Part shown: positions 1 through 64,000 of the stretch, one piece after another
Position numbering within the stretch: position 1 is the stretch's first letter
Layout of the letters: every line of letters begins with the position of its first letter
NCBI GenBank assembly: GCA_025993795.1
Contig: JAMQHL010000006.1
Location: 62,001 to 126,000 of the forward strand
Direction of reading: 5' to 3'
Length of the DNA: 64,000 nucleotides
DNA from: Planctomycetota bacterium
GTDB taxonomy: Bacteria; Planctomycetota; UBA8742; UBA2392
Notes under the pieces: generated by a model
What the model was told of the DNA's origin: nothing
The model's input: the letters and a program-made list of their open reading frames with translations, nothing else
Databases searched by the model: none
Translations under genes and position numbers: made by a program

Positions 1-1
1 C

Positions 2-2836
2 CTGCCCGGGGATCGGACCGTTGTGGTACGGGCCTACCGCGGCCCGCGTGCGCCGGAGCACTGCAGCGAGTTCCACATTGTGTTGCAGAATGACTGGAGC
101 TTCCGACAGGAGTGCGCGCCTGAAGACCTTGAGCTTGAACCGGGTGAATCACCGGCAAGCCTGCTGTGGTACGTGGACCATGAACCCGAAGACGGCGGTT
201 TCAGTGAGCCTTCCGACGCCGATGCGGAGATAGAAGGCTGGCACGAGCCGACGGGTGCCATCCTGGTACAACCCCGTGTCAGTGGTCGCGAAATCAATCT
301 GGGCGACGTCGTCCTTACCCTGGATTCGATGTTCCCCAACTCGTTCATCGTGGTCGGCCGGCTCGTTCACTCGTCCGGGCGCACGCTGTGCAACACCGGC
401 AATCATGCCCTGACCACCAGCGACACAGCAGGGGAGTATTCGGACTGGCTGTCGATCGGCACCGATGAACACGGCCGCTTCCTGGCGGTCCTTTACGCAT
501 CGAATGAAGGGGCTCTTTTCGACATTGCCACTCTGGTCTGGACGCTGGTGCTGCGCGCGGACTGGGACTCTTTGGAGGGCAGGGTTCAGCTGCCACAGCC
601 AAGGATCGCCGGGCGCCTCTTGGACTTCGGCGACATTTCGCTGAGGGGATCTCTGCTTGACGTGACGGTCGAGATGGACCCCGCGCCCAAGCTTGAGCTG
701 CGTGCCGACGGCACGCTGGCAATAGACGAGCGCGGTAACTACGACGGCGAGAGCCCGAGCCTTTACCTCCTTTGTGGCTCACTGGAGTTGTACGAGGCTG
801 TTCCGCCATCACCCCACAAGGTAACCATGTGGGTGCCGGAGGGCCGCTACCACTGGCGCATTTATGAATTCAGCGACGAACTGGTTTACCTGCCCGCAAG
901 CGGCATGCTGGACGTTCCCGACAATGCCGTGACTTCACTGCGGGTAAGCCTCAAGGTCGCAGCCACCGTGCCGGTCCGGGTGCTGTTGCCTGACGGTACA
1001 CCTGCCACCGAAGCCTGGCTGGAGTGGGCATTCGTAATGCCCGGCGCCGATGAATACTCAGGCAACTTGTCAGGGCCGCAATTTCGCGTGCCCGTCATTG
1101 AGAGCAGCGAAACCACGGTCACCGCATATCTTGATGGCTATTCGGGGGCCACCGGCAAGACAAAGCCGGGAGATACCGAACTGGTGTTGCAGGTTGAAGA
1201 AAAGGCCCCGCCTGATACCGGCATCGAGGTCAGGTTGCCAGCGCGACCGCAAGGTGTGCAGCCGGATGGTGCTTTCCGGTTGCGGTTGTGGATCAAAGGA
1301 GGAGTCGGCCAGTCGGACCAATGGGTGAACCTGCTGGTCGAAGGCCCGGGCGTGCTGCGAATTGCGACCAAGCCGGGAGCGGCAACGGTGCAATTGAATG
1401 GCGGGTGCGACTGGGGTTACCCGGCAATCATCAGTGGGCCGGTTGCATGCACTGTGAGGGAAGGCGAGTTCACCGTGGTTGAGCTGCCGGCGATCCTGCC
1501 GCCACCCTGGGCAATCAGGGCCGAGAAGTTGCACTGCACCGTTCGTGCAGGCGAGCAACCTGTCGAGATCGACGCGGAGTTCCTTGGTGCCGATGGTACG
1601 GACTTTGGCGATGCCAGCTACTCTGACGGCATGGACACCGAGTGCGGGGCGTTGCCCGCGCATTTACAGGATGGCGACCAGAAAATCGCGGTTCAGGTCT
1701 CGCCACCGACTGCCGAGGCACGCAGCGCGAAGCTGTTGCTCGAGTTGCCGCCACGCATCGAAGTGCGCGTCAAGCGCCGGGGCGTCGAGGTGACTAACTT
1801 CCGGGCCGAGGTGTGGGGACAAGGCGACGGCATGAAACGCATCTCGCAGTGCGCGGGCAGCACGGGCACGGGCGCGGTAAGCTTGTGGTTTCCGCCGGGC
1901 AAGGCCACCCTGACCGTGGAACTGGAGAATTTCGGTCATACGCAAGAAGTGATTGTCAGGCGCGGTGAAGTCACGCGTGTAGACGTCGATCTCGGCCACG
2001 TGCGCGTTGAATTCGTGAACCCGGCTGAAGGAGAGGGCGGTACACAGGACTTGCCCCGACTGCGCATTTTCACAATTCGCGACGACGGCACGCTGGACCC
2101 CGAGATGTACGACACGATCTGGGGCCCCGAAGTCAGAATGCTGCCACCTTCACGCTACCGCATGATCCCGCCTGCCAGCGCCGGTGCAGCCAGCGCGTTC
2201 GACGTTGACTTAAGAGAAGGCGGCGACCGGGTCGTCGTGCTGCCCGCCGTGAACACTGAGTTGGTCAGCGTGCGCCTGAACTTCCCGATGGAGTTTGCGG
2301 ACGCGCCGAACCATTACCTGGAGTTACAGATCCTGCCGCTGACCGACCCGGAACAGCTTCGCATGTCCCCGGAGTTCGCAGACCAGGGAGATTGGCTCGA
2401 ATCGCGGTTCGTGCCGAACGGCTTGCTGGTTCAGGGAGTGCCCAAGGGCGTTGAGGTCTGCCTGATCGGGTACTTCACCAGCTATGAGGGAGAGAATGAA
2501 CGAGGGCTGATTCTGAAACCGATTCGCTTACGCGTTCAGCAGGACGGCGAGACCGTGGCCGCCGAATGGAAGAAAGCAGTCAGACTGCACGAAGAGTGGC
2601 AATGGCTGGATGTTCGGTATCTGTCCCTGATCGAGGGCTGCGCACTGCCCTTCTATGACGGCGCTGCCGGCGCGCTGCCCGGAACCCACGAAGTTGGCTT
2701 CTATGCAAACGACAAACTGGTGCATCGTGAGTGGGTGACTTTCGGTGGCGATGGCGAGATGTGTATTTCGGCAGGCCTCAGGGCAGCATTGGTAGAGAAG
2801 GAATTGGTTGAGGCCGAAGTACCGGACGAAGATTAG
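2..2836 (+). CDS. Large beta-rich hypothetical protein, carboxypeptidase-regulatory-like (5' partial)
   Basis: The frame is open from the first bases of the window, so the true start lies upstream and at least 944 residues are visible. The protein is made of repeated beta-rich stretches with alternating hydrophobic residues and many Gly/Asp/Pro turns, of the kind found in carboxypeptidase-regulatory-like and other Ig-fold modules (for example VPVRVLLPDGTPATEAWLEW and IEVRVKRRGVEVTNFRAEVW). No membrane segment or catalytic motif is visible in the part seen. Similar modules occur in the two anchored proteins near 50-53.7 kb. A role as an envelope or secreted structural protein is inferred from this composition only. 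The stop is followed by a 198-base gap that holds the next gene's promoter. Confidence 0.7.
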   Translation: MPGDRTVVVRAYRGPRAPEHCSEFHIVLQNDWSFRQECAPEDLELEPGESPASLLWYVDHEPEDGGFSEPSDADAEIEGWHEPTGAILVQPRVSGREINLGDVVLTLDSMFPNSFIVVGRLVHSSGRTLCNTGNHALTTSDTAGEYSDWLSIGTDEHGRFLAVLYASNEGALFDIATLVWTLVLRADWDSLEGRVQLPQPRIAGRLLDFGDISLRGSLLDVTVEMDPAPKLELRADGTLAIDERGNYDGESPSLYLLCGSLELYEAVPPSPHKVTMWVPEGRYHWRIYEFSDELVYLPASGMLDVPDNAVTSLRVSLKVAATVPVRVLLPDGTPATEAWLEWAFVMPGADEYSGNLSGPQFRVPVIESSETTVTAYLDGYSGATGKTKPGDTELVLQVEEKAPPDTGIEVRLPARPQGVQPDGAFRLRLWIKGGVGQSDQWVNLLVEGPGVLRIATKPGAATVQLNGGCDWGYPAIISGPVACTVREGEFTVVELPAILPPPWAIRAEKLHCTVRAGEQPVEIDAEFLGADGTDFGDASYSDGMDTECGALPAHLQDGDQKIAVQVSPPTAEARSAKLLLELPPRIEVRVKRRGVEVTNFRAEVWGQGDGMKRISQCAGSTGTGAVSLWFPPGKATLTVELENFGHTQEVIVRRGEVTRVDVDLGHVRVEFVNPAEGEGGTQDLPRLRIFTIRDDGTLDPEMYDTIWGPEVRMLPPSRYRMIPPASAGAASAFDVDLREGGDRVVVLPAVNTELVSVRLNFPMEFADAPNHYLELQILPLTDPEQLRMSPEFADQGDWLESRFVPNGLLVQGVPKGVEVCLIGYFTSYEGENERGLILKPIRLRVQQDGETVAAEWKKAVRLHEEWQWLDVRYLSLIEGCALPFYDGAAGALPGTHEVGFYANDKLVHREWVTFGGDGEMCISAGLRAALVEKELVEAEVPDED

Positions 2837-2842
2837 CGGCCT

Positions 2843-2965
2843 GTGCAAAGTATTGATTCACAATAGCTTATGCGTTCTCTGGCGATGCCTGCCGCGCCCG
2901 GCGCGTTTCCTGCGGCGGGCGTGGCCGTCACGCCCAAGTCACGGCCCGTGCAAACCTTGTGCAAA
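2843..2965. repeat. Three GTGCAAA motifs upstream of the HEAT-repeat gene
   Basis: GTGCAAA occurs at 2843-2849, 2949-2955 and 2959-2965. The last two are 10 bases apart, about one helical turn, and lie just upstream of and touching the -35 region. The sequence AACCTT-GTGCA-AAGGTT (2953-2969) is also a perfect 6-bp inverted repeat overlapping the -35 hexamer. The placement suggests an operator, but no cognate regulator can be named. Confidence 0.4.
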
Positions 2966-2967
2966 GG

Positions 2968-2995
2968 TTGACAGGCATTTGCGCCCCGCTAGATT
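2968..2995 (+). promoter_or_regulatory. Sigma70-type promoter TTGACA-N16-TAGATT
   Basis: A perfect -35 hexamer TTGACA (2968-2973) is followed by a 16-base spacer and TAGATT (2990-2995). The predicted start of transcription is near 3003, giving a leader of about 32 bases that contains a strong ribosome binding site GAAGGAG (3019-3025), 9 bases before the ATG at 3035. Confidence 0.6.
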
Positions 2996-3034
2996 GGCTT
3001 GTCTTCAAGCACCCCCCTGAAGGAGTTTCACAAG

Positions 3035-5617
3035 ATGCTGCTACGCATTGTGCGTGCGTCTTTCGCTATCGCGTTCGCTTTCGTGTTGAGCCTCAGCTAC
3101 AGCCAGCTTGGCCCGGTGCACCACACCGTGGCCGCGCAGGACGCTGTCGGCACCGTCAAGGACGGCATTCGCGAGTACAAGCGCGGAAACTGGGAAAAGG
3201 CAATCCGTGAGTTCGACAAGGCGCTCGCGGGCCGCCCCACCGACGAAGAAGCGCGCAAGATTCGCGACGAGGTGGGCCTTGAGCTCGCCCGCGACTTCAT
3301 CGACGCCAACTTCAAGGACGCCAGCCTGACCGGGCGCTACAGCCGTTTCGGCAAGTGGTTGCTGGCCGGCCGCGCGCAGACCGACCCGCAGGGTCGCAGC
3401 AACGACGCCGAGGCGATCAAGCAGTATGTGGACGCGTACATGAGCGACCGCGACGTCGCCCGCAAGCTGCTGCGCGGACAAAGCATTCGCGACAGCTACG
3501 GCGACTTCATTGTTCCGTACCTGCAGGCACGCTACATGCACAACGAAAGCGCTGACTCGCGCTATGAGGCGCGCACGCTGCTGCGTACCGTTGGCGCGCA
3601 GGCCGTCAATGCGCTGGTCCAGGTGATGTACAGCGCCGAGAAGTACGATCGCCAGACCGCCGCGCTGGCACTGGGAGACATCGGCGACGCTCGCGCGCTG
3701 CCGGTGCTTGCCAAGCACTTCCAGGCCAAGGAAGAAGACACCGAAGTGCGCGAAGCATGCCGCGCAGCCATTGAGTGGATTCGCGCCGCATCGCCCGAGA
3801 AAGACACCAAGGTCAACGACGCCAAGGACCTGTATTTCCTGCAGGCCGAAGGCTACTACCGCAACAACGCCGCCGGACGCTTCTGGCGTAACCGCCTTGT
3901 CGGCAGCACCTACCAGGGCAACCTGCCCGTCGCGCTGTACAGCCACGACCGCCGCTACACGGCCTGGAAGTGGATCCCCGGCAAGGAACTCGCCGGCGAA
4001 GGCGACAGTATGCTGACCCCGCAGGACGTGCCGCTGTGGGCATTCGCAGACGTCGTCGCCGAAGAAGCCGCACTGGAAGCCATTGACCTTGGCATCAAGT
4101 ACGCCGGCGGAGACGCCAACAACAACAACTGGGTGCGCGACGCAGAAGCGCTGCTCGCCTGCATTCACATGCACATGTACACCGAGGGTCGTGGCCGCTA
4201 CTTCCTGGGCGACGACACCGAGCGCGCGTTCATCACCGAGTTGCTTGGCGAGCGCGGCTTTGTGCCCAACCTGCACGGCTTCGGCCTCAGCGCGTCAGCA
4301 GGCAGCGCGGTGCTTTACCGCGCCCTTGAGCGCAGCCTGGCCGACGGTTACCCGCATGTGGCCATCGCGCTGTGCGACGCCATCGCCGACCTGAACGACA
4401 AGGCCGCCATCGGCACCAGTGCCGCAGCACCGCTGGTACGTGCACTGGCCGACCCGGACAAGAACATCCGCTATGCAGCAGCGCGCAGCCTGATCCGCCT
4501 TGGCGCCGAGAAGGACTTCGGCAACAACGCACTGGTTGAAGCCGAAGCACGCAAGAACCTGCAGGAAGTCGCGGCCCGCACCGTGCTGGTGATCATGGAA
4601 GACGAGGCGCTGCGCAACCGCTTTCTGTCAGAGCTGACCAGCCTTGGCTACGCCGCAGTCGGCGCGCGCACGCTGGAAGAAGGCGCGGACCTTGCAACCC
4701 AGGGCACGCCCTGGGACGCGATCATCCTTGAGGGCAACCTCGCGATGGGCGCGGTGTTCGTGTTCGAAATGCCCAACATCGCCGGTGCAGCCAATCGCGC
4801 CGAAAAAGCCGAGCCGATTTACCACCTGCTGGCCAACGACATTCGCACGCAGGGTGTGCCGGTGCTGGTTGCGGTACCAGAGTCAGAGCTCGACAGTCGC
4901 AAGGGCGACCTTGCGGCTCTTAATCTGGATGACACCCGCTACGTGACTTACAAAGCGGAAGCCGAGTATACCGTCAACACCAGCGGGCTGGGCCAGTCCC
5001 TCGACGCCGCCTGGGGTGCCGACGAAAACGTCGAGGCCGCCAAGGGCAAGACCAACGACACTGTGGTCGCAATGGCCTGGGCGATCTCGCTGCTCAACCC
5101 GGCGACCACCAAGTTCAACGTGCAGAGCCTGCTTGAGGCACTGTCGGGAGGCTTGCGACTGGACGGCCGCTCATGGGCTGCCCGCGAAGCGATCTGCAAG
5201 GCAATCGAAGTGCTGGTCGCCGACGGCAAGCGAACCGGCGCTGCCTGGGTACGTGCCAACCTGGTACCCAACCTGCTCGACACCGTGAACAGCACCGAAG
5301 CAGTGGACCGCCCGCGCGTGAAGGCCAGCGCGGCCCGCGCACTCGGCGCCACCTACGGCACGCACCGCGGCGCCTGGGACGAGGACGGATTCAACGGCCT
5401 CAAGGGCCTCGTGCGGCTTGAGTACAACCTGGCCGAGACGGACGACGAGGCGCAGCGCACCAAGTTGATTCTGGAAGTGTTCGACGCACGCAACGCAGCC
5501 GGAGAAGCACTTGGCCGCTCGCCGACCACGGCCCAGCAGCGCTCGACCATCAAGCGCGAGCAGGCAGTCAACCCGCATACCCCACACCCGCCGACACGTA
5601 CTGCAAGCGGTGGATAG
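3035..5617 (+). CDS. Secreted TPR/HEAT-repeat protein with an embedded receiver-like domain
   Basis: This 860-residue protein starts at the ATG 3035, chosen because GAAGGAG sits 9 bases upstream and because a Sec-type signal peptide follows (hydrophobic run at about 7-22, small residues before AAQD). A TPR-like unit follows (YKRGNWEKAIREFDKAL). HEAT-type helical pairs are visible near residues 185-245 and 465-492 and again towards the C-terminus (RVKASAARALGATYG). Between them, residues about 513-650 resemble a response-regulator receiver: TVLVIMEDEALRNRFLSEL at the beta1 acidic pocket, DAIILEGNLAMG where the phospho-acceptor strand should be, and a late Lys (YVTYKAEAE). The acceptor Asp position reads Glu, so it is probably a non-phosphorylated protein-interaction fold. 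Function unknown; a periplasmic scaffold is inferred. Confidence 0.8.
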   Translation: MLLRIVRASFAIAFAFVLSLSYSQLGPVHHTVAAQDAVGTVKDGIREYKRGNWEKAIREFDKALAGRPTDEEARKIRDEVGLELARDFIDANFKDASLTGRYSRFGKWLLAGRAQTDPQGRSNDAEAIKQYVDAYMSDRDVARKLLRGQSIRDSYGDFIVPYLQARYMHNESADSRYEARTLLRTVGAQAVNALVQVMYSAEKYDRQTAALALGDIGDARALPVLAKHFQAKEEDTEVREACRAAIEWIRAASPEKDTKVNDAKDLYFLQAEGYYRNNAAGRFWRNRLVGSTYQGNLPVALYSHDRRYTAWKWIPGKELAGEGDSMLTPQDVPLWAFADVVAEEAALEAIDLGIKYAGGDANNNNWVRDAEALLACIHMHMYTEGRGRYFLGDDTERAFITELLGERGFVPNLHGFGLSASAGSAVLYRALERSLADGYPHVAIALCDAIADLNDKAAIGTSAAAPLVRALADPDKNIRYAAARSLIRLGAEKDFGNNALVEAEARKNLQEVAARTVLVIMEDEALRNRFLSELTSLGYAAVGARTLEEGADLATQGTPWDAIILEGNLAMGAVFVFEMPNIAGAANRAEKAEPIYHLLANDIRTQGVPVLVAVPESELDSRKGDLAALNLDDTRYVTYKAEAEYTVNTSGLGQSLDAAWGADENVEAAKGKTNDTVVAMAWAISLLNPATTKFNVQSLLEALSGGLRLDGRSWAAREAICKAIEVLVADGKRTGAAWVRANLVPNLLDTVNSTEAVDRPRVKASAARALGATYGTHRGAWDEDGFNGLKGLVRLEYNLAETDDEAQRTKLILEVFDARNAAGEALGRSPTTAQQRSTIKREQAVNPHTPHPPTRTASGG

Positions 5618-5641
5618 TCTTTGCCTTGCCTCACCCAGAAA

Positions 5642-5673
5642 CGGGCGCCCCATGGGGCGCCCGCTTTCGTTTT
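5642..5673 (+). terminator. Rho-independent terminator
   Basis: A perfect 10-bp stem CGGGCGCCCC-AT-GGGGCGCCCG (5642-5663) is followed by CTTTCGTTTT. It lies 24 bases after the HEAT-repeat gene and closes that transcription unit. Confidence 0.85.
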
Positions 5674-5812
5674 CCGGGCTTGAGTATGTTCATGGTGGGT
5701 CTGCAGTGATGCGTCGGCATTTGCGATCGACGTTCTGCGATTGCAGCCGTCGGTGAACTCCGTGGCTGCTGTGCGCGACTTGCCTTGCGCTGCATACTAA
5801 CAGCGAGCTTGC

Positions 5813-7384
5813 TCAGACCACTTCGCGGCGCCGCTTGGATTCCAGTACTTCAGCTGGCGGCAGCTCGACCGTAAAGCGCGCGCCGCCCAGCGTTACGCCA
5901 TCCTCGACGCGGATGCTGCCGCCGTGGTTGTCGATGATTGTGTGCACGATCGCCAAACCAAGGCCGGTGCCCTTGCCAGGTTCTTTCGTGGTGAAGAACG
6001 GGTCGAAGATGCGCTCGCGCATGTCTTCGGGCACGCCGGTGCCGCTGTCCTCAATGCTGAAAAACACGCCGCGCTTCTCGGACGGCCCGATCGTTACGCG
6101 CACAGCACCGCCGTCGGGGCTGGCATCTGATGCGTTGATCAGCAGGTTCATCAGAACCTGGCCGATCTCTTCTTCGTTGCCGAAAAGCGGCGGCAGGTCC
6201 TGGCGAATGTCTTCCTCAAGCCGGATCTCCTTCTGATCCAAACGGTGCTTGACCAGCGGCAGCGCGCGCCGAAACGCCGACTCGGCGTCGAAGCGCTCGG
6301 GCTTCATGTCGCGGCGGCGCGAGAAGTCGAGAATCTGCTTCATCAGGTGCTCAATGCGCTGCAGGCCTTCCTCGATTAATCCAAGGTAGTCGCTGCTTCG
6401 CTCATCAAGCCCCTCGCGCTTGCGCAGGCGCCGCGCAGCATTCAGCATGCCGCTGAGCGGGTTGTTCACTTCATGGGCCAAGCCGGCGGCAAGTGTGCCA
6501 GTGGCGGCCAGCCGCTGCGCGATCACGAGGCTCTGCTGTTGTTTCTGGATGGTGCGAGTGGCGTCTTTCACCTTGCCCTCAAGGTCGCCCTGGTAGGCCT
6601 TGAGTTCAGTGAACATCGCGTTGAAGGCGGTCACCAGCGTTTCGATGTCGCCGCCGCCGCCCTTGAAGCCTTTGATCTCAAGGCCTTCAACACCCTTCAC
6701 GATGCGCTTGCTGTCTTCCAGCACGTTGCCAAGCGGCGCCAGCACAAATCGCCGCAGCGCGAACATCAACAGCACGAAGACTGCCAGCATCGCCAGGCCC
6801 AGCGTCGTGAACGCGGCAACCACCAGCGGCCCCAGCTCGGCGCTTTGCACCTTGGGCGGCTCTTCAAAGCGGATCGGCGGAAGTTTCACTTTCAGGCGCA
6901 GCACGTATTGCAGCGTTTCGCGCTTCGGGTCCGGCTGGTATGGGTGAAACAGCACGTCGCCAAGCAGCTCATGGCGCCGGGTTTCGAAGACGCGCTTGAT
7001 GACCACCACTTCCTCGGCAGTCGGCTCGGCCATGCTGCCCTGCGGCTTGATCACGGTCATGCGCGGGTTGCCGCGTTCGTCCAGTTCAATGATCGCGGTT
7101 TCATCAATGCCGTTCAGGTCATCGCGCAGGCCGTTGGCGATCTCGGTGGCGGGGCTGCGCAGCAGCGGCTCAAGCTGCGCAATCACGATCCGTTCAACGG
7201 CGCGTTCAGTCTGCGCCTGGTAACTGCGGCTGAGCTCTTCGAATATGCGTTTGTTCTCGACGGTCTGCTTCTCAGCGGTCTGGTCGAGGGTGCGGCTGGC
7301 CTCATAGGTTAGATACCCAAGCATCAGGCCAAGAAAGACCGTGGCCAGCAGAACACCCAGTGCGAGTTTGAGCCGAAGCGACAT
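5813..7384 (-). CDS. Membrane-bound sensor histidine kinase
   Basis: A 523-residue sensor kinase with TM1 at about 5-24, an extracytoplasmic sensor of about 160 residues, TM2 at about 186-208, a HAMP-like linker to about 270, a coiled coil, then the HisKA dimerisation helix GLAHEVNNPLSG with phospho-acceptor His304. The ATPase domain shows the N box (NLLINASDASPDGG), G1 (DSGTGVP), F box (FDPFFTTK) and G2 (GKGTGLGLAIV). This is the NtrB/AtoS-like family. No response regulator is adjacent, so it is an orphan kinase; the HTH-receiver protein at 14.6 kb is the only response regulator in the window. The start is the first ATG; no good ribosome site is visible. It is divergent from rsgA with a 109-base gap. 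Confidence 0.92.
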   Translation of the reverse strand: MSLRLKLALGVLLATVFLGLMLGYLTYEASRTLDQTAEKQTVENKRIFEELSRSYQAQTERAVERIVIAQLEPLLRSPATEIANGLRDDLNGIDETAIIELDERGNPRMTVIKPQGSMAEPTAEEVVVIKRVFETRRHELLGDVLFHPYQPDPKRETLQYVLRLKVKLPPIRFEEPPKVQSAELGPLVVAAFTTLGLAMLAVFVLLMFALRRFVLAPLGNVLEDSKRIVKGVEGLEIKGFKGGGGDIETLVTAFNAMFTELKAYQGDLEGKVKDATRTIQKQQQSLVIAQRLAATGTLAAGLAHEVNNPLSGMLNAARRLRKREGLDERSSDYLGLIEEGLQRIEHLMKQILDFSRRRDMKPERFDAESAFRRALPLVKHRLDQKEIRLEEDIRQDLPPLFGNEEEIGQVLMNLLINASDASPDGGAVRVTIGPSEKRGVFFSIEDSGTGVPEDMRERIFDPFFTTKEPGKGTGLGLAIVHTIIDNHGGSIRVEDGVTLGGARFTVELPPAEVLESKRRREVV

Positions 7385-7493
7385 TGCAGCGCATGGTAGC
7401 GCATGCCGGCGTTGTCGGCGAGGTCGTGACCCTGCATCGGCAACTGGTAATCCGCGCAGAAGGGTGCACTATCTAGGCGGAGACCGCGAATTC

Positions 7494-8417
7494 ATGACCA
7501 CATTGCAGGGCACGGTAGTACGCCTTCACGGGCATCACGCCTGGGTAAAAGTCGGCGAGGTCGAGTACATGTGCCCCGTGCGCGGCAAGTTCAAGCAGGG
7601 CAAGCGCAAGCAGCGCAGCCCGATCGCCGTCGGCGATGATGTCTCGTTCAGTCTCGTACAGGCCGGCGATCAGCCTGAAGGCCAGATCAGCGTGATTGGT
7701 GAGCGCCGCACTGAGCTGTACCGGTCGCACCCGCGCTTTCCGCGCCAGCGCCAGGTACTGGCCGCGAACATTGACCTGCTGGTGATCGTCATAGGCGCTG
7801 AGCGAATCGATGAGCAGTTGCTTACCGTTGATCGCCTGCTGATCAGTGCCTACAGCCAGGGCCTGACGCCGATGATCGTCGTGAACAAGATGGACTTGCG
7901 CCTGCCGGCGGAAGTACAGGCCGAGATGGCTGCGTACTCGCACTGTGAACTGTTCTACACCAGCGCCGAAACCGGGGCATTGGGCGAGCTGCCGGGGCGC
8001 TTCCACGGCAAGACCAGCGTGTTCGCCGGCCAGAGCGGCGTGGGCAAGAGCAGCCTGATGAACACCCTGCAACCGGGCCTGGGGTTGCGTGTCGGCGTGG
8101 TTGACCGCGAGGGCGAAGGCAAGCACACCACGACGCACGCCAGCCTGCTGCCGATGGCGGGCGGCCACGTGATCGACACGCCCGGCGTGCGCGACTTCGG
8201 GTTCTGGAACCTCGAGCTGCACGAAATCTCGCTGTACTACCCGGACTGGAAGGGGGCGCGCGAGCAATGCAAGTTCGCCACCTGCACGCACCGGCACGAG
8301 CCTCACTGCGGCGTGAAAGCCGCCGTGGAGAGCCACGAGCTGGAACAGGGGCGCTACCAGCGCTACCTGACGATTCTGCGCGAAACCTGGAACCAGCAAG
8401 AAAGCACCGGCTACTGA
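7494..8417 (+). CDS. rsgA: Ribosome small subunit-dependent GTPase A
   Basis: RsgA (YjeQ) is a GTPase that assists late 30S subunit maturation. This 307-residue copy has the family's circularly permuted G motifs in order G4-G1-G3: NKMD (131-134), GQSGVGKSS (179-187) and DTPG (228-231). An N-terminal OB fold precedes them and a C-terminal zinc knuckle follows, with Cys259, Cys264, His266 and Cys272. The ATG at 7494 was chosen because it begins MTTLQGTVVRL, the usual OB-fold start; the open frame extends upstream but gives no plausible protein. Length is typical for the family. It appears to be a single-gene unit. Confidence 0.96.
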   Translation: MTTLQGTVVRLHGHHAWVKVGEVEYMCPVRGKFKQGKRKQRSPIAVGDDVSFSLVQAGDQPEGQISVIGERRTELYRSHPRFPRQRQVLAANIDLLVIVIGAERIDEQLLTVDRLLISAYSQGLTPMIVVNKMDLRLPAEVQAEMAAYSHCELFYTSAETGALGELPGRFHGKTSVFAGQSGVGKSSLMNTLQPGLGLRVGVVDREGEGKHTTTHASLLPMAGGHVIDTPGVRDFGFWNLELHEISLYYPDWKGAREQCKFATCTHRHEPHCGVKAAVESHELEQGRYQRYLTILRETWNQQESTGY

Positions 8418-8623
8418 GCAGGAGCGCAGGTGTCTCGCTCGCAATGCCACGGCCGTCCCGACCGCGGCCAAGCCGCACGCCGTAGCCCGCGGCCCGTGCA
8501 GCCAGACGCTTGGCTCCCACGATGAAGCCGCTGTGCATTTTAGTCACGTTTTTTTGCAAACATGATACATGGATGCATACTACGCTAAACAGACGGAGCA
8601 TATCGGCAAGAACAGGAGGGCTT

Positions 8624-10477
8624 ATGCGGAACTGGCTTGTGGGCATCGGGTTTGCCGCGGCGGTACTTGTGATGTCGCTTGGTTCGTCGCAAGTCCCGCT
8701 AGCGCTGGCACAGGCCGCGCCGGATGCGCCGCCAGGCGCTCTGCCCCCTGACGCAAGCTACATGTTGGCCGACGACAAGTTGGTCAAGGCGAGGTACGCC
8801 GAGAATTACGCCAGCGACTCCGACGACATAAAAAAGGGCCGGTTTTACGATGCGGGCTGGACGCTCAACACCGCTGGCGAGGCAGTGCCGGGCGAGTGGC
8901 GCATGCGCGTCACGCACATCAAGTTCGACTACAAAGACAACGTGACCAAGGCGGGAAGCACCGACTACTCCGAAGGCTTTACGTTGATGAAGGGTCCCAA
9001 CGACCCACTCAGTCACGTTAAACCTCCGGAGAACAAAACAAAAGGCGAGTGGGTGTACAGACACATCCTGAACGAGCCCGCAGCCGGCCGCAGCGAACCC
9101 GCGCTTTACGTGGCCTCACGGCAGGTGAAGATCAAGGCGCGCATCGAGTGCGCCAAAAGGATTCACGCCGCGGAAATAGGCGCCAAGGAGATTCGCTGGA
9201 ACAACGCCGATGGCTCACCCGTCGACCGCAACTGGCTGGATTTGGAGCGGCAGGATGGGAAGGGAAAGAAGACGATGGTGTACTTCGCCCCAGTCACCGC
9301 CGGAGATGACACGCTGTTCGTTTCAAGGGGGGATGATGGCTCAGAATATGTCGAGTTCACACTCATGGGCGCAACGAAGGACAGCATTGATCGCAGCGAC
9401 ATCGTTTGGCAGTGGTACGCCAACAACATGATGACGGACGGAATGTCACCGCCAAAGAACGCGGCCGCCCTCTGGGGCGCTGGCACGGAAGGCTGGCAGA
9501 TCAACAAATCCGGGCGGTACGAAGACATCATGATGGATGAGTTGCCCGTGGAAGTAGTCAAGCCGCACCACTTCTACACAGTGCTCGATGTGCCCAAGGC
9601 CCCGTGGAATGAACTGGATGTCTTGGGCAGCCATCAGTACCCGTGGGTAACGGCACTGGACTTCGCCATCGTGGATCGCATCAAACTGCGGGGAACGCAG
9701 ACGCTTGCCAAGGCGGCGGAGGCAATCGCCACCTACGCCTACCAACGTGGAACCTACGACCATGAGCTGGGCAGGTTCTGGTTCCTTGACAACTACGACC
9801 ACGGACTGGCCGGCATGTTCCGTCCAAATCTTCACCTCGACTTTTTGCTCAGTGTCTACATTTCGGGAGGCAGCAAGGTGAACTGCCACGATCAGGCCAT
9901 GGCCTTGGCAACGTTTGCCTCACTAATGGGCGGCGCGGCGAGATACATGGTAATGGAGCCGTTTGGATACGTTAAGCCTGCAAACTTTTGCGGCGGCATC
10001 AATGCAGGCGACAATTGCAACAACCCGTTTCATGAAATGAGCGGCGACTTCATGGAAATTGTCAATGCGCCACTTGTTGACAACGCCGACACGATGTGGC
10101 GGTTGGACACGTTTGGCAAGCGAAAGAGAAGCCAGTTTGCGAATCACGGGTGGATGGATGTCGAAGGCAACATCTACGACGCAACCGCCGGGGACGTTCG
10201 CTTCAGCTCGGGCGGCGCTGTATTGGAGGACAGCGATCCTCGCATTTTCGCCAATCTCGTAGAGTACATGGCAAAGGTGATCGACCTGTCTGTCACGGAA
10301 ACGGCGGCATGGGAAGATAACCTGGAGGTTGCCGCTCGCGCGAACTTCGATCCGAACACCAACACCTGGACCCTGGTTGGACCCGCTTTAAAAGACCCAA
10401 ATGGCAACAAGCCTGACCCCAAGTATAAGAACGGCGACGCGGCCCAAGTCGCCGCCAAGCCCTTTACTCTGAGGTAG
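8624..10477 (+). CDS. Secreted transglutaminase-like protein
   Basis: A 617-residue protein starting at the ATG 8624, preceded by AGGAGG (8614-8619). A signal peptide is clear (hydrophobic core GIGFAAAVLVMSLGSS, small residues at LALAQA). The C-terminal part carries a probable transglutaminase-like Cys-His-Asp set: Cys421 in VNCHDQAMALATFA, His508 in NHGWMDVEGNIYDAT, and Asp519. The spacing of His to Asp is slightly shorter than usual, so catalysis is a prediction. The N-terminal half is beta-rich and unrecognised. Domains of this type cleave or cross-link proteins or peptides outside the cytoplasm; no substrate can be named. The next gene starts 2 bases after the stop, so the two are probably one operon. 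Confidence 0.7.
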   Translation: MRNWLVGIGFAAAVLVMSLGSSQVPLALAQAAPDAPPGALPPDASYMLADDKLVKARYAENYASDSDDIKKGRFYDAGWTLNTAGEAVPGEWRMRVTHIKFDYKDNVTKAGSTDYSEGFTLMKGPNDPLSHVKPPENKTKGEWVYRHILNEPAAGRSEPALYVASRQVKIKARIECAKRIHAAEIGAKEIRWNNADGSPVDRNWLDLERQDGKGKKTMVYFAPVTAGDDTLFVSRGDDGSEYVEFTLMGATKDSIDRSDIVWQWYANNMMTDGMSPPKNAAALWGAGTEGWQINKSGRYEDIMMDELPVEVVKPHHFYTVLDVPKAPWNELDVLGSHQYPWVTALDFAIVDRIKLRGTQTLAKAAEAIATYAYQRGTYDHELGRFWFLDNYDHGLAGMFRPNLHLDFLLSVYISGGSKVNCHDQAMALATFASLMGGAARYMVMEPFGYVKPANFCGGINAGDNCNNPFHEMSGDFMEIVNAPLVDNADTMWRLDTFGKRKRSQFANHGWMDVEGNIYDATAGDVRFSSGGAVLEDSDPRIFANLVEYMAKVIDLSVTETAAWEDNLEVAARANFDPNTNTWTLVGPALKDPNGNKPDPKYKNGDAAQVAAKPFTLR

Positions 10478-10479
10478 GA

Positions 10480-11730
10480 GTGCACGCGAATACCCAAACT
10501 CGATTGAAGCGGTGGCAGCCCCTGCTGGTGGCGGCTGTGTCTCTGTTTGTGCTGGCTGCTGCGCTGGCGTTGGGACTCTATTGGCAGCCCGGACCGCCGA
10601 CAGGCGCCGACGGGGGCGTGGCAAGGACCGACGAGCGCAACGCCCGTGGTCCGACCCACGCGGCGAACTGGGCAAACGTTCCCTCAGCAAACGATCCAGC
10701 CGAAGTGCCACCGGGCAACAATGAGCCCGAACCGCCACCCCCTGACGATCCCGCACCAGCCGACAGCGAACATTTCGTGCTTCGCGACGGCGGGCCGCTA
10801 CCCGAGATGATGGAATGGGAACTCACCAAGACTGATTATGAAGCCATCCTTGCAGACCCGAACGCTTCGGCCGAAGCCAAGAAAGAAGCCGGCCTGCGCC
10901 ACCGCCTGAAGTTCTACGAGTGGCCGGGCCGGAACAAGTCCATCCTCGCTGGATTCGAGTTCAAACAGCAGGATTACCCTGAGTTGCGCGACTTCGAAGC
11001 CGCCGATGGTCGCATTTACGTGAAGTTTTACCGCGATCCGGAAGGGCCACCACTGGTGTACATGAGACAGCGCTTTGTTCTGACACGGCCCGGTCTCGAA
11101 ATACAAGTCAACATATCAGTGTTCAGCTCGCGAGCGTGGGCGCAACGCGACTTTCTGGGATCGATTCTAGACGCTTTCGGTGGTGGCCGCATTTCAGAAG
11201 CGCGCGTCGGGGACGTGTGGTCTCACAACCCACATACCAATGCCAGCAGCACCGCGTTTGTTCGCCACAATATCTCAGTTCGTCTGGATGCGACGCTTCT
11301 CGAGGACGGGTTCGAACTGCTTGACACCGCAAGCCTTGCTGAGCGCATCGACCGCAAGATCCGCGCCGACGCGGTGCCCGGCCGGACCTGGGAAGATATC
11401 GCCGCCCACAGGCCAAAGATCGAACGCTTCCGGTTGAATGGCACCGAACTGGTCGCGGCTGAAGGCCTGAACGCCGTGCAAGTCGAGTTCACCGCCGTGC
11501 CGCCCGAGGGCCAGACACTCAAGGCCGCGATTGAATGCGAAAACCCGGTCAAGGGAAGCCACATCCGACTTGACGCCAACACATGGGTGTGGGCCGAAAC
11601 GAAGGATCCGTATGCCGTCACCAAAGAGCAGTCCGGGCGCGTCTGGGCCATAGCCTACCTGCCGAACCTGCTGTTCACCGTCGCCGAGACCAGCATAGTC
11701 GTCAAACCCAAACCACCAGCTAACGATTAG
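10480..11730 (+). CDS. Membrane-anchored hypothetical protein
   Basis: A 416-residue protein with a GTG start 2 bases after the preceding stop; the ribosome site GAGG overlaps the end of the upstream gene, so translation is probably coupled. A single N-terminal membrane segment (PLLVAAVSLFVLAAALALGL) is followed by a Pro/Asn/Asp-rich low-complexity linker (about 40-95) and a globular, probably extracytoplasmic domain. No family was recognised. Its coupling with the secreted transglutaminase-like protein suggests a shared envelope role. The C-terminus is rich in short beta-strand patterns. Confidence 0.75.
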   Translation: MHANTQTRLKRWQPLLVAAVSLFVLAAALALGLYWQPGPPTGADGGVARTDERNARGPTHAANWANVPSANDPAEVPPGNNEPEPPPPDDPAPADSEHFVLRDGGPLPEMMEWELTKTDYEAILADPNASAEAKKEAGLRHRLKFYEWPGRNKSILAGFEFKQQDYPELRDFEAADGRIYVKFYRDPEGPPLVYMRQRFVLTRPGLEIQVNISVFSSRAWAQRDFLGSILDAFGGGRISEARVGDVWSHNPHTNASSTAFVRHNISVRLDATLLEDGFELLDTASLAERIDRKIRADAVPGRTWEDIAAHRPKIERFRLNGTELVAAEGLNAVQVEFTAVPPEGQTLKAAIECENPVKGSHIRLDANTWVWAETKDPYAVTKEQSGRVWAIAYLPNLLFTVAETSIVVKPKPPAND

Positions 11731-11790
11731 CGCGTGAGCGCAGACGTGCCGCCTGCCCCATTGGGGCCTGCGCTGCCCGTCGCATCTGAA

Positions 11791-14352
11791 CTACATCGGC
11801 GTTGAACGAAACTCGATGCGGTCGGCCAGTCTTAGCGGCTCAAGATAGAATTCTTCCAGCACGCGCGGCTTCAGGTCAGGGGCGCGCTTCAGCAGCGCCT
11901 TCACGATTTCCAGCGATGCGTCATCTTCGCCCTGCTGGGCCAGCGCGCAGGCGCGGTAGTACAGCGGCTCGATGCGTGACGGGTAGTCCTGCGCCAGCGC
12001 CTCGGCCTGCGTGATCGCGTCTCCGTACTCTTCGTACTGCAGCAGGCGGTGGACTTTGGCAATCTGCACGGCAAAGCGGGCGGCTTCCTTCACGTCGTCG
12101 GCCTGGTCGAGCTCGCCATTGAGCATGAAGATCCACGCTTTCATGCGGTAGGCACGCTCATCCAGCGGTGCTGCCGCCAGCAATTCGTCCAGCCGCTCAT
12201 TGGCGCGTTCGTGGTCTTGCCGCGCAAACGCGATACGAGCGAGGTGATAGCGCGCCTCAACGGCGTCAGCGGCATGCGGGTCCAGCGACTCGGTGATTTC
12301 TTTCAACTGCTTCTCCGCGGCGGACAGGTTCTCAAGTTGAATCTCTGCGCGTGCCAGTTGCAGTAGCCCGTACGTGGTCAGGCGGCTGTGCTCAACGCCC
12401 GCCAGAAGTTTGCGCGCCTGCTTGGCGTTGCGGCGCGAAAGCGCGACGGCCGCTGCCAGCTCAAAGGCGCGCGCGTCCACCTGCGGGTCGAGCTGTTCGT
12501 TTTCGAGTTGCACCTGCTCGACCTGCCGTTCGGCTTCAACCCGTTCGCCGACCGCCAGGTGCGCCTCGGCCAGGTCCAGCTTCAGTTCCATGGCAAGCGC
12601 GCCCTCGGCTTCCAGCCGCGCGAACACGGCAATCGCATCGCCGTAGCGCTGCAGTGCCAGGTAGCAGTGCCCCACGTCGCGGTGCACTGAGACGTCGCCG
12701 GGGCGGTCTTCGAGCACGCGGCGGTAGTAGCTCAGCGCCCGGTGCGGCTGGCCGTGGTCGAAGTACAGGTCGCCCAGGTTCAGCAGCACGCTCGGGTTGT
12801 TGGGCGTAATTTCGAGCATGCGGCGGTAGCATTCGACGGCCAGGTCGGGCCGCAGCTTGCCTTCGCCCAGCGTCACAGCCTTGATCCAGAGCGCGCCCAC
12901 GAAGTCCGGGTGCTCGTTCAACGCTGCGTCTGCATGCTTCAAGGCAAGGTCGTCATCCTTGAACTCGTAAAACGCCAGCTCTGCCAGCAGCTTGTGTGCC
13001 GCCGCCGGGGCTGCACCGCCATCCACGGCGCGCGTCAGCAACGCGCGCACTTTCTCGCGTTCCGACTTTACGCCGCGGCGCGTACCTTCGTTGCGTTTCA
13101 GGCGCAGCTTTACAAAGCGCGCAGCACCCTCCAGCAGTGCGGCAAGCCCGGCCTCGGGCGATTCGGCGGGAACCTTCGACACCAGCTTGAGCAGCCGCTT
13201 GATGCGGTCCTCGGCGCGGTCGTCGTCAGGCGATGGAGACTCAACATCCAGAAAGTCCGGGTGCAGTGAAAGCGCAGCACCATGAAACATCAGTGCGTGA
13301 TGCAGGTCGTTCTCAACTTCGGCCTTCTGGGCGCGTCGGTTGGCAAGCCGGGCACGCGCTTCACGCGTCTCGTTCGAGGAAAGCTCGGTTTCGCCCAGGC
13401 TGCGCAACAGTTCTTCGGCTTCGCTGAACAGTCCCATCTGCCCCAGCAGGTCAAGCTTGCGCAGCTTGGCGTCAAGGTCGGTGGGATTGGCGTCGATCAC
13501 CGAATCGTAGTCCTTGAGTGCCTCATCAAACAGCTCAAGGCGCTCCAGGCTGAGTGCCCGGTTGTAGTATGCGACGGCGCGGTTTGCGTCCTGCTCAATG
13601 GCTGTCGTCAGGTGCTGCACGCTTTCGCGCAGCCGCCCCAGCTCACGCAGCAGGTTGCCATAGTCGTTGTGCAGGCTGGGGTCATCGGGCAGACGCTCGA
13701 GGCCCTTCTTGTACCACTCCTCAGCACTGCCCAGGTCGCCCGTGAAACGAAAGCTGTCTGCGAGTTCGTTGTAGGGCCCGGGGTGGTCGGGCGCCATTTC
13801 CCACGCCTCAAGCAACAGGGCCATGGCGTCAGCGCGGCGGCCCAGCCGGCACAGCGTGCGCCCCTTCCACATCAGCACTTCCGCCAAGGCCTCGTGGTGC
13901 GGGCCTTCGTCGGTGCTGTCGATGCGGCGCAGCAGCCGCTCGGCGCTTTCAAACGCCTCGAGGGACCGATCGAATGACTGGATCTCGCACAGTGCCAGAC
14001 CGCGCTTGAAGTGGGCTTCGGCGTGGTTCGGGTCTGCTTCAATCACTCGGTTGAATGCGGAAAGCGCCCGGCGGAGCTTCTTGAGTTCGAGGTAGCAGGA
14101 TCCGCGCCAGAGCAGGATTTCGTTGGGGCTGATGCCGCCCTTCTTCTGTGCGAGCTCGAAGTGATCCAGGGCATCCTGGTAGCGACCGACTTCGAACAGG
14201 GCTTCGCCCATCGGCAGGTGAATGTCGCCGTCGTAGTAGTCGTTCTTGACGGCTTGCTCAAAGAACTTGACGGCTTCGGAGTAGCGCCCGTTCTCGAGTG
14301 ATTCGAGCCCACGGTGGAAGAAGTCAGACGGGGTGATGAGGTCGTCTTCCAT
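11791..14352 (-). CDS. Large TPR-repeat protein
   Basis: An 853-residue protein almost wholly composed of tetratricopeptide repeats, for example FHRGLESLENGRYSEAVKFF near the start and ALSYYRRVLEDRPGDVSVHR further on. TPR arrays bind partner proteins. No signal peptide or membrane segment is visible, so it is probably cytoplasmic. The start is placed at the ATG 14352, which has GGGAG about 9 bases upstream and begins the first helix; 49 further upstream codons are open but look non-coding. It is transcribed alone, convergent with the previous gene and divergent from the HTH-receiver regulator. Its neighbours pilT and pilB suggest, but do not prove, a link with pilus or secretion functions. 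Confidence 0.85.
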   Translation of the reverse strand: MEDDLITPSDFFHRGLESLENGRYSEAVKFFEQAVKNDYYDGDIHLPMGEALFEVGRYQDALDHFELAQKKGGISPNEILLWRGSCYLELKKLRRALSAFNRVIEADPNHAEAHFKRGLALCEIQSFDRSLEAFESAERLLRRIDSTDEGPHHEALAEVLMWKGRTLCRLGRRADAMALLLEAWEMAPDHPGPYNELADSFRFTGDLGSAEEWYKKGLERLPDDPSLHNDYGNLLRELGRLRESVQHLTTAIEQDANRAVAYYNRALSLERLELFDEALKDYDSVIDANPTDLDAKLRKLDLLGQMGLFSEAEELLRSLGETELSSNETREARARLANRRAQKAEVENDLHHALMFHGAALSLHPDFLDVESPSPDDDRAEDRIKRLLKLVSKVPAESPEAGLAALLEGAARFVKLRLKRNEGTRRGVKSEREKVRALLTRAVDGGAAPAAAHKLLAELAFYEFKDDDLALKHADAALNEHPDFVGALWIKAVTLGEGKLRPDLAVECYRRMLEITPNNPSVLLNLGDLYFDHGQPHRALSYYRRVLEDRPGDVSVHRDVGHCYLALQRYGDAIAVFARLEAEGALAMELKLDLAEAHLAVGERVEAERQVEQVQLENEQLDPQVDARAFELAAAVALSRRNAKQARKLLAGVEHSRLTTYGLLQLARAEIQLENLSAAEKQLKEITESLDPHAADAVEARYHLARIAFARQDHERANERLDELLAAAPLDERAYRMKAWIFMLNGELDQADDVKEAARFAVQIAKVHRLLQYEEYGDAITQAEALAQDYPSRIEPLYYRACALAQQGEDDASLEIVKALLKRAPDLKPRVLEEFYLEPLRLADRIEFRSTPM

Positions 14353-14554
14353 GGTTGTCAGACTCCCGCCTGCACTATCCGCTCCGCCCCACACCGCGGC
14401 GGAACAGCGAGCCTTGTTAAGCGTAACCCCGCGCGCCGCAATGGGAAGAAGCGGTTGGGGTGGGGACTGTCGGCATTCTGCGCAGATTGTCAAGCACACG
14501 CAGGCGAGTGGTTCCTATTTGAGCATTTTGTGGAAAACGCGTGACTAAAGGGAT

Positions 14555-14584
14555 TTGCCGGAACTGATATTGTAGGCTTAATAC
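14555..14584 (+). promoter_or_regulatory. Promoter TTGCCG-N18-TAATAC
   Basis: TTGCCG (14555-14560) and TAATAC (14579-14584) are separated by 18 bases in a locally AT-rich stretch, 25 bases before the ATG of the HTH-receiver gene. Predicted transcription start is near 14591. Confidence 0.5.
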
Positions 14585-14585
14585 G

Positions 14586-14601
14586 GAAAGGTTTACCTTT
14601 C
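14586..14601. promoter_or_regulatory. Palindromic operator GAAAGGT-TT-ACCTTTC
   Basis: A perfect inverted repeat with 7-bp arms and a 2-bp centre lies across the predicted transcription start, directly upstream of a gene encoding a DNA-binding protein. Autoregulation by that protein is the simplest reading. It also occupies the place of a ribosome site, so it could act at the RNA level. Confidence 0.5.
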
Positions 14602-14609
14602 TTGCACAC

Positions 14610-15200
14610 ATGCCGATTCGTAGGAAATCCTTGTCCACGGGGGATATCGCCCGCTACTGCCAGGTGACACCTGCCACTGTGGTCAATTGGATCAAGGCCC
14701 ACAAACTTGAGGTATACACAACGCCTGGCGGCCAATACCGCATGGACGTCGAGGCGTTTCTGAAGTTCCTTGAAAAGAACCGCTTTCCGGTGCCCGAAGA
14801 CCTCGCGCCGGGCAAAGAGCGCCGCGTGTTGATCGTTGACGATGACCCAGAGATCCTTGAAAAAGCCACCGAGGCCCTTGGCCGACACCTTTCCGGCGTA
14901 CTGATTGAAGAAAGCGGCGACGGCTACGATGCGCTGCTCAAGATCGGCGGTTTGAAGCCGCACGCCATTGTTCTTGACCTGACCATCGCCCGGCTTGACG
15001 GCGCAGAGGTGTGCCGCCGGCTGCGCGCCAACAACGACACGCGCAATACGTTCATTGTGGCGGTTTCGGGGCTGGCCGCAGACAGCGAGCTGGTTCGCAA
15101 GGTCAAACGCATCGGAGTGGACGGTTTTTTTACCAAGCCGCTCGACTTCCCCGAACTGGCAAAGACCGTGGGCAAGCTGCTGAAGGTACAGATGCAGTAA
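14610..15200 (+). CDS. HTH-receiver response regulator (inverted domain order)
   Basis: A 196-residue regulator with an N-terminal MerR/excisionase-type helix-turn-helix (residues about 8-55, LSTGDIARYCQVTPATVVNW and TTPGGQYRM wing) followed by a complete CheY-like receiver (about 71-194). The receiver has the acidic pocket Asp77-Asp79, phospho-acceptor Asp123 in VLDLTIARLDG, Ser153 and Lys176 in TKPLDFP. Most response regulators place DNA binding after the receiver; here the order is reversed. It lies directly upstream of pilT and pilB, so control of type IV pilus or secretion genes is a reasonable inference. The orphan histidine kinase at 5.8-7.4 kb is a possible partner. Confidence 0.88.
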   Translation: MPIRRKSLSTGDIARYCQVTPATVVNWIKAHKLEVYTTPGGQYRMDVEAFLKFLEKNRFPVPEDLAPGKERRVLIVDDDPEILEKATEALGRHLSGVLIEESGDGYDALLKIGGLKPHAIVLDLTIARLDGAEVCRRLRANNDTRNTFIVAVSGLAADSELVRKVKRIGVDGFFTKPLDFPELAKTVGKLLKVQMQ

Positions 15201-15354
15201 AAGCTCAGCAGGCTGGCAGTCGTGTCATGCGGCAAACGTGACGTAACCAACGTCCGGGCTTGCGCTTGCCGTTGCGGGTCTCATTCGCATAATGATTTCC
15301 CCCTCAATTGGCTGATCGGCTTGCAGGCCGTACTCGCTCGTTCCGGAGAGACCC

Positions 15355-16539
15355 ATGTCCGTTGGCATGCAGCAGCTTCTGGAGTTCGTGGTGTCGCAGG
15401 GCGCGTCGGACCTTCACCTTGCGGTGGGCCGCAAGCCCACGATCCGCAAGTCAGGCCACCTTAAAGACGTAAACGCGCCGGAGCTGACTGCCGCAGACAC
15501 CATAAGGCTTGCGAAAGAGATTATCCCGGAAAAGAACCTGAAAGAGCTGCAGGAAGCGGGCAGCTCGGACTGGGGCTATGCGTTCGGTGACAAAGCGCGC
15601 TTCCGTTGCGCGGCTTTCAAGCAGAAGAACGTGGTCGGGCTGGTCCTGCGCCAGATCCCGAACAAGCTGCTTTCGTTTGAGCAGATCGGCCTGCCGGAAA
15701 ACGTGAAGCGCCTGCTGGACCGGCCGCGCGGGCTGTTCCTGGTGACAGGCCCGACCGGCAGCGGCAAGACCACCACGTTGGCGACGATGATTGACTACAT
15801 CAACACCAACATGGACCACCACATCATCACGATTGAAGACCCGATCGAGTACTACCACCCGCACAAGAAGTGCATTGTCACACAGCGCGAGTTGCATAAC
15901 GACGTGCCGACGTTCAGCGAAGGCCTGCGTCGCGCGCTGCGACAGGACCCGGACGTGATCCTGGTAGGCGAAATGCGCGACCTTGAAACCATCGGCAGCG
16001 CGATCACCGCCGCCGAAACGGGCCACCTTGTGTTCGGTACGTTGCACACGACGGGGGCCACGCGCACCGTGGACCGGATCATTGACGCGTTCCCGACCAA
16101 CCAGCAAGAGCAGGTGCGCGCGCAGCTTGCCGTCTCGATCATTGCCATCATTTCGCAGGCGATCATGCCCAAGGTGGGCGGTGGCTTGATTGCCGCCTTT
16201 GAGATCATGGTCAGCACCAGCGCGGTAGAGAACCTGATTCGCGAAGCCAAGACCTACCAGCTCAACTCGGTGATCCAGACGGGCAAAAAGGAAGGCATGA
16301 TCCTGCTGGATGACTACCTGTTTGAGCTTTACAACGCGCAGAAGATCAACCGCATGGACATGTTCCGGAAGTGTTCCAATCAGAAGGAAATGCGCGAAAA
16401 GTTCGAAAGCTTCCGCAAAGGCAAGGGCAGGCTGTGGGACGACCAGCTTGTCGCCGCAGAAGAGGCGCAGGGCGCCGTCGCGCCGCCGCCTGCGGCGGCT
16501 GCCGCTGCCGCCCTCTCGACGCGGCAAACGAAGAAGTAG
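15355..16539 (+). CDS. pilT: Type IV pilus retraction ATPase PilT
   Basis: A 394-residue hexameric secretion-type ATPase of the PilT/PilU group. The N-terminal PAS-like domain begins with the family's GASDLHLAVGRKP. Walker A is GPTGSGKT (132-139), the Asp box region is ITIEDPIEYYH, Walker B is DVILVGEM (200-207) and the His box is TGHLVFGTLHT. PilT drives depolymerisation of type IV pili, giving twitching motility. GGAG lies 6 bases before the ATG. The C-terminus ends in an Ala/Pro-rich tail after the usual helix bundle. The pilB-type ATPase follows after 63 bases, probably in the same operon. PilU is the alternative name within the family. Confidence 0.93.
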   Translation: MSVGMQQLLEFVVSQGASDLHLAVGRKPTIRKSGHLKDVNAPELTAADTIRLAKEIIPEKNLKELQEAGSSDWGYAFGDKARFRCAAFKQKNVVGLVLRQIPNKLLSFEQIGLPENVKRLLDRPRGLFLVTGPTGSGKTTTLATMIDYINTNMDHHIITIEDPIEYYHPHKKCIVTQRELHNDVPTFSEGLRRALRQDPDVILVGEMRDLETIGSAITAAETGHLVFGTLHTTGATRTVDRIIDAFPTNQQEQVRAQLAVSIIAIISQAIMPKVGGGLIAAFEIMVSTSAVENLIREAKTYQLNSVIQTGKKEGMILLDDYLFELYNAQKINRMDMFRKCSNQKEMREKFESFRKGKGRLWDDQLVAAEEAQGAVAPPPAAAAAAALSTRQTKK

Positions 16540-16602
16540 AATACGGGTGCGGGGACGCGGCACGCAGCGTCCCCGCCGCATCCTGATGCCGGAGACTCAC
16601 CC

Positions 16603-18324
16603 ATGGCCAAGCGCCGCAAGCTGCTCGGACAGATCCTGAAAGAAATCGAACTGGTCACCGAGGGTGATATCCAGGAGGCGCTGGCGCGCCAGAAGAAACA
16701 GGGCGGGTTGATCGGCAAGATCCTGGTTGAAATGGGCACCTGCAGCGACGGCGACATTACGATGGCGCTCGCTGCGCAGAACGACATGAACTTTGTTGAC
16801 CTGACCGGGCTGGACATCCCGATCGAGCTGCTTGACCTTGTCACCGAGGCACAGGCCCACACCTACCGCGTTGTGCCACTTGAGTATGATGCCGAAAGCA
16901 AGACGTTTACCGTCGCGATGGACGATCCCACCAAGATCGTGGTGTTTGACGAGCTGCAGTTTTCGCTGCAAAGCCGCATTCCGGGCATCCGCATCCAAGG
17001 TGCACTGGCCAGCCAGGAAGACATCGACGCTGCACTTGAGAACTTCTACGGCGAAGGCGGCAGCGTGAAGGGCATTGGCGGCGGCGACCTGGCCGAGTTC
17101 ATTGAGGAAGGCGTCGTCGGCAAGAACGCCGTTGCGGTGGACTCTGACGACCCGGACGCCCCTCAGGTGGTCAAGCTGCTCAACTTCCTGCTGTCCACGG
17201 CCATCAAGGACCGCAGCAGCGACATCCACCTTGAGCCGTTTGAAGAACGTTTCCAGGTGCGCTACCGCGTGGACGGCGCGCTGCTGGCCATGGAAAACCC
17301 GCCCAAGGAACTGGCTGCTTCGCTGATCAGCCGCATCAAGGTGCTCAGCAAGCTTGACATTGCGGAAACACGCATGCCCCAGGACGGTCGCATCGAGCTG
17401 ACAATCGAGGGTAGAAGCGTGGACTTGCGCGTTAGCACGCTGCCGACCATGTTCGGCGAAAGCTGCGTGATGCGTATTCTGGACCGCAGCAACGTCAGCC
17501 TTGACCTCGATAACCTCGGCATGCGGCCGGAGGACAACGAGATGATGAAGGCGCTGATCGCCAAGCCAAACGGCATCGTGCTGGTGACCGGCCCCACGGG
17601 CAGCGGCAAGACCACCACGCTGTACAGTTGCCTTAACTTCATGAACACGCCGGACCTCAAGATCATCACCACCGAAGATCCGGTCGAGTACGACCTGCCG
17701 GGCGTCATGCAGTGCCAGGTGAACGAAGACGTCGGCCTGACGTACGGCGCGGCGCTGCGCAGCATTCTGCGCCAGGACCCGGACATGATCCTGGTTGGCG
17801 AAATTCGCGACCGTGAAACCGGCGGCATCGCCGTTGAGGCGGCACTGACGGGCCACCTTGTGCTCAGCACGCTGCACACCAACGACGCGCCCAGCGCCAC
17901 AACGCGTATGCTTGACCTAGGGCTTGAGGCGTTCCTGATCGCAGCCACGATGGAAGCAATTATCGCACAGCGCCTCGTGCGCAAGATCTGTGTGTCGTGC
18001 AAAGAATACTTTGAACCCGAAGCCGAACACTGCATGGAACTTGGCATTCGCCCCGAAGCCATTCGCGGCAAGAAGTTCGCCTTCGGCAAGGGCTGCTCGC
18101 GCTGCAACAACACCGGGTACAAGGGTCGCATGGCTCTATACGAGATGTTCAGGGTCAACGACGAAGTCAAGCAGATGATCATGGACGGCGCCAACGTCGC
18201 TTCGCTGCGCGAAGCCGGCCGACGCCACGGCATGCGCACACTGCGCGAATCGGGCCTGCTGGCAATTTATGACTGCGGCACCACTGTCGATGAGGTCCTG
18301 CGCGAAACGCTGGTACTGGAATAG
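16603..18324 (+). CDS. PilB/GspE-type assembly ATPase
   Basis: A 573-residue ATPase that powers pilus or type II secretion assembly. It has an N-terminal MshEN-type module (about 5-150, LLGQILKEIELVTEGDIQEAL and IGKILVEMGTCSDGDI), then the ATPase core with LLNFLLSTAIKDRSSDIHLE, Walker A GPTGSGKT (330-337), Walker B DMILVGEI and His box GHLVLSTLHTND. A four-Cys zinc site (Cys463, Cys466, Cys498, Cys501) is typical of PilB and GspE and absent from PilT. GGAG sits 8 bases before the ATG. It follows pilT directly. PilB is favoured by that neighbour, but GspE cannot be excluded, since no pilin or other secretion gene is adjacent. Confidence 0.92.
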   Translation: MAKRRKLLGQILKEIELVTEGDIQEALARQKKQGGLIGKILVEMGTCSDGDITMALAAQNDMNFVDLTGLDIPIELLDLVTEAQAHTYRVVPLEYDAESKTFTVAMDDPTKIVVFDELQFSLQSRIPGIRIQGALASQEDIDAALENFYGEGGSVKGIGGGDLAEFIEEGVVGKNAVAVDSDDPDAPQVVKLLNFLLSTAIKDRSSDIHLEPFEERFQVRYRVDGALLAMENPPKELAASLISRIKVLSKLDIAETRMPQDGRIELTIEGRSVDLRVSTLPTMFGESCVMRILDRSNVSLDLDNLGMRPEDNEMMKALIAKPNGIVLVTGPTGSGKTTTLYSCLNFMNTPDLKIITTEDPVEYDLPGVMQCQVNEDVGLTYGAALRSILRQDPDMILVGEIRDRETGGIAVEAALTGHLVLSTLHTNDAPSATTRMLDLGLEAFLIAATMEAIIAQRLVRKICVSCKEYFEPEAEHCMELGIRPEAIRGKKFAFGKGCSRCNNTGYKGRMALYEMFRVNDEVKQMIMDGANVASLREAGRRHGMRTLRESGLLAIYDCGTTVDEVLRETLVLE

Positions 18325-18474
18325 GCGACTGGCACGAAACGGGAACCAATTGCAGGCGCAAACTGAATAATGAGCCGGCGGTGAACAGGCACCGCAGCGT
18401 CTTGGATGGTGGCCACGCCTCTGCTGAAACATTTCCGGCGTTGAATTGTTCACTTGTGCCCGCCCGGCAAACCC

Positions 18475-19644
18475 ATGCCCACCCCCGCTGACACCGCATC
18501 GCCCCTGCCCGCCAAGCGCGGGTTCCCGATCCTTGGAGTTACAGGTTTCTCGCTGACGGCGCTTACGATTGCCGGCGCCATCTTGCGCTGGTTTTTGCCC
18601 GAAGAGCTGTGGACGCGCGTCTTCTTTGCCGTCTCGATCGGCGGGTTGGTCGGGTTTGCGACCAACTGGGTCGCGATCAAGATGCTGTTTCACCCACGGG
18701 TTCGCGTCTTCGGCGTGCAGGGCGTCGTGCCCAAGCGCCGCAAAGAGCTCGCGCGCAGCGTCGGCGAAACGCTGGAAGAACACCTGATCTCCGGCGACCG
18801 CATGCACAAGCTGCTGATGGATTCAGGCGCCGTTGACCAGGCCATTGACCGCATCTCGACACACATACCGGGGCTGCTGGGTGACCCCGATGCACGTAAG
18901 CTGGTCGAAGCCGAAGTCGATCGCACGATTCACACAACTCTGCAAGACGTGATCACTGCATCCAAGTCGTCGCTCAAGGCCAGCGCCCGCAGCACCGTCA
19001 ATGCCGCACTGGCCGGCGGCGGCGCCGCAACCATGTTCGCCAAGCTCGGCCCACTGGCAGCGGCGCTGGCTGGCGGGTTGACCGCAGGCGGCATGAAAGT
19101 CGGGCTGATGGACCCCGTGATCGACAAGGTCGTGGACAAGCTGGCTGACGACCTGATGCAGCACGAAAGCCTCAAGGCTGTCGGCAAACGCTTTGTCGCC
19201 ACGCTGCCCGAGCGCACCGAAGAAGTCCTGCGCAACGACAAGGTGCGCCTGAAACTGCGCGAGCTGATCGGCGGCATGGCCAAAGAGCTTGTCACGGCAG
19301 TTGACGTCGCCGGCCTGATCGAGGGCGAACTGCTGGCGCGCGACGAGGGTGAACTGGAAGCACTGATCGACCGTGTCGCAGCCAACGAGCTGAGTTTCAT
19401 CCAGGTTGCCGGCGGCGGGCTGGGCATGATCGCGGGACTGGCGCTGGTCTGGGAGTGGCTGTTGATCCCGATTGGTGGCGCATTCGGCATCATGGTCGTC
19501 ATCGCGCGCCTGGCCGAGCGCAAACATGCGTTCAACCGCAGCGCGAACAGTGCCAAGGTCGAACACGACCCGGTCACTGAACCTGCGCCTGCCCCTGCCG
19601 AGGCCGAAGAGGAAGCAGTGGAATCCGTGGCAGCGGGCGAGTGA
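18475..19644 (+). CDS. DUF445 family membrane protein
   Basis: A 389-residue protein of the DUF445 (YheB/YjiN-like) family. The N-terminal membrane hairpin contains the typical segment SIGGLVGFATNWVAIKMLFHP, followed by FGVQGVVPKRRKELARSVGE. A long helical region follows and a C-terminal membrane pair is near 320-350 (GGGLGMIAGLALVWEWLLIP). The family's function is unknown. The start was placed at the ATG 18475; a GTG 21 bases upstream is also possible, and neither has a convincing ribosome site. It may be co-transcribed with pilB, 150 bases upstream. Confidence 0.85.
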   Translation: MPTPADTASPLPAKRGFPILGVTGFSLTALTIAGAILRWFLPEELWTRVFFAVSIGGLVGFATNWVAIKMLFHPRVRVFGVQGVVPKRRKELARSVGETLEEHLISGDRMHKLLMDSGAVDQAIDRISTHIPGLLGDPDARKLVEAEVDRTIHTTLQDVITASKSSLKASARSTVNAALAGGGAATMFAKLGPLAAALAGGLTAGGMKVGLMDPVIDKVVDKLADDLMQHESLKAVGKRFVATLPERTEEVLRNDKVRLKLRELIGGMAKELVTAVDVAGLIEGELLARDEGELEALIDRVAANELSFIQVAGGGLGMIAGLALVWEWLLIPIGGAFGIMVVIARLAERKHAFNRSANSAKVEHDPVTEPAPAPAEAEEEAVESVAAGE

Positions 19645-19649
19645 CGGCG

Positions 19650-20582
19650 TCAATGGCTGCGGCGTTTCCAGAACCATACGCCCGCAGTTGCGGTCGCCAC
19701 AAATGACGCGCCTGCAATAATCAGCCAGGTCAGCAGCGGCGTGGTTCTGTCCGGCGGCAGCGTGAGCTCGTTTCGAAACTGGGCATACGCCTCGGGGCCG
19801 TACACCGTGATGTCGTCAAACCATGCCTGCGCCCGCAAGTTCAGGCGATGGCTGTCGCAGCCCAGCGCCAGCGCTATCACCGGCGGAGCGCTCTCTCTGA
19901 AAATGGCCCTGTAGTCGGCGGCCACATCGCGCACTTCGGGCAGCCACTCGCCGGCAGCGCTGCGGGGCGTGCGCAGGTTGATTACGGCGATGCGGCCGTC
20001 GCCAAATGTGGCGTCCACGGCTTCGCTGCTGGGCAACTCCCCGCCGAAGGTGTAACAGATGGCCCGCGCGGGTGGCGTCACCCCGGTATACTCTTGGACC
20101 TTTCGGCGCCACGAAAGCGCTGCCGGGTTGGCGCCGGCCCAACTGTGATCGAAACCCACCAGCAGACGTGCCGGAAAGTTATCCAGCTCAGGCGACAGCG
20201 GGCTGGATGTACCGAAGGTGCGCGACACTTTCCAGCGCCATGCCAGCAGCGGCTCTGTGCCCGGGTCGAACCCGACCTGCCGCCACACCAGGCCTGCGCT
20301 GCTGTCGCTGGTCAATTGCATCGCGCCGTCATGGCGCGCGTGGGTCAGCGGATTGCGTGAGCCCTCAATGCCGTATAGCGCCCAACCAGACGCCGCGTCC
20401 TCTGCCTCGAAGTCGTCCAGAACACGTCCTGCAACGCTGCGGTTGCCGTGCACCAGCGCCTCGCCTGCAACCACATGGCGCGACTGCTGCGCCGTGCATG
20501 CAGCAGCCAGCGCGAGCAGCAGGCAGGCATTCAGCCTCAAGGCGCGATTGGCACGCCTAAGTCCGGCGAACGGTACCCTCAT
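19650..20582 (-). CDS. DUF3047-like secreted protein with C-terminal membrane anchor
   Basis: A 310-residue protein with an N-terminal signal sequence containing LALAAAC, which could act as a lipobox, and a C-terminal membrane helix (WLIIAGASFVATATAGVWFW) followed by a basic tail. The body resembles DUF3047: LAWRWKVSR, a segment on phospholipid-size Asp/Trp motifs, and ICYTFGGELPSSE before IAVINLRTP. Function of that family is unknown. Its start codon overlaps the stop of the upstream NYN gene by 4 bases (ATGA), so the two are translationally coupled. It is convergent with the DUF445 gene, ending 5 bases away from it. Confidence 0.7.
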   Translation of the reverse strand: MRVPFAGLRRANRALRLNACLLLALAAACTAQQSRHVVAGEALVHGNRSVAGRVLDDFEAEDAASGWALYGIEGSRNPLTHARHDGAMQLTSDSSAGLVWRQVGFDPGTEPLLAWRWKVSRTFGTSSPLSPELDNFPARLLVGFDHSWAGANPAALSWRRKVQEYTGVTPPARAICYTFGGELPSSEAVDATFGDGRIAVINLRTPRSAAGEWLPEVRDVAADYRAIFRESAPPVIALALGCDSHRLNLRAQAWFDDITVYGPEAYAQFRNELTLPPDRTTPLLTWLIIAGASFVATATAGVWFWKRRSH

Positions 20583-21100
20583 CCCAGCTCGTCCTCCAGG
20601 TCGCGCTGGAACTCGGTGAACTCGCCGATCTCGTCCAGCATTTCCTGCTCAAGCTTGCCAATCGCGCCCCGGGTGGGCTTTTCCGGCTCGCCGCGCTCAA
20701 CTTGCGCCGGCGCCATGCGCGCCAGCGTTTCGCTCATGTCGCGGCTGTGAACGATGCGTGCGCCGGCAAGCTTGCAGGCCTCCGTGACTTCGCGGTCGGC
20801 ACTCACGACTTTCAACTGGCGCGGGTGGCCGTGGCTTTCGACAAAGTCCACGATTGCATCATCGGCGCTGCCTGTCGCCGGGCCGCAGAAAGTTACCCGG
20901 ACTTTGGGGGCCGCAAGGTCACCAGCCGATACGTTGCCGCCGGTGCCATCAAAGAACACGCGGGCCGTGGTTGATTCGCGCACGGCAAGCGCCGACAACA
21001 GCTCCACCAACCGTGCGCGTGCGCGGTCGTCATCGCCGGGCAGGGCGCCCGGATGGCGCGCCAGCGTGTGCAGCAGGTTGTAGCCGTCAATGACGTACAC
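20579..21100 (-). CDS. YacP-like NYN domain RNase
   Basis: A 173-residue NYN (PIN-like) domain protein of the YacP/Rae1 group. The N-terminus YVIDGYNLLHTL supplies the first catalytic Asp, and VFFDGTGG, SADDAIVDFVE and VVSADREVTEACK provide the further acidic residues expected of this nuclease fold. Rae1 cleaves mRNA on the ribosome in Bacillus; the role here is inferred only from family. The start is a GTG at 21100. The gene is coupled by a 4-base overlap to the DUF3047 gene downstream, and the ArsR gene lies 14 bases upstream on the same strand, so all three may be one transcript under the operator at 21695. Confidence 0.82.
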   Translation of the reverse strand: MYVIDGYNLLHTLARHPGALPGDDDRARARLVELLSALAVRESTTARVFFDGTGGNVSAGDLAAPKVRVTFCGPATGSADDAIVDFVESHGHPRQLKVVSADREVTEACKLAGARIVHSRDMSETLARMAPAQVERGEPEKPTRGAIGKLEQEMLDEIGEFTEFQRDLEDELG

Positions 21101-21114
21101 GCGGGCAGTCTAGA

Positions 21115-21681
21115 CTATGCCGGTGACGAGTGCGGGTAGAAGTTGATACACAGGTATACGCTCTCAACGGCTTCGTCCACTTTGGGCGCTTCCAGTCCTG
21201 CCATGAATCCCGTCAGCGTGGCTTTCAGGGCGTCGCGCAGGGCACGCAGCTTTTCGGGTGTGGTCGTGATCTGCTGGGTGTTGATGCCGAAGAAGCGTTC
21301 GGGCTCGCGCTCGATGATGCGCGCACCGACGCGGTGAACCTCGGTCACGCTGTCCAGGGTCAGCTTGCGCATCTCAAGGTCTTTGGCGCTGCCGTGCTTT
21401 GTAGAAAACGTCAGCGGTTCCATGGACGGCGCCTGCTGGACGTGTCGAAACAGCTTTTCCGTGATGGCCTTGGGACCCGGCCTTGTGCCCGCATGCTCCA
21501 CGAACCCGGCACGCACAAGCCGCAACACGTGATAGCGTGCACTGGCAGTGTTGGCATCGACGGCGCGTGCAAGCTCGGTCTGGGTCATGGGCCCGCGGGC
21601 GCGCAGCAGGCCAACAATCTTGATGCGGACAGGGTGAAACCAGGTGCGGATGCGCTCTTGGTGGTCGATCTGCGTTGACAT
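21115..21681 (-). CDS. ArsR-type winged-helix repressor
   Basis: A 188-residue regulator whose N-terminal 75 residues form a winged helix of the ArsR/HTH_20 type: FHPVRIKIVGLLRARGPMTQ, then TELARAVDANTASARYHVLRL and a wing at GTRPGPKAITEKLFRH. No metal-binding Cys cluster is seen, so it is probably not a metal sensor. The C-terminal half (about 90-185) is helical and unrecognised, possibly an effector domain. A perfect 28-bp palindrome begins 14 bases upstream of the ATG and overlaps its promoter, strongly suggesting autorepression. The NYN and DUF3047 genes follow on the same strand. Confidence 0.85.
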   Translation of the reverse strand: MSTQIDHQERIRTWFHPVRIKIVGLLRARGPMTQTELARAVDANTASARYHVLRLVRAGFVEHAGTRPGPKAITEKLFRHVQQAPSMEPLTFSTKHGSAKDLEMRKLTLDSVTEVHRVGARIIEREPERFFGINTQQITTTPEKLRALRDALKATLTGFMAGLEAPKVDEAVESVYLCINFYPHSSPA

Positions 21682-21694
21682 GGCGGCCTCATCA

Positions 21695-21722
21695 ATACAG
21701 TATTTATCAATAAATACTGTAT
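21695..21722. promoter_or_regulatory. Perfect palindromic operator, 13-bp arms
   Basis: ATACAGTATTTAT-CA-ATAAATACTGTAT is a perfect inverted repeat with a 2-bp centre. It lies 14 bases upstream of the ArsR-type gene and overlaps the -10 of its promoter. The left and right halves are spaced as expected for a winged-helix dimer. It is the most striking regulatory site in the window. Confidence 0.85.
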
Positions 21723-21739
21723 CGTTTTGGCGGTGTCAA
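21711..21739 (-). promoter_or_regulatory. Promoter of the ArsR-type gene, TTGACA-N17-TATTTA
   Basis: On the minus strand a perfect -35 TTGACA (21739-21734) is 17 bases from TATTTA (21716-21711). The -10 lies inside one arm of the palindrome, so a bound repressor would block polymerase. Confidence 0.65.
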
Positions 21740-21780
21740 GGCGAATCCAGATCGCAATATTACTGTGCATTACGAAATAA

Positions 21781-21809
21781 TTGACCATATTTCTTTCATG
21801 GTGTATGAT
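21781..21809 (+). promoter_or_regulatory. Promoter TTGACC-N17-TATGAT
   Basis: TTGACC (21781-21786) and TATGAT (21804-21809) with an ideal 17-base spacer, 42 bases before the ATG at 21851. Predicted transcription start is about 21816. It is divergent from the ArsR promoter, 42 bases away from it, so the palindrome could influence both. Confidence 0.65.
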
Positions 21810-21830
21810 TATTGGAGGATGCTGGTGTCC

Positions 21831-21845
21831 CCTCCGAAGTGGAGG
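21831..21845 (+). promoter_or_regulatory. Hairpin that masks the ribosome binding site
   Basis: CCTCC (21831-21835) can pair with the ribosome site GGAGG (21841-21845) across a 5-base loop. A second GGAGG (21814-21818) could pair with the same CCTCC instead and release the site. The arrangement could tune translation of the gene at 21851. Confidence 0.35.
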
Positions 21846-21850
21846 TTCCT

Positions 21851-22540
21851 ATGACCACCGCCCTGTTCATCTCTCCGCAGCTCATTGAGCAGTTCAACCG
21901 CGCCGCGTCCTTGGCAAGACAGGGCATGTTTGAAGAATCGCTGGTGGCGTGGGAACGGCTTCTCAATCCCACCCAGGCAGAAAAGCGCGAACGCCACATC
22001 AGCACCGGCGACTTTCTGGGCCAAGCCATGATGCGCAAGGCGTGGGTCATGATGGACCTGCGCTGTCACAAGCAGGCCCGCGCCGTGCTGGAAGACGCAG
22101 TGTTGCAGGCATGTCTGGGGCAGTTCGACACCGAGACGCTTTGCGAATACTGGTTCTCGTATGCCAACGTGCTTGGCAACCTGGGCGACCTGCAGCCCAT
22201 GGACGACGCATTCTGCCGCGCCATGCACATCGCCGCCGACCTGCTTGGCGACACCAGTCGCATGCACCAGTGCTGGAACAACCTGATGGCGTGGGCCGAA
22301 GAAGCAAACGCCTGGAACTATCTTTCCAGCGAAGCTGACGGGTGCCTCGTGTACTGCCGCAACGTGGACGACCGCGTGCTGCACGGCATTGCGCGGCTTT
22401 ACAAGGGCATGGCACTGGCGCGCATGGGCCTGGCCGCCGAAGCGCGGGCGCTTGTGCAGCCTGTGCTGGCGCAGGCCCAAGAGCACATGCTCGATAACCT
22501 CGTCGCGCGCTGCCGCGACATCATGAGGCTTTGCGGATAG
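21851..22540 (+). CDS. Small helical TPR-like hypothetical protein
   Basis: A 229-residue all-helical protein with TPR-like pairs (FNRAASLARQGMFEESLVAW; RKAWVMMDLRCHKQARAVLE; RLYKGMALARMGLAAEARAL). No signal peptide or membrane segment, so probably cytoplasmic and a protein-binding adaptor. The ATG at 21851 is chosen for its GGAGG 5 bases upstream; a further 13 codons upstream are open. It has its own strong promoter and is divergent from the ArsR-type repressor, which may regulate it. Confidence 0.75.
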   Translation: MTTALFISPQLIEQFNRAASLARQGMFEESLVAWERLLNPTQAEKRERHISTGDFLGQAMMRKAWVMMDLRCHKQARAVLEDAVLQACLGQFDTETLCEYWFSYANVLGNLGDLQPMDDAFCRAMHIAADLLGDTSRMHQCWNNLMAWAEEANAWNYLSSEADGCLVYCRNVDDRVLHGIARLYKGMALARMGLAAEARALVQPVLAQAQEHMLDNLVARCRDIMRLCG

Positions 22541-22560
22541 CCGTGCTACCAACGGCACGG

Positions 22561-22609
22561 CTGTCCGAGGGGGATGGGTGTGGGGCCCATCCCCTGCCGC
22601 ATTGGACAG
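22561..22609 (+). terminator. Nested stem-loop after the TPR-like gene
   Basis: An inner 9-bp stem GGGGATGGG (22570-22578) with CCCATCCCC (22586-22594), loop of 7, is enclosed by CTGTCC (22561-22566) pairing with GGACAG (22604-22609). No T-run follows, so it may be a weak or Rho-aided terminator or a structured RNA rather than a classic terminator. Confidence 0.45.
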
Positions 22610-22717
22610 GCCCCGATTGGCAAGCGCAGGCTGCTTGCAAGTCGCGGATTGACGTAAATTCCGCAATCTGGCATCCAAAGTCGGCCCGGGTCAAAGCTAC
22701 AATCACGCTTCCGGTAC

Positions 22718-24262
22718 ATGGAACGAACCATGCTGACACGCTGTCTTACGTTCGCGCTTGTCTGCACGCTGCTTTCTGCAGCGCTGCCGGCTGCCCCAAA
22801 AGTGAAGGTAGAGTGGCGCGAAACGAAGTTCGAATCGGGCAAGCTGCGCGAACGGTTTGCGGTGCAGGTTGACGACAAAGGCGCCGAGACGCGCTGGGGC
22901 GAGTACAAGGAATTCTATGAATCGGGCAAGACCCGCACCGCAGGTGACTTCAAGTCCGGCAAGAAGGACGGCACCTGGACCTGGTGGCACGAGAACGGTG
23001 AGCGCCTGCAACTGGGCGTTTACATCGCCGACGTGCAGCAAGGCGAATGGACGCGCTGGCACAACACCGGCAAGAAAGAGAACGCGGGCAAGTTCAAAGA
23101 CGGCAAGCGCGACGGCAAATGGGAGTGGTGGTACAGCGACGGCAAGAAGAGCAGCGAGCTTTACTACAAAGAAGGTGCCAAGGATGGCCGCACGGTAAGC
23201 TGGGCGCAGAATGCGACGCGGACCCTGCAGGGCAACTGGAAGTCCGACAAAGAAGACGGCAAGTGGGAGTGGTGGTACGAAACCGGCCAGTTGCAGCAAA
23301 GCGGCCGCTACGCCATGGGCGTGAAAGAGGGCCGCTGGGACAGCTGGTACGTCAACGGCGTGATGAGTGAACAGGTTGAGTACAAAGGAACCAAGCCGGG
23401 ACCCTGGAAGCAGTGGTATGAAAACGGCAACCTGAAGTCAGTGGGTGAAAACCTGGAATTGCTGCAGCACGGCCGGTGGACGTTCTACTACGAAGACGGC
23501 GTCAAGGAGTCGTCCGGCGCCTACGACCGCGGAAGTCGCTACGGCGTCTGGACCTGGTGGCACGAAAACACCAGCCGCAAAGAAGAAGGCGAGTACGACA
23601 AAGAAACCGGAAACCGAACGGGCAAGTGGTCGTTCTGGCACGACAACAGCCAGAAGGCATGCGAAGGCGTGTACGTGCGCGGAGAACGCAGCGGCGCATG
23701 GGCACTCTGGCACGCCAGCGGCGAGAAGCTGATTGAGTGCTTTTACCAGAGCGGTGAACTCGAGAACGACTGGGTGCGTTATCATGCCAACGGCAAGAAG
23801 GCTGCGCAGGGCAAGTACAACGCCGGTTCACGCAAGGGCGTCTGGACCTTCTGGCACGACAACGGCGAGAAGTCTGAAGAAGGCGCCTACGACGTGGATC
23901 GCACCGGCCTATGGCAGACCTGGTACCGCAACGGTTCGCTGGAGAGCCACGGCCACTGGGACTATGAGCGCCGCGGCAAGTGGCAGTTCTGGTGGGACAA
24001 CGGCAGCAAACGACTCACGTGCCACTACGACGACAACGGCGCCCGCACGGGCCAGTGGGATTGGTTCAGCCGCGAAGGCAAACCACAGGCAGTCGGAACG
24101 TTCAAGGCCGGCTGGCTGGATGGCTGGTACCGCGAATACGCCGCGGACGGCAGCGTAAGGTTTCAGCGCTGGTACAAGGAGGGTTTCGAAGAAGACCCGC
24201 CCAAGGAAGAGCCGAAGGAAACGCCAAGAGAGACGCCCGAAGGAACACCGAAAGGGGACTAA
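22718..24262 (+). CDS. Secreted MORN_2 (YwqK-like) repeat protein with about 18 repeats
   Basis: A 514-residue protein with a signal peptide (LTFALVCTLLSAALPAA) followed by about 18 consecutive repeats of 23-26 residues fitting G-x-W-x-x-W-(Y/H)-x-x-G-x-x-x-x-x-G-x-(Y/F)-x-x-G. This is the MORN_2 repeat that automated annotation calls a YwqK antitoxin, but no toxin gene is adjacent and the signal peptide argues against a cytoplasmic antitoxin. The tail is rich in Glu, Pro and Lys. Such arrays form elongated beta structures; a surface-binding role is inferred. Either the ATG at 22718 or that at 22730 could be the start; neither has a clear ribosome site. Confidence 0.82.
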   Translation: MERTMLTRCLTFALVCTLLSAALPAAPKVKVEWRETKFESGKLRERFAVQVDDKGAETRWGEYKEFYESGKTRTAGDFKSGKKDGTWTWWHENGERLQLGVYIADVQQGEWTRWHNTGKKENAGKFKDGKRDGKWEWWYSDGKKSSELYYKEGAKDGRTVSWAQNATRTLQGNWKSDKEDGKWEWWYETGQLQQSGRYAMGVKEGRWDSWYVNGVMSEQVEYKGTKPGPWKQWYENGNLKSVGENLELLQHGRWTFYYEDGVKESSGAYDRGSRYGVWTWWHENTSRKEEGEYDKETGNRTGKWSFWHDNSQKACEGVYVRGERSGAWALWHASGEKLIECFYQSGELENDWVRYHANGKKAAQGKYNAGSRKGVWTFWHDNGEKSEEGAYDVDRTGLWQTWYRNGSLESHGHWDYERRGKWQFWWDNGSKRLTCHYDDNGARTGQWDWFSREGKPQAVGTFKAGWLDGWYREYAADGSVRFQRWYKEGFEEDPPKEEPKETPRETPEGTPKGD

Positions 24263-24337
24263 AGCACGCGGGGTGACGCGCGGAATTTCTCAACTCTCGT
24301 GGTGCATTCGGGCCGGGCGCTTTCATAATCCCTGACG

Positions 24338-24910
24338 ATGCGATTCTTGCTCCTGTTGTGTCTGTTTGCCTCACCCCTGTGCGCGCAGTCCGACATGGTC
24401 GTGCTGCGCGACACAGTTGTCATTGCCGTGGGTGCTACCGACTCGTTGCTGAATACCGGCGCCTCGCCGTTCAACCTCACGTACACAATTCGCAATGATG
24501 GCACCACTGATCTGGACCTCACCAGCATGCCGCTGGTTGCCCTGTCCGGTGAAACCAACTGCACCGTGATCGTCCTGCAGAACCCCGCAACCCCGGTTGC
24601 CATGGGTGCGACGACCACCTTTCGCCTGCAAGTCTCGCCGATTGCAGCCACAGCCTTCAGCTTCGGCGTAAGCATCGCCAACAACGACACCGTGAAGAAC
24701 CCGTATACGTTTACCTTTGAGGGCAACGCCGTCGCGCCGTCCAAGAAGAAAGCGTCTGCCAGTCGTCCCGACGACTGCTCAACGGGCACTGGCGGCACGT
24801 CGCGGTGGTGGCTGCTTGCCGTGCTGGCAATTGGCGCCCTGACGCTGCGCCGCCTTCGCCACGCCGCCCGGCGCCAAGAGCAACGGCCAAGTTCGGCCCG
24901 AGTTTCCTGA
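24338..24910 (+). CDS. Secreted Ig-like protein with C-terminal sorting-type anchor
   Basis: A 190-residue protein with a short signal peptide (FLLLLCLFASPLCAQ), one beta-sandwich domain of the ASH/choice-of-anchor type (FNLTYTIRNDGTTDLDLTS; TTFRLQVSPIAATAFSFGVS), and a C-terminal signal made of a Cys/Gly-rich stretch (DDCSTGTGGTS), a hydrophobic helix (WWLLAVLAIGALTL) and an Arg cluster. That tripartite tail resembles MYXO-CTERM and similar sorting signals, which are processed by dedicated proteases; the match is by pattern only. It follows the MORN_2 gene by 75 bases and may share its transcript. Confidence 0.7.
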   Translation: MRFLLLLCLFASPLCAQSDMVVLRDTVVIAVGATDSLLNTGASPFNLTYTIRNDGTTDLDLTSMPLVALSGETNCTVIVLQNPATPVAMGATTTFRLQVSPIAATAFSFGVSIANNDTVKNPYTFTFEGNAVAPSKKKASASRPDDCSTGTGGTSRWWLLAVLAIGALTLRRLRHAARRQEQRPSSARVS

Positions 24911-24951
24911 TCTTCACGCTGGCCGCCAGCTGAATACCCGCACTTCCTGCA

Positions 24952-26733
24952 TCACCAACCGCCGCCGAAGCGCTTCTTGCGCTTGCGGGGCAGGCGCGGG
25001 TTGCCGGCGTCGGGTTCAGGCGGCGGGACCGCCGAATGGGCTTGCGAGGCACTGGACGTGCCGGGCATGCCATAGCCGCGCAGGTTGGGTGCGCGCCCGC
25101 TTTTTGAGCCCAGGACGCGGCTGTCACGGTTGACTTTCAGGGGGCCGCTTGCCGGCGCGTCAAAGAACCCGGGCAGCTTGCCGGTGCGCAACACGTGTTC
25201 CATGTCTGACACAAGCTGCATGGCGCTGGCTGGGCGGTCTTCGGGCCGCTTGGCCATCATCGTCTGCAGCAGCGTGGCGGTTGCGTCGCTGATGTCGGGC
25301 CGGAAGTTCTTCGGGTGTGGCGGCGGCTCATGGATGTGGCGGTACATCACGACTTCGGGCGGGCCCTCGAACGGAACCTTGGCGGTCAGGCAGAAATACA
25401 TGGTCACGCCCAGGCTGTAGATATCGCTGCGCGTGTCAATGTCCTGACGGCCCATCGCCTGCTCGGGCGAGATGTAGTTGGGCGTACCGACTGCCATGCC
25501 CTTGGTGGCGCCTTCGGGGCCGTCGGCACGGACCTTGGCCAGCCCCAGGTCCAGCAGTTTCACCTGCCGGTCGCGGGTGACCATGATGTTGTCGGGCTTG
25601 ATGTCGCGGTGCACCAACCCCAGTTTCTCGGCGTGCTCAAGGGCCTTGGCGACCTGCACGATCAGCTCAAGGGCCTGTCGCTCGTCCATGGCGCCGCGCT
25701 CTTTCACAAGCTGCTGCAGCGTCTTGCCCTCGACGTACTCCATCGCGAAGTAGCACAAGCCTTCCACTTCGCCGGCATCGATGCCGGTGATGACGTTGGG
25801 GTGGTTCAACCGCGCGCTGGCACGCGACTCCTGCAGAAAGCGGTGCTTGATGGTGGCGTTGGCAGCAAGCTCAGGTTGCAGGATCTTGATGGCAACCCAG
25901 CGTTCCATGCGCAACTGGCGGGCCTTGTAGACCGTGCCCATGGCGCCCTGGCCCAGCTTTTCGTGCAGCTTGTAGCCCTGGATCTTGTCTGCGATCTGGT
26001 ACATCTGCTGGTAGCCCTTGACGCGGTCAATGCCGGACTTGTCCAGATAGCCGCGCTGCATCAGCAACTGGCCCAGCAGCGGTACGCGCTGGCCCTTCTG
26101 CAGCAGCGCGCGCTGCACGTTTACGCATTCCTGAATCTGCGCAGCCGTCACCAGGTTCAGGTTGACTGCCGCCTGGCCAAAGCTCAGCCTTGCCGTGTTG
26201 TCGCTCGGCGGCGGGGGCTCGGCCTCGACGGGTTCCATGTCCTGGGTTTCCGCAAATGCGGGGTCCGGCGCCGCGCGGTACTGAGCGGACGGCCGAGGGG
26301 GCATCTTCTCGAGTTGATCCGGGTGCGGAATTTCGGTTGCCTCACCTACCGGTTGCACCACTGGCGCGCTGTCGAACACGCCCTCTCGTGGCGAACTCGG
26401 CGCCGAACTGACGTGGCGTATCTGCGGCTTCACCGCCGGCCGGTTTGCGGCGCTGCTCTGGGCGCTGCGCTGGGGCACAGGGCGGCCCGGCGGCTGCGGT
26501 TGCGGTGCCTTGGCAGGTGGCGGCCCCAGTGACACCGTAGGAATCGTCGGAAGTTTCTGGGTTTCTTCACCGGGCGGCTGGGCGCCGGGCATGCGACGCT
26601 GTTCCGGGGCCGGCGCAGACTTTCGAGTGCGTTGGGTGTCCGGAGTCTTTACCGGGTACACACGTTCTTTTCCGCCGCCTCCCTCAGAGTCGACAGAACG
26701 ACGCGTGCTCAAATGCCACGCAAAGTGCATCAC
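24952..26733 (-). CDS. Ser/Thr protein kinase with PilB-type N-terminal module
   Basis: A 593-residue Hanks-type kinase. Residues 1-180 are Pro/Gln-rich and disordered. Residues about 184-245 (AAVNLNLVTAAQIQECVNVQ; LLGQLLMQRGYLDKSGIDRV) resemble the MshEN/GSPII_E N-terminal module also found in the PilB-type ATPase of this window. The kinase domain (about 253-520) has the Gly loop LGQGAMGTVYKA, Lys283, HRDIKPDN with catalytic Asp377, and DLG with Asp395. No membrane segment is seen, so the kinase is probably cytoplasmic. The start is uncertain: the first ATG is used, but internal GTG or ATG codons are possible because the N-terminus is low-complexity. Substrates are unknown. Confidence 0.9.
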   Translation of the reverse strand: MMHFAWHLSTRRSVDSEGGGGKERVYPVKTPDTQRTRKSAPAPEQRRMPGAQPPGEETQKLPTIPTVSLGPPPAKAPQPQPPGRPVPQRSAQSSAANRPAVKPQIRHVSSAPSSPREGVFDSAPVVQPVGEATEIPHPDQLEKMPPRPSAQYRAAPDPAFAETQDMEPVEAEPPPPSDNTARLSFGQAAVNLNLVTAAQIQECVNVQRALLQKGQRVPLLGQLLMQRGYLDKSGIDRVKGYQQMYQIADKIQGYKLHEKLGQGAMGTVYKARQLRMERWVAIKILQPELAANATIKHRFLQESRASARLNHPNVITGIDAGEVEGLCYFAMEYVEGKTLQQLVKERGAMDERQALELIVQVAKALEHAEKLGLVHRDIKPDNIMVTRDRQVKLLDLGLAKVRADGPEGATKGMAVGTPNYISPEQAMGRQDIDTRSDIYSLGVTMYFCLTAKVPFEGPPEVVMYRHIHEPPPHPKNFRPDISDATATLLQTMMAKRPEDRPASAMQLVSDMEHVLRTGKLPGFFDAPASGPLKVNRDSRVLGSKSGRAPNLRGYGMPGTSSASQAHSAVPPPEPDAGNPRLPRKRKKRFGGGW

Positions 26734-26812
26734 ACAGCCCAGTTACTGCCAGCCCGACAGGGGCGCATCCGCAAGGGACGCGACCTGCTGATTATTGCAG
26801 CTTAAGGCGTCT

Positions 26813-28393
26813 TTAGCGAGGGTCTGTAACCATACGTCTGTTCACTACCCACAGTGCCCCCCGTGTGCGTTTTTCCACACTATCGAGGCCTGTTGCCCCC
26901 TCGGCTGCCAGTTGCCAGCTTGCGGCGCCAAGCCCGCTGCGCCTGCCGCTGTAGGCGTTCTCGTCAAGCCACCATTCCAGCAGTCTGGCGCTTTCGGCGT
27001 CGAAGCCTGCTTCGCCCTTGTGCGCCAGCGCCGCGAAGTCGCGAAAGCGCGTACCGTTGACTTCGCCAAGCACCAGATCGGCGAGGTCAGCCGGGTCGCC
27101 TGTCTGCAGCGGAAGGTCGAGTTGCCAGCCGGCTTTGCCCAACGCGCTGCGCCACGGACGCGGCAAGGCCCGCGCTGGGCCTGCCATGTCCACGGCCAGT
27201 GTCTCGTCAATGTCCTGTCCCGGAAGCAGAAACGCCCGTGCCGATGCCGGCCTTTGGCGATCCTGCGATTCGGCATACACCACCGCCCAGCAATCCAGCA
27301 GCGGGCGCGGCTGCGGCTGCAGCATGGCGATCGCCCCGATTGACAGGGCACCGGCGGCGACCGCCGGCATCGCCCACAGCGCGCCGAACTTCACGCGGCG
27401 CGCAATCAGCGGCAGCACGCCGCACAACGCAAGCAGCGCACCTGCCAGGCCAAAGAACAGCGCGCCCGGTTGTGGCGCCTCGGGCGTGCCTGCAACCACG
27501 TTCAGTGCCGCGGGCGATGGCACGCGCGATTGCGGCTTGCCGGCTGGGGCAGGGGCATCGCCGTACCACAAGTGGTCGAGCAATGCGCCACGCAGCACCG
27601 CGTAGGGGTTGCCGCTGCGGCGCAACTCTTCAAAGTCGATGCGGTAAATCGCGCCGGGCCCATACGCCATGCGCTGCGCGCTTACACCGTGAAACTTGAG
27701 CAGTTCAGCTTCTGCGGGTGCGGGCAGCCCTTCCACCTTCTCACCCATCCTGAACGAGCCGATGATGATGGCCGCGCCACCCATGCTGCAAAACTCGGCT
27801 ATCGCACGCTGAGTACCGGCCGGCGGACGCTGTGCCTCAGGACTGAACAGCACCAGCCCGTCGTAACCATCGAAAAGGCGCCAGTCAGAAAAGAACTCGC
27901 GGTTCTCATAGTAGTCGCACGCAAGCTGCCCGGGCACGCCGGGCAGTATCGGTCGGGCATACATGGCGTCTGCGGCGAACACAGCCACATAGGGCTGCTC
28001 GTAATCGGGCTCAATGCGTCGCATGGGCAGCCGGGGCGTGTGCTCGTCGCCCGCAACGCGAATGACCACGCCCGGCGCGACATACACCGGCAAGATCGTC
28101 TCGCTGGTTTGGCCCGGCTTGGCGGCGACGTCCATGGTCAGCTTGACGTTGCCGTGAATTACCTCGACCCGCTCGGTGTCGGCCGTTGCCTTGAACGCCA
28201 GGCGGTACGGGGCACAGGTGCCCGGGCGACCGTGGGGCTCCGAAAGGAAGCGGCTGCGCTCTTTGTCGATGGCTTGGGCGTGCATGGGCGCCGTCACCAA
28301 GGCAAGCGCAAGCAGCATCAGCGCGGCGGCGGTCGTCCGCGGCAGGCTGTGAGGGCGCGATGCCCGGCGAATTGCGGCACATCGCGGCGTCAC
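26813..28393 (-). CDS. Membrane protein with a glutamine-amidotransferase-like region
   Basis: A 526-residue protein that starts at GTG 28393, which overlaps the upstream stop by 4 bases (GTGA) and has GGAGG 8 bases upstream. A signal peptide (AAALMLLALALVTAPMHAQA) is followed by a beta-sandwich, then a region resembling a class I glutamine-amidotransferase fold without catalytic residues (FDGYDGLVLFSPEAQ; FCSMGGAAIIIGSF), then two membrane helices (about 365-385 and 398-418) and a C-terminal domain. No precise family was recognised; proteins of this build occur beside BatA/VWA genes, but none is visible here. The open frame extends upstream of the GTG, but that part overlaps the preceding gene and looks non-coding. 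Confidence 0.72.
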   Translation of the reverse strand: MTPRCAAIRRASRPHSLPRTTAAALMLLALALVTAPMHAQAIDKERSRFLSEPHGRPGTCAPYRLAFKATADTERVEVIHGNVKLTMDVAAKPGQTSETILPVYVAPGVVIRVAGDEHTPRLPMRRIEPDYEQPYVAVFAADAMYARPILPGVPGQLACDYYENREFFSDWRLFDGYDGLVLFSPEAQRPPAGTQRAIAEFCSMGGAAIIIGSFRMGEKVEGLPAPAEAELLKFHGVSAQRMAYGPGAIYRIDFEELRRSGNPYAVLRGALLDHLWYGDAPAPAGKPQSRVPSPAALNVVAGTPEAPQPGALFFGLAGALLALCGVLPLIARRVKFGALWAMPAVAAGALSIGAIAMLQPQPRPLLDCWAVVYAESQDRQRPASARAFLLPGQDIDETLAVDMAGPARALPRPWRSALGKAGWQLDLPLQTGDPADLADLVLGEVNGTRFRDFAALAHKGEAGFDAESARLLEWWLDENAYSGRRSGLGAASWQLAAEGATGLDSVEKRTRGALWVVNRRMVTDPR

Positions 28394-29094
28394 GGCGCAA
28401 CCTCCGCCTGCTTCGGCGCAGGCAATGCAAGCGCGGCTGCCCAGGGTGTTAGCCCCAAGGGCAGCAGCGGCCACCAGGACAATTCGCCGGCGGCCAGTGC
28501 CCACGACGGCGATACCGACCGAAGGTGCAGCAGGCTGGCCGACGCGTACTCCAGGGCGAGATAATGCGCCAGTGGCGGCAGTGCAAACATGCACAGCAGG
28601 GCAACCCGCGCGCGCAATACCCACACGCCGCCGAGCCGCGCGCCCAGCGAGATCGCGCCGCCGGCGAACAGCCAGGCGCCAAGCGCGCCGCCGCGCGACT
28701 GCCACGGCAGCCCGCCCCGCGCCACAAAGTGAAGCAGCAGCACACAGGCACTGGCACCCGCAAAGCATGCGACCACCGCCAGCAGGTTGCGCAAAGCGGC
28801 GCCGCGGGTGCGTGCGCCCAATGGCAGGAACAGCAGTGCGCAACATGCCAACTCGGTATGGATCATCGCCAGTTGCAGCGTGCGGTCATTTCCGACGCCC
28901 ATGGGCTCGCCGACCCCGGGCAGCGAACAAAGCCCCGCCACGGCAAACAGAAACGCAACCACGATCAGCGGGCTATGTGTCACAGGCGAGTTCCCCAGTA
29001 GCCGGCGCACGGTGGGCGAAAGATGATGAGCGATCTGCCATAGTTGTTGCCAAGCCTCTGAACGGGTAACAATCTCTGGTAGTTCGTGTAGCAT
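28390..29094 (-). CDS. Multi-pass membrane protein, unknown
   Basis: A 234-residue hydrophobic protein with about five or six membrane segments (LIVVAFLFAVAGLCSLPGV; LACCALLFLPLGA; LLAVVACFAGASACVLLLH; LGAWLFAGGAISLGARL; VALLCMFALPPLAHYLAL). It overlaps the next gene by 4 bases, so the two form a coupled pair and probably a complex. The start at ATG 29094 is tentative: an ATG at 29148 would add an 18-residue leader with a CxxC-x3-C pattern (CRHCGSAC) but would overlap the start of the divergent aldehyde dehydrogenase gene. Confidence 0.65.
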   Translation of the reverse strand: MLHELPEIVTRSEAWQQLWQIAHHLSPTVRRLLGNSPVTHSPLIVVAFLFAVAGLCSLPGVGEPMGVGNDRTLQLAMIHTELACCALLFLPLGARTRGAALRNLLAVVACFAGASACVLLLHFVARGGLPWQSRGGALGAWLFAGGAISLGARLGGVWVLRARVALLCMFALPPLAHYLALEYASASLLHLRSVSPSWALAAGELSWWPLLPLGLTPWAAALALPAPKQAEVAP

Positions 29095-29136
29095 CCGGGC
29101 AAAGACACTCGCTGGAACATAGCAGGCAGACCCACA

Positions 29137-30558
29137 ATGACGACACATCCACTCTGGCTTGCCGGTGCCCTCGTTACTACCCAACAGTCGTTCCAGCATC
29201 GCGGCGCTTATGACCATAAAGACCTTGGCGCAGTGTCTCTGGCTAGCCGGGGCGAAGCAGCGGCAGCGCTGTCGGCGGCCTGGCACGCACGCGGCCCCGT
29301 GGCGCGCATGTCGTCGGGGGCTCGCGAGGCTGCGCTGCTGACGATTGCCGAGGGCCTTCAGCATCGCGACGAAGAATTCGCCCAAATGATGACCAGCGAG
29401 ACCGGCAAACCGATCAGCCTGTGCCGGGGCGAAGTGGCGCGCTCGATCAACACCCTGCGCATCTGCGCAGAAGAAACCAAGCGCTGCGTCGGCGAAGTGA
29501 TCGCTCTGGATACAGTGCCGGCGGGCGACGGCAGATACGGCATCGTACGGCGCTTTCCCAAGGGCATTGTCGTTGCCATCACGCCGTTCAACTTCCCGCT
29601 GAACCTTGTCGCGCACAAGATTGGCCCGGCGATTGCCGCTGCCTGCCCCTTCATTCTCAAGCCCGCGCCACAGGCGCCGTTGACGGCATTGATGCTGGGC
29701 GAACTGCTGAAGGCCGCGAGGCTGCCCGAAGGCGCGTTCAGTATCCTGCCCAGCGACAATGATGTAGCGCAGTTTTTCGCCACGGATGAGCGCGTGGCTG
29801 TGCTGAGTTTTACAGGCAGCGACGTTGTGGGCTGGAAGCTGCGTGCGCTTGCGCCGCGTGCCAGCGTACTGCTTGAACTCGGTGGCAACGCGGCCGTAAT
29901 CGTGGAGCCCGACGCTGATCTTGAAAACGCAGCGCAGCGCATAGTGACCGGCGCGTTTGCGCACGCGGGCCAGGTGTGTATCAAGGTGCAGCGCGTGTTC
30001 GCGCACGAGTCAATCGCGCAGGGCCTGCTGGCGCGCATGGTGGAGTTGACCGAAACCCTGGGCATTGGCGACCCCACGCGTGAAGACGTTCTGGTCGGCC
30101 CCATGATCAGCGAGCAGGCGGCCCAACGCGTCGCCGACTGGGTCAATGAGGCGCGGCAGGTCGGCGCCAACGTGGTCACCGGCGGCGAGCGCGACGGTCA
30201 GTTCTACCGCCCGACGTGGCTGACCGATGTGCCGGAAGACGCCAAGGTAAGCTGCCGCGAGGTCTTCGGCCCGGTAGCGGTCTTCTACCGCTATCACGAT
30301 TTCGAAGCCGCGATCGCGGCGGTCAACAACAGCCCGTATGGTTTGCAGGCGGGCGTGTTTACCCACTCGTTGCCGCGCACAAGCATGGCGTTTGACCAAC
30401 TTGAGGTCGGCGCAGTTATCGTCAATGACATACCGACCTACCGCGTTGACCACATGCCCTATGGCGGCATCAAAGCCAGCGGCACGGGGCGCGAAGGGCC
30501 AAAGTATGTAATCGAAGAGTATACTGAGCCCAGGCTGCTGGCAGTAAAACCGATATAA
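29137..30558 (+). CDS. NAD(P)-dependent aldehyde dehydrogenase family protein
   Basis: A 473-residue aldehyde dehydrogenase. Motifs seen are the substrate-site Asn in ITPFNFPLN, the cofactor segment FILKPAPQAP, the general base Glu in LLELGGNAAV, the catalytic Cys in HAGQVCIKVQRV, and the late EVFGPVAVF. Length is usual for the family. It resembles the branch that includes lactaldehyde and non-phosphorylating glyceraldehyde-3-phosphate dehydrogenases, but the substrate cannot be read from the sequence. The gene is divergent from the membrane pair and followed 55 bases later by an unknown gene. Confidence 0.92.
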   Translation: MTTHPLWLAGALVTTQQSFQHRGAYDHKDLGAVSLASRGEAAAALSAAWHARGPVARMSSGAREAALLTIAEGLQHRDEEFAQMMTSETGKPISLCRGEVARSINTLRICAEETKRCVGEVIALDTVPAGDGRYGIVRRFPKGIVVAITPFNFPLNLVAHKIGPAIAAACPFILKPAPQAPLTALMLGELLKAARLPEGAFSILPSDNDVAQFFATDERVAVLSFTGSDVVGWKLRALAPRASVLLELGGNAAVIVEPDADLENAAQRIVTGAFAHAGQVCIKVQRVFAHESIAQGLLARMVELTETLGIGDPTREDVLVGPMISEQAAQRVADWVNEARQVGANVVTGGERDGQFYRPTWLTDVPEDAKVSCREVFGPVAVFYRYHDFEAAIAAVNNSPYGLQAGVFTHSLPRTSMAFDQLEVGAVIVNDIPTYRVDHMPYGGIKASGTGREGPKYVIEEYTEPRLLAVKPI

Positions 30559-30613
30559 GCGTTGGCGGCAGGGTGGCGGAGTCAATCCTGTGGCCCGCTG
30601 AGCACGGATACCT

Positions 30614-31435
30614 ATGTCGATTATTTACTACCTTGATTTTCCGTGCGCCGTCAAAGAGCAGATACGGCCGGGCCGCATGTTGCGCTTGCTGTACGGACGC
30701 GAACGCGCCAACGAAGAAATGAACCGCGCGCGCAAAGCCAAACCGGACGCTGCCGCGGAAGACGTACGGGTCGAGTTGTCGCTGAAGGACGCCGACGGCA
30801 CAGTGAACCTTGTTGCGACAACTGCCGCCGACATCGAGCGCCAGTACGCCGAGCTTGATCGGCACTCGCATCACTGCATCGACTGCCGCGCGCGCATTGA
30901 GGCGCAGAGTTTCGGTTGCCGCGGGCGCATCGACTTTCCGTTCACGCTGAAAGCCGAGACGCTGCTGATGCAGCGTGTTCGTGCGTCCGGCGGCGACCCC
31001 ACGGCGTCCATGCTGGCCAACTACTTTGAGAACAATGGCATCAGCGGCAACCGCGCGGGCGACATGCGCAACCTGCATGGTGTGTTCTTTGAAAGCACGA
31101 TGCCGCTGGTGCGTCGGCTGACCGACGGGCGCAAGGTATCAAGCAACCAGGTGTTTGAGCTGTTCTTCCAGACCGGCCAGGTAGGCCCCAAGCACGCCCG
31201 CTTTCTGCTGGGTATGTTTGACCTGCTGGCGCCGAACCTGCCCATTGACCGACCGCTGCAATCTCTGCCCAACCTGTTTGTCGTGGAGCGCGAGGACTCG
31301 GGCATGGTTGTGCAGCGCATCGGCCTGAGCATCGTCGCCGGCGAAGAAGAACGCTGCACACGCCAGCTCGAGAACTATTTCGGCGGGCTGCTGCTCGCCA
31401 GCGAGCTGGGCCACGACCTGTGGGTGAAGATCTGA
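30614..31435 (+). CDS. Conserved hypothetical protein with Cys-His motif
   Basis: A 273-residue soluble protein of unknown function. A compact motif near residues 83-102 reads HHCIDC, then FGC, then GRIDFP: three Cys and two His in a pattern that could bind zinc or another metal (C-x2-C-x9-C). The rest is mixed alpha/beta, with no signal peptide. It follows the aldehyde dehydrogenase on the same strand and may be co-transcribed. It is convergent with the ferredoxin-NADP reductase gene, 15 bases away. Confidence 0.7.
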   Translation: MSIIYYLDFPCAVKEQIRPGRMLRLLYGRERANEEMNRARKAKPDAAAEDVRVELSLKDADGTVNLVATTAADIERQYAELDRHSHHCIDCRARIEAQSFGCRGRIDFPFTLKAETLLMQRVRASGGDPTASMLANYFENNGISGNRAGDMRNLHGVFFESTMPLVRRLTDGRKVSSNQVFELFFQTGQVGPKHARFLLGMFDLLAPNLPIDRPLQSLPNLFVVEREDSGMVVQRIGLSIVAGEEERCTRQLENYFGGLLLASELGHDLWVKI

Positions 31436-31450
31436 GCCGCCGCCCACAGA

Positions 31451-32797
31451 TCAGCCCGCGCGCATTTCTTCAAGACTGATGAACTTCACGCGCGGCCGGT
31501 TGCCCGCTTTGCCGCGTTCAATTTCGCGCGCGTTGATCTGCTGCCACTCGTCGAACGACAGGTACGCGCACCCCGCGTCCTTTAGCAGCCCGGCAATGTC
31601 GCGCACGGCGGCGACACGGCGGACATTCTTCACGTCATCCAGCATTAACGCCACGGTTTCTTCGGCGTCTTTCTTGTTGGTCCCGATCACGCCCGTCGGG
31701 CCGCGCTTGGCCCAGCCCACAACGTATGCACCGGGCAGCACGTTGCCTTCGGCGTTCATCACGCGCCCATGATCGTTGGGGATGATGCCCTTGCGTTTGT
31801 CGTACGGCACACCCGGAAGCGCGACCCCGTAATAGCCCACACTGCGCAGCACCATGCCGCAGGGCAGCTCTTCGAACTCGCCGATGCCTTCGCAGTTCAT
31901 GTAACCGTCGGGTGTGCTTACCAGGCGATTGCGTTCTATCTTCACACTGTTTACCCAGCCGTCTTTGCCCGTGATCTCGACCGGCGAAACCAGAAAGCGA
32001 AAATGCACCTTGCGTGGTTTGTCGCCCATGCCGCGGGCTGCGTACTCGCGCAGGAACTCGACGTTCTGGCGGGTGAGGCGGTCGGCTTCAACGGTTTTGC
32101 GACTTTCGGGGTCGAGCTCAATCTCTTCGGGCCTGACCACGGCATCAGCGATCTGCAGGTGCCCGAACTCCTTGATTTCGGGGTTTGTAAACTTGGCCTG
32201 TGCGGGCCCGCGCCGACCCAGCACGTAGATCTGCCTGACCTTGCTGTGTTTCAGGGCGTCAAGTGCATGGTCGGCAATGTCGGTCACCTTCAGTTCGTCG
32301 TACGATTTGGCCAGTATGCGCGCGACGTCCATGGCCACGTTGCCGACACCCACGACCGCCACGCCCTCAATGTCCAGGTTCGGCTTCAGGTCGCGGTAGT
32401 CCGGGTGGCCGTTGTACCAGGCCACGAACTCGGTGGCCGACATGCTGCCCATGAGGTCTTCGCCGGGGATATTCAGGTTGCGGTCTGACTGCGCGCCCGT
32501 TGCGAACACCAGCATGTCGTAGTGCGGGCGCAGATTGTCCATCGTGATATGCTTGCCGAACTCGACGCCGCCAAAGAAGCGCACGCGCGGGTCTTGCGCA
32601 GTCTTTTCGTACAGATTCGCGACACTCTTGATCTTCGGGTGATCTGGTGCCACCCCGTAGCGCACAAGGCCGTAGGGCGCGGGCAGGCGGTCGAACAGGT
32701 CAACCCTGACCTCGACGTCTTCCTGCCTGATCAATGCGGCGGCTGCGTAAAAGGCGCTCGGTCCGGCGCCGATGATTGCAATGCGTACGGCAGGCAT
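31451..32797 (-). CDS. FprA-type ferredoxin-NADP reductase
   Basis: A 448-residue flavoprotein of the adrenodoxin reductase/FprA family. The FAD site is IAIIGAGPSAFYAAAAL, followed by the family block YGLVRYGVAPDHPKIKSV. The NADP site is VAVVGVGNVAMDVARIL with VLGRRGPAQAKFT, and the C-terminal VVGWAKRGPTGVIGTNK completes the fold. It transfers electrons between NADPH and ferredoxin. AAGGA sits about 7 bases before the ATG 32797; the longer open frame upstream is not supported. It lies downstream of moaA, separated by 255 bases with no gene, so it may have its own promoter. Confidence 0.92.
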   Translation of the reverse strand: MPAVRIAIIGAGPSAFYAAAALIRQEDVEVRVDLFDRLPAPYGLVRYGVAPDHPKIKSVANLYEKTAQDPRVRFFGGVEFGKHITMDNLRPHYDMLVFATGAQSDRNLNIPGEDLMGSMSATEFVAWYNGHPDYRDLKPNLDIEGVAVVGVGNVAMDVARILAKSYDELKVTDIADHALDALKHSKVRQIYVLGRRGPAQAKFTNPEIKEFGHLQIADAVVRPEEIELDPESRKTVEADRLTRQNVEFLREYAARGMGDKPRKVHFRFLVSPVEITGKDGWVNSVKIERNRLVSTPDGYMNCEGIGEFEELPCGMVLRSVGYYGVALPGVPYDKRKGIIPNDHGRVMNAEGNVLPGAYVVGWAKRGPTGVIGTNKKDAEETVALMLDDVKNVRRVAAVRDIAGLLKDAGCAYLSFDEWQQINAREIERGKAGNRPRVKFISLEEMRAG

Positions 32798-33052
32798 GGT
32801 GTTCCTTTCGTGCGGCGCATTGTTCCAAGCGGCGCAGGATAGGCAACTGGAATGGGATGTGGTTTGGCGAGTGCTGCCGTGGTCCCGGCTGAAGGCCCCG
32901 GGAAGGACGAGGCGCAATATGGCCCCAGAGGCACCATGTTCCGCGAAAAGGGGCTGGTGGTCCTGCAATTCCTGCAATGGGCGACGAAGTAACGACTCAA
33001 GCTTCGACCGGCGGGCTTGAGCTCAACAGCCAGACATCGCGTTGACAGAGTT

Positions 33053-34027
33053 CTACCCGCCGACAGTAGACATATCGATATTACGCGCGTAGCTGTGTTC
33101 ACGAGGCTTCAGGAGAACGGCGTCGCGGATGCGCTTGACGAGCTCGTCGAATGTGTACGCCGGGCTGCGCATCCAATCGCGCAAGGCGAACCTGTCGTCC
33201 TGTAGAAGGCACGACTTGATGTACCCGTCCGAAGTCAGCCGAATGCGGTTGCAGCGCTCGCAGAACGGCTGGAACACCGGGCTGATCAATCCGATATATC
33301 CTACGGCACCCTTGATTTGCACGTATCGGGCAGGACCCTCGCCAACAGGACCAGACACGTTTCTCTCGATCTCAAATCGCTGTGACAGCGCGTCCAGCAT
33401 CTCGTCGGTACTCACAGTCGGGTTGTCGGCCTGCGCGGATGCACGCCATGATCCGTGCGGCATGTATTCGATGAATCGCATGGTCAACGGCTGATGTATG
33501 GTCAGTGATGCGAGTTCGCCCAACTCATCGTCGTTAATGCCCCGCACGATCACGGCGTTCAGTTTCACAGTGAAGCGGTCGTGGCCAAGCGCGGCGTTGA
33601 CGCCGCTCAGTACGCATGCCAGGTCTCCACCTCGCGTGATTTTGCGGAAGCGGTCCGGCAGCAATGAATCCAGGGAAATATTGAGGGCCTTCACACCGGC
33701 ATCAGCCAATCGATCAACATAGGGCGCGAGCAGACTGCCGTTTGTCGAAAGACTGAGCCGGCGCACGCCCGGCTGTCGGCCGATCTTCTCAATCAACTCG
33801 GGGACGCCCTGGCGCACCAGGGGCTCGCCGCCGGTGAAGCGAAACGTGTCGAAGCCCAGTGTCCCGGCCGCCCGAACGATCGTTTCGATCTCTTCCAGGC
33901 TGAGCAGTTCCCGGCTGGGACGCAACTGCAGCTTGTCACCGGAAACGCAGTAGTCGCAGCGCATGTTGCAGCGGTCCGTCACGGAGATGCGCATCGAGTG
34001 TACGTGTCGACCGAAGCTGTCTTTCAT
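33053..34027 (-). CDS. moaA: GTP 3',8-cyclase MoaA
   Basis: A 324-residue radical SAM enzyme that converts GTP to the cyclic precursor of molybdenum cofactor. The SAM cluster Cys are 20, 24 and 27 (CNMRCDYC); the second cluster is Cys256, Cys259 and Cys273; and the essential C-terminal Gly-Gly is present (STVGG). RFTGGEPL and LSTNGSLL are typical. The start at ATG 34027 has AGGAG 7 bases upstream, which overlaps the intergenic space of 13 bases after the hydratase gene. Placement beside narGHJI fits, since NarG needs Mo cofactor. No other moa or moe gene is in the window. Confidence 0.95.
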   Translation of the reverse strand: MKDSFGRHVHSMRISVTDRCNMRCDYCVSGDKLQLRPSRELLSLEEIETIVRAAGTLGFDTFRFTGGEPLVRQGVPELIEKIGRQPGVRRLSLSTNGSLLAPYVDRLADAGVKALNISLDSLLPDRFRKITRGGDLACVLSGVNAALGHDRFTVKLNAVIVRGINDDELGELASLTIHQPLTMRFIEYMPHGSWRASAQADNPTVSTDEMLDALSQRFEIERNVSGPVGEGPARYVQIKGAVGYIGLISPVFQPFCERCNRIRLTSDGYIKSCLLQDDRFALRDWMRSPAYTFDELVKRIRDAVLLKPREHSYARNIDMSTVGG

Positions 34028-34040
34028 CCCCGGCTCCTGC

Positions 34041-34811
34041 TCAGGCATGCTTCCATTCGGGCTTGCGTTTCTCGACAAAGGCCTGGATGCCTTCTTTCGC
34101 ATCATGGCTGGCCATTAGCTTGTCGAGGTAATCCTGCTCATGTTCCTCCAAGCGCCGGTCCAGCCGACGCAGGAAGGCGGCACGTGCCTGGCGTGTGGCG
34201 TGGCGCAGGCTGGAGGCCGAGAATTTTGCAAACGTGCCCTCAAACCAGCCGGCGACACCCTGCCAGAGCGAATCCGCCGGGAAGCAGGAGTGGACCATTC
34301 CCAGTTCGCGCAGGCGCTCACCGCTCAGCTCCTCGCCGGTGATCACCAGGTGGTCGGCGACGGACTGACCGAACTTGCGAGGCAACAACGCCGCTGCAAT
34401 CGGCGGTACGACACCGAGGCGAATCTCTGGAACGCCCATGCGGGCATCGGGCGCCGCGAATGTCAGATGGCAGGCGAGTACGACTTCAAACGCGCCGCCC
34501 AGGCACATGCCCTGCACCAGCGCCGCTACCGGAACTTCGCTGGAGGCGATTTCCCACACCAGCTTGCGCAGCACCGGCAGCATCGCGGCGACCTTGTCAA
34601 CCGTGTGCTCCTCCACACTCGCACCGAACGAAAAGTGAGATCCGGCGCCCTCGATCGTGATCAGCTTGACGACGGGGTCAGACTTGGCTTTGGCAAGCGC
34701 GTCCGTCAACTCGCGCATTACAGCGCCGGTGTAGATATTGCCCTTGGGGCTGTTGACGATGAGCCTGCACAGAGTCGCTTCGAATGCGGTTTCGATGCTG
34801 AGGTTAGTCAT
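34041..34811 (-). CDS. Enoyl-CoA hydratase family, resembling cyclohexa-1,5-diene-1-carbonyl-CoA hydratase
   Basis: A 256-residue crotonase-fold protein. The blocks HFSFGASVEEH, AAMLPVLRKLV, VQGMCLGGAFEVVLACH and PEIRLGVVPPIAAALLP closely recall Dch/BamR dienoyl-CoA hydratases of anaerobic benzoyl-CoA degradation rather than ordinary fatty-acid hydratases. Those enzymes add water to the diene made by benzoyl-CoA reductase. No other gene of that pathway is in the window, so the role is open. GGGAG lies about 8 bases before the ATG. moaA follows after 13 bases; the upstream narK2 gene ends 147 bases before, with a hairpin between. Confidence 0.72.
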   Translation of the reverse strand: MTNLSIETAFEATLCRLIVNSPKGNIYTGAVMRELTDALAKAKSDPVVKLITIEGAGSHFSFGASVEEHTVDKVAAMLPVLRKLVWEIASSEVPVAALVQGMCLGGAFEVVLACHLTFAAPDARMGVPEIRLGVVPPIAAALLPRKFGQSVADHLVITGEELSGERLRELGMVHSCFPADSLWQGVAGWFEGTFAKFSASSLRHATRQARAAFLRRLDRRLEEHEQDYLDKLMASHDAKEGIQAFVEKRKPEWKHA

Positions 34812-34899
34812 CGGGCTGCTCCCGGATTGAGAATAGCGCGCGGCCCGCCGGCGCACAACAGATATTCAGAGTCTCTTGTCTTGTTTCCATAGCAAGACG

Positions 34900-34923
34900 C
34901 CCGGCGGTATCGCCACCGCCGGG
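34900..34923 (-). terminator. Hairpin after the narK2 gene
   Basis: A perfect 9-bp stem CCCGGCGGT-ATCGCC-ACCGCCGGG lies 36 bases past the end of narK2. No long U-run follows on the minus strand, so it may attenuate rather than fully stop transcription into the hydratase and moaA genes. Confidence 0.55.
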
Positions 34924-34958
34924 TCGCCGGATTCTACACCCTTTTGGGCAAGACTTGA

Positions 34959-36635
34959 TCAACAGGGGATCTCAGCGTTCTTGCGGGCGTAGAACCACCA
35001 GTTAACCGCCAGGCAGCTCGCGTAGTACCCGGCGAATCCGTAGAGCGCGTACTCCGGCGTGCCGGCCTGGATTTGAGTGCCGATGACCTTGGGGATGAGG
35101 TAAGCGCCGTATGCGGCGATGGCCGACGTGAAACCCAGCACCGGCCCGGCGAGCTCTTTGGTGAAGATGATCGGGATCATGCGAAAGGTGGAGCCGTTGC
35201 CAATGCCCGTCGTCGCGAACAGCAGGATGAACGTGAGGAGAAAGGGGACGAAGTAGGTCTCGGGCGTGGAAGTGTTGCGGGCCTGATAAGTGAAGTAGCC
35301 CGCAGCAATCGTGGCAGCCACCATGATCCAGGTGTCCCACTGGGTCACTCTTGCGCCGCCCCACTTGTCCGCCAGCCATCCGCCAATCGGCCGAAGTAGC
35401 GCGCCGACACCAGCCCCGAGGAAGATGAAATTGGCTGTTATCGGCGCGTTGGGGTTGGCAATCGCCTGCGCCAGCGGGTTGCCGGCCGCATCCACGTAGA
35501 CCTTGCCGAACACCTGGTCGATCAACACCGGGAATGCGCTGGCATACCCGATGAACGAACCGAACGTCATGACGTACAGCCACGTCATCACCCAGTTGTG
35601 CTTCTTCTTGAAGATCACGAACTGGCCCTTCAAGTTGTCGCGGGTGGCCTTGGGCGTCAGATAGCGCATCAGAAGCAGCGTCGGCACGACTGCCATCGGC
35701 ACCATGAAGAACGTCCAGATCAGCTCGTTGATGGGCCCGTTGGACGTGAAGGTGGGCAGTACGTCGCTGAACTTCTGAAGCATCAACAGCCCCACGCCCG
35801 CCGCGCCGCCCAGAAAACCAAGGGTGCTCAGCCACAGAAACTTGGCGACGGCAATCGGTGTTGACCCGGCAGCCTTCTGGTGCTGCGGCAAGTTATTCAT
35901 CACGAGGTACGCGACAATCGTCAGGAAAGCCAGAATCGGTACCCAAAACAGGCCGGAGTTCTGTACCCAGAGCTGTTTTTCAGCGGCGTTCTGGATGAAA
36001 ACCTGGGGGTCACCACCCAGACTGCCGAACAACGGGAACGTAATGATCCAGGGAATCACGAACTGCATCACGCTGACGCCCAGATTGCCGATCCCGGCGT
36101 TCAGGCCCAATGCGATACCCTGCATGCGCTTTGGAAAAAAGAAGCTGATGTTGGACATGGAAGACGCGAACGCGCCGCCACCCACGCCGGATAGCGCGGC
36201 GTAGATCACCAGCAGCCAGAACGGCGTATTGGGGTCCTGTAGCGCGAGCCCGGCGCCAAGCGCCGGTATCATCAGCAGGATGGTGGTCATGAACTTGGCG
36301 CACCGGCCGCCTGTGATCGCCACCATGAACGAGTTGGGTATGCGCATCGTCGCGCCGACCAAGCCTGCCACGGCTGGCAGTGTCAGCAGCAGGGCCGCGT
36401 AGCTATCGCCTTCGTATGGCTGGCCGTTGTTCCCGAACGTGAAGTTGAACAACTCCGGATTGCCGGCGTGAATACTGATCAGGTACTTCGCGATCATTCC
36501 CCAATAAATCCAGATCGCGAAGCCGCACAGCAGGTTGGGGATCGACACTACCAGGTTTCGAAAGGCAATCACTTTGCCGGTCGAGTTCCAGAACGCTTCG
36601 TCTTCGACTTCCCACGTTTCTGGCGTGCGTGCCAT
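34959..36635 (-). CDS. narK2: Nitrate/nitrite transporter, NarK2 type
   Basis: A 558-residue major facilitator of the nitrate/nitrite porter family with 12 predicted membrane segments. Both family signatures are present: GGGAFASSMSNISFFFPKR in the first half and TGIGNGSTFRMIPIIF in the second. Arg residues in TMs 2 and 8 that bind the anion are in TMRIPNSF and GALLRPIGGWLAD. NarK2-type proteins exchange nitrate for nitrite. The start has AGAGGG upstream. The narK1-type gene ends 42 bases before it; in Paracoccus the two are one fused protein in the same order. Confidence 0.93.
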   Translation of the reverse strand: MARTPETWEVEDEAFWNSTGKVIAFRNLVVSIPNLLCGFAIWIYWGMIAKYLISIHAGNPELFNFTFGNNGQPYEGDSYAALLLTLPAVAGLVGATMRIPNSFMVAITGGRCAKFMTTILLMIPALGAGLALQDPNTPFWLLVIYAALSGVGGGAFASSMSNISFFFPKRMQGIALGLNAGIGNLGVSVMQFVIPWIITFPLFGSLGGDPQVFIQNAAEKQLWVQNSGLFWVPILAFLTIVAYLVMNNLPQHQKAAGSTPIAVAKFLWLSTLGFLGGAAGVGLLMLQKFSDVLPTFTSNGPINELIWTFFMVPMAVVPTLLLMRYLTPKATRDNLKGQFVIFKKKHNWVMTWLYVMTFGSFIGYASAFPVLIDQVFGKVYVDAAGNPLAQAIANPNAPITANFIFLGAGVGALLRPIGGWLADKWGGARVTQWDTWIMVAATIAAGYFTYQARNTSTPETYFVPFLLTFILLFATTGIGNGSTFRMIPIIFTKELAGPVLGFTSAIAAYGAYLIPKVIGTQIQAGTPEYALYGFAGYYASCLAVNWWFYARKNAEIPC

Positions 36636-36677
36636 GCTGTGCCCTCTTTCACCTGCCTGCGTCGGCAGGAGCCGAAA

Positions 36678-38195
36678 TCATGCTGAGCCCAGGGCGGGCT
36701 CGTCCAGGTCTTCTATTTGCCGCGCCAGTTCGGGGGCGCGCTTCCGCATCATCTTCCGAACTGCGGCATGCATCCACATCAGGCAGACGGCGACCAGCAC
36801 CACAAAGAACATCCAGCAGGTCGTCCACAACCCGGTGGCCCTGAGCAGGTAGCCGAAGATGATAGGGCAGATAAAGCCGCCCAAGCCGCCGAGCACCCCG
36901 ACGATTCCCCCAACCACACCAACGTCTTTTGGGAAGTAGTCTGGGATATGCTTGTAGACGGCGGCTTTACCGATACCCATCGCGATGCCAACAACGAACG
37001 CGAGGAAGGTGAAGACCCATACATTGGCCTGGAAGTAGATCTGCGTGACGCCGCGAGCAACCAGCTCTTTCTTTACCACCTCGTCGCCGACACGGACGAC
37101 CGGCTCTTGCCAGGACGTGGACTTCGGCAGGACAAACGTAGCTTCCTCTTCGAAACCGACGATCTCATCCTCCGCGCGGTGCTTCAGGCTGTAGGTCGTG
37201 CCCGAGACCACGACTTCATCCGGCGTCACGCTTTCCACGGTGCCGCCGCTCGTGGCCATGATCCCCTCGCCGGGAGACTGGATGATCATGCGCGGCACGA
37301 CCAGGAGCAGACACGCAAGCAGCGAGATCCCGAGTACCCAGTACATGACGGTCCGCGCGCCCCACTTGTCGGACATCCATCCGCCGAGCGCGCGGATAAC
37401 CCCCGAGGGAAAACTGAAGATCGCGGCCATGAACCCGGCCATGGCAACGGACATCGTGTAGGCGTTCACATAGTAAGGAATCAACCATTGCGCCAGCGCC
37501 ACGAAGCCGCCGAACACGAAGAAGTAGTAAAGCCCGAACCGCCACACCCGGATGTGCTTGAGCGGCTCCAGGCGTGCGAGAATGCTCTTACGGTTTCCGA
37601 GGTCCACCTTCTTGGGGTGCGTCGTGAGCCAGAACACCACGGCCGTCACGACCAGCACTCCGGCGTAAATCTTGGGAAGTGTGCGCCAGCCCTCAAGCTG
37701 CGTACCGCCGTCAGTCAGCCAGCGCAGCACCCAAGGCGCACCCAGGCTTGTCAGCGCGGCCCCGGCGTTGCCGGCCCCGAAAACCCCCAGGGCCGTTCCC
37801 TGCCACTTCTTCTCAAACCACACGGAGGTATAGGCGATACCGGCGGCAAAGGACGCCCCCGTCAGACCGAACCCCAGTCCGGCCAGCAGGAATTCCATGT
37901 ATGAGTCGGCGTGGCTGACCAGGTACATGGGAATGGCGGCAAGCAGCATCAGCAGAAAGAACACGATCCGGCCGCCGTACTTGTCGCATAGTACGCCGAC
38001 GGGCAGGCGCATGACCGCCCCCGTTAGCACCGGGATGCCGATCAGCGTACCCATCTCCGCCTTGTCCCAGGCGAATACCTTCCGCTCGACCAGGAAAGTG
38101 ATCAGCACGCCGTTCATCATCCAACACGCAAAACAGATGGTGAACGCCAGCGTGTTCATGGACAGGATGGTAAGCGCTTTGCGTTTTTCCTTCAT
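36678..38195 (-). CDS. narK1: Nitrate transporter, NarK1 type with an inserted soluble domain
   Basis: A 505-residue major facilitator transporter related to NarK1/NasA, which import nitrate with protons. Arg residues in MRLPVGVLCDKYGG and the loop IRALGGWMSDKWGA fit the nitrate-porter fold. Residues about 305-385 form an insertion of roughly 80 residues not expected in a 12-helix transporter: beta-rich, hydrophilic (GGTVESVTPDEVVVSGTTYS and onwards) and placed between membrane helices of the second half. The start at ATG 38195 is preferred over a GTG 18 bases upstream. It follows narI by 41 bases in the nar operon. Confidence 0.9.
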   Translation of the reverse strand: MKEKRKALTILSMNTLAFTICFACWMMNGVLITFLVERKVFAWDKAEMGTLIGIPVLTGAVMRLPVGVLCDKYGGRIVFFLLMLLAAIPMYLVSHADSYMEFLLAGLGFGLTGASFAAGIAYTSVWFEKKWQGTALGVFGAGNAGAALTSLGAPWVLRWLTDGGTQLEGWRTLPKIYAGVLVVTAVVFWLTTHPKKVDLGNRKSILARLEPLKHIRVWRFGLYYFFVFGGFVALAQWLIPYYVNAYTMSVAMAGFMAAIFSFPSGVIRALGGWMSDKWGARTVMYWVLGISLLACLLLVVPRMIIQSPGEGIMATSGGTVESVTPDEVVVSGTTYSLKHRAEDEIVGFEEEATFVLPKSTSWQEPVVRVGDEVVKKELVARGVTQIYFQANVWVFTFLAFVVGIAMGIGKAAVYKHIPDYFPKDVGVVGGIVGVLGGLGGFICPIIFGYLLRATGLWTTCWMFFVVLVAVCLMWMHAAVRKMMRKRAPELARQIEDLDEPALGSA

Positions 38196-38236
38196 GCCAA
38201 GTCCGAAGGCCACCCAAGACCGTCAGGCCCCCAGTC

Positions 38237-38959
38237 TCAAGATTTGGTTGTGCGCCGGTCACGATTCCAGATTACCTGCTGGGGGCGTCGCCACATGTAG
38301 GACAACGGCAGTACCAGCATGTGCACCAGGCGGGTGAACGGGAACACGCCGAGGATCACGAACGCACCCACCACATGGAGCTTGATCGCAAACGGCATTT
38401 CCTTGACGGCGGAGATATCCGGGCTGAACTTGAACAGCGACCACAGATACGGCGCCATGATGCCGGCAAACCAGCTCGATCCCCAGCGGTGGAAGAGCGC
38501 GATCCAGATTCCGTCGACAACCTGGATCAGCAGCAGGATCAGGATGACGACGTCCATCTTCGACGTGACAACCCGGATGCGCGAACTCGTGGCGCGGCGA
38601 TGGAGTGCATTGACCAGGCCCACGAGGGCCAGAATCGCAAATATCAGCGCACTCAACTCTATTACGTAGAGGCGCGCCGGTACGCTATTCCACCACAGTA
38701 TCTCTCGCGGGATCAGGAAACCGATCAGGTGCCCGAAAAACAACGCGATGATGCCGAAGTGCCAGGGCGCCGACGCATAGAACAGTTTCTTGTTCTCAAG
38801 GAACTGGGATGAAAGGGACGAGTAGCCGAACTTGGATGACACATATCGGCGGATCGTGGCGTACAGGAACAGCACGATCGCCGCGTACGGCAATCCCACG
38901 AACAGCACGGAATCCAGGTTCGCGAAAAGTGATTCGGATTGGGCCAGTAAGCTAGGCAT
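38237..38959 (-). CDS. narI: Respiratory nitrate reductase gamma subunit NarI
   Basis: A 240-residue integral membrane cytochrome b that oxidises quinol and passes electrons to NarH. Five membrane segments are visible, with haem-ligand His candidates in ASAPWHFGIIALFFGHLIGF and in KLHVVGAFVILGVFPFTRLVHML. The start overlaps the end of narJ by 8 bases. Length matches the family. The N-terminus ends outside, as in other NarI proteins. Confidence 0.95.
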   Translation of the reverse strand: MPSLLAQSESLFANLDSVLFVGLPYAAIVLFLYATIRRYVSSKFGYSSLSSQFLENKKLFYASAPWHFGIIALFFGHLIGFLIPREILWWNSVPARLYVIELSALIFAILALVGLVNALHRRATSSRIRVVTSKMDVVILILLLIQVVDGIWIALFHRWGSSWFAGIMAPYLWSLFKFSPDISAVKEMPFAIKLHVVGAFVILGVFPFTRLVHMLVLPLSYMWRRPQQVIWNRDRRTTKS

Positions 38960-39521
38960 GGCTGCTCACCTCTTCTTCGGGTGCCTGTTCAACAGGCGCG
39001 TAGACGATGCACTCGTAGTGGTCCTGTAGAAACTGATGAAGCGCGATGATGACCCGGCCAAAGCCGGCCCCTGTCTTGTCAAACCCGCCGGACATGTGCC
39101 TGACGGCCGGGAAGATGGCTTCCTGGATCAGCGAAAGCCCGGTTTCTTCATCCAGAGCCGCTGCCAGGTTAAGCATGGTCGGCAGGTGGTCGGCCAATTC
39201 CGTGCCCGTCTCGATGCCGAGTTCATCAGCGGCCTGCTTGGCACGGGCAAGAAACTGCCCGCGCTGGTAGGCCAGCCCGAAGAGGTGGTAACCCACCTCC
39301 AGCGCTACGGACGGGTTGATCTCGAAAGTCTGTGTGTACTTTTCCTGCAGTTCCTTTTGCGTGTGGCCTTGCAGGAACTCCGAGAACGCCCGCAGCCCGA
39401 TCGCGACCTCAGGGTGGTCCGCCAACTCCTCGACAGCCCCAAGCGCGGCCTCCCCTTGTCCGATGTGCGGGTAGCGCAACAACGGTGCGAATAGCGGAAG
39501 TTTGGCTCGTTCTGCGCTCAC
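38952..39521 (-). CDS. narJ: Nitrate reductase maturation chaperone NarJ
   Basis: A 189-residue all-helical protein of the NarJ/TorD-like family (LLRYPH, YTQTFEINPSVALEVGYHLF), which holds NarGH while the Mo cofactor is inserted; it is not part of the final enzyme. The start is the GTG at 39521, one base after the narH stop, with GAGGA 9 bases upstream. An upstream start would overlap narH. It overlaps narI by 8 bases. Confidence 0.92.
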   Translation of the reverse strand: MSAERAKLPLFAPLLRYPHIGQGEAALGAVEELADHPEVAIGLRAFSEFLQGHTQKELQEKYTQTFEINPSVALEVGYHLFGLAYQRGQFLARAKQAADELGIETGTELADHLPTMLNLAAALDEETGLSLIQEAIFPAVRHMSGGFDKTGAGFGRVIIALHQFLQDHYECIVYAPVEQAPEEEVSSHA

Positions 39522-39522
39522 G

Positions 39523-41019
39523 CTACAGTCCTCGTTTCGGAGCTTCGGTGAATCCGAAGCCGACTGACTTCTTGAAGTCCGCCGGGTCCTTGTATGCCTC
39601 AACAGCCATTTCCCGATGCAGCGGCGGAATCACAAACCGCTGAGAGAACGTCGGCAGAGACGTCATCCGGTAGATGGCTTCCGCCTCTTCCTCTGTGGTG
39701 TCTGCGGCGTGCAGCGTCTCGAGCGCGGTTGCCATCTCGATGTCGCCAACGGTTTGCGCGCGCTTGAACACACGCACGGCCATCAGCTTCTTCAACGTGT
39801 ACTTCATCAGGTCGACCTTGCCGACGGAGAAGATGTTGGCCATGTATTCCATGGGAATGCGCATCTCGTCGAACTTGTGGAACACGTCCTCGGGCTTGGT
39901 CTTGTTGCTGTAGATGTTGTTGTCGGTCGAGCCGAGTACGGGCAGCAACGGCGGCACGTAGAACAGCATGGGCATCGTGCGGTACTCGAGGTGCGGTGGC
40001 AGGGCGATCTTCCAGACCTTCACGAACTTGTAGACCGGCGAGCGCTGCGCGTACTCGATGAACTCGTCACTCATGCCGTTCTTCTTTGCCCCCGCGATTA
40101 CTTCGGGGTCGAACGGGTCGAGGATCAGGTCACGCTGGCCTTCAACGATCTTGTCGTCAGGCAGCGCAGCTACCTCTTTGATCCGGTCCGCATCATAGAA
40201 CAGCAGCCCCAGATAACGGATGCGCCCGACGCACGAGTGGAAGCAGGCGGGTGCCTGGCCGGTTTCGAGACGCGGGTAGCACAGCAGGCACTTCTCGGAC
40301 TTGCCGGTAGACCAGTTGAAGTACGTCTTCTTGTACGGACAGGCCGCCACGCAAGAGCGCCAGGCGCGGCACACCTTCTGGTTGATCAGAACAATCCCGT
40401 CCTCGCCGCGCTTGTACAACGCGCCGGAGGGGCAACTCGCCACGCATGCCGGGTTGAGGCAGTGGTTGCAGATACGCGGGAAGTAGAAGAACACAAGCCT
40501 TTCGAGCGCGTTGAGCTGCTGGCGCGTTTCTTCGGGCAGCCCTTTCAGGTTCACGTCGTTGCTGGCGTAGATCGGCGAGCCACCCAGGTCGTCATCCCAG
40601 TTCGGACCGGCCTTGATCTCCATTGGCTCGCCGGTGACCATTGAGACGGCTCGCGCAATCGGCTGGTCGTCGCCGGCGGGGGCGTTGAACAGGTTGTCAT
40701 ACCGATACGTCCATGGCTCGTAGTAGTCGTCCATGGTCGGCATGTGCGGGTGGTGGAAAATGTTCGGCAAATACTTCGCCTTGCTGGTGGACTTCAGCTT
40801 GAGCGAACTACCTTTGACTTCCCAGCCGCCCTTGTACTTGTCCTGGTTCTCCCATTGCGTGGGGTAGCCCGTGCCGGGCTTGGTCTCCACGTTGTTGAAC
40901 CACATGTACTCAGTGCCGCGCCGATCGGTCCAGATGTTCTTGCAGCTGATGCTGCAAGTGTGGCAACCGATGCACTTGTCGAGGTGAAACACCATCGAAA
41001 CTTGGGCTCGAACATCCAT
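39523..41019 (-). CDS. narH: Respiratory nitrate reductase beta subunit NarH
   Basis: A 498-residue iron-sulfur subunit that carries electrons from NarI to NarG on the inner face of the membrane. Four ferredoxin-type Cys groups are seen: CIGCHTCSISCKNIW, CNHCLNPACVASCPSG, CRAWRSCVAACPYKK and CLLCYPRLETGQAPACFHSC. The Trp in CRAWRSC replaces a Cys, as in all NarH, giving one 3Fe-4S cluster. CAGGAAA lies 8 bases before the ATG. The narG stop is 50 bases upstream. Confidence 0.97.
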   Translation of the reverse strand: MDVRAQVSMVFHLDKCIGCHTCSISCKNIWTDRRGTEYMWFNNVETKPGTGYPTQWENQDKYKGGWEVKGSSLKLKSTSKAKYLPNIFHHPHMPTMDDYYEPWTYRYDNLFNAPAGDDQPIARAVSMVTGEPMEIKAGPNWDDDLGGSPIYASNDVNLKGLPEETRQQLNALERLVFFYFPRICNHCLNPACVASCPSGALYKRGEDGIVLINQKVCRAWRSCVAACPYKKTYFNWSTGKSEKCLLCYPRLETGQAPACFHSCVGRIRYLGLLFYDADRIKEVAALPDDKIVEGQRDLILDPFDPEVIAGAKKNGMSDEFIEYAQRSPVYKFVKVWKIALPPHLEYRTMPMLFYVPPLLPVLGSTDNNIYSNKTKPEDVFHKFDEMRIPMEYMANIFSVGKVDLMKYTLKKLMAVRVFKRAQTVGDIEMATALETLHAADTTEEEAEAIYRMTSLPTFSQRFVIPPLHREMAVEAYKDPADFKKSVGFGFTEAPKRGL

Positions 41020-41069
41020 GACGGTTTCCTGTTCTCTACGGACTCAGTTCAATCCCGAACCAGCCGGGG

Positions 41070-44000
41070 CTAGTACTCCAGGGTTGGCAGCTTCCTCACC
41101 ACCACGTGGGTGTCGCGGTTGCAACCCGTCGGCCCCCAGTAGTTGAAGTGGAAAGTGAACTGCCCGTATCCGCCGCAGCACAGGTTCGGCTTTAGCCTTG
41201 TCCGTGTGAGGCTGTTGTGTCCACCTGCCCGGCGGTTTCCGCGCAGCGGGCTCTTGGGAACGTTCAGCGTACGCTCCGGCGAGTGGTAGACGATGCAGAC
41301 GCCAGGCGGAATGCGCGCCGACACCGCAGCCCGCGTAACCATGACGCCGTGGTCGTTGTGAATCTCGACCCAGTCGTTGTCCACAATTCCAAGCTTCTCG
41401 GCATCCTTGTGGTTCATCCAGAACGGCTCACATCCGCGTGACAGCGTCATCATGCGTTCGTTGTCGCCGTACGTGCTGTGGATGTGCCATTTTCCGTGCG
41501 GCGTCAGGTAGTTGAGCCACAGGAACTTGTGGTCCTTGTCGGTGTTGACCAGATCGCCGTAGTCTGCCGGTGCGCACTTCGGCTTGTAGGTCGGCAGATG
41601 CTCGCCGTACTGAAGATACATGTGGTGATCGAGGTAGTAGTGCTGGCGGCCCGTCAGAGTGCGCCAGGGCACGTTGTTCTCGACGTTGTACGTGAATGGC
41701 GAATAGGCGCGACCATCGCTGGGCAGCCCTGACCACATCGCCGAGTTGTGCTGGCGACGGGGCTGCTGCTGAATGTCCATGTATGACATGCTCACGCCGC
41801 GATTGCGCTCAGCGAGGTGCTTCAACGGTATCCCCGTTTTCTCTTCCATTTCGAGGTAACCGCGATAGGCCATTTCTCCGTTGGTGACGCTGGCGAAACC
41901 CAGCACGACGTTGGCGGCTTCTTCCGCGTCCTCGATGCTCGGGTACTTCTCGCCGTCAACCTTCACAACCCGCTTCTTCGGATGTTTCAGGAATTTCTCG
42001 TAAACGTCCGCGCAGTCATAGTGTGTTCCGTGGGCGCCCAGTCCCTTGTCACGCACGAGTGGCCCCAGCGCGATGTACTTCTCGTACAGCTTGCTGTAGT
42101 CGCGCTCGATGATGCTCATCTTGGGCATCGTCTTGCCAGGCACGGCCTCGTCCTTGCCGTTCAGCCAATCCGGGATGTCCACCTGCGCAACTTCGTCCGC
42201 TGAGTCATGTACCAGCGGCGTGGACATCAAGTCTCGGACCGGCTTGGGGAACACCGACTTGGACAGCGCGCCGGTCTTCTTGGAGATCGCCTTGAAGATG
42301 TCCCAGTCGCTCTTGCTTTCCCAGCACGGCGGAACTGCGGCCGACAGCGGGTTCACAAACGCGTGCATGTCTGTTGTGTTGAGGTCGGCCTTTTCATACC
42401 AGGTCGCGGTCGGAAGGATAATGTCGGAATACAGCGCGGAAGTGTCAACGCGGAAGTTGATATCGACCACCAGGTCCATCTTGCCCTGGGGGGCGTTTTC
42501 GTACCACTTCACTTCCTTGACCGAGTCCTTCGCAACCGCCTCACTGGCGATCTCGTTGTGGTGCGTGCCGAGATAGTGCTTCAAGAAGTACTCATGTCCC
42601 TTTGAGCTTGCCATCAGGGCGTTGCCGCGCCAGATGTACCATACCCGCGGCCAGTTCTCCGGCGCGTCCGGATCCTCGACCGAGTAGTGCAGCTTCTTGT
42701 CCTTCAGCTGCTTCACCACGTACTGGATAATCTCTTCCTTCGACTTTGCGCCGCCTGCCTCTGCCTCTGCCGCAAGTTCCAGCGAGTTCCGGTTGTACTG
42801 CGGAAAGAACGGTTGCCAGCCATTGCGGACGGACTTCACGATCACATCCATCGTGTGCCCTTTGGCCAGGCTGCCTTCCGGCTGTTCCTTGGGCACGGTG
42901 TTGTAGTCGGTGAAGTACTTCTCATAGCGCCACTGGTCTGTGTTGACGTAGTGCCAGATCGGCGCCTGCTGCAGGCGGGCACCGGGGTTCCAGTCTCTGG
43001 CAAACGCAATCGCGCTCCAGGGTTCGCCCGGCGCCAGCTTCTCCTGCCCAACATAGTGGGCAAGTCCGCCGCCGTTCTTGCCGATGCACGTGCACAGCAT
43101 CATGCTCACGATTGCAGAGCGATAGATCAGGTTATTGTGGTACCAGTGGTTGATGCCGGCACCGATGATCACCGTGCACTTACCGCCAGTCTTCTCGGCC
43201 GTGGTTGCCCACTCGCGCGCGAACTTGATGACGTTCTGGCGCGAGATGCCGGTGAAGATTTCCTGCCACGCGGGAGTGAACTGTGCGTCCTTGTCGTCGT
43301 AGTTCGCGGCGTAGCCCTTCTCCAGCCCCGGTCGCGCGACTCCGAACTGGGCGAACAGCAGGTCAAACACCGTGGTCACGGCGACGCGTCCCTCGCTGGT
43401 CTCCACATACTTGACCGGTACCTGCCGCGAGACGGTCGTGCCGTTGGGAAAGTCGTCCAACTGGACTTCGACCAGCTCATCCTTGATCTCCAGCATGCTG
43501 AGCGCCGGGTCGATGTCAGCACCGTCTACCCCGTCCTTCAGCAGCAGGTTCCACTGGCCCTTCTTCTTCTGCCAGCGCTGTCCGATGAAACCCATCGGCA
43601 TTCGCGGGCGGCCGGTGGTCTTGTCCCACATCAGGAACTTCCAGTCCCCGTGTTCTTCGTTCTTGTATGGATCGAGGCGGTTGGCGCGCAGGTGCCGGCC
43701 GGGACGCAGGACGTCGCCCTGCTTCTCCAGCTTTACGAGCAGCGGATTGTCAGTGAAACGCTTCTGGTAGTCGAGGAAGTCGTCCACCTGCTTGTCGACG
43801 TACCACTCCTTCAGAATTACGTGGTTCACCGCCTGCCAGAACGCGCCGTCCTGCCCTTGGTGGACAGGGATCCACTCGTCCGCCAGCTTCGAGACCTGCG
43901 CGAAGTCGGGCGTGAAAACAACCAGCTTCGTGCCGTTGTGCTTGGCCTCGGTGACGAAGTGCGCGTCGGGTGTGCGCGTCATGTTGAGGTTCGAACCCAT

Positions 44001-44708
44001 GACCGCGAGCATCTTGGCGTTGTACCAGTCGGCGGACTCGTTCACGTCCGTCTGCTCTCCCCAGATCTCGGGGCTGGCCGGCGGAAGGTCACAGTACCAG
44101 TCGTAGAAACTCAGGTTGACGCCGCCAAACAGCTGGAGAAAGCGCGCGCCGGCGGCATAGCTGAGCATGGACATCGCGGGGATCGGGCTGAAACCAACGA
44201 CACGGTCCGGGCCCCATTTCTTGGCTGTGTACAGATTCGCCCCGGCCATGATCTCGAGAACCGTCTCCCAATTGGTGCGCCGGAAACCTCCCTTTCCACG
44301 GGCCTTCTGGTAGGCCGCGCGAGCCTTGTCGTCCTTCTGGATGGATTCCCAGGCTTTGACGGGGTCACTGTGTGTGGCGATTGCAGCTTCCCACGTATCG
44401 AGCAGCGAACCCCTGATGTACGGGTACTTCACGCGCATGGGGCTGTAGAGGTACCAGCTGTAAGAAATGCCGCGCTGGCAGCCGCGTGGTTCGTAGGGTG
44501 GGATCTCACCCTCGAGCTCAATGTGGTCTGTTGCCTGCATCTCCCACGTTACGACACCCTGCTTCACGTAGATCATCCATGCACAGCTGCCCGTGCAGTT
44601 GACGCCGTGAGTTGAGCGCACAATCCGGTCATGGGCCCAGCGGTTGCGGTAGAACTCTTCCCAGTCCCGGGTCTTCGGGTTGACGATGTCTTGGATCCAG
44701 CTTGTCAT
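41070..44708 (-). CDS. narG: Respiratory nitrate reductase alpha subunit NarG
   Basis: A 1212-residue molybdoenzyme that reduces nitrate to nitrite, close to the usual NarG length of about 1240. The N-terminal FS0 cluster ligands are His34, Cys38, Cys42 and Cys77 ([14 protein letters not shown]). The Mo-ligand Asp lies in the [10 protein letters not shown] segment (203 or 207), and the block [13 protein letters not shown] follows. No twin-arginine signal is present, which fits the cytoplasm-facing Nar type rather than an outward-facing or periplasmic form. It overlaps the upstream cytochrome gene by 4 bases (ATGA). The frame is intact. Confidence 0.98.
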
Positions 44709-45565
44709 GACACTCCTCCCACGAGGCTTTTTCGGACGTTGCGGAAGCGCTTGCTCCAGATTCGGTCGAAGGCAAAGATCAGCAGAGCCGTACCCAGAAG
44801 CGACAGGATCACAAACAGAATCATCATCCCGAGGCTGCCTTCTTCATCTGCTGTGTCGGCGGACACGCTCCCGAGGAACGCGGTAAGTGCGACCACTTCG
44901 TTTTCAGCAAGTGGCTTATCGGCGAAGGCATTCTTCATTACCAAGAACTGCGGATTGGACAACGCCGCATACACGCCGGCGTCGCCACCGTTGCGTTCAT
45001 GCGCCTTGTTCAAGCTCGTGTACTGCCCGCCGACGCTGGAGGCGAGCGACCCGCCGCCGAAGCCTCCGACACCATTGATCGTGTGGCAGGAAACGCAAGG
45101 CGGCCCGCCGTTGACCAGCATTTCTTCACCGGTGAAGTACTTCCGCCCAAGCTCGATGGTTGCTTCGTCCTTTGGAATGGCGATGCTCGGCGCCCCGAAC
45201 TTCTCGCCGGACAGAATGAAGTCGATCAGTTGCTCGATCTCAGCATCCGTCAGCGTTTGCGCCACCATGGCATCGCCGTACTCCTTGCGAAGCGCCACGC
45301 TGTAGTCATCATTTTGCGACTTTGGATCGCGAATAAATGCGGCAAGCCGCTTCCGGTCAGGAACGCGGTCCTTAATCCCCATCAGGTCCGGCCCCACCCT
45401 GCGACCGAAGCCGATCGAGTGGCAAGCCCCGCAAGTCTTGGTCGTGAACAAGTCACGACCGGCAGCAGCACTCTGCGCGGAGCTCGTCCCCGGCAGCGAC
45501 GCAAGGATTGCCCCCGCGATCGAAAGCGTGCAGCACACTAGAAGAACGTATCTCAGCTGTTTCAC
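44705..45565 (-). CDS. Membrane-anchored diheme cytochrome c of the nar operon
   Basis: A 286-residue cytochrome with a signal peptide, two c-type haem sites (Cys45-Cys48-His49 and Cys157-Cys160-His161) and a C-terminal membrane helix (about 247-268) followed by a basic tail on the cytoplasmic side. Met residues after each site could supply the sixth ligand. It is the first gene of the operon and overlaps narG by 4 bases, as in NarC-type nar operons of Thermus and related systems. It may feed electrons to, or take them from, the nitrate reductase. The start is GTG 45565 with AGAGGAG upstream. Confidence 0.88.
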
Positions 45566-45640
45566 AACCGGTCTCCTCTGGGCGGCCGCCTGTACGGCAG
45601 GCGGGTTGAGCCTAATGCGGATGACAGAGTCCTGTTATCT

Positions 45641-45722
45641 GAATATGGGTTTACCACCCACTCACCCAGCCCGTAAAGCGGATTCCGGTGGCTGAATATC
45701 GGACTGCTTGAGCCCAATATTC
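45641..45722. promoter_or_regulatory. Three GAATATNGG half-sites in the nar divergent region
   Basis: GAATATGGG (45641-45649) and GAATATCGG (45694-45702) are direct copies whose starts are 53 bases apart, close to five helical turns. A third, CCAATATTC (45714-45722), is inverted and forms a dyad with the second. They lie 76-157 bases upstream of the cytochrome/nar start and 125-206 bases upstream of the Nfu-hemerythrin start. No canonical FNR box (TTGAT-N4-ATCAA) was found, so another regulator may use them. Confidence 0.45.
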
Positions 45723-45846
45723 GCCGGGCTCGAAACTACGCTGATCAGGGGCGGTCGATGCCGAAAAATAAATTGCGGACAAGCGGGTCTTGTATTCGGG
45801 TGCCAGGCAGTTCATGCTCTATCCAGTACCCGATGAGGGCTCAACC

Positions 45847-46623
45847 ATGGACACGCAACGCAGAGAAGACGTTGAGCGCATACTCGACCAGATGCGGCCC
45901 TGGATCCGCTCTGACGGCGGTGATGTCTCGCTCGTCGACATTTCGGCGCGTGGCGTCGTCACGGTCAGGCTTGAGGGGAACTGCGTCGGCTGCGGCGCAC
46001 AGCAGATGACTCTTGACGATGGCATCAAGTCCGTGATGGTCTCGCAGCTGGACTGGGTCACGTCCGTCGTTGCACTGGAAGGCGAAGCGCAGAAGGCAAC
46101 CGTTCGCGGCATCCGGTCGCTGCTTGAGCAGGACATGGCAAGCACAGAAGCACTGCTGGTGGAGTTGGACGACGCACTGCTTTCCATGCAGCCAGCCGAC
46201 CCGCTGCCTGAGCAGGTGGATCGATGGCTGGAGCACTTCGACACGCGGCTGAGCCTGCTCATGCATCGAGAAGAACAGTGCGTCTTCCCCGTGCTGCGCG
46301 ACTTCTTGAACACGGCGTCCGGCCCGGTCGGGATGATGGCGCGCGACCACGCGGACCTCAGGCAAAAGAACGAGGCATTGCGCGCCGCTGCCGATAGCTT
46401 TGAGTCATGGAGCGATGCAACCCGCACCAGGCTGCGCGATTCGGGTCGCGCGGTCACGCGTCAGTTGTCCGCGCATCTGATAAAAGAGCGCGCATCGGTT
46501 TTCGAGTTGCTGGATCGCGAGTTACCCGATGATCTGCGCAAAGAGGTGATACAGGACCTTCAGCGCCATGAAGCAGCTCGCCCGGTACTGGAACCAATCA
46601 CCAAAGAGGGAGCGAAACCATGA
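45847..46623 (+). CDS. Nfu scaffold fused to a hemerythrin-like domain
   Basis: A 258-residue fusion. Residues 1-80 form a NifU C-terminal (Nfu) domain with the cluster-carrying CVGCG motif (Cys46, Cys49) and the flanking SDGGDVSLVDI and QQMTLDDGIKSV. Residues about 95-225 form a hemerythrin-like four-helix domain: EEQCVFP in helix 2, His168 in RDHADLR, and His210-x3-Glu214 in helix 4. In helix 2 the expected His (four residues before EE) is Leu, with His140 two residues later, and no His is evident in helix 1, so the diiron ligand set is atypical. GAGGG lies 7 bases before the ATG. Divergent from nar and overlapping the next gene by 4 bases, it is a plausible Fe-S repair protein under NO stress. 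Confidence 0.85.
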   Translation: MDTQRREDVERILDQMRPWIRSDGGDVSLVDISARGVVTVRLEGNCVGCGAQQMTLDDGIKSVMVSQLDWVTSVVALEGEAQKATVRGIRSLLEQDMASTEALLVELDDALLSMQPADPLPEQVDRWLEHFDTRLSLLMHREEQCVFPVLRDFLNTASGPVGMMARDHADLRQKNEALRAAADSFESWSDATRTRLRDSGRAVTRQLSAHLIKERASVFELLDRELPDDLRKEVIQDLQRHEAARPVLEPITKEGAKP

Positions 46624-47300
46624 CTGTGAACCTTCCCGCTACGCTGTTTGCCCCCGCGCTGTCAAAAGCCGATGGCGATGAGCCCAGCTACCAGTTGATG
46701 AAAGCCACGAGCCCCGAGGGAGTCAGCGTTCCAATCGTCTTTACAAAACTCGCGTACCTGCAGCATTTCGCGGAAGCGACGGGACTGACCAAGCACGAGC
46801 CGCCGGTGGGCCATGTCGAGATACCGAGCGGCACGCTGTTGCAGCAACTCGCGGAATCCGGCGAGCCCGAAGTCTACGTCGATCCGCTGCAGGAATGTGA
46901 GACCAAGCTGTCCTACAACGGCAACGGCGTACTCTCCAAGCAGATTGCCGAAGAGAACGCCATCTTCGAAATCTGCCAGCCGAAGGTCCCGCTGGACGTC
47001 AAGTTTGTCGACCTTCTCAGACAAGTCGCAGCGAGCCTGCCGCATATCCAGCGCGTATGGCTGATGGAGTTGACCATCCGCGACGGCGCAGACGAAAGCA
47101 AGATACCCATCCCTCGCCCCCTGCTTGTGGTCGAGCAGGACATCGATGAGAAGCACGATGAATACCAGGACACATGGATGGAACTGGGCGACCAGTGGTG
47201 CGAGCACTTGCCACGCGGAACTGCCGTCGACATGTTGCCGCACAATGCTCCGCCCGTGCAGGATCACCTCGTGGATGAATGCGTCGTGTACTCCCGCTAG
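46620..47300 (+). CDS. SseB-like hypothetical protein
   Basis: A 226-residue soluble protein translationally coupled (ATGA overlap) to the Nfu-hemerythrin gene. The N-terminal half (GVSVPIVFTKLAYLQHFAEA) and the C-terminal half (IQRVWLMELTIRDG; LPRGTAVDMLPHN) resemble the two domains of SseB-family proteins, whose biochemical role is not well defined. The resemblance is by pattern only. GAGGGAG precedes the start. Its coupling to the fusion protein suggests they work together. Confidence 0.6.
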   Translation: MTVNLPATLFAPALSKADGDEPSYQLMKATSPEGVSVPIVFTKLAYLQHFAEATGLTKHEPPVGHVEIPSGTLLQQLAESGEPEVYVDPLQECETKLSYNGNGVLSKQIAEENAIFEICQPKVPLDVKFVDLLRQVAASLPHIQRVWLMELTIRDGADESKIPIPRPLLVVEQDIDEKHDEYQDTWMELGDQWCEHLPRGTAVDMLPHNAPPVQDHLVDECVVYSR

Positions 47301-47340
47301 CGTGTTGCCGCATACGGTTGCACCGCCGCTGGCGAACCAG

Positions 47341-47371
47341 CGGTTTCCGTGGATCCATTCCCCGGAAACCG
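47341..47371. repeat. Perfect 9-bp inverted repeat
   Basis: CGGTTTCCG (47341-47349) and CGGAAACCG (47363-47371) flank a 13-base loop, 41 bases after the SseB-like gene. It could be a terminator stem, though no T-run follows. Confidence 0.5.
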
Positions 47372-47438
47372 GATACTCAGCGGCTGAACTCGGTTGTGAT
47401 CTGTTGAATCTGACGCTCGCCGTTGATGGGGGCCCTGG

Positions 47439-47987
47439 ATGAGTAAGTCAAAGGTCGTTTCGTGGTTCACAGTCCTCGTATTTGCGCTGCCACTTGCGGC
47501 CACGCTTTTCTACTTGCCCTTCGCCTTGTCCGACAGCGAGAGTCGAACGACGGTGGATGCTTCCGCGATTACGGTCGTGGATGGAAACACAATTGAATGG
47601 GGCGGAGAACTCTGCCGGCTGGTGGGAATTGATGCCCCGGAACCCGCGCGCCCGGGGCTGTGGCACGGCGACCAGGAACCCTGGGCCTCTCGGGCAACCG
47701 AACATCTTCGCAAGCACGTCAGTGAAGCCGGCGAACTCGAGGTCTCCGTCGCAAAGGACAGCGACACCTCCGGTCGAAAGCTGATACAACTTTACATTGA
47801 CGGCGTGCCTGCCGGCGTTCGACTCATTGAAGCCGGTCTTGCCTACGGCAATGTCGATCGGTTGGGCGACAGCGGCTTCGCTGACGATGCCAGGGCGATT
47901 CGCCAGGCGTTTCTGATCGCGGGGCGTCCGGAGTTCCAGGACCCCGATGTCTGGCGGAAAACCCACTGGGTCAACCCGAAGGAATGA
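47439..47987 (+). CDS. Secreted thermonuclease-like (SNase) protein
   Basis: A 182-residue protein with an N-terminal membrane or signal helix (VLVFALPLAATLFYLPFAL) and a staphylococcal-nuclease OB fold. Catalytic-site residues recognisable are the Asp in ITVVDGNTIEW, the Arg, Asp and Glu in CRLVGIDAPEP, and the Arg in DTSGRKL. The family cleaves DNA and RNA in a Ca-dependent way. The helix places it outside the cytoplasm, perhaps as a nutrient-scavenging nuclease. It follows the SseB-like gene by 138 bases. Confidence 0.85.
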   Translation: MSKSKVVSWFTVLVFALPLAATLFYLPFALSDSESRTTVDASAITVVDGNTIEWGGELCRLVGIDAPEPARPGLWHGDQEPWASRATEHLRKHVSEAGELEVSVAKDSDTSGRKLIQLYIDGVPAGVRLIEAGLAYGNVDRLGDSGFADDARAIRQAFLIAGRPEFQDPDVWRKTHWVNPKE

Positions 47988-48298
47988 ACTGTCGTCCGCG
48001 TCGAGAATGCCGTCTCGGGAGGATCGAGCAGAACGGCCAGCCCGTCGCGACGGGTTCACAACCAACTACAACAGCATGGACCACAGGATCTCCAAGACGC
48101 GAAACGACTTCCCGCCCGCGGCGCGCCTGTGCAAGGAACCACATGTCTCAGCGCCCTGCGAGAAGTCCGGAGCGCAGCCATTTGCGGCCAGCAGCAATGG
48201 CGGCCTTGGCGAGAGTCACCCATTCCACAGCAAACGGCAAGGAACCAGTTCACGCGCAACCGCCGCAGGGTATACTTTGCCGGGCCCGAGGAACTTGC
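47988..48298. other. Intergenic region without a recognised gene
   Basis: A 311-base stretch between the nuclease and the next secreted protein. Open frames run through it but have no ribosome site and unlikely composition. Only the ribosome site of the following gene (GAGGAA) was recognised. Confidence 0.6.
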
Positions 48299-49585
48299 AT
48301 GCCCCGATTGTTTGCCTGCCTGGCGCTTGTTCTCCTGGCCGTCGTTGAACCCGCCGTCGCCAAAGAGGACGCCGTCGCACCCGATACCCAGATCGGCGAT
48401 TGGGTGTTCCATCTGCCCGACGGCATGAAGATCGTTACTGGCCTGGATGGCCGGCCTGCGCTCGCATTCCGGAGCACTCCAGACAACCTCTCCACAACCG
48501 TACGTTTCAGCCACTCCGCCGAATTGCACGGCGAAGACTCCGGAAAGGCCTTCAAGGCATGGGCCAAGGAGGGCCGCGACGCCCTCAAGAAAACGTTGAG
48601 CATCGAGACCGACGGCGACATTACCGAGACCCGCACAGCACAAGGCTACGAGATGCAGGCCTGGGCCGCGATGTACACCGATCAGCGCCAGGTAAACTGG
48701 CTGACGATCCTGACCTGCATGCACAAGGGCAAGCGCGCGGGAGGGATGATGCTGTTCACCAACGACTTCGAGCGGCTGGAGAGTGCCGCCACGGAACTTG
48801 ACGAACTGATCAACCATGCAACGTTCGCCAGCTGCCGCGCCGAGGGCGAGAAGCCGCCCAGACTGAAAACCCGCATAGACCCACTCTCCACGCCCTCTTT
48901 CCTTTGGGACCCACGGCCGGAGTTGCCCAAGGGCGACGCTGGCCTTGACGGCCTTTACGGCGCCAGCGGCCTTGGTGCAGCCGGCGACCCGCGTGAGGGC
49001 ATAACCACGGCAAAGTTCCGTTGGCGCTACTTCGCGTTCTTTGCCGACGGCAGGGTAATGCGCATGATCCCGCCTGAGGGTCTGATGTGCTTTAGTTTCG
49101 ATTACTGGCAGCAGCGATACCCCGGCGATTGCGGCAAGTACACGCTGAAGGACGGCACGGTGGAGATGGCATTCGGCGAGTTGAAAGAGACGCTGAAAGT
49201 AAAAGGCGACGAGTTGATGGATGGCGACAAACCGTACAGCAAGCTTGCCGGCGAGGCGAAGCTGTCGGGGCGTTTCCTACGCCACGATGCTTCCAACCTC
49301 GGCGAGACCTACCGGAAGGGCATCACCTTCAACGCCGACGGCACGTTCGATGACGACGGGTTCAACTCGACCATCAATGTCGGCTGGTGGGTCGGCGGAG
49401 ACTGCGTGCTGCGCGACTTAAAGGCCGAGCCGGGTACGGGCGCGTGGCGCATCGCGAGCAATACTCTCGAGTTGCTGTATAACGACGGCCGGCGACGACG
49501 CTTCGCATTCCATCTTTACACGGACGAGCCAGCCGATAATCCGAAAGCCATTGTCCTCAACGGCAATGTACTCACCCAACAGTGA
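48299..49585 (+). CDS. Secreted hypothetical protein
   Basis: A 428-residue protein with a clear signal peptide (FACLALVLLAVVEPAVAKE). The ATG at 48299 has GAGGAA 7 bases upstream. The N-terminal part (DWVFHLPDGMKIVTG; RQVNWLTILTCMHKGKRAGG) is a mixed alpha/beta domain and the C-terminal part is beta-rich with Gly-Thr-Tyr-Lys turns (GITFNADGTFDDDGFNSTIN) of a kind seen in lipocalin-like or DUF-type lipid-binding folds. No family was recognised with confidence. Confidence 0.72.
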   Translation: MPRLFACLALVLLAVVEPAVAKEDAVAPDTQIGDWVFHLPDGMKIVTGLDGRPALAFRSTPDNLSTTVRFSHSAELHGEDSGKAFKAWAKEGRDALKKTLSIETDGDITETRTAQGYEMQAWAAMYTDQRQVNWLTILTCMHKGKRAGGMMLFTNDFERLESAATELDELINHATFASCRAEGEKPPRLKTRIDPLSTPSFLWDPRPELPKGDAGLDGLYGASGLGAAGDPREGITTAKFRWRYFAFFADGRVMRMIPPEGLMCFSFDYWQQRYPGDCGKYTLKDGTVEMAFGELKETLKVKGDELMDGDKPYSKLAGEAKLSGRFLRHDASNLGETYRKGITFNADGTFDDDGFNSTINVGWWVGGDCVLRDLKAEPGTGAWRIASNTLELLYNDGRRRRFAFHLYTDEPADNPKAIVLNGNVLTQQ

Positions 49586-50030
49586 AGAGGTTCATCTACT
49601 CCGGGAGCAGACCCAATCAGCGTGGAAGTTCATGCGTTACGCGGGAACCTGGCGGAGAGCCTGCCGCGAAAGGTCGCAAGCTCTTACCCGAGGAACCTGT
49701 AGAAAGGTGTCATTACTTTAGAGCTATATAAGTGTCAGGGTACTATTAGAGCCTCTCTGGGCCGGATTGCCTCTGCCAGACCTGCGGGTGCAGCGCCAGC
49801 GGGCTTACCATTCTGGAGGACTTGCAGTTCTCGGCCGCCGGCACCAGCGCGCCGGCCGCCACCACCCAGCGCGCCACGGGTAACGCCGCCGCTGTGTCCG
49901 GGTCGAGCATCAGCATCAGCCCGCTTGCCGCTAACGGCTTGCCCGGTGGCAGCCCGGCCGGCAGTTGGCCAATCGTCGAGCTGAACGGCAGCCTGCCCGC
50001 TTCGCGGCGAAGTTCCATGCGACATCCGGG
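49586..50030. other. Intergenic region, possible gene remnant
   Basis: A 445-base gap. Its first part (about 49715-49750) is AT-rich. From about 49770 the plus strand reads as a Ser/Ala/Gly-rich peptide (SGSSISISPLAANG) ending in a stop at 50034, with no start or ribosome site, and the minus strand has a 90-codon frame starting at 50018. It may be the decayed end of a surface protein; nothing is confident. Confidence 0.35.
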
Positions 50031-51386
50031 CTAGCGGGACCTCTTGGGTTTGGCCGGTAGGGGGCGAATCCGATATTCGCCGGCTTCGTTCAGCTGACCC
50101 TCGATCAATCGCAGATAGTTCCCGGTCACCGCTTCATATCCGCGCGGGTTGAGCGAGAATTCCGTGGCGTCGGTGGGAACACCGGTGACGGTCACGTAGC
50201 CCTCGGCGTCGGCGCGGCCGCTTATGCCGCGAGTGCTGTTGTTGCCATGTTTGAAGTACAGCGTGGCGCTCGGGCGCTCGGTGACGGCCGTGCCGTCTTC
50301 ATTCAGCAGCCGGACTCGCACGCTGGTGAAAGGCGCCATCACGATGTCGGGCAGGATGTGTTCGCTGCCGGCCAGCACGGTCAAATTATCGGGCTGGTCG
50401 GGCTCCTGGTGCGTCTTGCTGGTGGCAAAGAAGATCCAGTCCCCGGCGATGAGCCCGGGCAGTTTGAACTTGCCGTCGGCATCCGTCTTGGCGGTTTGCG
50501 TCGCACTGCCGGAGCGGCCCACCGGTTCGCTGCTTTTTTCGCTGCGGCCCTGGATTCCTCGTACGGTCACGTCTTTCAGCGGGTTGCCCTGGCGGTCCAC
50601 CACGCGGCCGGTGACGATGCCTGCGCTGAACATCAACAGGTCTACGCCTGTGCGCTGTTCCGCTTCTTTGACTTCCTTCACCAGCACGGTGGTTCCGGGT
50701 GCAAACCGCTCGGCCTTGGCGCTCATTGCAACGTTCACCAAGTCAACCTTGGCGGACAGCTTGGCTGTGATTGTGGCAGCGTAGTGGCCCCCGGCGTCAG
50801 TGGTTGCCACGACGCCGACATCGGTGGAACGTGCGCTTGAGACCTGGCGACGCGATCTTTCTCCGCTGGCCGGCGGCTTGGCGAATGTGTAGCTGAAACG
50901 GGCCGAGACTTGTGCGCCGTCCACGCCGCGGCCGGCGTCGTCGATCACGCGGCCTGAAATCGTGACGGTAAAGGGAAACGTCTCAGCGCCCGGGGTTTCG
51001 ATTTCGCTGTTCTCGATCTTTTCAAGCAGCTTCGTGAGTTCGGCGACGGCCTTTTCTTTCTCAGTCTGTTCCGGCGGCAATTCCTGATCCGACGCTTTGT
51101 TTGCGCTTTCCTTGGCGCCTTCTTTGGCGCTTTCTTCGCCCTTGAGCTGCGCGTGTTCGTCTACCGGGCCAATCGTCTTGTCCGGATCGGCGGGCAGAAC
51201 GATCGTGGCGACGTCGGTTTTCGTAGCTGGCACATGATGGCGGGGTTCAGCGTCGCCCTCGGGTCCGACGCAGGCGCGGATTGCATTGCCCTGGCTTGCT
51301 TGGCTGAAGTACAGGTAGCCGCCCAATACGCAGCCGCCAATCAACAACGAAAGCAATCCAGCCGTCGTAGCACGTGGGAAACGCAT
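50031..51386 (-). CDS. Anchored carboxypeptidase-regulatory-like protein
   Basis: A 451-residue protein starting at ATG 51386 with CGGAGA upstream. An N-terminal membrane segment (LLSLLIGGCVLGGYLYF) is followed by a Lys/Glu-rich coiled stretch and then repeated carboxypeptidase-regulatory-like beta-sandwiches: VTISGRVIDDAGRGVDGAQV and IVTGRVVDRQGNPLKDVTVR are typical starts. These modules are non-catalytic and common in surface proteins. It is the downstream member of a minus-strand pair with the PDZ protein at 51517. Confidence 0.82.
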   Translation of the reverse strand: MRFPRATTAGLLSLLIGGCVLGGYLYFSQASQGNAIRACVGPEGDAEPRHHVPATKTDVATIVLPADPDKTIGPVDEHAQLKGEESAKEGAKESANKASDQELPPEQTEKEKAVAELTKLLEKIENSEIETPGAETFPFTVTISGRVIDDAGRGVDGAQVSARFSYTFAKPPASGERSRRQVSSARSTDVGVVATTDAGGHYAATITAKLSAKVDLVNVAMSAKAERFAPGTTVLVKEVKEAEQRTGVDLLMFSAGIVTGRVVDRQGNPLKDVTVRGIQGRSEKSSEPVGRSGSATQTAKTDADGKFKLPGLIAGDWIFFATSKTHQEPDQPDNLTVLAGSEHILPDIVMAPFTSVRVRLLNEDGTAVTERPSATLYFKHGNNSTRGISGRADAEGYVTVTGVPTDATEFSLNPRGYEAVTGNYLRLIEGQLNEAGEYRIRPLPAKPKRSR

Positions 51387-51516
51387 GTCAGTGTCTCCGG
51401 TTATCACCCCTGATACGTCGTGGCGACGGCCTGGGTTCCTCACGAATCGGACAATCCTCACTGCCGACAGTGGTTGTTTCAAAACTATTTGTGAAGACAA
51501 GACTTACAACTTCTTC

Positions 51517-53691
51517 CTAGCGAAATCCGGGGCTGGTGACCGGGGCTGCCAGAGTCTTGGGCCACTTCAGGGAAACCTGCTTTGCGCCCCGCTGCACCAC
51601 TACCGCCACTTCCGTTACTTCCGGACGGCTGGCTGCTTCCGTGGCAAGCCGCAACAGCGAGGTTCTGTCCCGGACTTCCTGTTCGTTGTACGTCAGGATC
51701 AGGTCACCTGCCTTTGCACCGGCGCGTGACAGTCCGCTGCCGCTTTCCACGTAGTCAATGCGCAACGCATTGGGCGTGTGCAGTGGCAATGCCACCTCGG
51801 TCTCTCCGGGGCCGACCCGCACCTGCACCATGCGGGAAGCATGCGAGTTCGTTGAGGATGCAATGAAGTAGGCGCCCTCTTTGAGTGTGACAACAGGCTG
51901 GCGATTGCCGGCGCTGAACCACTCCTCTTGGGGCTCGTCCGCGTCTTCGGGATAGATCCACACATGAATCCAGTCCCCGTGCGCCTGGTCTTCCAGCGTA
52001 CACTTGATGCGGATTCTGCTTGATTCCCTAACGGTGAAGTCGCGCTGGTTCGCGCCATCGGCGATCATCAGCGTGTCGCTGGCAATCGTTTCTTCTCCCC
52101 AGGCGCGACTGATGTCTACGGTCCAGTTGCCGGGCATCAGCCCGCTGATCGTGTACTCACCCTTGCTGTCGGTGTTCGTGGTTTGTTCGCGCTGGCCAAC
52201 ATCGGCGCCATCCGGGCGAAATGTCAGCAGAATGTCCGGCACACCGACAGAGGCGCCATCGACGACACGACCAGTAAGTGTTCCGCCACGGAGCAGCGTA
52301 ACCTGCAACTCCTGCGAACCTGATCTTGGGTCCACGTCAAACCACTGCACGGCGTAGCCGGGCGCTGAGACGTGTAGTTGCAGAGGGCTGGCCGGCATGC
52401 CGAGAAACAAGTACTCGCCGGCGATCTCGGTAGAAAGTGCAGTCGTTTGAATCCAGTCGCCGGATTGGTCGCGCAGAGATGCAGATGTGCCGCCGACAGG
52501 TCGTTTCTCGGCATCCAGCACCCTGACCCTCAGTGTCGGCCCCGGGTCCAGCACCAGCTCCAGCTTGAAGTCCTGTTGCAGGTCAATCTCAGAGGAGGCT
52601 GTTGTCGTACCCCCGCGCAGCGTTGCAGTCACCGTGTATTTGCATGGCGGCAGTGATGTGAACTGAAAGCGGCCGAGGGCATCACTTTGACGCTCGTTTT
52701 CGCCTTCCACCAGTGTGGCGTCCAGCTCAGGGCTGGGCGTGATTGCCACGATCGCCGATTGAACGGGCTGACCATCCGGCGAAACGACCGTGCCCTGCAA
52801 CTGCGGCGCGCGATCCAGCACGATCTTCAGGTCGCGGCGATTCCGGCAGCTGCGGTCCATCGGGCTGGACGGTACGAAACCCGCACACTCAAGCCGCACA
52901 AACTTCAAGCGTTCGCTTGTCCAGCGAATGACAAAGCGGCCGCTGGGTTGCCGGCCGCGTTCAGGATTGAATCTGGTTCCCCAACTGTAGCTATACCGGG
53001 TGACCAGAGGGTTGCCCTCGGCGTCATGAACGGTGCCCGAGGTGATGTCGGACAGCACGAACTGAAGCACAACGCGCTGGCCAGCGACGACGCCGTTGCG
53101 TTCGGCATTGCCCCATGTGTCGTCCAGCGCGCTCACGTCGTAAAGGTCGTGCGGTGCGACGCCCTCGATCTTGAACATCCCGTCTTTGCCTGAGACTGCC
53201 TGGCGGGTTGCCAGGCGCAATTCGTTCGCGGCACGCCGAAGATCTTCAGCCGAGGCGTTGCGCCCGGACGAATACACCACTTTCTGCCCGCCACCCTGCG
53301 CGCTGATTCGCAGTGCCGTCAGGGGCACTCCCTCCATCGGGTTGCCGGTGGGGTCGAGCACTGTGCCCTCGATGACCCCGTCGCCATGGGGCTGGGGCGG
53401 CGCCTCGGGAGCAGGCGATTCATCCGGGCCGGGCTGGCTTGTGTCGCCGGCAGGTGTCTTTGCCTTCGGCTTGTCGGGCTTCTGGCCATCCATCGGGTCA
53501 TCGTCGGGCGTGTCGTGTTCGGTGTCGGATGTACCGGCACGCGCGCGTTGGTCGTGGCCCGGATGCACCGGGGCGGGCTCAGTGACGGGCGCCGGGGTTA
53601 CGCTGCCGCCAAACAGAAAGCCGTACACGCCAAACGCGACAGCCACAACGGTGACCGCCAGCAGCACCACGTTGACTCTGGAACCATTCAT
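51517..53691 (-). CDS. Anchored carboxypeptidase-regulatory-like protein with C-terminal PDZ domain
   Basis: A 724-residue protein with an N-terminal membrane helix (VVLLAVTVVAVAFGVYGFLF), a Pro/Asp-rich linker to about 110, several carboxypeptidase-regulatory-like modules (VIEGTVLDPTGNPMEGVPLT; LTGRVVDGASVGVPDILLTF) and a C-terminal PDZ-like domain (GLSRAGAKAGDLILTYNEQE). CGGAG lies 8 bases before the ATG 53691. PDZ domains bind peptide tails, so it may recruit an envelope protease or substrate. The following protein of the same family is 130 bases downstream and probably co-transcribed. Confidence 0.85.
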   Translation of the reverse strand: MNGSRVNVVLLAVTVVAVAFGVYGFLFGGSVTPAPVTEPAPVHPGHDQRARAGTSDTEHDTPDDDPMDGQKPDKPKAKTPAGDTSQPGPDESPAPEAPPQPHGDGVIEGTVLDPTGNPMEGVPLTALRISAQGGGQKVVYSSGRNASAEDLRRAANELRLATRQAVSGKDGMFKIEGVAPHDLYDVSALDDTWGNAERNGVVAGQRVVLQFVLSDITSGTVHDAEGNPLVTRYSYSWGTRFNPERGRQPSGRFVIRWTSERLKFVRLECAGFVPSSPMDRSCRNRRDLKIVLDRAPQLQGTVVSPDGQPVQSAIVAITPSPELDATLVEGENERQSDALGRFQFTSLPPCKYTVTATLRGGTTTASSEIDLQQDFKLELVLDPGPTLRVRVLDAEKRPVGGTSASLRDQSGDWIQTTALSTEIAGEYLFLGMPASPLQLHVSAPGYAVQWFDVDPRSGSQELQVTLLRGGTLTGRVVDGASVGVPDILLTFRPDGADVGQREQTTNTDSKGEYTISGLMPGNWTVDISRAWGEETIASDTLMIADGANQRDFTVRESSRIRIKCTLEDQAHGDWIHVWIYPEDADEPQEEWFSAGNRQPVVTLKEGAYFIASSTNSHASRMVQVRVGPGETEVALPLHTPNALRIDYVESGSGLSRAGAKAGDLILTYNEQEVRDRTSLLRLATEAASRPEVTEVAVVVQRGAKQVSLKWPKTLAAPVTSPGFR

Positions 53692-53905
53692 TAGCCCGCT
53701 CCGGATCGAGCACGGCATTGTATGGCTGAGCGCGGTGGAGAGTCAGCAACTACCGCCGATGATTTCTCGTTTCCGGAATGCGAATGCAGGGGGTTGCCGC
53801 ACCGCACAGGAACCCGAACTTTCAGCGGGCCGCGCAAAGCCGCCAACGGGTACGAGACATTGCTGAAACCGCAGGCGGAAGTGCAAGTGCGGACCCGGGC
53901 CCCGG

Positions 53906-54781
53906 CTAGGCCGCCTTGATTACCGGTATGCCGGCGGCGTTTGTTACTTCGGCCAGTTTCATTACTTCGGCCAGGTAGGCGTCGTGCATGTAAGTGTGGG
54001 TCAGGCGCTTCCTGCCGAACCAGCGCCAGAACGCCAGCTTGCGCAGGCCTTTGCGCACCAGCGCGCCGGTGATCAGACCGAACGTCTGTACCCGGCCGTA
54101 TTCTGCCAGCGGTTTGCTGGTCATGCCCATGCGCCGCAACCGCAGGTCGGTCGTCGCGATGATGGTCTTCAGATACTCGGGGATCATGCGCATGACCGGG
54201 TGGCCCTGGTCTACCCGCTTGCCGATCCACTTCTCGAAACGCTTGATCACCCACAGGCTCAGCAGGTGCAGCCCCAGCAGGCGCTTGCGCAGTCTTGGGC
54301 TTCTTGCCAGCGCCTTCATCGTCTGCTGCTCGCCGAATTCGACGTGGCCCTCTTCCTGGCGGGCGGCTGCATCCATGCGCTTAGCGAGCTTTTCGTCGTC
54401 AATGCACGCGATGATGGCGTAGAAAATCATCAGCACAAAGCCCTCGCCCTGGGCCATCTCAAGGGCGCAGTGTTCTTCCCAGTCGGCGCTTTCGCGGCTG
54501 AGCATGCGCACCACCGGGTGCACCTTTACCGGGCGCGCACCAAGCCACTTGAAAAACTCCATGAACACATCGACGTGCTGCAGCTCTTCGATGCACTGGC
54601 GTGCGAGGAACTTTGCGCTCTCGACATCCGGCGCGTGCAGAATCCAGTGGCCGACCTGGATGCCGGTGACTTCGCCGTAGAGAAACTGGCTTGCGATCCA
54701 TGCCAGCAGGTCGCGGTCTTTCACGCGGTCGAACTTCGCTCCGCGAAAGTCAAAGGCCATTTCGTCCCGTGTCAGCAGCAT
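53906..54781 (-). CDS. Ferritin-like diiron protein
   Basis: A 291-residue helical protein with the ligand pattern of ferritin-like diiron carboxylates: Glu37, Glu66-x2-His69 (EELQHVD), Glu113, and Glu143-x2-His146 (EEGHVEF). Proteins of this kind are oxygenases, oxidases or peroxide-handling proteins; the substrate is unknown. The C-terminal third is basic and helical. CGGAGA lies before the ATG 54781. The manA gene ends 66 bases upstream on the same strand. Confidence 0.82.
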   Translation of the reverse strand: MLLTRDEMAFDFRGAKFDRVKDRDLLAWIASQFLYGEVTGIQVGHWILHAPDVESAKFLARQCIEELQHVDVFMEFFKWLGARPVKVHPVVRMLSRESADWEEHCALEMAQGEGFVLMIFYAIIACIDDEKLAKRMDAAARQEEGHVEFGEQQTMKALARSPRLRKRLLGLHLLSLWVIKRFEKWIGKRVDQGHPVMRMIPEYLKTIIATTDLRLRRMGMTSKPLAEYGRVQTFGLITGALVRKGLRKLAFWRWFGRKRLTHTYMHDAYLAEVMKLAEVTNAAGIPVIKAA

Positions 54782-54847
54782 CGTTGTCTCCGGCCCGCAT
54801 TTAACCGCACTGGCGCCAAAGCGCCAGCGGTGCACCGGGTTTTGCGG

Positions 54848-55843
54848 CTACTCAACGGCCCACGAAACAACCAGCCAGCAATCGTTGCGGGGGTACAGTT
54901 CGAACTCGGTGAATGCAGCCGGCCACAACACGGTGTCGCCGGGCGTCAGGATCGTCGGCTGCAGGTTGTCGCGCGCGCGGCCTGTGACCTCGCATTCGCC
55001 CTGCAGGCAGGTATGCAGGGTAAATCCGGGCCAGGCTTTGGCGTGCGGGGCCGCGCTGGTTACGCGCAAAGACCGCACGCCGAAGGGGCTGCTCGGCGCA
55101 AGCAACACATTGTCACCGTGCGTCGGCAGAATCTGCGGCAGCGGCAGATCAAGACGCGCAGCCTTGATGCCTTGCTGCACGTGCATCTCGCGCTTTTCCG
55201 AAGTTCCGGGGCGCGGGAAATCCCACAGGCGATAGGTGATCGGGCAGTTCTGCTGAATCTCCAGCAGCGCCACGTCGGCGCCGATCGCGTGAACCATGCC
55301 GGCCGGGTTGTACAGAAAGTCGCCGGGCTTGACCGCACGCGCATTCAGCAGCGCCGGCGGGTCTCCGTCGGCCAGAGCATTGCCGAACTGCGCCGGCGTC
55401 ACCCCAGGCTTCAGGCCCTGCCAGATTACTGCCCCCGGGGCGGCATCCAGTACCAGCCAGCACTCACTCTTGCCGCGCCTTGTCAGGCGCGCGGCCTCGC
55501 GGGGTGTGTGGCTGGCGTGCTCGCGGACATCCTGCGGGTGGTCCTGTATGCTCAGTGGCTGCGCAGTGTCCAGAAACTTCACGCACAGTGGAAAATCATC
55601 GGGCGAGTCAGTCGCGAGTTCGCCCAGCAACATCGAGCGGCGCGTGCGCATCAGGTCGTGCAGCGTCTGCCCGCGCCATTGGCCATTGGCGACAACACTG
55701 CTCTGGCCGGGGAAGTCGCACACCTCAATCCATTCGCCCGTACCCTCTGGCACTTCGGCCGCTTGCGCGGGAAACAACTTGCGCAGGCGGGCGCCGGCCC
55801 AGGGTTTGGCTGCGTCGATGCGATGAAAGCGCAATGGGTACAT
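54848..55843 (-). CDS. manA: Mannose-6-phosphate isomerase, class I
   Basis: A 331-residue zinc enzyme that interconverts fructose-6-phosphate and mannose-6-phosphate, supplying mannose for surface sugars. The zinc ligands are recognisable as Gln100 and His102 (SIQDHPQ), Glu127 (KSECWLVLD) and His185 (PAGMVHAIG), and LWDFPRPGTSEKREMHV is typical. It is shorter than the E. coli enzyme, as in Firmicutes-type forms. It is divergent from the pseudopilin-like gene. Confidence 0.93.
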   Translation of the reverse strand: MYPLRFHRIDAAKPWAGARLRKLFPAQAAEVPEGTGEWIEVCDFPGQSSVVANGQWRGQTLHDLMRTRRSMLLGELATDSPDDFPLCVKFLDTAQPLSIQDHPQDVREHASHTPREAARLTRRGKSECWLVLDAAPGAVIWQGLKPGVTPAQFGNALADGDPPALLNARAVKPGDFLYNPAGMVHAIGADVALLEIQQNCPITYRLWDFPRPGTSEKREMHVQQGIKAARLDLPLPQILPTHGDNVLLAPSSPFGVRSLRVTSAAPHAKAWPGFTLHTCLQGECEVTGRARDNLQPTILTPGDTVLWPAAFTEFELYPRNDCWLVVSWAVE

Positions 55844-55920
55844 GGCCGGATTGTACTTTGGCGGATCGTTCGCGACCGCCCCCCGCTGGCAGCGACCCCT
55901 ATGCTGGTTAAGGTAAGGCC

Positions 55921-56526
55921 ATGCAACCGCCCGCCAAACAGGTCTCCGAGGTCGCGCTTGAGGCCAAGCAACCGACGCGCGGCAACAACCTCGTGCTCGT
56001 GTTCATTCTGGCGTGCCTTGTGGTGGCGGTCTGCGGTCTGGTCTGGATGTTTGTACTGCCGGGACAGGACGCCAAACCCGGGCGCGAGTTCGCGCATGAG
56101 TTTCCGGCCGACCCGTGGCAGAACCCGCCGACCGACCGTAATGCAGCAGTCGCGCACCTGCAAACGCTGGCCGATGCCATGCTGGCCTATCGCGAGGGAC
56201 CGATGGGCGGCGGCGTGCGATGGCCCGCCACGCTCGACGAACTCAAGTACGCGGGGTTGCTGCCCGAGGACTTCGCGCTGGCTGGCTTGCTGTCGGGGCA
56301 GTCCCTTGCATACCAGCCGATGATGCCGATGGGCCATGACCCCGAGCGATGGGTGATGGTACACGATGTCGAAATCGGTTGGGTCCGAAGCCGGGTAAGT
56401 CGCCGTGCGTTCAAGGGGATGGTCTGCGCGGCAGTGATCCTGGGCGACGGCAGCGTGCGGATTATTGAGGGCGAAGACACAAATCTGTATGGCGGAATGA
56501 ACCAGACTTCGGAGGCACTTCGGTGA
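55921..56526 (+). CDS. Membrane-anchored pseudopilin-like protein
   Basis: A 201-residue protein with one N-terminal membrane helix (NNLVLVFILACLVVAVCGLVWMFV) and a periplasmic domain that resembles the head of a type II pseudopilin (MRWP-type layout: TLDELKYAGLLPEDF, and a C-terminal LGDGSVRII). No prepilin peptidase site (Gly-Phe-Thr-Leu-Ile-Glu) is seen, so it may be an uncleaved relative. It is coupled to thiS by a 4-base GTGA overlap, an unusual partner. Confidence 0.6.
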   Translation: MQPPAKQVSEVALEAKQPTRGNNLVLVFILACLVVAVCGLVWMFVLPGQDAKPGREFAHEFPADPWQNPPTDRNAAVAHLQTLADAMLAYREGPMGGGVRWPATLDELKYAGLLPEDFALAGLLSGQSLAYQPMMPMGHDPERWVMVHDVEIGWVRSRVSRRAFKGMVCAAVILGDGSVRIIEGEDTNLYGGMNQTSEALR

Positions 56527-56723
56527 AGGTCCGCGTAAACGGTACCGAGCGCGAAGTTGACGCGGGCACCACGGTCGCCGCGCTGGTGACGCAGTTACAA
56601 CTGCGCACCGAGCGCATTGCCACTGAACGCAACCTCAAGGTGCTGCCACGGTCCCGCTATGCCGAGACGGTGCTTGAAGAAGGCGACAGGCTGGAAATTG
56701 TCACCTTTGTGGGCGGCGGATAG
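56523..56723 (+). CDS. thiS: Sulfur carrier protein ThiS
   Basis: A 66-residue ubiquitin-fold carrier that delivers sulfur for the thiazole ring of thiamine. The C-terminal VTFVGGG carries the Gly-Gly that is thiocarboxylated, and VDAGTTVAALV is typical. The start is a GTG that overlaps the preceding stop by 4 bases. thiG follows after 15 bases. Confidence 0.93.
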   Translation: MKVRVNGTEREVDAGTTVAALVTQLQLRTERIATERNLKVLPRSRYAETVLEEGDRLEIVTFVGGG

Positions 56724-56738
56724 GGATCGGGAAACGGA

Positions 56739-57569
56739 ATGACGGCAACAGCATCTGAGCTCGACACTCCTCTGTACGTTGGCAAGTACACATTTGCCAG
56801 CCGACTGTTCGTCGGAACTGGCAAGTACGCGAACTTTCAGCTTATGCGTGAATGCCTTGATGCCAGCGGCACCGAGTGCGTCACCGTGGCGGTGCGGCGC
56901 GTGAAGCTGGATGGCACGCCAGCGGAAAACCTGCTCAGTTTTGTTGACGAAGCGCGCTACCGCATTTTGCCGAACACAGCGGGCTGCTTCAGCGCCGAAG
57001 ACGCAATTCGCACGGCGCACCTCTCGCGCGAAGCCCTGGGCACTGAGCTGGTAAAGCTGGAAGTACTGGCCGATCCCAGGACCCTGCTGCCCGAGCCCGT
57101 AGGCACGCTGGAAGCCTGTCGCGAGCTTGTGAAAGAGGGCTTCACCGTGCTGGTGTACACCAGCGACGACCCGGTGATGGCGCGGCGCCTTGCCGACCTG
57201 GGCGTGGCAAGCGTAATGCCCGCAGGCAGCCCGATTGGCAGCGGGCAGGGCGTGCTGAACCCGAACAACATTCGCATTATCCTTGAGATGGTGCGGCCTC
57301 AGTTCAAGATCCCGGTCATCGTGGATGCGGGCGTGGGCACGGCAAGCGACGTAACCATCGCCATGGAACTTGGCGCCGACGGCGTGCTGCTCAACACCGG
57401 CATCGCCCACGCGCAAGACCCGCTGCGCATGGCGGTTGCCATGAAGCTCGCCTGCGAAAGCGGCAGGCTGGCGCACCTTGCCGGGCGCATACCCAGAAAG
57501 CTCTACGCCAACGCCAGCAGCCCCATGGAAGGCCGCATCGAAAGCGCCAAAGTCATTCCCGGCGAATGA
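56739..57569 (+). CDS. thiG: Thiazole synthase ThiG
   Basis: A 276-residue TIM barrel that builds the thiazole phosphate of thiamine from deoxyxylulose phosphate, dehydroglycine and ThiS-thiocarboxylate. Lys106 in LVKLEVLAD is the expected Schiff-base residue; [13 protein letters not shown] and [20 protein letters not shown] are family blocks, and the [10 protein letters not shown] segment binds phosphate. It follows thiS. No other thi gene is in the window. The next gene is convergent, with 2 bases between stops and no terminator. Confidence 0.96.
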
Positions 57570-57571
57570 GC

Positions 57572-59491
57572 TCAGACCGGCAGCTCGTCGCGCCAGTCAG
57601 GAACAGGGATGCCATCTGTGCCCTCAAGCATGGCGCGGTGCAGAGCGGTGTCAGCCGTCAGCGCGGCGTGCGCTTGCGGGTCGCACTCGCGCATGTGGTC
57701 AAGCAGCGCGAGGCGAAGTTGAGGTGTCAGTTTGCCGGGCTGGAAACCCCTGAACAGCAGGGGCTTGCGCCCCTGTTGCGCGGCGCGTTCGAGTTCATGG
57801 GCAATCTCTTCGCATGCCGCCAGCGTGTTCTGCGCGGAAACGTCTGAGCCAAGGCCCATGCGCTCGGCTTCGGACCGGAGTTGCTGGAGTTGTGCAAACG
57901 CATGCTGCGCCGTGCCGTTGCTTTGCAGCCCCGCCTGAAAGAGTATGGCCGCGCAGCCACCGAACCAGACAGAAGGCGGCGCATCGTGTGCCTCCAGAAG
58001 TGGCTTCGCGCGCGCGAATAACTCCGCGTCACCGACGCACAGGGCGTACTTCGCCTGCTTACCTGCCAGCATCAGCCTGGCCACCTGGTCGGATACGGAC
58101 GACGCAAGCGTAGCGGCGTGCTCAAGGGTTGCCCGGCACCTGCCGAGTCGGCCGGTCTCGGCATAGCGACCTGCCAGATTTGCGAGCGTAATCAGCTCGA
58201 AGCGCCGATTCCCTGTTTCTTTGCATCGAGCCGCGGTCGAGACCATCAGCTTTTCCGCATCTTCGTGGCGCCCGCAGTTGTCGTAGAGCGCCGCAAGATT
58301 TGCCATGTTCGTTGTCTCTGCGGATGTGTCGCCTGCTGCGCGCGCAAGGCGCACCGCCGCCTCCAGCGTGCCCAGCGCTTCGTCATGTTGCCCCAGCTTG
58401 TGCAGGACAAGCGCGCGATTGCCTTCATACAGGGAAAGCTGCCGTAGCAGTCCATGTTCACGACAGGGAACAATGGCTTCGTCAAAAGCCCGCAAAGCGT
58501 CTGCCAGCTTTCCCTGATCGAGATACAGATTGCCAAGGAAGTTCTTCACACCGGCAAAGTTGCCGACGTGGCCGACCTTCCGGAACTCCGCCGCCGCAGC
58601 AATGAATTCGGCCTCGGCGACCGAAAGCTGCCCCCTGAGGCGGGCGCACAGCGCCAGGTTGGCGCGGCTGGAAGCCTGCCCGCGGACGTTGCCCTGCCGC
58701 ACGCTAACGTCCAGGAATTGCCGAAAACACTCTTCGGCCTCGTCATTCAGGGACTCACGCGCGTTCAACGTGCCCAGCGCGAAGAGCACCTTGGCGCGCT
58801 GAACATCGTCCGCCGCTGCGTCGGCCAGTTCAAGCGCAGTACCGAGCGATTGCCGCGCGGCATCCAGTTGCCCCTGCAAGGTTTCGAGGTCCGCCAGTTG
58901 GGTCAACACTTCGCTCATCAGCCGTTTGTCGTTGCAAAGGTTTGCCCGTTGCTCTGCTTGTGCGGCGGCGGCTACTGCGGCATCGGGGCGGCCCGCCTGG
59001 CTGTGACAGGCACTGAGCAACAGCAGCACGCGCGTTTCAAGTTGCGCATCCGTTGTCGCGCTGGCGAGCAGTTCTCCAAGCAGCAAAAGCGCGTCATCGA
59101 CCCTTCCCAGGCCTGTGAGGGACTGGGCGGCGTCCAGCCGCGCCTGCGCACGCATGGCACTCGGTGCGACTTCACAGGCTGCCAGCCTGTTCAACAACTT
59201 TAGCGCAGCGACGGCGTTTCCGCGCTTCCCCTCAGTGCTTGCGCCTACGCGCAGCAACCGCACTTCTGCCTGCAGCACGTCCGGATGTGTGGTCGCTTGT
59301 TGGGCGTGGTCAGCCAGGTCGGACGCGTATGGCGCCAACGTGTCGTCGCTTTTGCCCCAGAACTCCATGCCAAGGCACACCACCAGCGCATGCAGCTCAG
59401 CGCGGGCACCGGGCAGTTGCAGCTCATAGGCGGCGCTGCGCACCAGCGCATGCCGGAACAAGTATGCCGTCTCGGCGCTGACTGACCCCAT
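57572..59491 (-). CDS. TPR protein resembling the C-terminal part of an ATPase regulator
   Basis: A 639-residue protein of repeated TPR helices (for example LRAFDEAIVPCREHGLLRQL and ALGTLEAAVRLARAAGDTSA). The first 40 residues (YLFRHALVRSAAYELQLPGARAELH) match the segment that usually joins the ATPase domain to the TPR array in cyclase- or LuxR-type STAND proteins, yet an in-frame stop lies 12 bases upstream of the ATG. The gene therefore looks like a STAND-type protein lacking its ATPase part, by truncation or by design. No signal peptide. The start has no clear ribosome site. Confidence 0.8.
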   Translation of the reverse strand: MGSVSAETAYLFRHALVRSAAYELQLPGARAELHALVVCLGMEFWGKSDDTLAPYASDLADHAQQATTHPDVLQAEVRLLRVGASTEGKRGNAVAALKLLNRLAACEVAPSAMRAQARLDAAQSLTGLGRVDDALLLLGELLASATTDAQLETRVLLLLSACHSQAGRPDAAVAAAAQAEQRANLCNDKRLMSEVLTQLADLETLQGQLDAARQSLGTALELADAAADDVQRAKVLFALGTLNARESLNDEAEECFRQFLDVSVRQGNVRGQASSRANLALCARLRGQLSVAEAEFIAAAAEFRKVGHVGNFAGVKNFLGNLYLDQGKLADALRAFDEAIVPCREHGLLRQLSLYEGNRALVLHKLGQHDEALGTLEAAVRLARAAGDTSAETTNMANLAALYDNCGRHEDAEKLMVSTAARCKETGNRRFELITLANLAGRYAETGRLGRCRATLEHAATLASSVSDQVARLMLAGKQAKYALCVGDAELFARAKPLLEAHDAPPSVWFGGCAAILFQAGLQSNGTAQHAFAQLQQLRSEAERMGLGSDVSAQNTLAACEEIAHELERAAQQGRKPLLFRGFQPGKLTPQLRLALLDHMRECDPQAHAALTADTALHRAMLEGTDGIPVPDWRDELPV

Positions 59492-59581
59492 TCCGGGATT
59501 CTAGCGTTGCTCACGCTGTCTGGACTACCTGCAACCGCCGGCCTGAGCCCGTGGCGCGGCTGCACCCGCAGGTTTGCGCCG

Positions 59582-60019
59582 CTACTGGAAGTACTTATCG
59601 AACTCATCCAGCAGATGAGCCACTTCTTTGCGCGCGTCTGGAGAACGCGCTGCGTCAGTATCGGCGGCCAAACGATCAATTGCTGGCGCAAGCAGGTTCA
59701 GCCATACGTGCAACTGGTCATGCTCCGTGCCGGTCATGGTGCAACCACGGATGAGTTCCTCTTGCTGCGTTTGCAGCTTCTTGCCCAGGGCCTCGTTGCC
59801 TGATGTGCTGTCAGCAAGCTCGCTGCGCATGGCTTTGACGGCGGCACGGGTGTGGTCGTCCGCCTGCCACTTCGCACCCTGGTTCAGGCGCAAACTCATG
59901 CCCTCGGCATGGTCGTGGGCGGGCGCGTTTTCGCTGTGCGCATTGCCTGCGTCGGTGCAGCCGGCGGTCAGCAAGACCGCTGCCAGCATGGTCGGTACGA
60001 CAGCCTGGAACAGTTTCAT
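59582..60019 (-). CDS. Lipoprotein, unknown function
   Basis: A 145-residue lipoprotein with a lipobox LTAGC (Cys at about 21) and a conserved-looking helical domain (LNQGAKWQADDHTRAAVKAM; GCTMTGTEHDQLHVWLNLLA). The CTMxGxxHDxLHxW motif has His and Met residues that could bind a metal. GGGAG lies 6 bases before the ATG. It follows the RNase HIII gene's promoter region in the opposite direction and is separated from the TPR gene by 90 bases. Confidence 0.78.
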   Translation of the reverse strand: MKLFQAVVPTMLAAVLLTAGCTDAGNAHSENAPAHDHAEGMSLRLNQGAKWQADDHTRAAVKAMRSELADSTSGNEALGKKLQTQQEELIRGCTMTGTEHDQLHVWLNLLAPAIDRLAADTDAARSPDARKEVAHLLDEFDKYFQ

Positions 60020-60326
60020 GGGGCGCTCCCGTCATAAAAAGATATGCCTGTCGTCTTACGAACAAGCGGGAGCTGCGTGGTATTCCACAGCCCCGGAGGC
60101 GACGGGGCGCGCGAAAAATCCGGCAGGCGGTGTGCTTGGTCAGTTCGGCATGCAGCACCCAGGCGTCTCGGGTTTCGGCGTCTATCTGGTTGTTCGCTGA
60201 CGTGACGCTCCCGACCTCAGGCACTGCAATCGTGGCGACAAGGGTCAGTCCACAGATTCAGCCCGTTGGGTTCCGGCAGTTTTGTGGTATTTCCGATAGT
60301 GGTTTCTTGTTCTTGTGGCCCGTCTT

Positions 60327-61229
60327 ATGCCTGACTTTGCTGCGTACTGCGCTGACCTTGTCAACCGCGTCAATGCCGCCGGCTGGGTTGTCGTGGCCCA
60401 CAAGACCATTCCTTACGGCGTTCAGTACGAGCTGGCAGATCGCAGCGGCCGCAAAGCCATGCTCAACGCCTACTCCGGCAGGAAGGGCCTGAGCCACGTG
60501 CCCGGGGGCAGGGACGCCGCAGCGCTGGCCACGGACCTCGGGATGGAAGCGCCGGCGTCGGCAGCATTGGCGGCGCCTACCTCGGGCGACCCTTTCAAGC
60601 TTGGCACGCCGCGCATCGGCGGCGACGAGTCGGGCAAAGGCGACTTCTTCGGACCGCTGGTGGTGGCGGCCTTTTATCTGGACGCGGAAATAGAGGAAAA
60701 GCTGGCTGGGTCCGGCGTCACGGACAGCAAGAGTCTCACAGACAGCAAGATCCAGAAACTGGCGGGCCTTCTGGACAAAACCGGGCGGGGCGCGGTGCGT
60801 GCGCTGATGCCCCGCGAATACAACCCGGCGTATCAGCAAACCGGAAACCTGAACGTGCTGCTGGCGCAGATGCACGGCAAGTGCGTGAACGCCATCATGA
60901 AGGCACATGGCGCTCCGCGTGCCGTGCTGATTGACCAGTTTGCCCGCGACGGTTCTGTTCTGGCCGCTGCCGTCGCCGCACCATCGGGTGTGAAGCTGGT
61001 CACGCGCACGAAAGCAGAGAGCGATTTGGCTGTGGCAGCCGCGAGCGTGCTGGCGCGCGCTGGGTTCGTTCAGGGCCTGAAAGACCTCAGGCACGAGTTC
61101 GGAACAGAGTTTCCGCCGGGGGCAGGGTCACCAGTGATTCAGGCCGGGCGTGCCTTCGTGCGGATGTTCGGCAAGGCGCAGCTTGCGAACGTTGCCAAAC
61201 TTCATTTCAAGACTACGGAACAACTCTAG
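60327..61229 (+). CDS. rnhC: Ribonuclease HIII
   Basis: A 300-residue enzyme that degrades the RNA of RNA-DNA hybrids. It has an N-terminal TBP-like substrate-binding domain (about 1-80) and the catalytic core with GGDESGKGDFFGPLV, TDSKSLTDSKI, VLIDQFARDGS and KAESDLAVAAAS; the acidic residues of these blocks are the metal ligands. The GGDESGKGDFFGP signature distinguishes HIII from HII. The start is placed at ATG 60327, which begins PDFAAYCADLV; a GTG 12 bases upstream is also possible, and neither has a good ribosome site. Confidence 0.94.
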   Translation: MPDFAAYCADLVNRVNAAGWVVVAHKTIPYGVQYELADRSGRKAMLNAYSGRKGLSHVPGGRDAAALATDLGMEAPASAALAAPTSGDPFKLGTPRIGGDESGKGDFFGPLVVAAFYLDAEIEEKLAGSGVTDSKSLTDSKIQKLAGLLDKTGRGAVRALMPREYNPAYQQTGNLNVLLAQMHGKCVNAIMKAHGAPRAVLIDQFARDGSVLAAAVAAPSGVKLVTRTKAESDLAVAAASVLARAGFVQGLKDLRHEFGTEFPPGAGSPVIQAGRAFVRMFGKAQLANVAKLHFKTTEQL

Positions 61230-61375
61230 CATGTTTGCCCCGGGCTGGTCTGCCGCAACTGGCGAGAGTCGGATGTCTGCGGTCGGGCCTATGGTCCGGC
61301 AGCTGAATTCCAGCCCCCAATTGACACACCCCCTTCGTCCGCTACCATCCCTGCCTTGTTGACAGGAGCCATAAG

Positions 61376-62473
61376 TTGAAGCGGGTTCTCATCCTGGGCG
61401 GTTTCCTGACTGTGGGCGTGTTGGCGGTGATTGCGCTGGCCCAGCCGGTTGCGGACGACTTCTACAAGCCCAAACTACAGTTGGACAAAGACGTCACGGC
61501 CAGTGCCGGCGAAGTAGCCATTGAGCCCAAGTTCAAGGGCATTGCCGGCGACAAGTTCGGCTATGAAGTCGATTTCAAGGCCGTTCGCCGCGGTACAACC
61601 AGCGAAGACGGCGCGCCATCAGATGCCTTTCGTCGCAGCGAGCATTGGGCAACGGCTGTAGACTTCAAGCTTGACGAAGACGTGCTCGACGGCAGCACTG
61701 ACCTGCGCCTTGCAGTCCGCTATGCGCGCATGAACTTCCTGATAGACAACGGCGACGCCCGCTACAGCGGCTACATCGGCCCCGACATGGGCCCGATCAA
61801 GCCGACGTTCCATGAAGTCATGCCCGACGGTTCACGCACGGAAGTGAACAACATTCCCGGCTGGGACGGCATCAATGCCCGCACGATTAACACGAACCGG
61901 CAGACGCAGGCCAATGAACCGGCGGCGGTTGCCTGGTTCAGCATCAATGACCAGTCGCGGCTGCATGACGAGGTCTACTTTGCCGACTTCAATGCGGCCG
62001 ACCAGCGCAACTACCCGGGTCGGTTTCAGGACCCGGTGCAGCTTTCGCTGGGCCTGTTTCCGGAGTTCCCGGCGGGTGCAAAACTGAAAATCGGCGAGAC
62101 GGTCAACCTGCGTCGGCGCATGCCGGTGGGGGCAGTGCCGGGCGCGACCACGAACTATGAGGTCAGCTACAAGCTGGAGAAGCTCTACGGCACCGTTGCC
62201 GAGCCCACGGCCGCCCGCTTCAGTTTCACCGCGGTGCCGGTGACGCGTGAACACACGGCGCAAGTGGGCGGATTGACCGTGACGTTCAGCGCGCCGGACT
62301 TCGAGGGCGGCACGCTGTTGCTGGACCTTGCCAAGGGCGTGCCAGCGCATGTGCATTGGAGCTATACGCTCAAGGGAAGCATCGCCGGTGAAGGCAAATT
62401 CACAGCGACGTTTGAGAACGTAGTTGATTTCACGGCGTCGTTGCGCGCAGACCGCGCAAAGACGCCCGAATAA
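61376..62473 (+). CDS. Secreted beta-rich hypothetical protein (TTG start)
   Basis: A 365-residue protein with a signal peptide (VLILGGFLTVGVLAVIALAQ). It starts at a TTG preceded by AGGAG 7 bases upstream, the only plausible start. The body is beta-rich with repeated Phe/Thr/Gly strands (LYGTVAEPTAARFSFTAVPV; FTATFENVVDFTASLRA) and no recognised family. No catalytic motif is seen. A small hairpin (62512-62528) lies 38 bases after its stop. Confidence 0.75.
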   Translation: MKRVLILGGFLTVGVLAVIALAQPVADDFYKPKLQLDKDVTASAGEVAIEPKFKGIAGDKFGYEVDFKAVRRGTTSEDGAPSDAFRRSEHWATAVDFKLDEDVLDGSTDLRLAVRYARMNFLIDNGDARYSGYIGPDMGPIKPTFHEVMPDGSRTEVNNIPGWDGINARTINTNRQTQANEPAAVAWFSINDQSRLHDEVYFADFNAADQRNYPGRFQDPVQLSLGLFPEFPAGAKLKIGETVNLRRRMPVGAVPGATTNYEVSYKLEKLYGTVAEPTAARFSFTAVPVTREHTAQVGGLTVTFSAPDFEGGTLLLDLAKGVPAHVHWSYTLKGSIAGEGKFTATFENVVDFTASLRADRAKTPE

Positions 62474-62613
62474 GTTTGCGGCGGGCGTATGCCTGCCACA
62501 AGAAACTGATACCGGGCCACGAGCCCGGGAGCACGTTGGCTCGGAGGCGACGGTTCGTCGCCAAAGGCCGGAGGATCCCAGCTCAGGCGGGGCATCGCCT
62601 CGCGGACGGGACC

Positions 62614-63282
62614 ATGGCTTTCAGCCGTTACCGGATGCGCTTTGAAAAGCGCGGGGCGCTGAGGTTCATCTCGCATCATGACTTGATGCGGGTGTTTGAG
62701 CTGGCGCTGCGCAGATCCGGGCTGGATGTCGCTTACACACAGGGCTTCAATCCCCACCCCAAGGTCTCGTTTGCGCTTGCGTTGCCGCTGGGGGTCGAGA
62801 GCCTCGACGAAATAGTCGACATCGACCTGCAGCACGACCTCGAATCACCGGCGCCGGAATTCGTAGTAGACCAGCTTGCAAGGCAGATGCCCGTGGGGCT
62901 GACGCTGAAGCAGGCGGAACTGGCAACCGGCAGGCCGCGCGTCATCGCGGCGGATTACGAGTGCGAACTGCCATCTGAACTGGATACGCAGGAACTGCAG
63001 ACGCGGCTGGAAGTGTTCCTGGCACAAGCCGGGCACGCGTTCTCCCGCTCGCGCGGCGAGAAGAAGCCCGCGCGCAATTTCGATGCCCGCGAGTTCACAC
63101 TTACGGCAAGCATCGAGGCCCGGGTGCTGAAAATGCGCCTCAAGGCCGGGCAGGATGGCGGCATGAAACCATCTGACCTGCTGCAGATTCTTGGGCTTGA
63201 TCCGAACCGGTTGCTGGTCACCAAGACCCGCACGATCCTTGCCGACGCGCAAACCGAAAGCGGAAGCACTGGAAGAACATGA
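62614..63282 (+). CDS. DUF2344 (TIGR03936) protein
   Basis: A 222-residue protein of the DUF2344 family, which often sits beside or is fused to a radical SAM protein of the YgiQ/TIGR03960 type. The N-terminus YRMRFEKRGALRFISHHDLM and the block YTQGFNPHPKVSFALALPLG are diagnostic. Function is unknown. The ATG at 62614 begins these motifs. It overlaps the RNase E/G start by 4 bases (ATGA), a common pairing in bacteria. The expected radical SAM partner is not present upstream in this window. Confidence 0.9.
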   Translation: MAFSRYRMRFEKRGALRFISHHDLMRVFELALRRSGLDVAYTQGFNPHPKVSFALALPLGVESLDEIVDIDLQHDLESPAPEFVVDQLARQMPVGLTLKQAELATGRPRVIAADYECELPSELDTQELQTRLEVFLAQAGHAFSRSRGEKKPARNFDAREFTLTASIEARVLKMRLKAGQDGGMKPSDLLQILGLDPNRLLVTKTRTILADAQTESGSTGRT

Positions 63283-64000
63283 CACGTAAGATCTTCATGA
63301 ATGTCGCAGAAGGCGACGAATGCCGCATCGCGGTAATGGAAAACGGGAAGCTCTTCGAGTACTTCGTGGACCGCCCAAGCCAGCTCAAGCACGTCGGCAA
63401 CATCTACAAGGGTATCGTCAACAACATTGAGCCCGGCATCCAGGCCAGCTTTGTTGACGTGGGCCTTGAGAGAAACGGCTTCCTGCATATCAGCGACATC
63501 AACTACGCCTACGAGAACTCGCCGAACGTAAAGGACCTGTTCAGCCGCACCTTGCGCGTGAAAGAGCACGTGCCCGAAGACGCAATTCTCAACAGCGCAC
63601 GTGAGCGCGAAGTGGAAGAGGTCGCCGACTTTGTTTCCACGCAGCAAGCGCCCAACGGCAAGGCACCCGAGGAAGCTCCGTTTCTTGAGTCGCTGGATTC
63701 GGGACAGGCCGGGCACCGCGTTTCGGAGTCGCCCCTGAACGTAGCAATGCCCGAGCACGAAGCGCCGGGCAAACCCCGGCCCGCGAGCGACGACTCCGGC
63801 CGGTTCCAGGCCGTGCCCGCGCCGGAAGCGGCAACGTTGCAGCCCGCGGCATCCAACGCTGCAGCGCCGACGTCGCCTGTCGCAGGACAGCGCAGCGGCC
63901 GTCGTCGTCGCGGTCGCCGCGGCCGAGGCCGTGGTGACCGTCGCAATGAAGGGCGCGCAGAAGGCCGAGACGGCACAACGCCCACGCCCGGCACTAACCA
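63279..64000 (+). CDS. RNase E/G, N-terminal part (3' partial)
   Basis: The first 240 codons of an RNase E/G run off the window end. Residues 1-75 are the start of the S1 domain (MTRKIFMNVAEGDECRIAVM; VGNIYKGIVNNIEPGIQASFVDVGLERNGFLHISDI), which binds RNA. Where the domain should continue, residues about 82-240 form a long low-complexity stretch, acidic at first, then Pro/Ala-rich, then an Arg/Gly cluster (GRRRRGRRGRGRGDRR, about 210-227). The rest of the S1 domain and the catalytic part must follow beyond the window. The ATG overlaps the DUF2344 stop by 4 bases. Confidence 0.9.
   Translation, partial: MTRKIFMNVAEGDECRIAVMENGKLFEYFVDRPSQLKHVGNIYKGIVNNIEPGIQASFVDVGLERNGFLHISDINYAYENSPNVKDLFSRTLRVKEHVPEDAILNSAREREVEEVADFVSTQQAPNGKAPEEAPFLESLDSGQAGHRVSESPLNVAMPEHEAPGKPRPASDDSGRFQAVPAPEAATLQPAASNAAAPTSPVAGQRSGRRRRGRRGRGRGDRRNEGRAEGRDGTTPTPGTN

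Follow-up and report, generated by a model that had tools for sequence, protein, structure and literature searches.

A gene encoding an Nfu-type iron-sulfur (Fe-S) cluster carrier joined to a hemerythrin-like domain stands back to back with a nitrate reductase (nar) cluster in the genome of an uncultured planctomycete and, within the order to which this genome belongs, is found in exactly the species that bear NarG; its product therefore probably serves nitrate reductase in particular, by assembling or mending the Fe-S clusters of this enzyme. The window, namely the 64,000-nucleotide stretch of DNA that was analysed, holds the gene, its partner and the nar cluster (Table 1). NarGH is rich in Fe-S clusters and general Nfu carriers are suspected of serving NarGHI, yet to our knowledge the carrier that inserts or renews these clusters is poorly assigned. 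A carrier that occurs exactly where NarG does would lend itself well to testing whether clusters are delivered to specific clients, and the linkage and co-occurrence together make such delivery to nitrate reductase testable. The fusion itself is made of known parts in a new variant, and a literature search of incomplete coverage found no description of an Nfu-hemerythrin protein.

Table 1. Features of the fusion locus in the window and, in the last row, ORFs at loci of the second fusion family
Feature	Position	Strand	Remarks
Two NarK-type transporters	34959..38213 (36678-38213; 34959-36635)	-	
narI	38237..38959	-	
narJ	38952..39602	-	50 bits, under the family cut-off of 59
narH	39523..41019	-	
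narG	41070..44708	-	TIGR01580, 1461 bits
Diheme cytochrome c, NarC-like	44705..45565	-	First gene of the divergent nar cluster
Palindromic site A GATGACAGAGTCCTGTTATC	45620..45639		Unique in the genome at <=2 mismatches of the searched pattern
Palindromic site B	45681..45700		Weak in this genome, strong in relatives
Palindromic site C GACAAGCGGGTCTTGTATTC	45778..45797		Spacing comparison with relatives
Nfu-hemerythrin-like fusion gene	45847..46623	+	Open ORF, ATG at 45847, 258 aa
NifU/Nfu domain (residues 9-75)	45871..46071	+	Pfam match; dN/dS 0.03
CVGC cluster-binding motif (C46, C49)	45982..45993	+	Both Cys invariant in 14/14 fusion homologues
Hemerythrin-like four-helix bundle (residues 89-225)	46111..46521	+	Pfam, AlphaFold2, Foldseek, alignments
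SseB-like partner gene	46620..47300	+	ATG overlaps the fusion stop (ATGA)
Sigma factor-serpin ORFs	L187:5792-7951; L188:10572-12602; L189:478-2655; L191:10609-12648	+; -; +; -	

The union of the two domains, which an initial annotation had proposed from the letters of the window, is confirmed by profile searches, as Pfam NifU matches residues 9-75 at 69.2 bits (cut-off 27), with the CVGC motif intact, and Pfam Hemerythrin matches residues 106-222 at 47.7 bits (cut-off 25.3), placing hemerythrin similarity after residue 95 as that annotation expected. Both families are matched by all 14 fusion homologues, NifU at E below 0.001. An AlphaFold2 model computed with nine relatives as input has an Nfu fold followed by a four-helix bundle (89-112, 122-152, 158-183 and 190-225) and an additional C-terminal helix (228-243); confidence is good over the bundle, low in the linker (79-86) and weaker in the Nfu part near the CxxC motif. 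Searched with Foldseek, this model retrieves Nfu structures (CnfU 2z51, 1xhj and others) and the hemerythrin-like protein NMB1532 (2p0n), the latter with a TM-score of 0.76 of the target and a probability of 1.0 at an E-value of only 0.007, while a profile search of solved structures returns CnfU/NFU1 for the Nfu half and YtfE for the second half. Between the window and the related locus L023, dN/dS is 0.03 for the Nfu half and 0.15 for the hemerythrin half, and between L026 and L027 it is 0.03 and 0.11, respectively. Purifying selection thus acts on both domains, and the hemerythrin-like one, which evolves faster than the Nfu domain, is maintained rather than freely decaying. A chance ORF is ruled out by these values, well below 1 in both domains, and by homologues down to about 30% identity.

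The protein shares with the Nfu/NifU C-terminal carriers (NfuA, NFU1, CnfU; PF01106) an Nfu domain with a CxxC motif, as seen in both sequence and fold matches, and differs from them in that a hemerythrin-like domain comes after Nfu and the gene is tied to nar; the known NfuA has instead an A-type-like N-terminal domain. Nfu proteins bind their cluster as a CxxC-bridged dimer. Since the same genome encodes another Nfu-domain protein (on contig C72), the fusion is best described as a specialised, nar-tied extra copy. A free-standing Nfu from another genome of the order (L069:1501-1737, G005:C81) is 50% identical to the Nfu half of the fusion and groups with it in the Nfu tree (97/79); its neighbours are ORFs resembling zinc alcohol dehydrogenase and DAHP synthase.

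The divergence from the nitrate reductase genes that had been noted at the outset also holds, with the refinement that a diheme cytochrome c gene lies in between, so that the immediate divergent neighbour of the fusion is this gene, followed by narG. The two NarK-type transporter genes and moaA also lie on this divergent side. A NarC-type cytochrome with a NarGHI cluster is a Thermus-like layout, and the locus resembles such clusters in its succession of cytochrome c, narGHJI and narK; it departs from them by adding the divergent Nfu-hemerythrin and SseB-like pair, which class-level relatives lack. Among the 17 genomes of the order, the fusion is present in nine (G000, G003, G005, G007, G010, G011, G012, G014 and G016) and absent from eight (G001, G002, G004, G006, G008, G009, G013 and G015). 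The distribution of true NarG is identical, and in the eight genomes without the fusion only distant molybdopterin-enzyme matches of at most 73 bits are found; for independent genomes, which these are not, so perfect an agreement would have a probability of 1 in 24,310 (17 choose 9). Presence varies even inside genera (one of three genomes in g1, two of six in g3), and the state has therefore changed more than once. The complete order of SseB-like gene, fusion, divergent cytochrome c and narG recurs at six further loci (L023, L024, L026, L027, L028 and L030); at L029 the cytochrome c gene is reached before the contig ends, and the contig of L025 ends too early to tell. Hence the expectation that the fusion would be fixed beside nar stands within the order, where it adjoins nar in all genomes that have nar and a contig long enough to show the neighbourhood, and fails beyond it, as a second planctomycete family (f50) carries such a fusion without nar. 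One of the relatives with the fusion is record JABARW010000029.1 (Planctomycetota bacterium Bin_91R); in the contig profile scan, plain Nfu proteins made up most matches. Two class-level genomes (G017, G018) have cytochrome c-narG without the fusion, which indicates that NarGHI does not need it in general and that this order has added the fusion to the cluster.

The partner gene is equally faithful, being found in the same nine of the 17 genomes and always 3' of the fusion. Its assignment to SseB is based on a weak profile match (SseB_C/SseB_N, 19.7 bits against a cut-off of 22.5), with six of the nine members matching SseB_C and two SseB_N at E below 0.01. The protein has a mean column identity of 65% across nine genomes and an invariant GDxWCE motif; its structure model is of low confidence (pLDDT 72) and gave no significant fold match. 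The sseB gene of E. coli comes directly after the isc operon and pepB, a position that hints at a link to Fe-S or sulfur metabolism.

The spacer between the cytochrome c gene and the fusion contains three 20-mer palindromes close to GATAACAAGATCTTGTTATC, placed 61 and 98 bp apart in the window. Relatives keep this spacing at 60-61 bp between sites A and B and at 97-99 bp (102 in L029) between B and C, and the DNA between the sites is poorly conserved. Scored with leave-one-out weight matrices, most sites are among the best few matches of their own locus, whereas site B of the window ranks 14; as some sites were picked by eye after the first motif search, the rigid spacing is the stronger evidence. 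A conserved element of three sites suggests shared control of the divergent genes, and a putative regulator binding it likely co-controls the fusion/SseB-like pair and cytochrome c-narGHJI. In a genome-wide search for a regulon, the strict pattern, which may be too strict, matched this locus only. FNR-type boxes were also considered for the spacer and rejected, as it has no convincing TTGAT-N4-ATCAA site.

In sequence, the second domain of the fusion comes nearest to RIC/YtfE, whether it is compared with named families or with solved structures. The iron ligands of YtfE are H84, H204, H129 and H160 with the bridging E133 and E208 (PMC9052748). At the corresponding positions the fusion has M97, H210, L138, H168, E142 and E214 (helices 2 and 3 assigned by direct alignment to YtfE, helices 1 and 4 by family alignment), and thus keeps four of the six ligands: E142, H168 in helix 3 and the helix-4 pair H210xxxE214. 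Two of the four di-iron His are absent, with M97 in place of H84 and L138 in place of H129, and this makes RIC-type di-iron chemistry doubtful. The initial annotation had already seen the ligands as atypical, with no His in helix 1 and a displaced His in helix 2; both remarks were accurate, and the displaced residue, H140, was rejected as a ligand since relatives have N, E, R, D or A in its place. Position 138 is Leu in all nine nar-linked members, and E142, H168, H210 and E214 are kept together in eight of them, a pattern with which the nar-linked fusion could hold a single metal by two His and two Glu. In the ninth, the order-level member L029, only E142 is kept and all His ligands are gone, so that, given also the faster evolution of the domain, its role is uncertain. 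A half-reduced hemerythrin site of this kind may serve as a test of such domains working without a di-iron centre.

Our preferred reading, which we hold to be somewhat more probable than its negation, is that of an Nfu-type Fe-S carrier dedicated to NarGH, with a hemerythrin-like half for docking, sensing or binding a single metal, an SseB-like partner and a shared regulator. The Nfu domain, as a CxxC-bridged dimer, would be loaded with a [4Fe-4S] cluster by the general assembly machinery and pass it to NarH and/or the FS0 site of NarG during narGHJI expression, or would alternatively replace clusters damaged in nitrate respiration. The hemerythrin-like domain would dock the client and/or sense conditions; any metal bound there would more likely be one iron, at E142, H168, H210 and E214, than a complete di-iron centre. 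In the same step the SseB-like protein would take part. A precedent is offered by P. aeruginosa, whose denitrification complex has been reported to contain NfuA (PMC5658584), and a looser one by Campylobacter, in which hemerythrins reportedly contribute to the protection of Fe-S enzymes (PMC4257069). Counted against a dedicated carrier are cytochrome c-narG without the fusion in the two class-level genomes, the f50 fusion without nar, and the loss of every ligand but E142 in L029. A more elaborate version, with client-specific delivery to respiratory nitrate reductase gated by O2, NO or iron through a single-metal two-His/two-Glu sensor or iron store remodelled from a di-iron site, together with the SseB-like partner and a dedicated three-site operator, is rather doubtful.

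The initial annotation had instead seen in the fusion an Nfu-based analogue of RIC. The two share a hemerythrin-like domain, cysteines in the N-terminal domain and a plausible role around nitrosative damage, and a RIC-like repair protein would be one with an iron-binding hemerythrin-like domain that gives up iron and reacts with nitrite or NO, and with an Nfu domain that rebuilds the damaged clusters of many proteins and not of NarGH in particular. Nitrite and NO arise indeed from nitrate respiration, the RIC families are the named families that the second domain matches, and YtfE, its best relative of solved structure by sequence, has been reported as an NO-generating nitrite reductase (PMC9052748). 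Against this stand the missing equivalents of H84 and H129, with Leu fixed at position 138 in all nar-linked members, the strict tracking of NarG by the fusion, and a genuine RIC already in the genome (contig C24; TIGR03652, 256 bits) with a Cys-Cys N-terminal domain evident in its sequence. The fusion reaches only 27 bits with TIGR03652 (cut-off 204.7) and, having NifU as its N-terminal domain, gives no Pfam match to ScdA_N with its Cys-Cys pair; it thus differs from RIC/YtfE/ScdA/DnrN in lacking ScdA_N and two of the four His ligands and in coexisting with a true RIC. As a stand-in for RIC the proposal was not sustained, and replacement of RIC was rejected because the genome has the genuine protein. 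A carrier dedicated to nitrate reductase fits better, and we regard general RIC-like repair as unlikely. The same holds for a metal-free adaptor, in which the hemerythrin-like fold would be a helical docking platform for NarGH, NarJ or the SseB-like protein and Nfu would do all the chemistry: ligand loss, complete for His in L029, speaks for it, and so does the absence of His from the residues that never vary in the second half across the nar clade (P121, L138, E142, L226, L230, E233 and D237), four of them being located at or within the additional C-terminal helix, but the retention of E142, H168, H210 and E214 together in eight of nine nar-linked members suggests ongoing selection on the site.

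That the pair is a mere passenger of a nar cassette which comes and goes as a unit, the two being functionally unconnected, agrees with its patchy presence within genera and with a genome (G011) whose linked narG is 77% and whose fusion is 86% identical to those of the window, but is very improbable given that divergent placement and the three-site spacer are kept while protein identity drops to about 30%, that both domains are under purifying selection, and that, of the genes downstream, more distant relatives retain the SseB-like one alone. The figures from G011 do imply that the histories of narG and of the fusion are not identical. This genome has two NarG copies (G011:C73 and G011:C14; L023, L051), 77% and 84% identical to that of the window; the fusion adjoins the 77% copy, and the contig of the 84% copy starts just upstream of narG.

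Among 392 sampled planctomycete genomes, full-length fusions were confined to this order and to five f50 genomes (loci L187-L191). Samples of Pseudomonadota and Chloroflexota, about 400 genomes each, yielded no such fusion at a threshold low enough to admit full-length relatives of this kind, a negative that is weak because these samples hold no positive control. The f50 fusion has the same domain order, a similar length and Pfam matches to both domains; it differs in its neighbours, in occurring in genomes without true NarG, and in keeping the equivalents of YtfE H84, H129, H160, E133 and E208 with an Asp at H204. On one or two origins of the fusion families the trees diverge, as the Nfu tree separates them, but with an AU p of 0.46, and the HHE tree joins them (support 74/25). 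An adrenodoxin-reductase-like flavoprotein is encoded in the window about 13 kb from the fusion (31451-32977, minus strand) and also 4-5 kb from f50 fusions (L187:2631-3989, L188:14386-15795 and L191:14332-15799); its proximity to both families may be chance. Finally, a combination of sigma factor and protease inhibitor that looks very unusual is encoded close to the f50 fusions, where single ORFs of 676-725 aa contain both an ECF-type sigma factor (Sigma70_r2, r4_2) and an entire serpin domain (PF00079, 346-397 bits).
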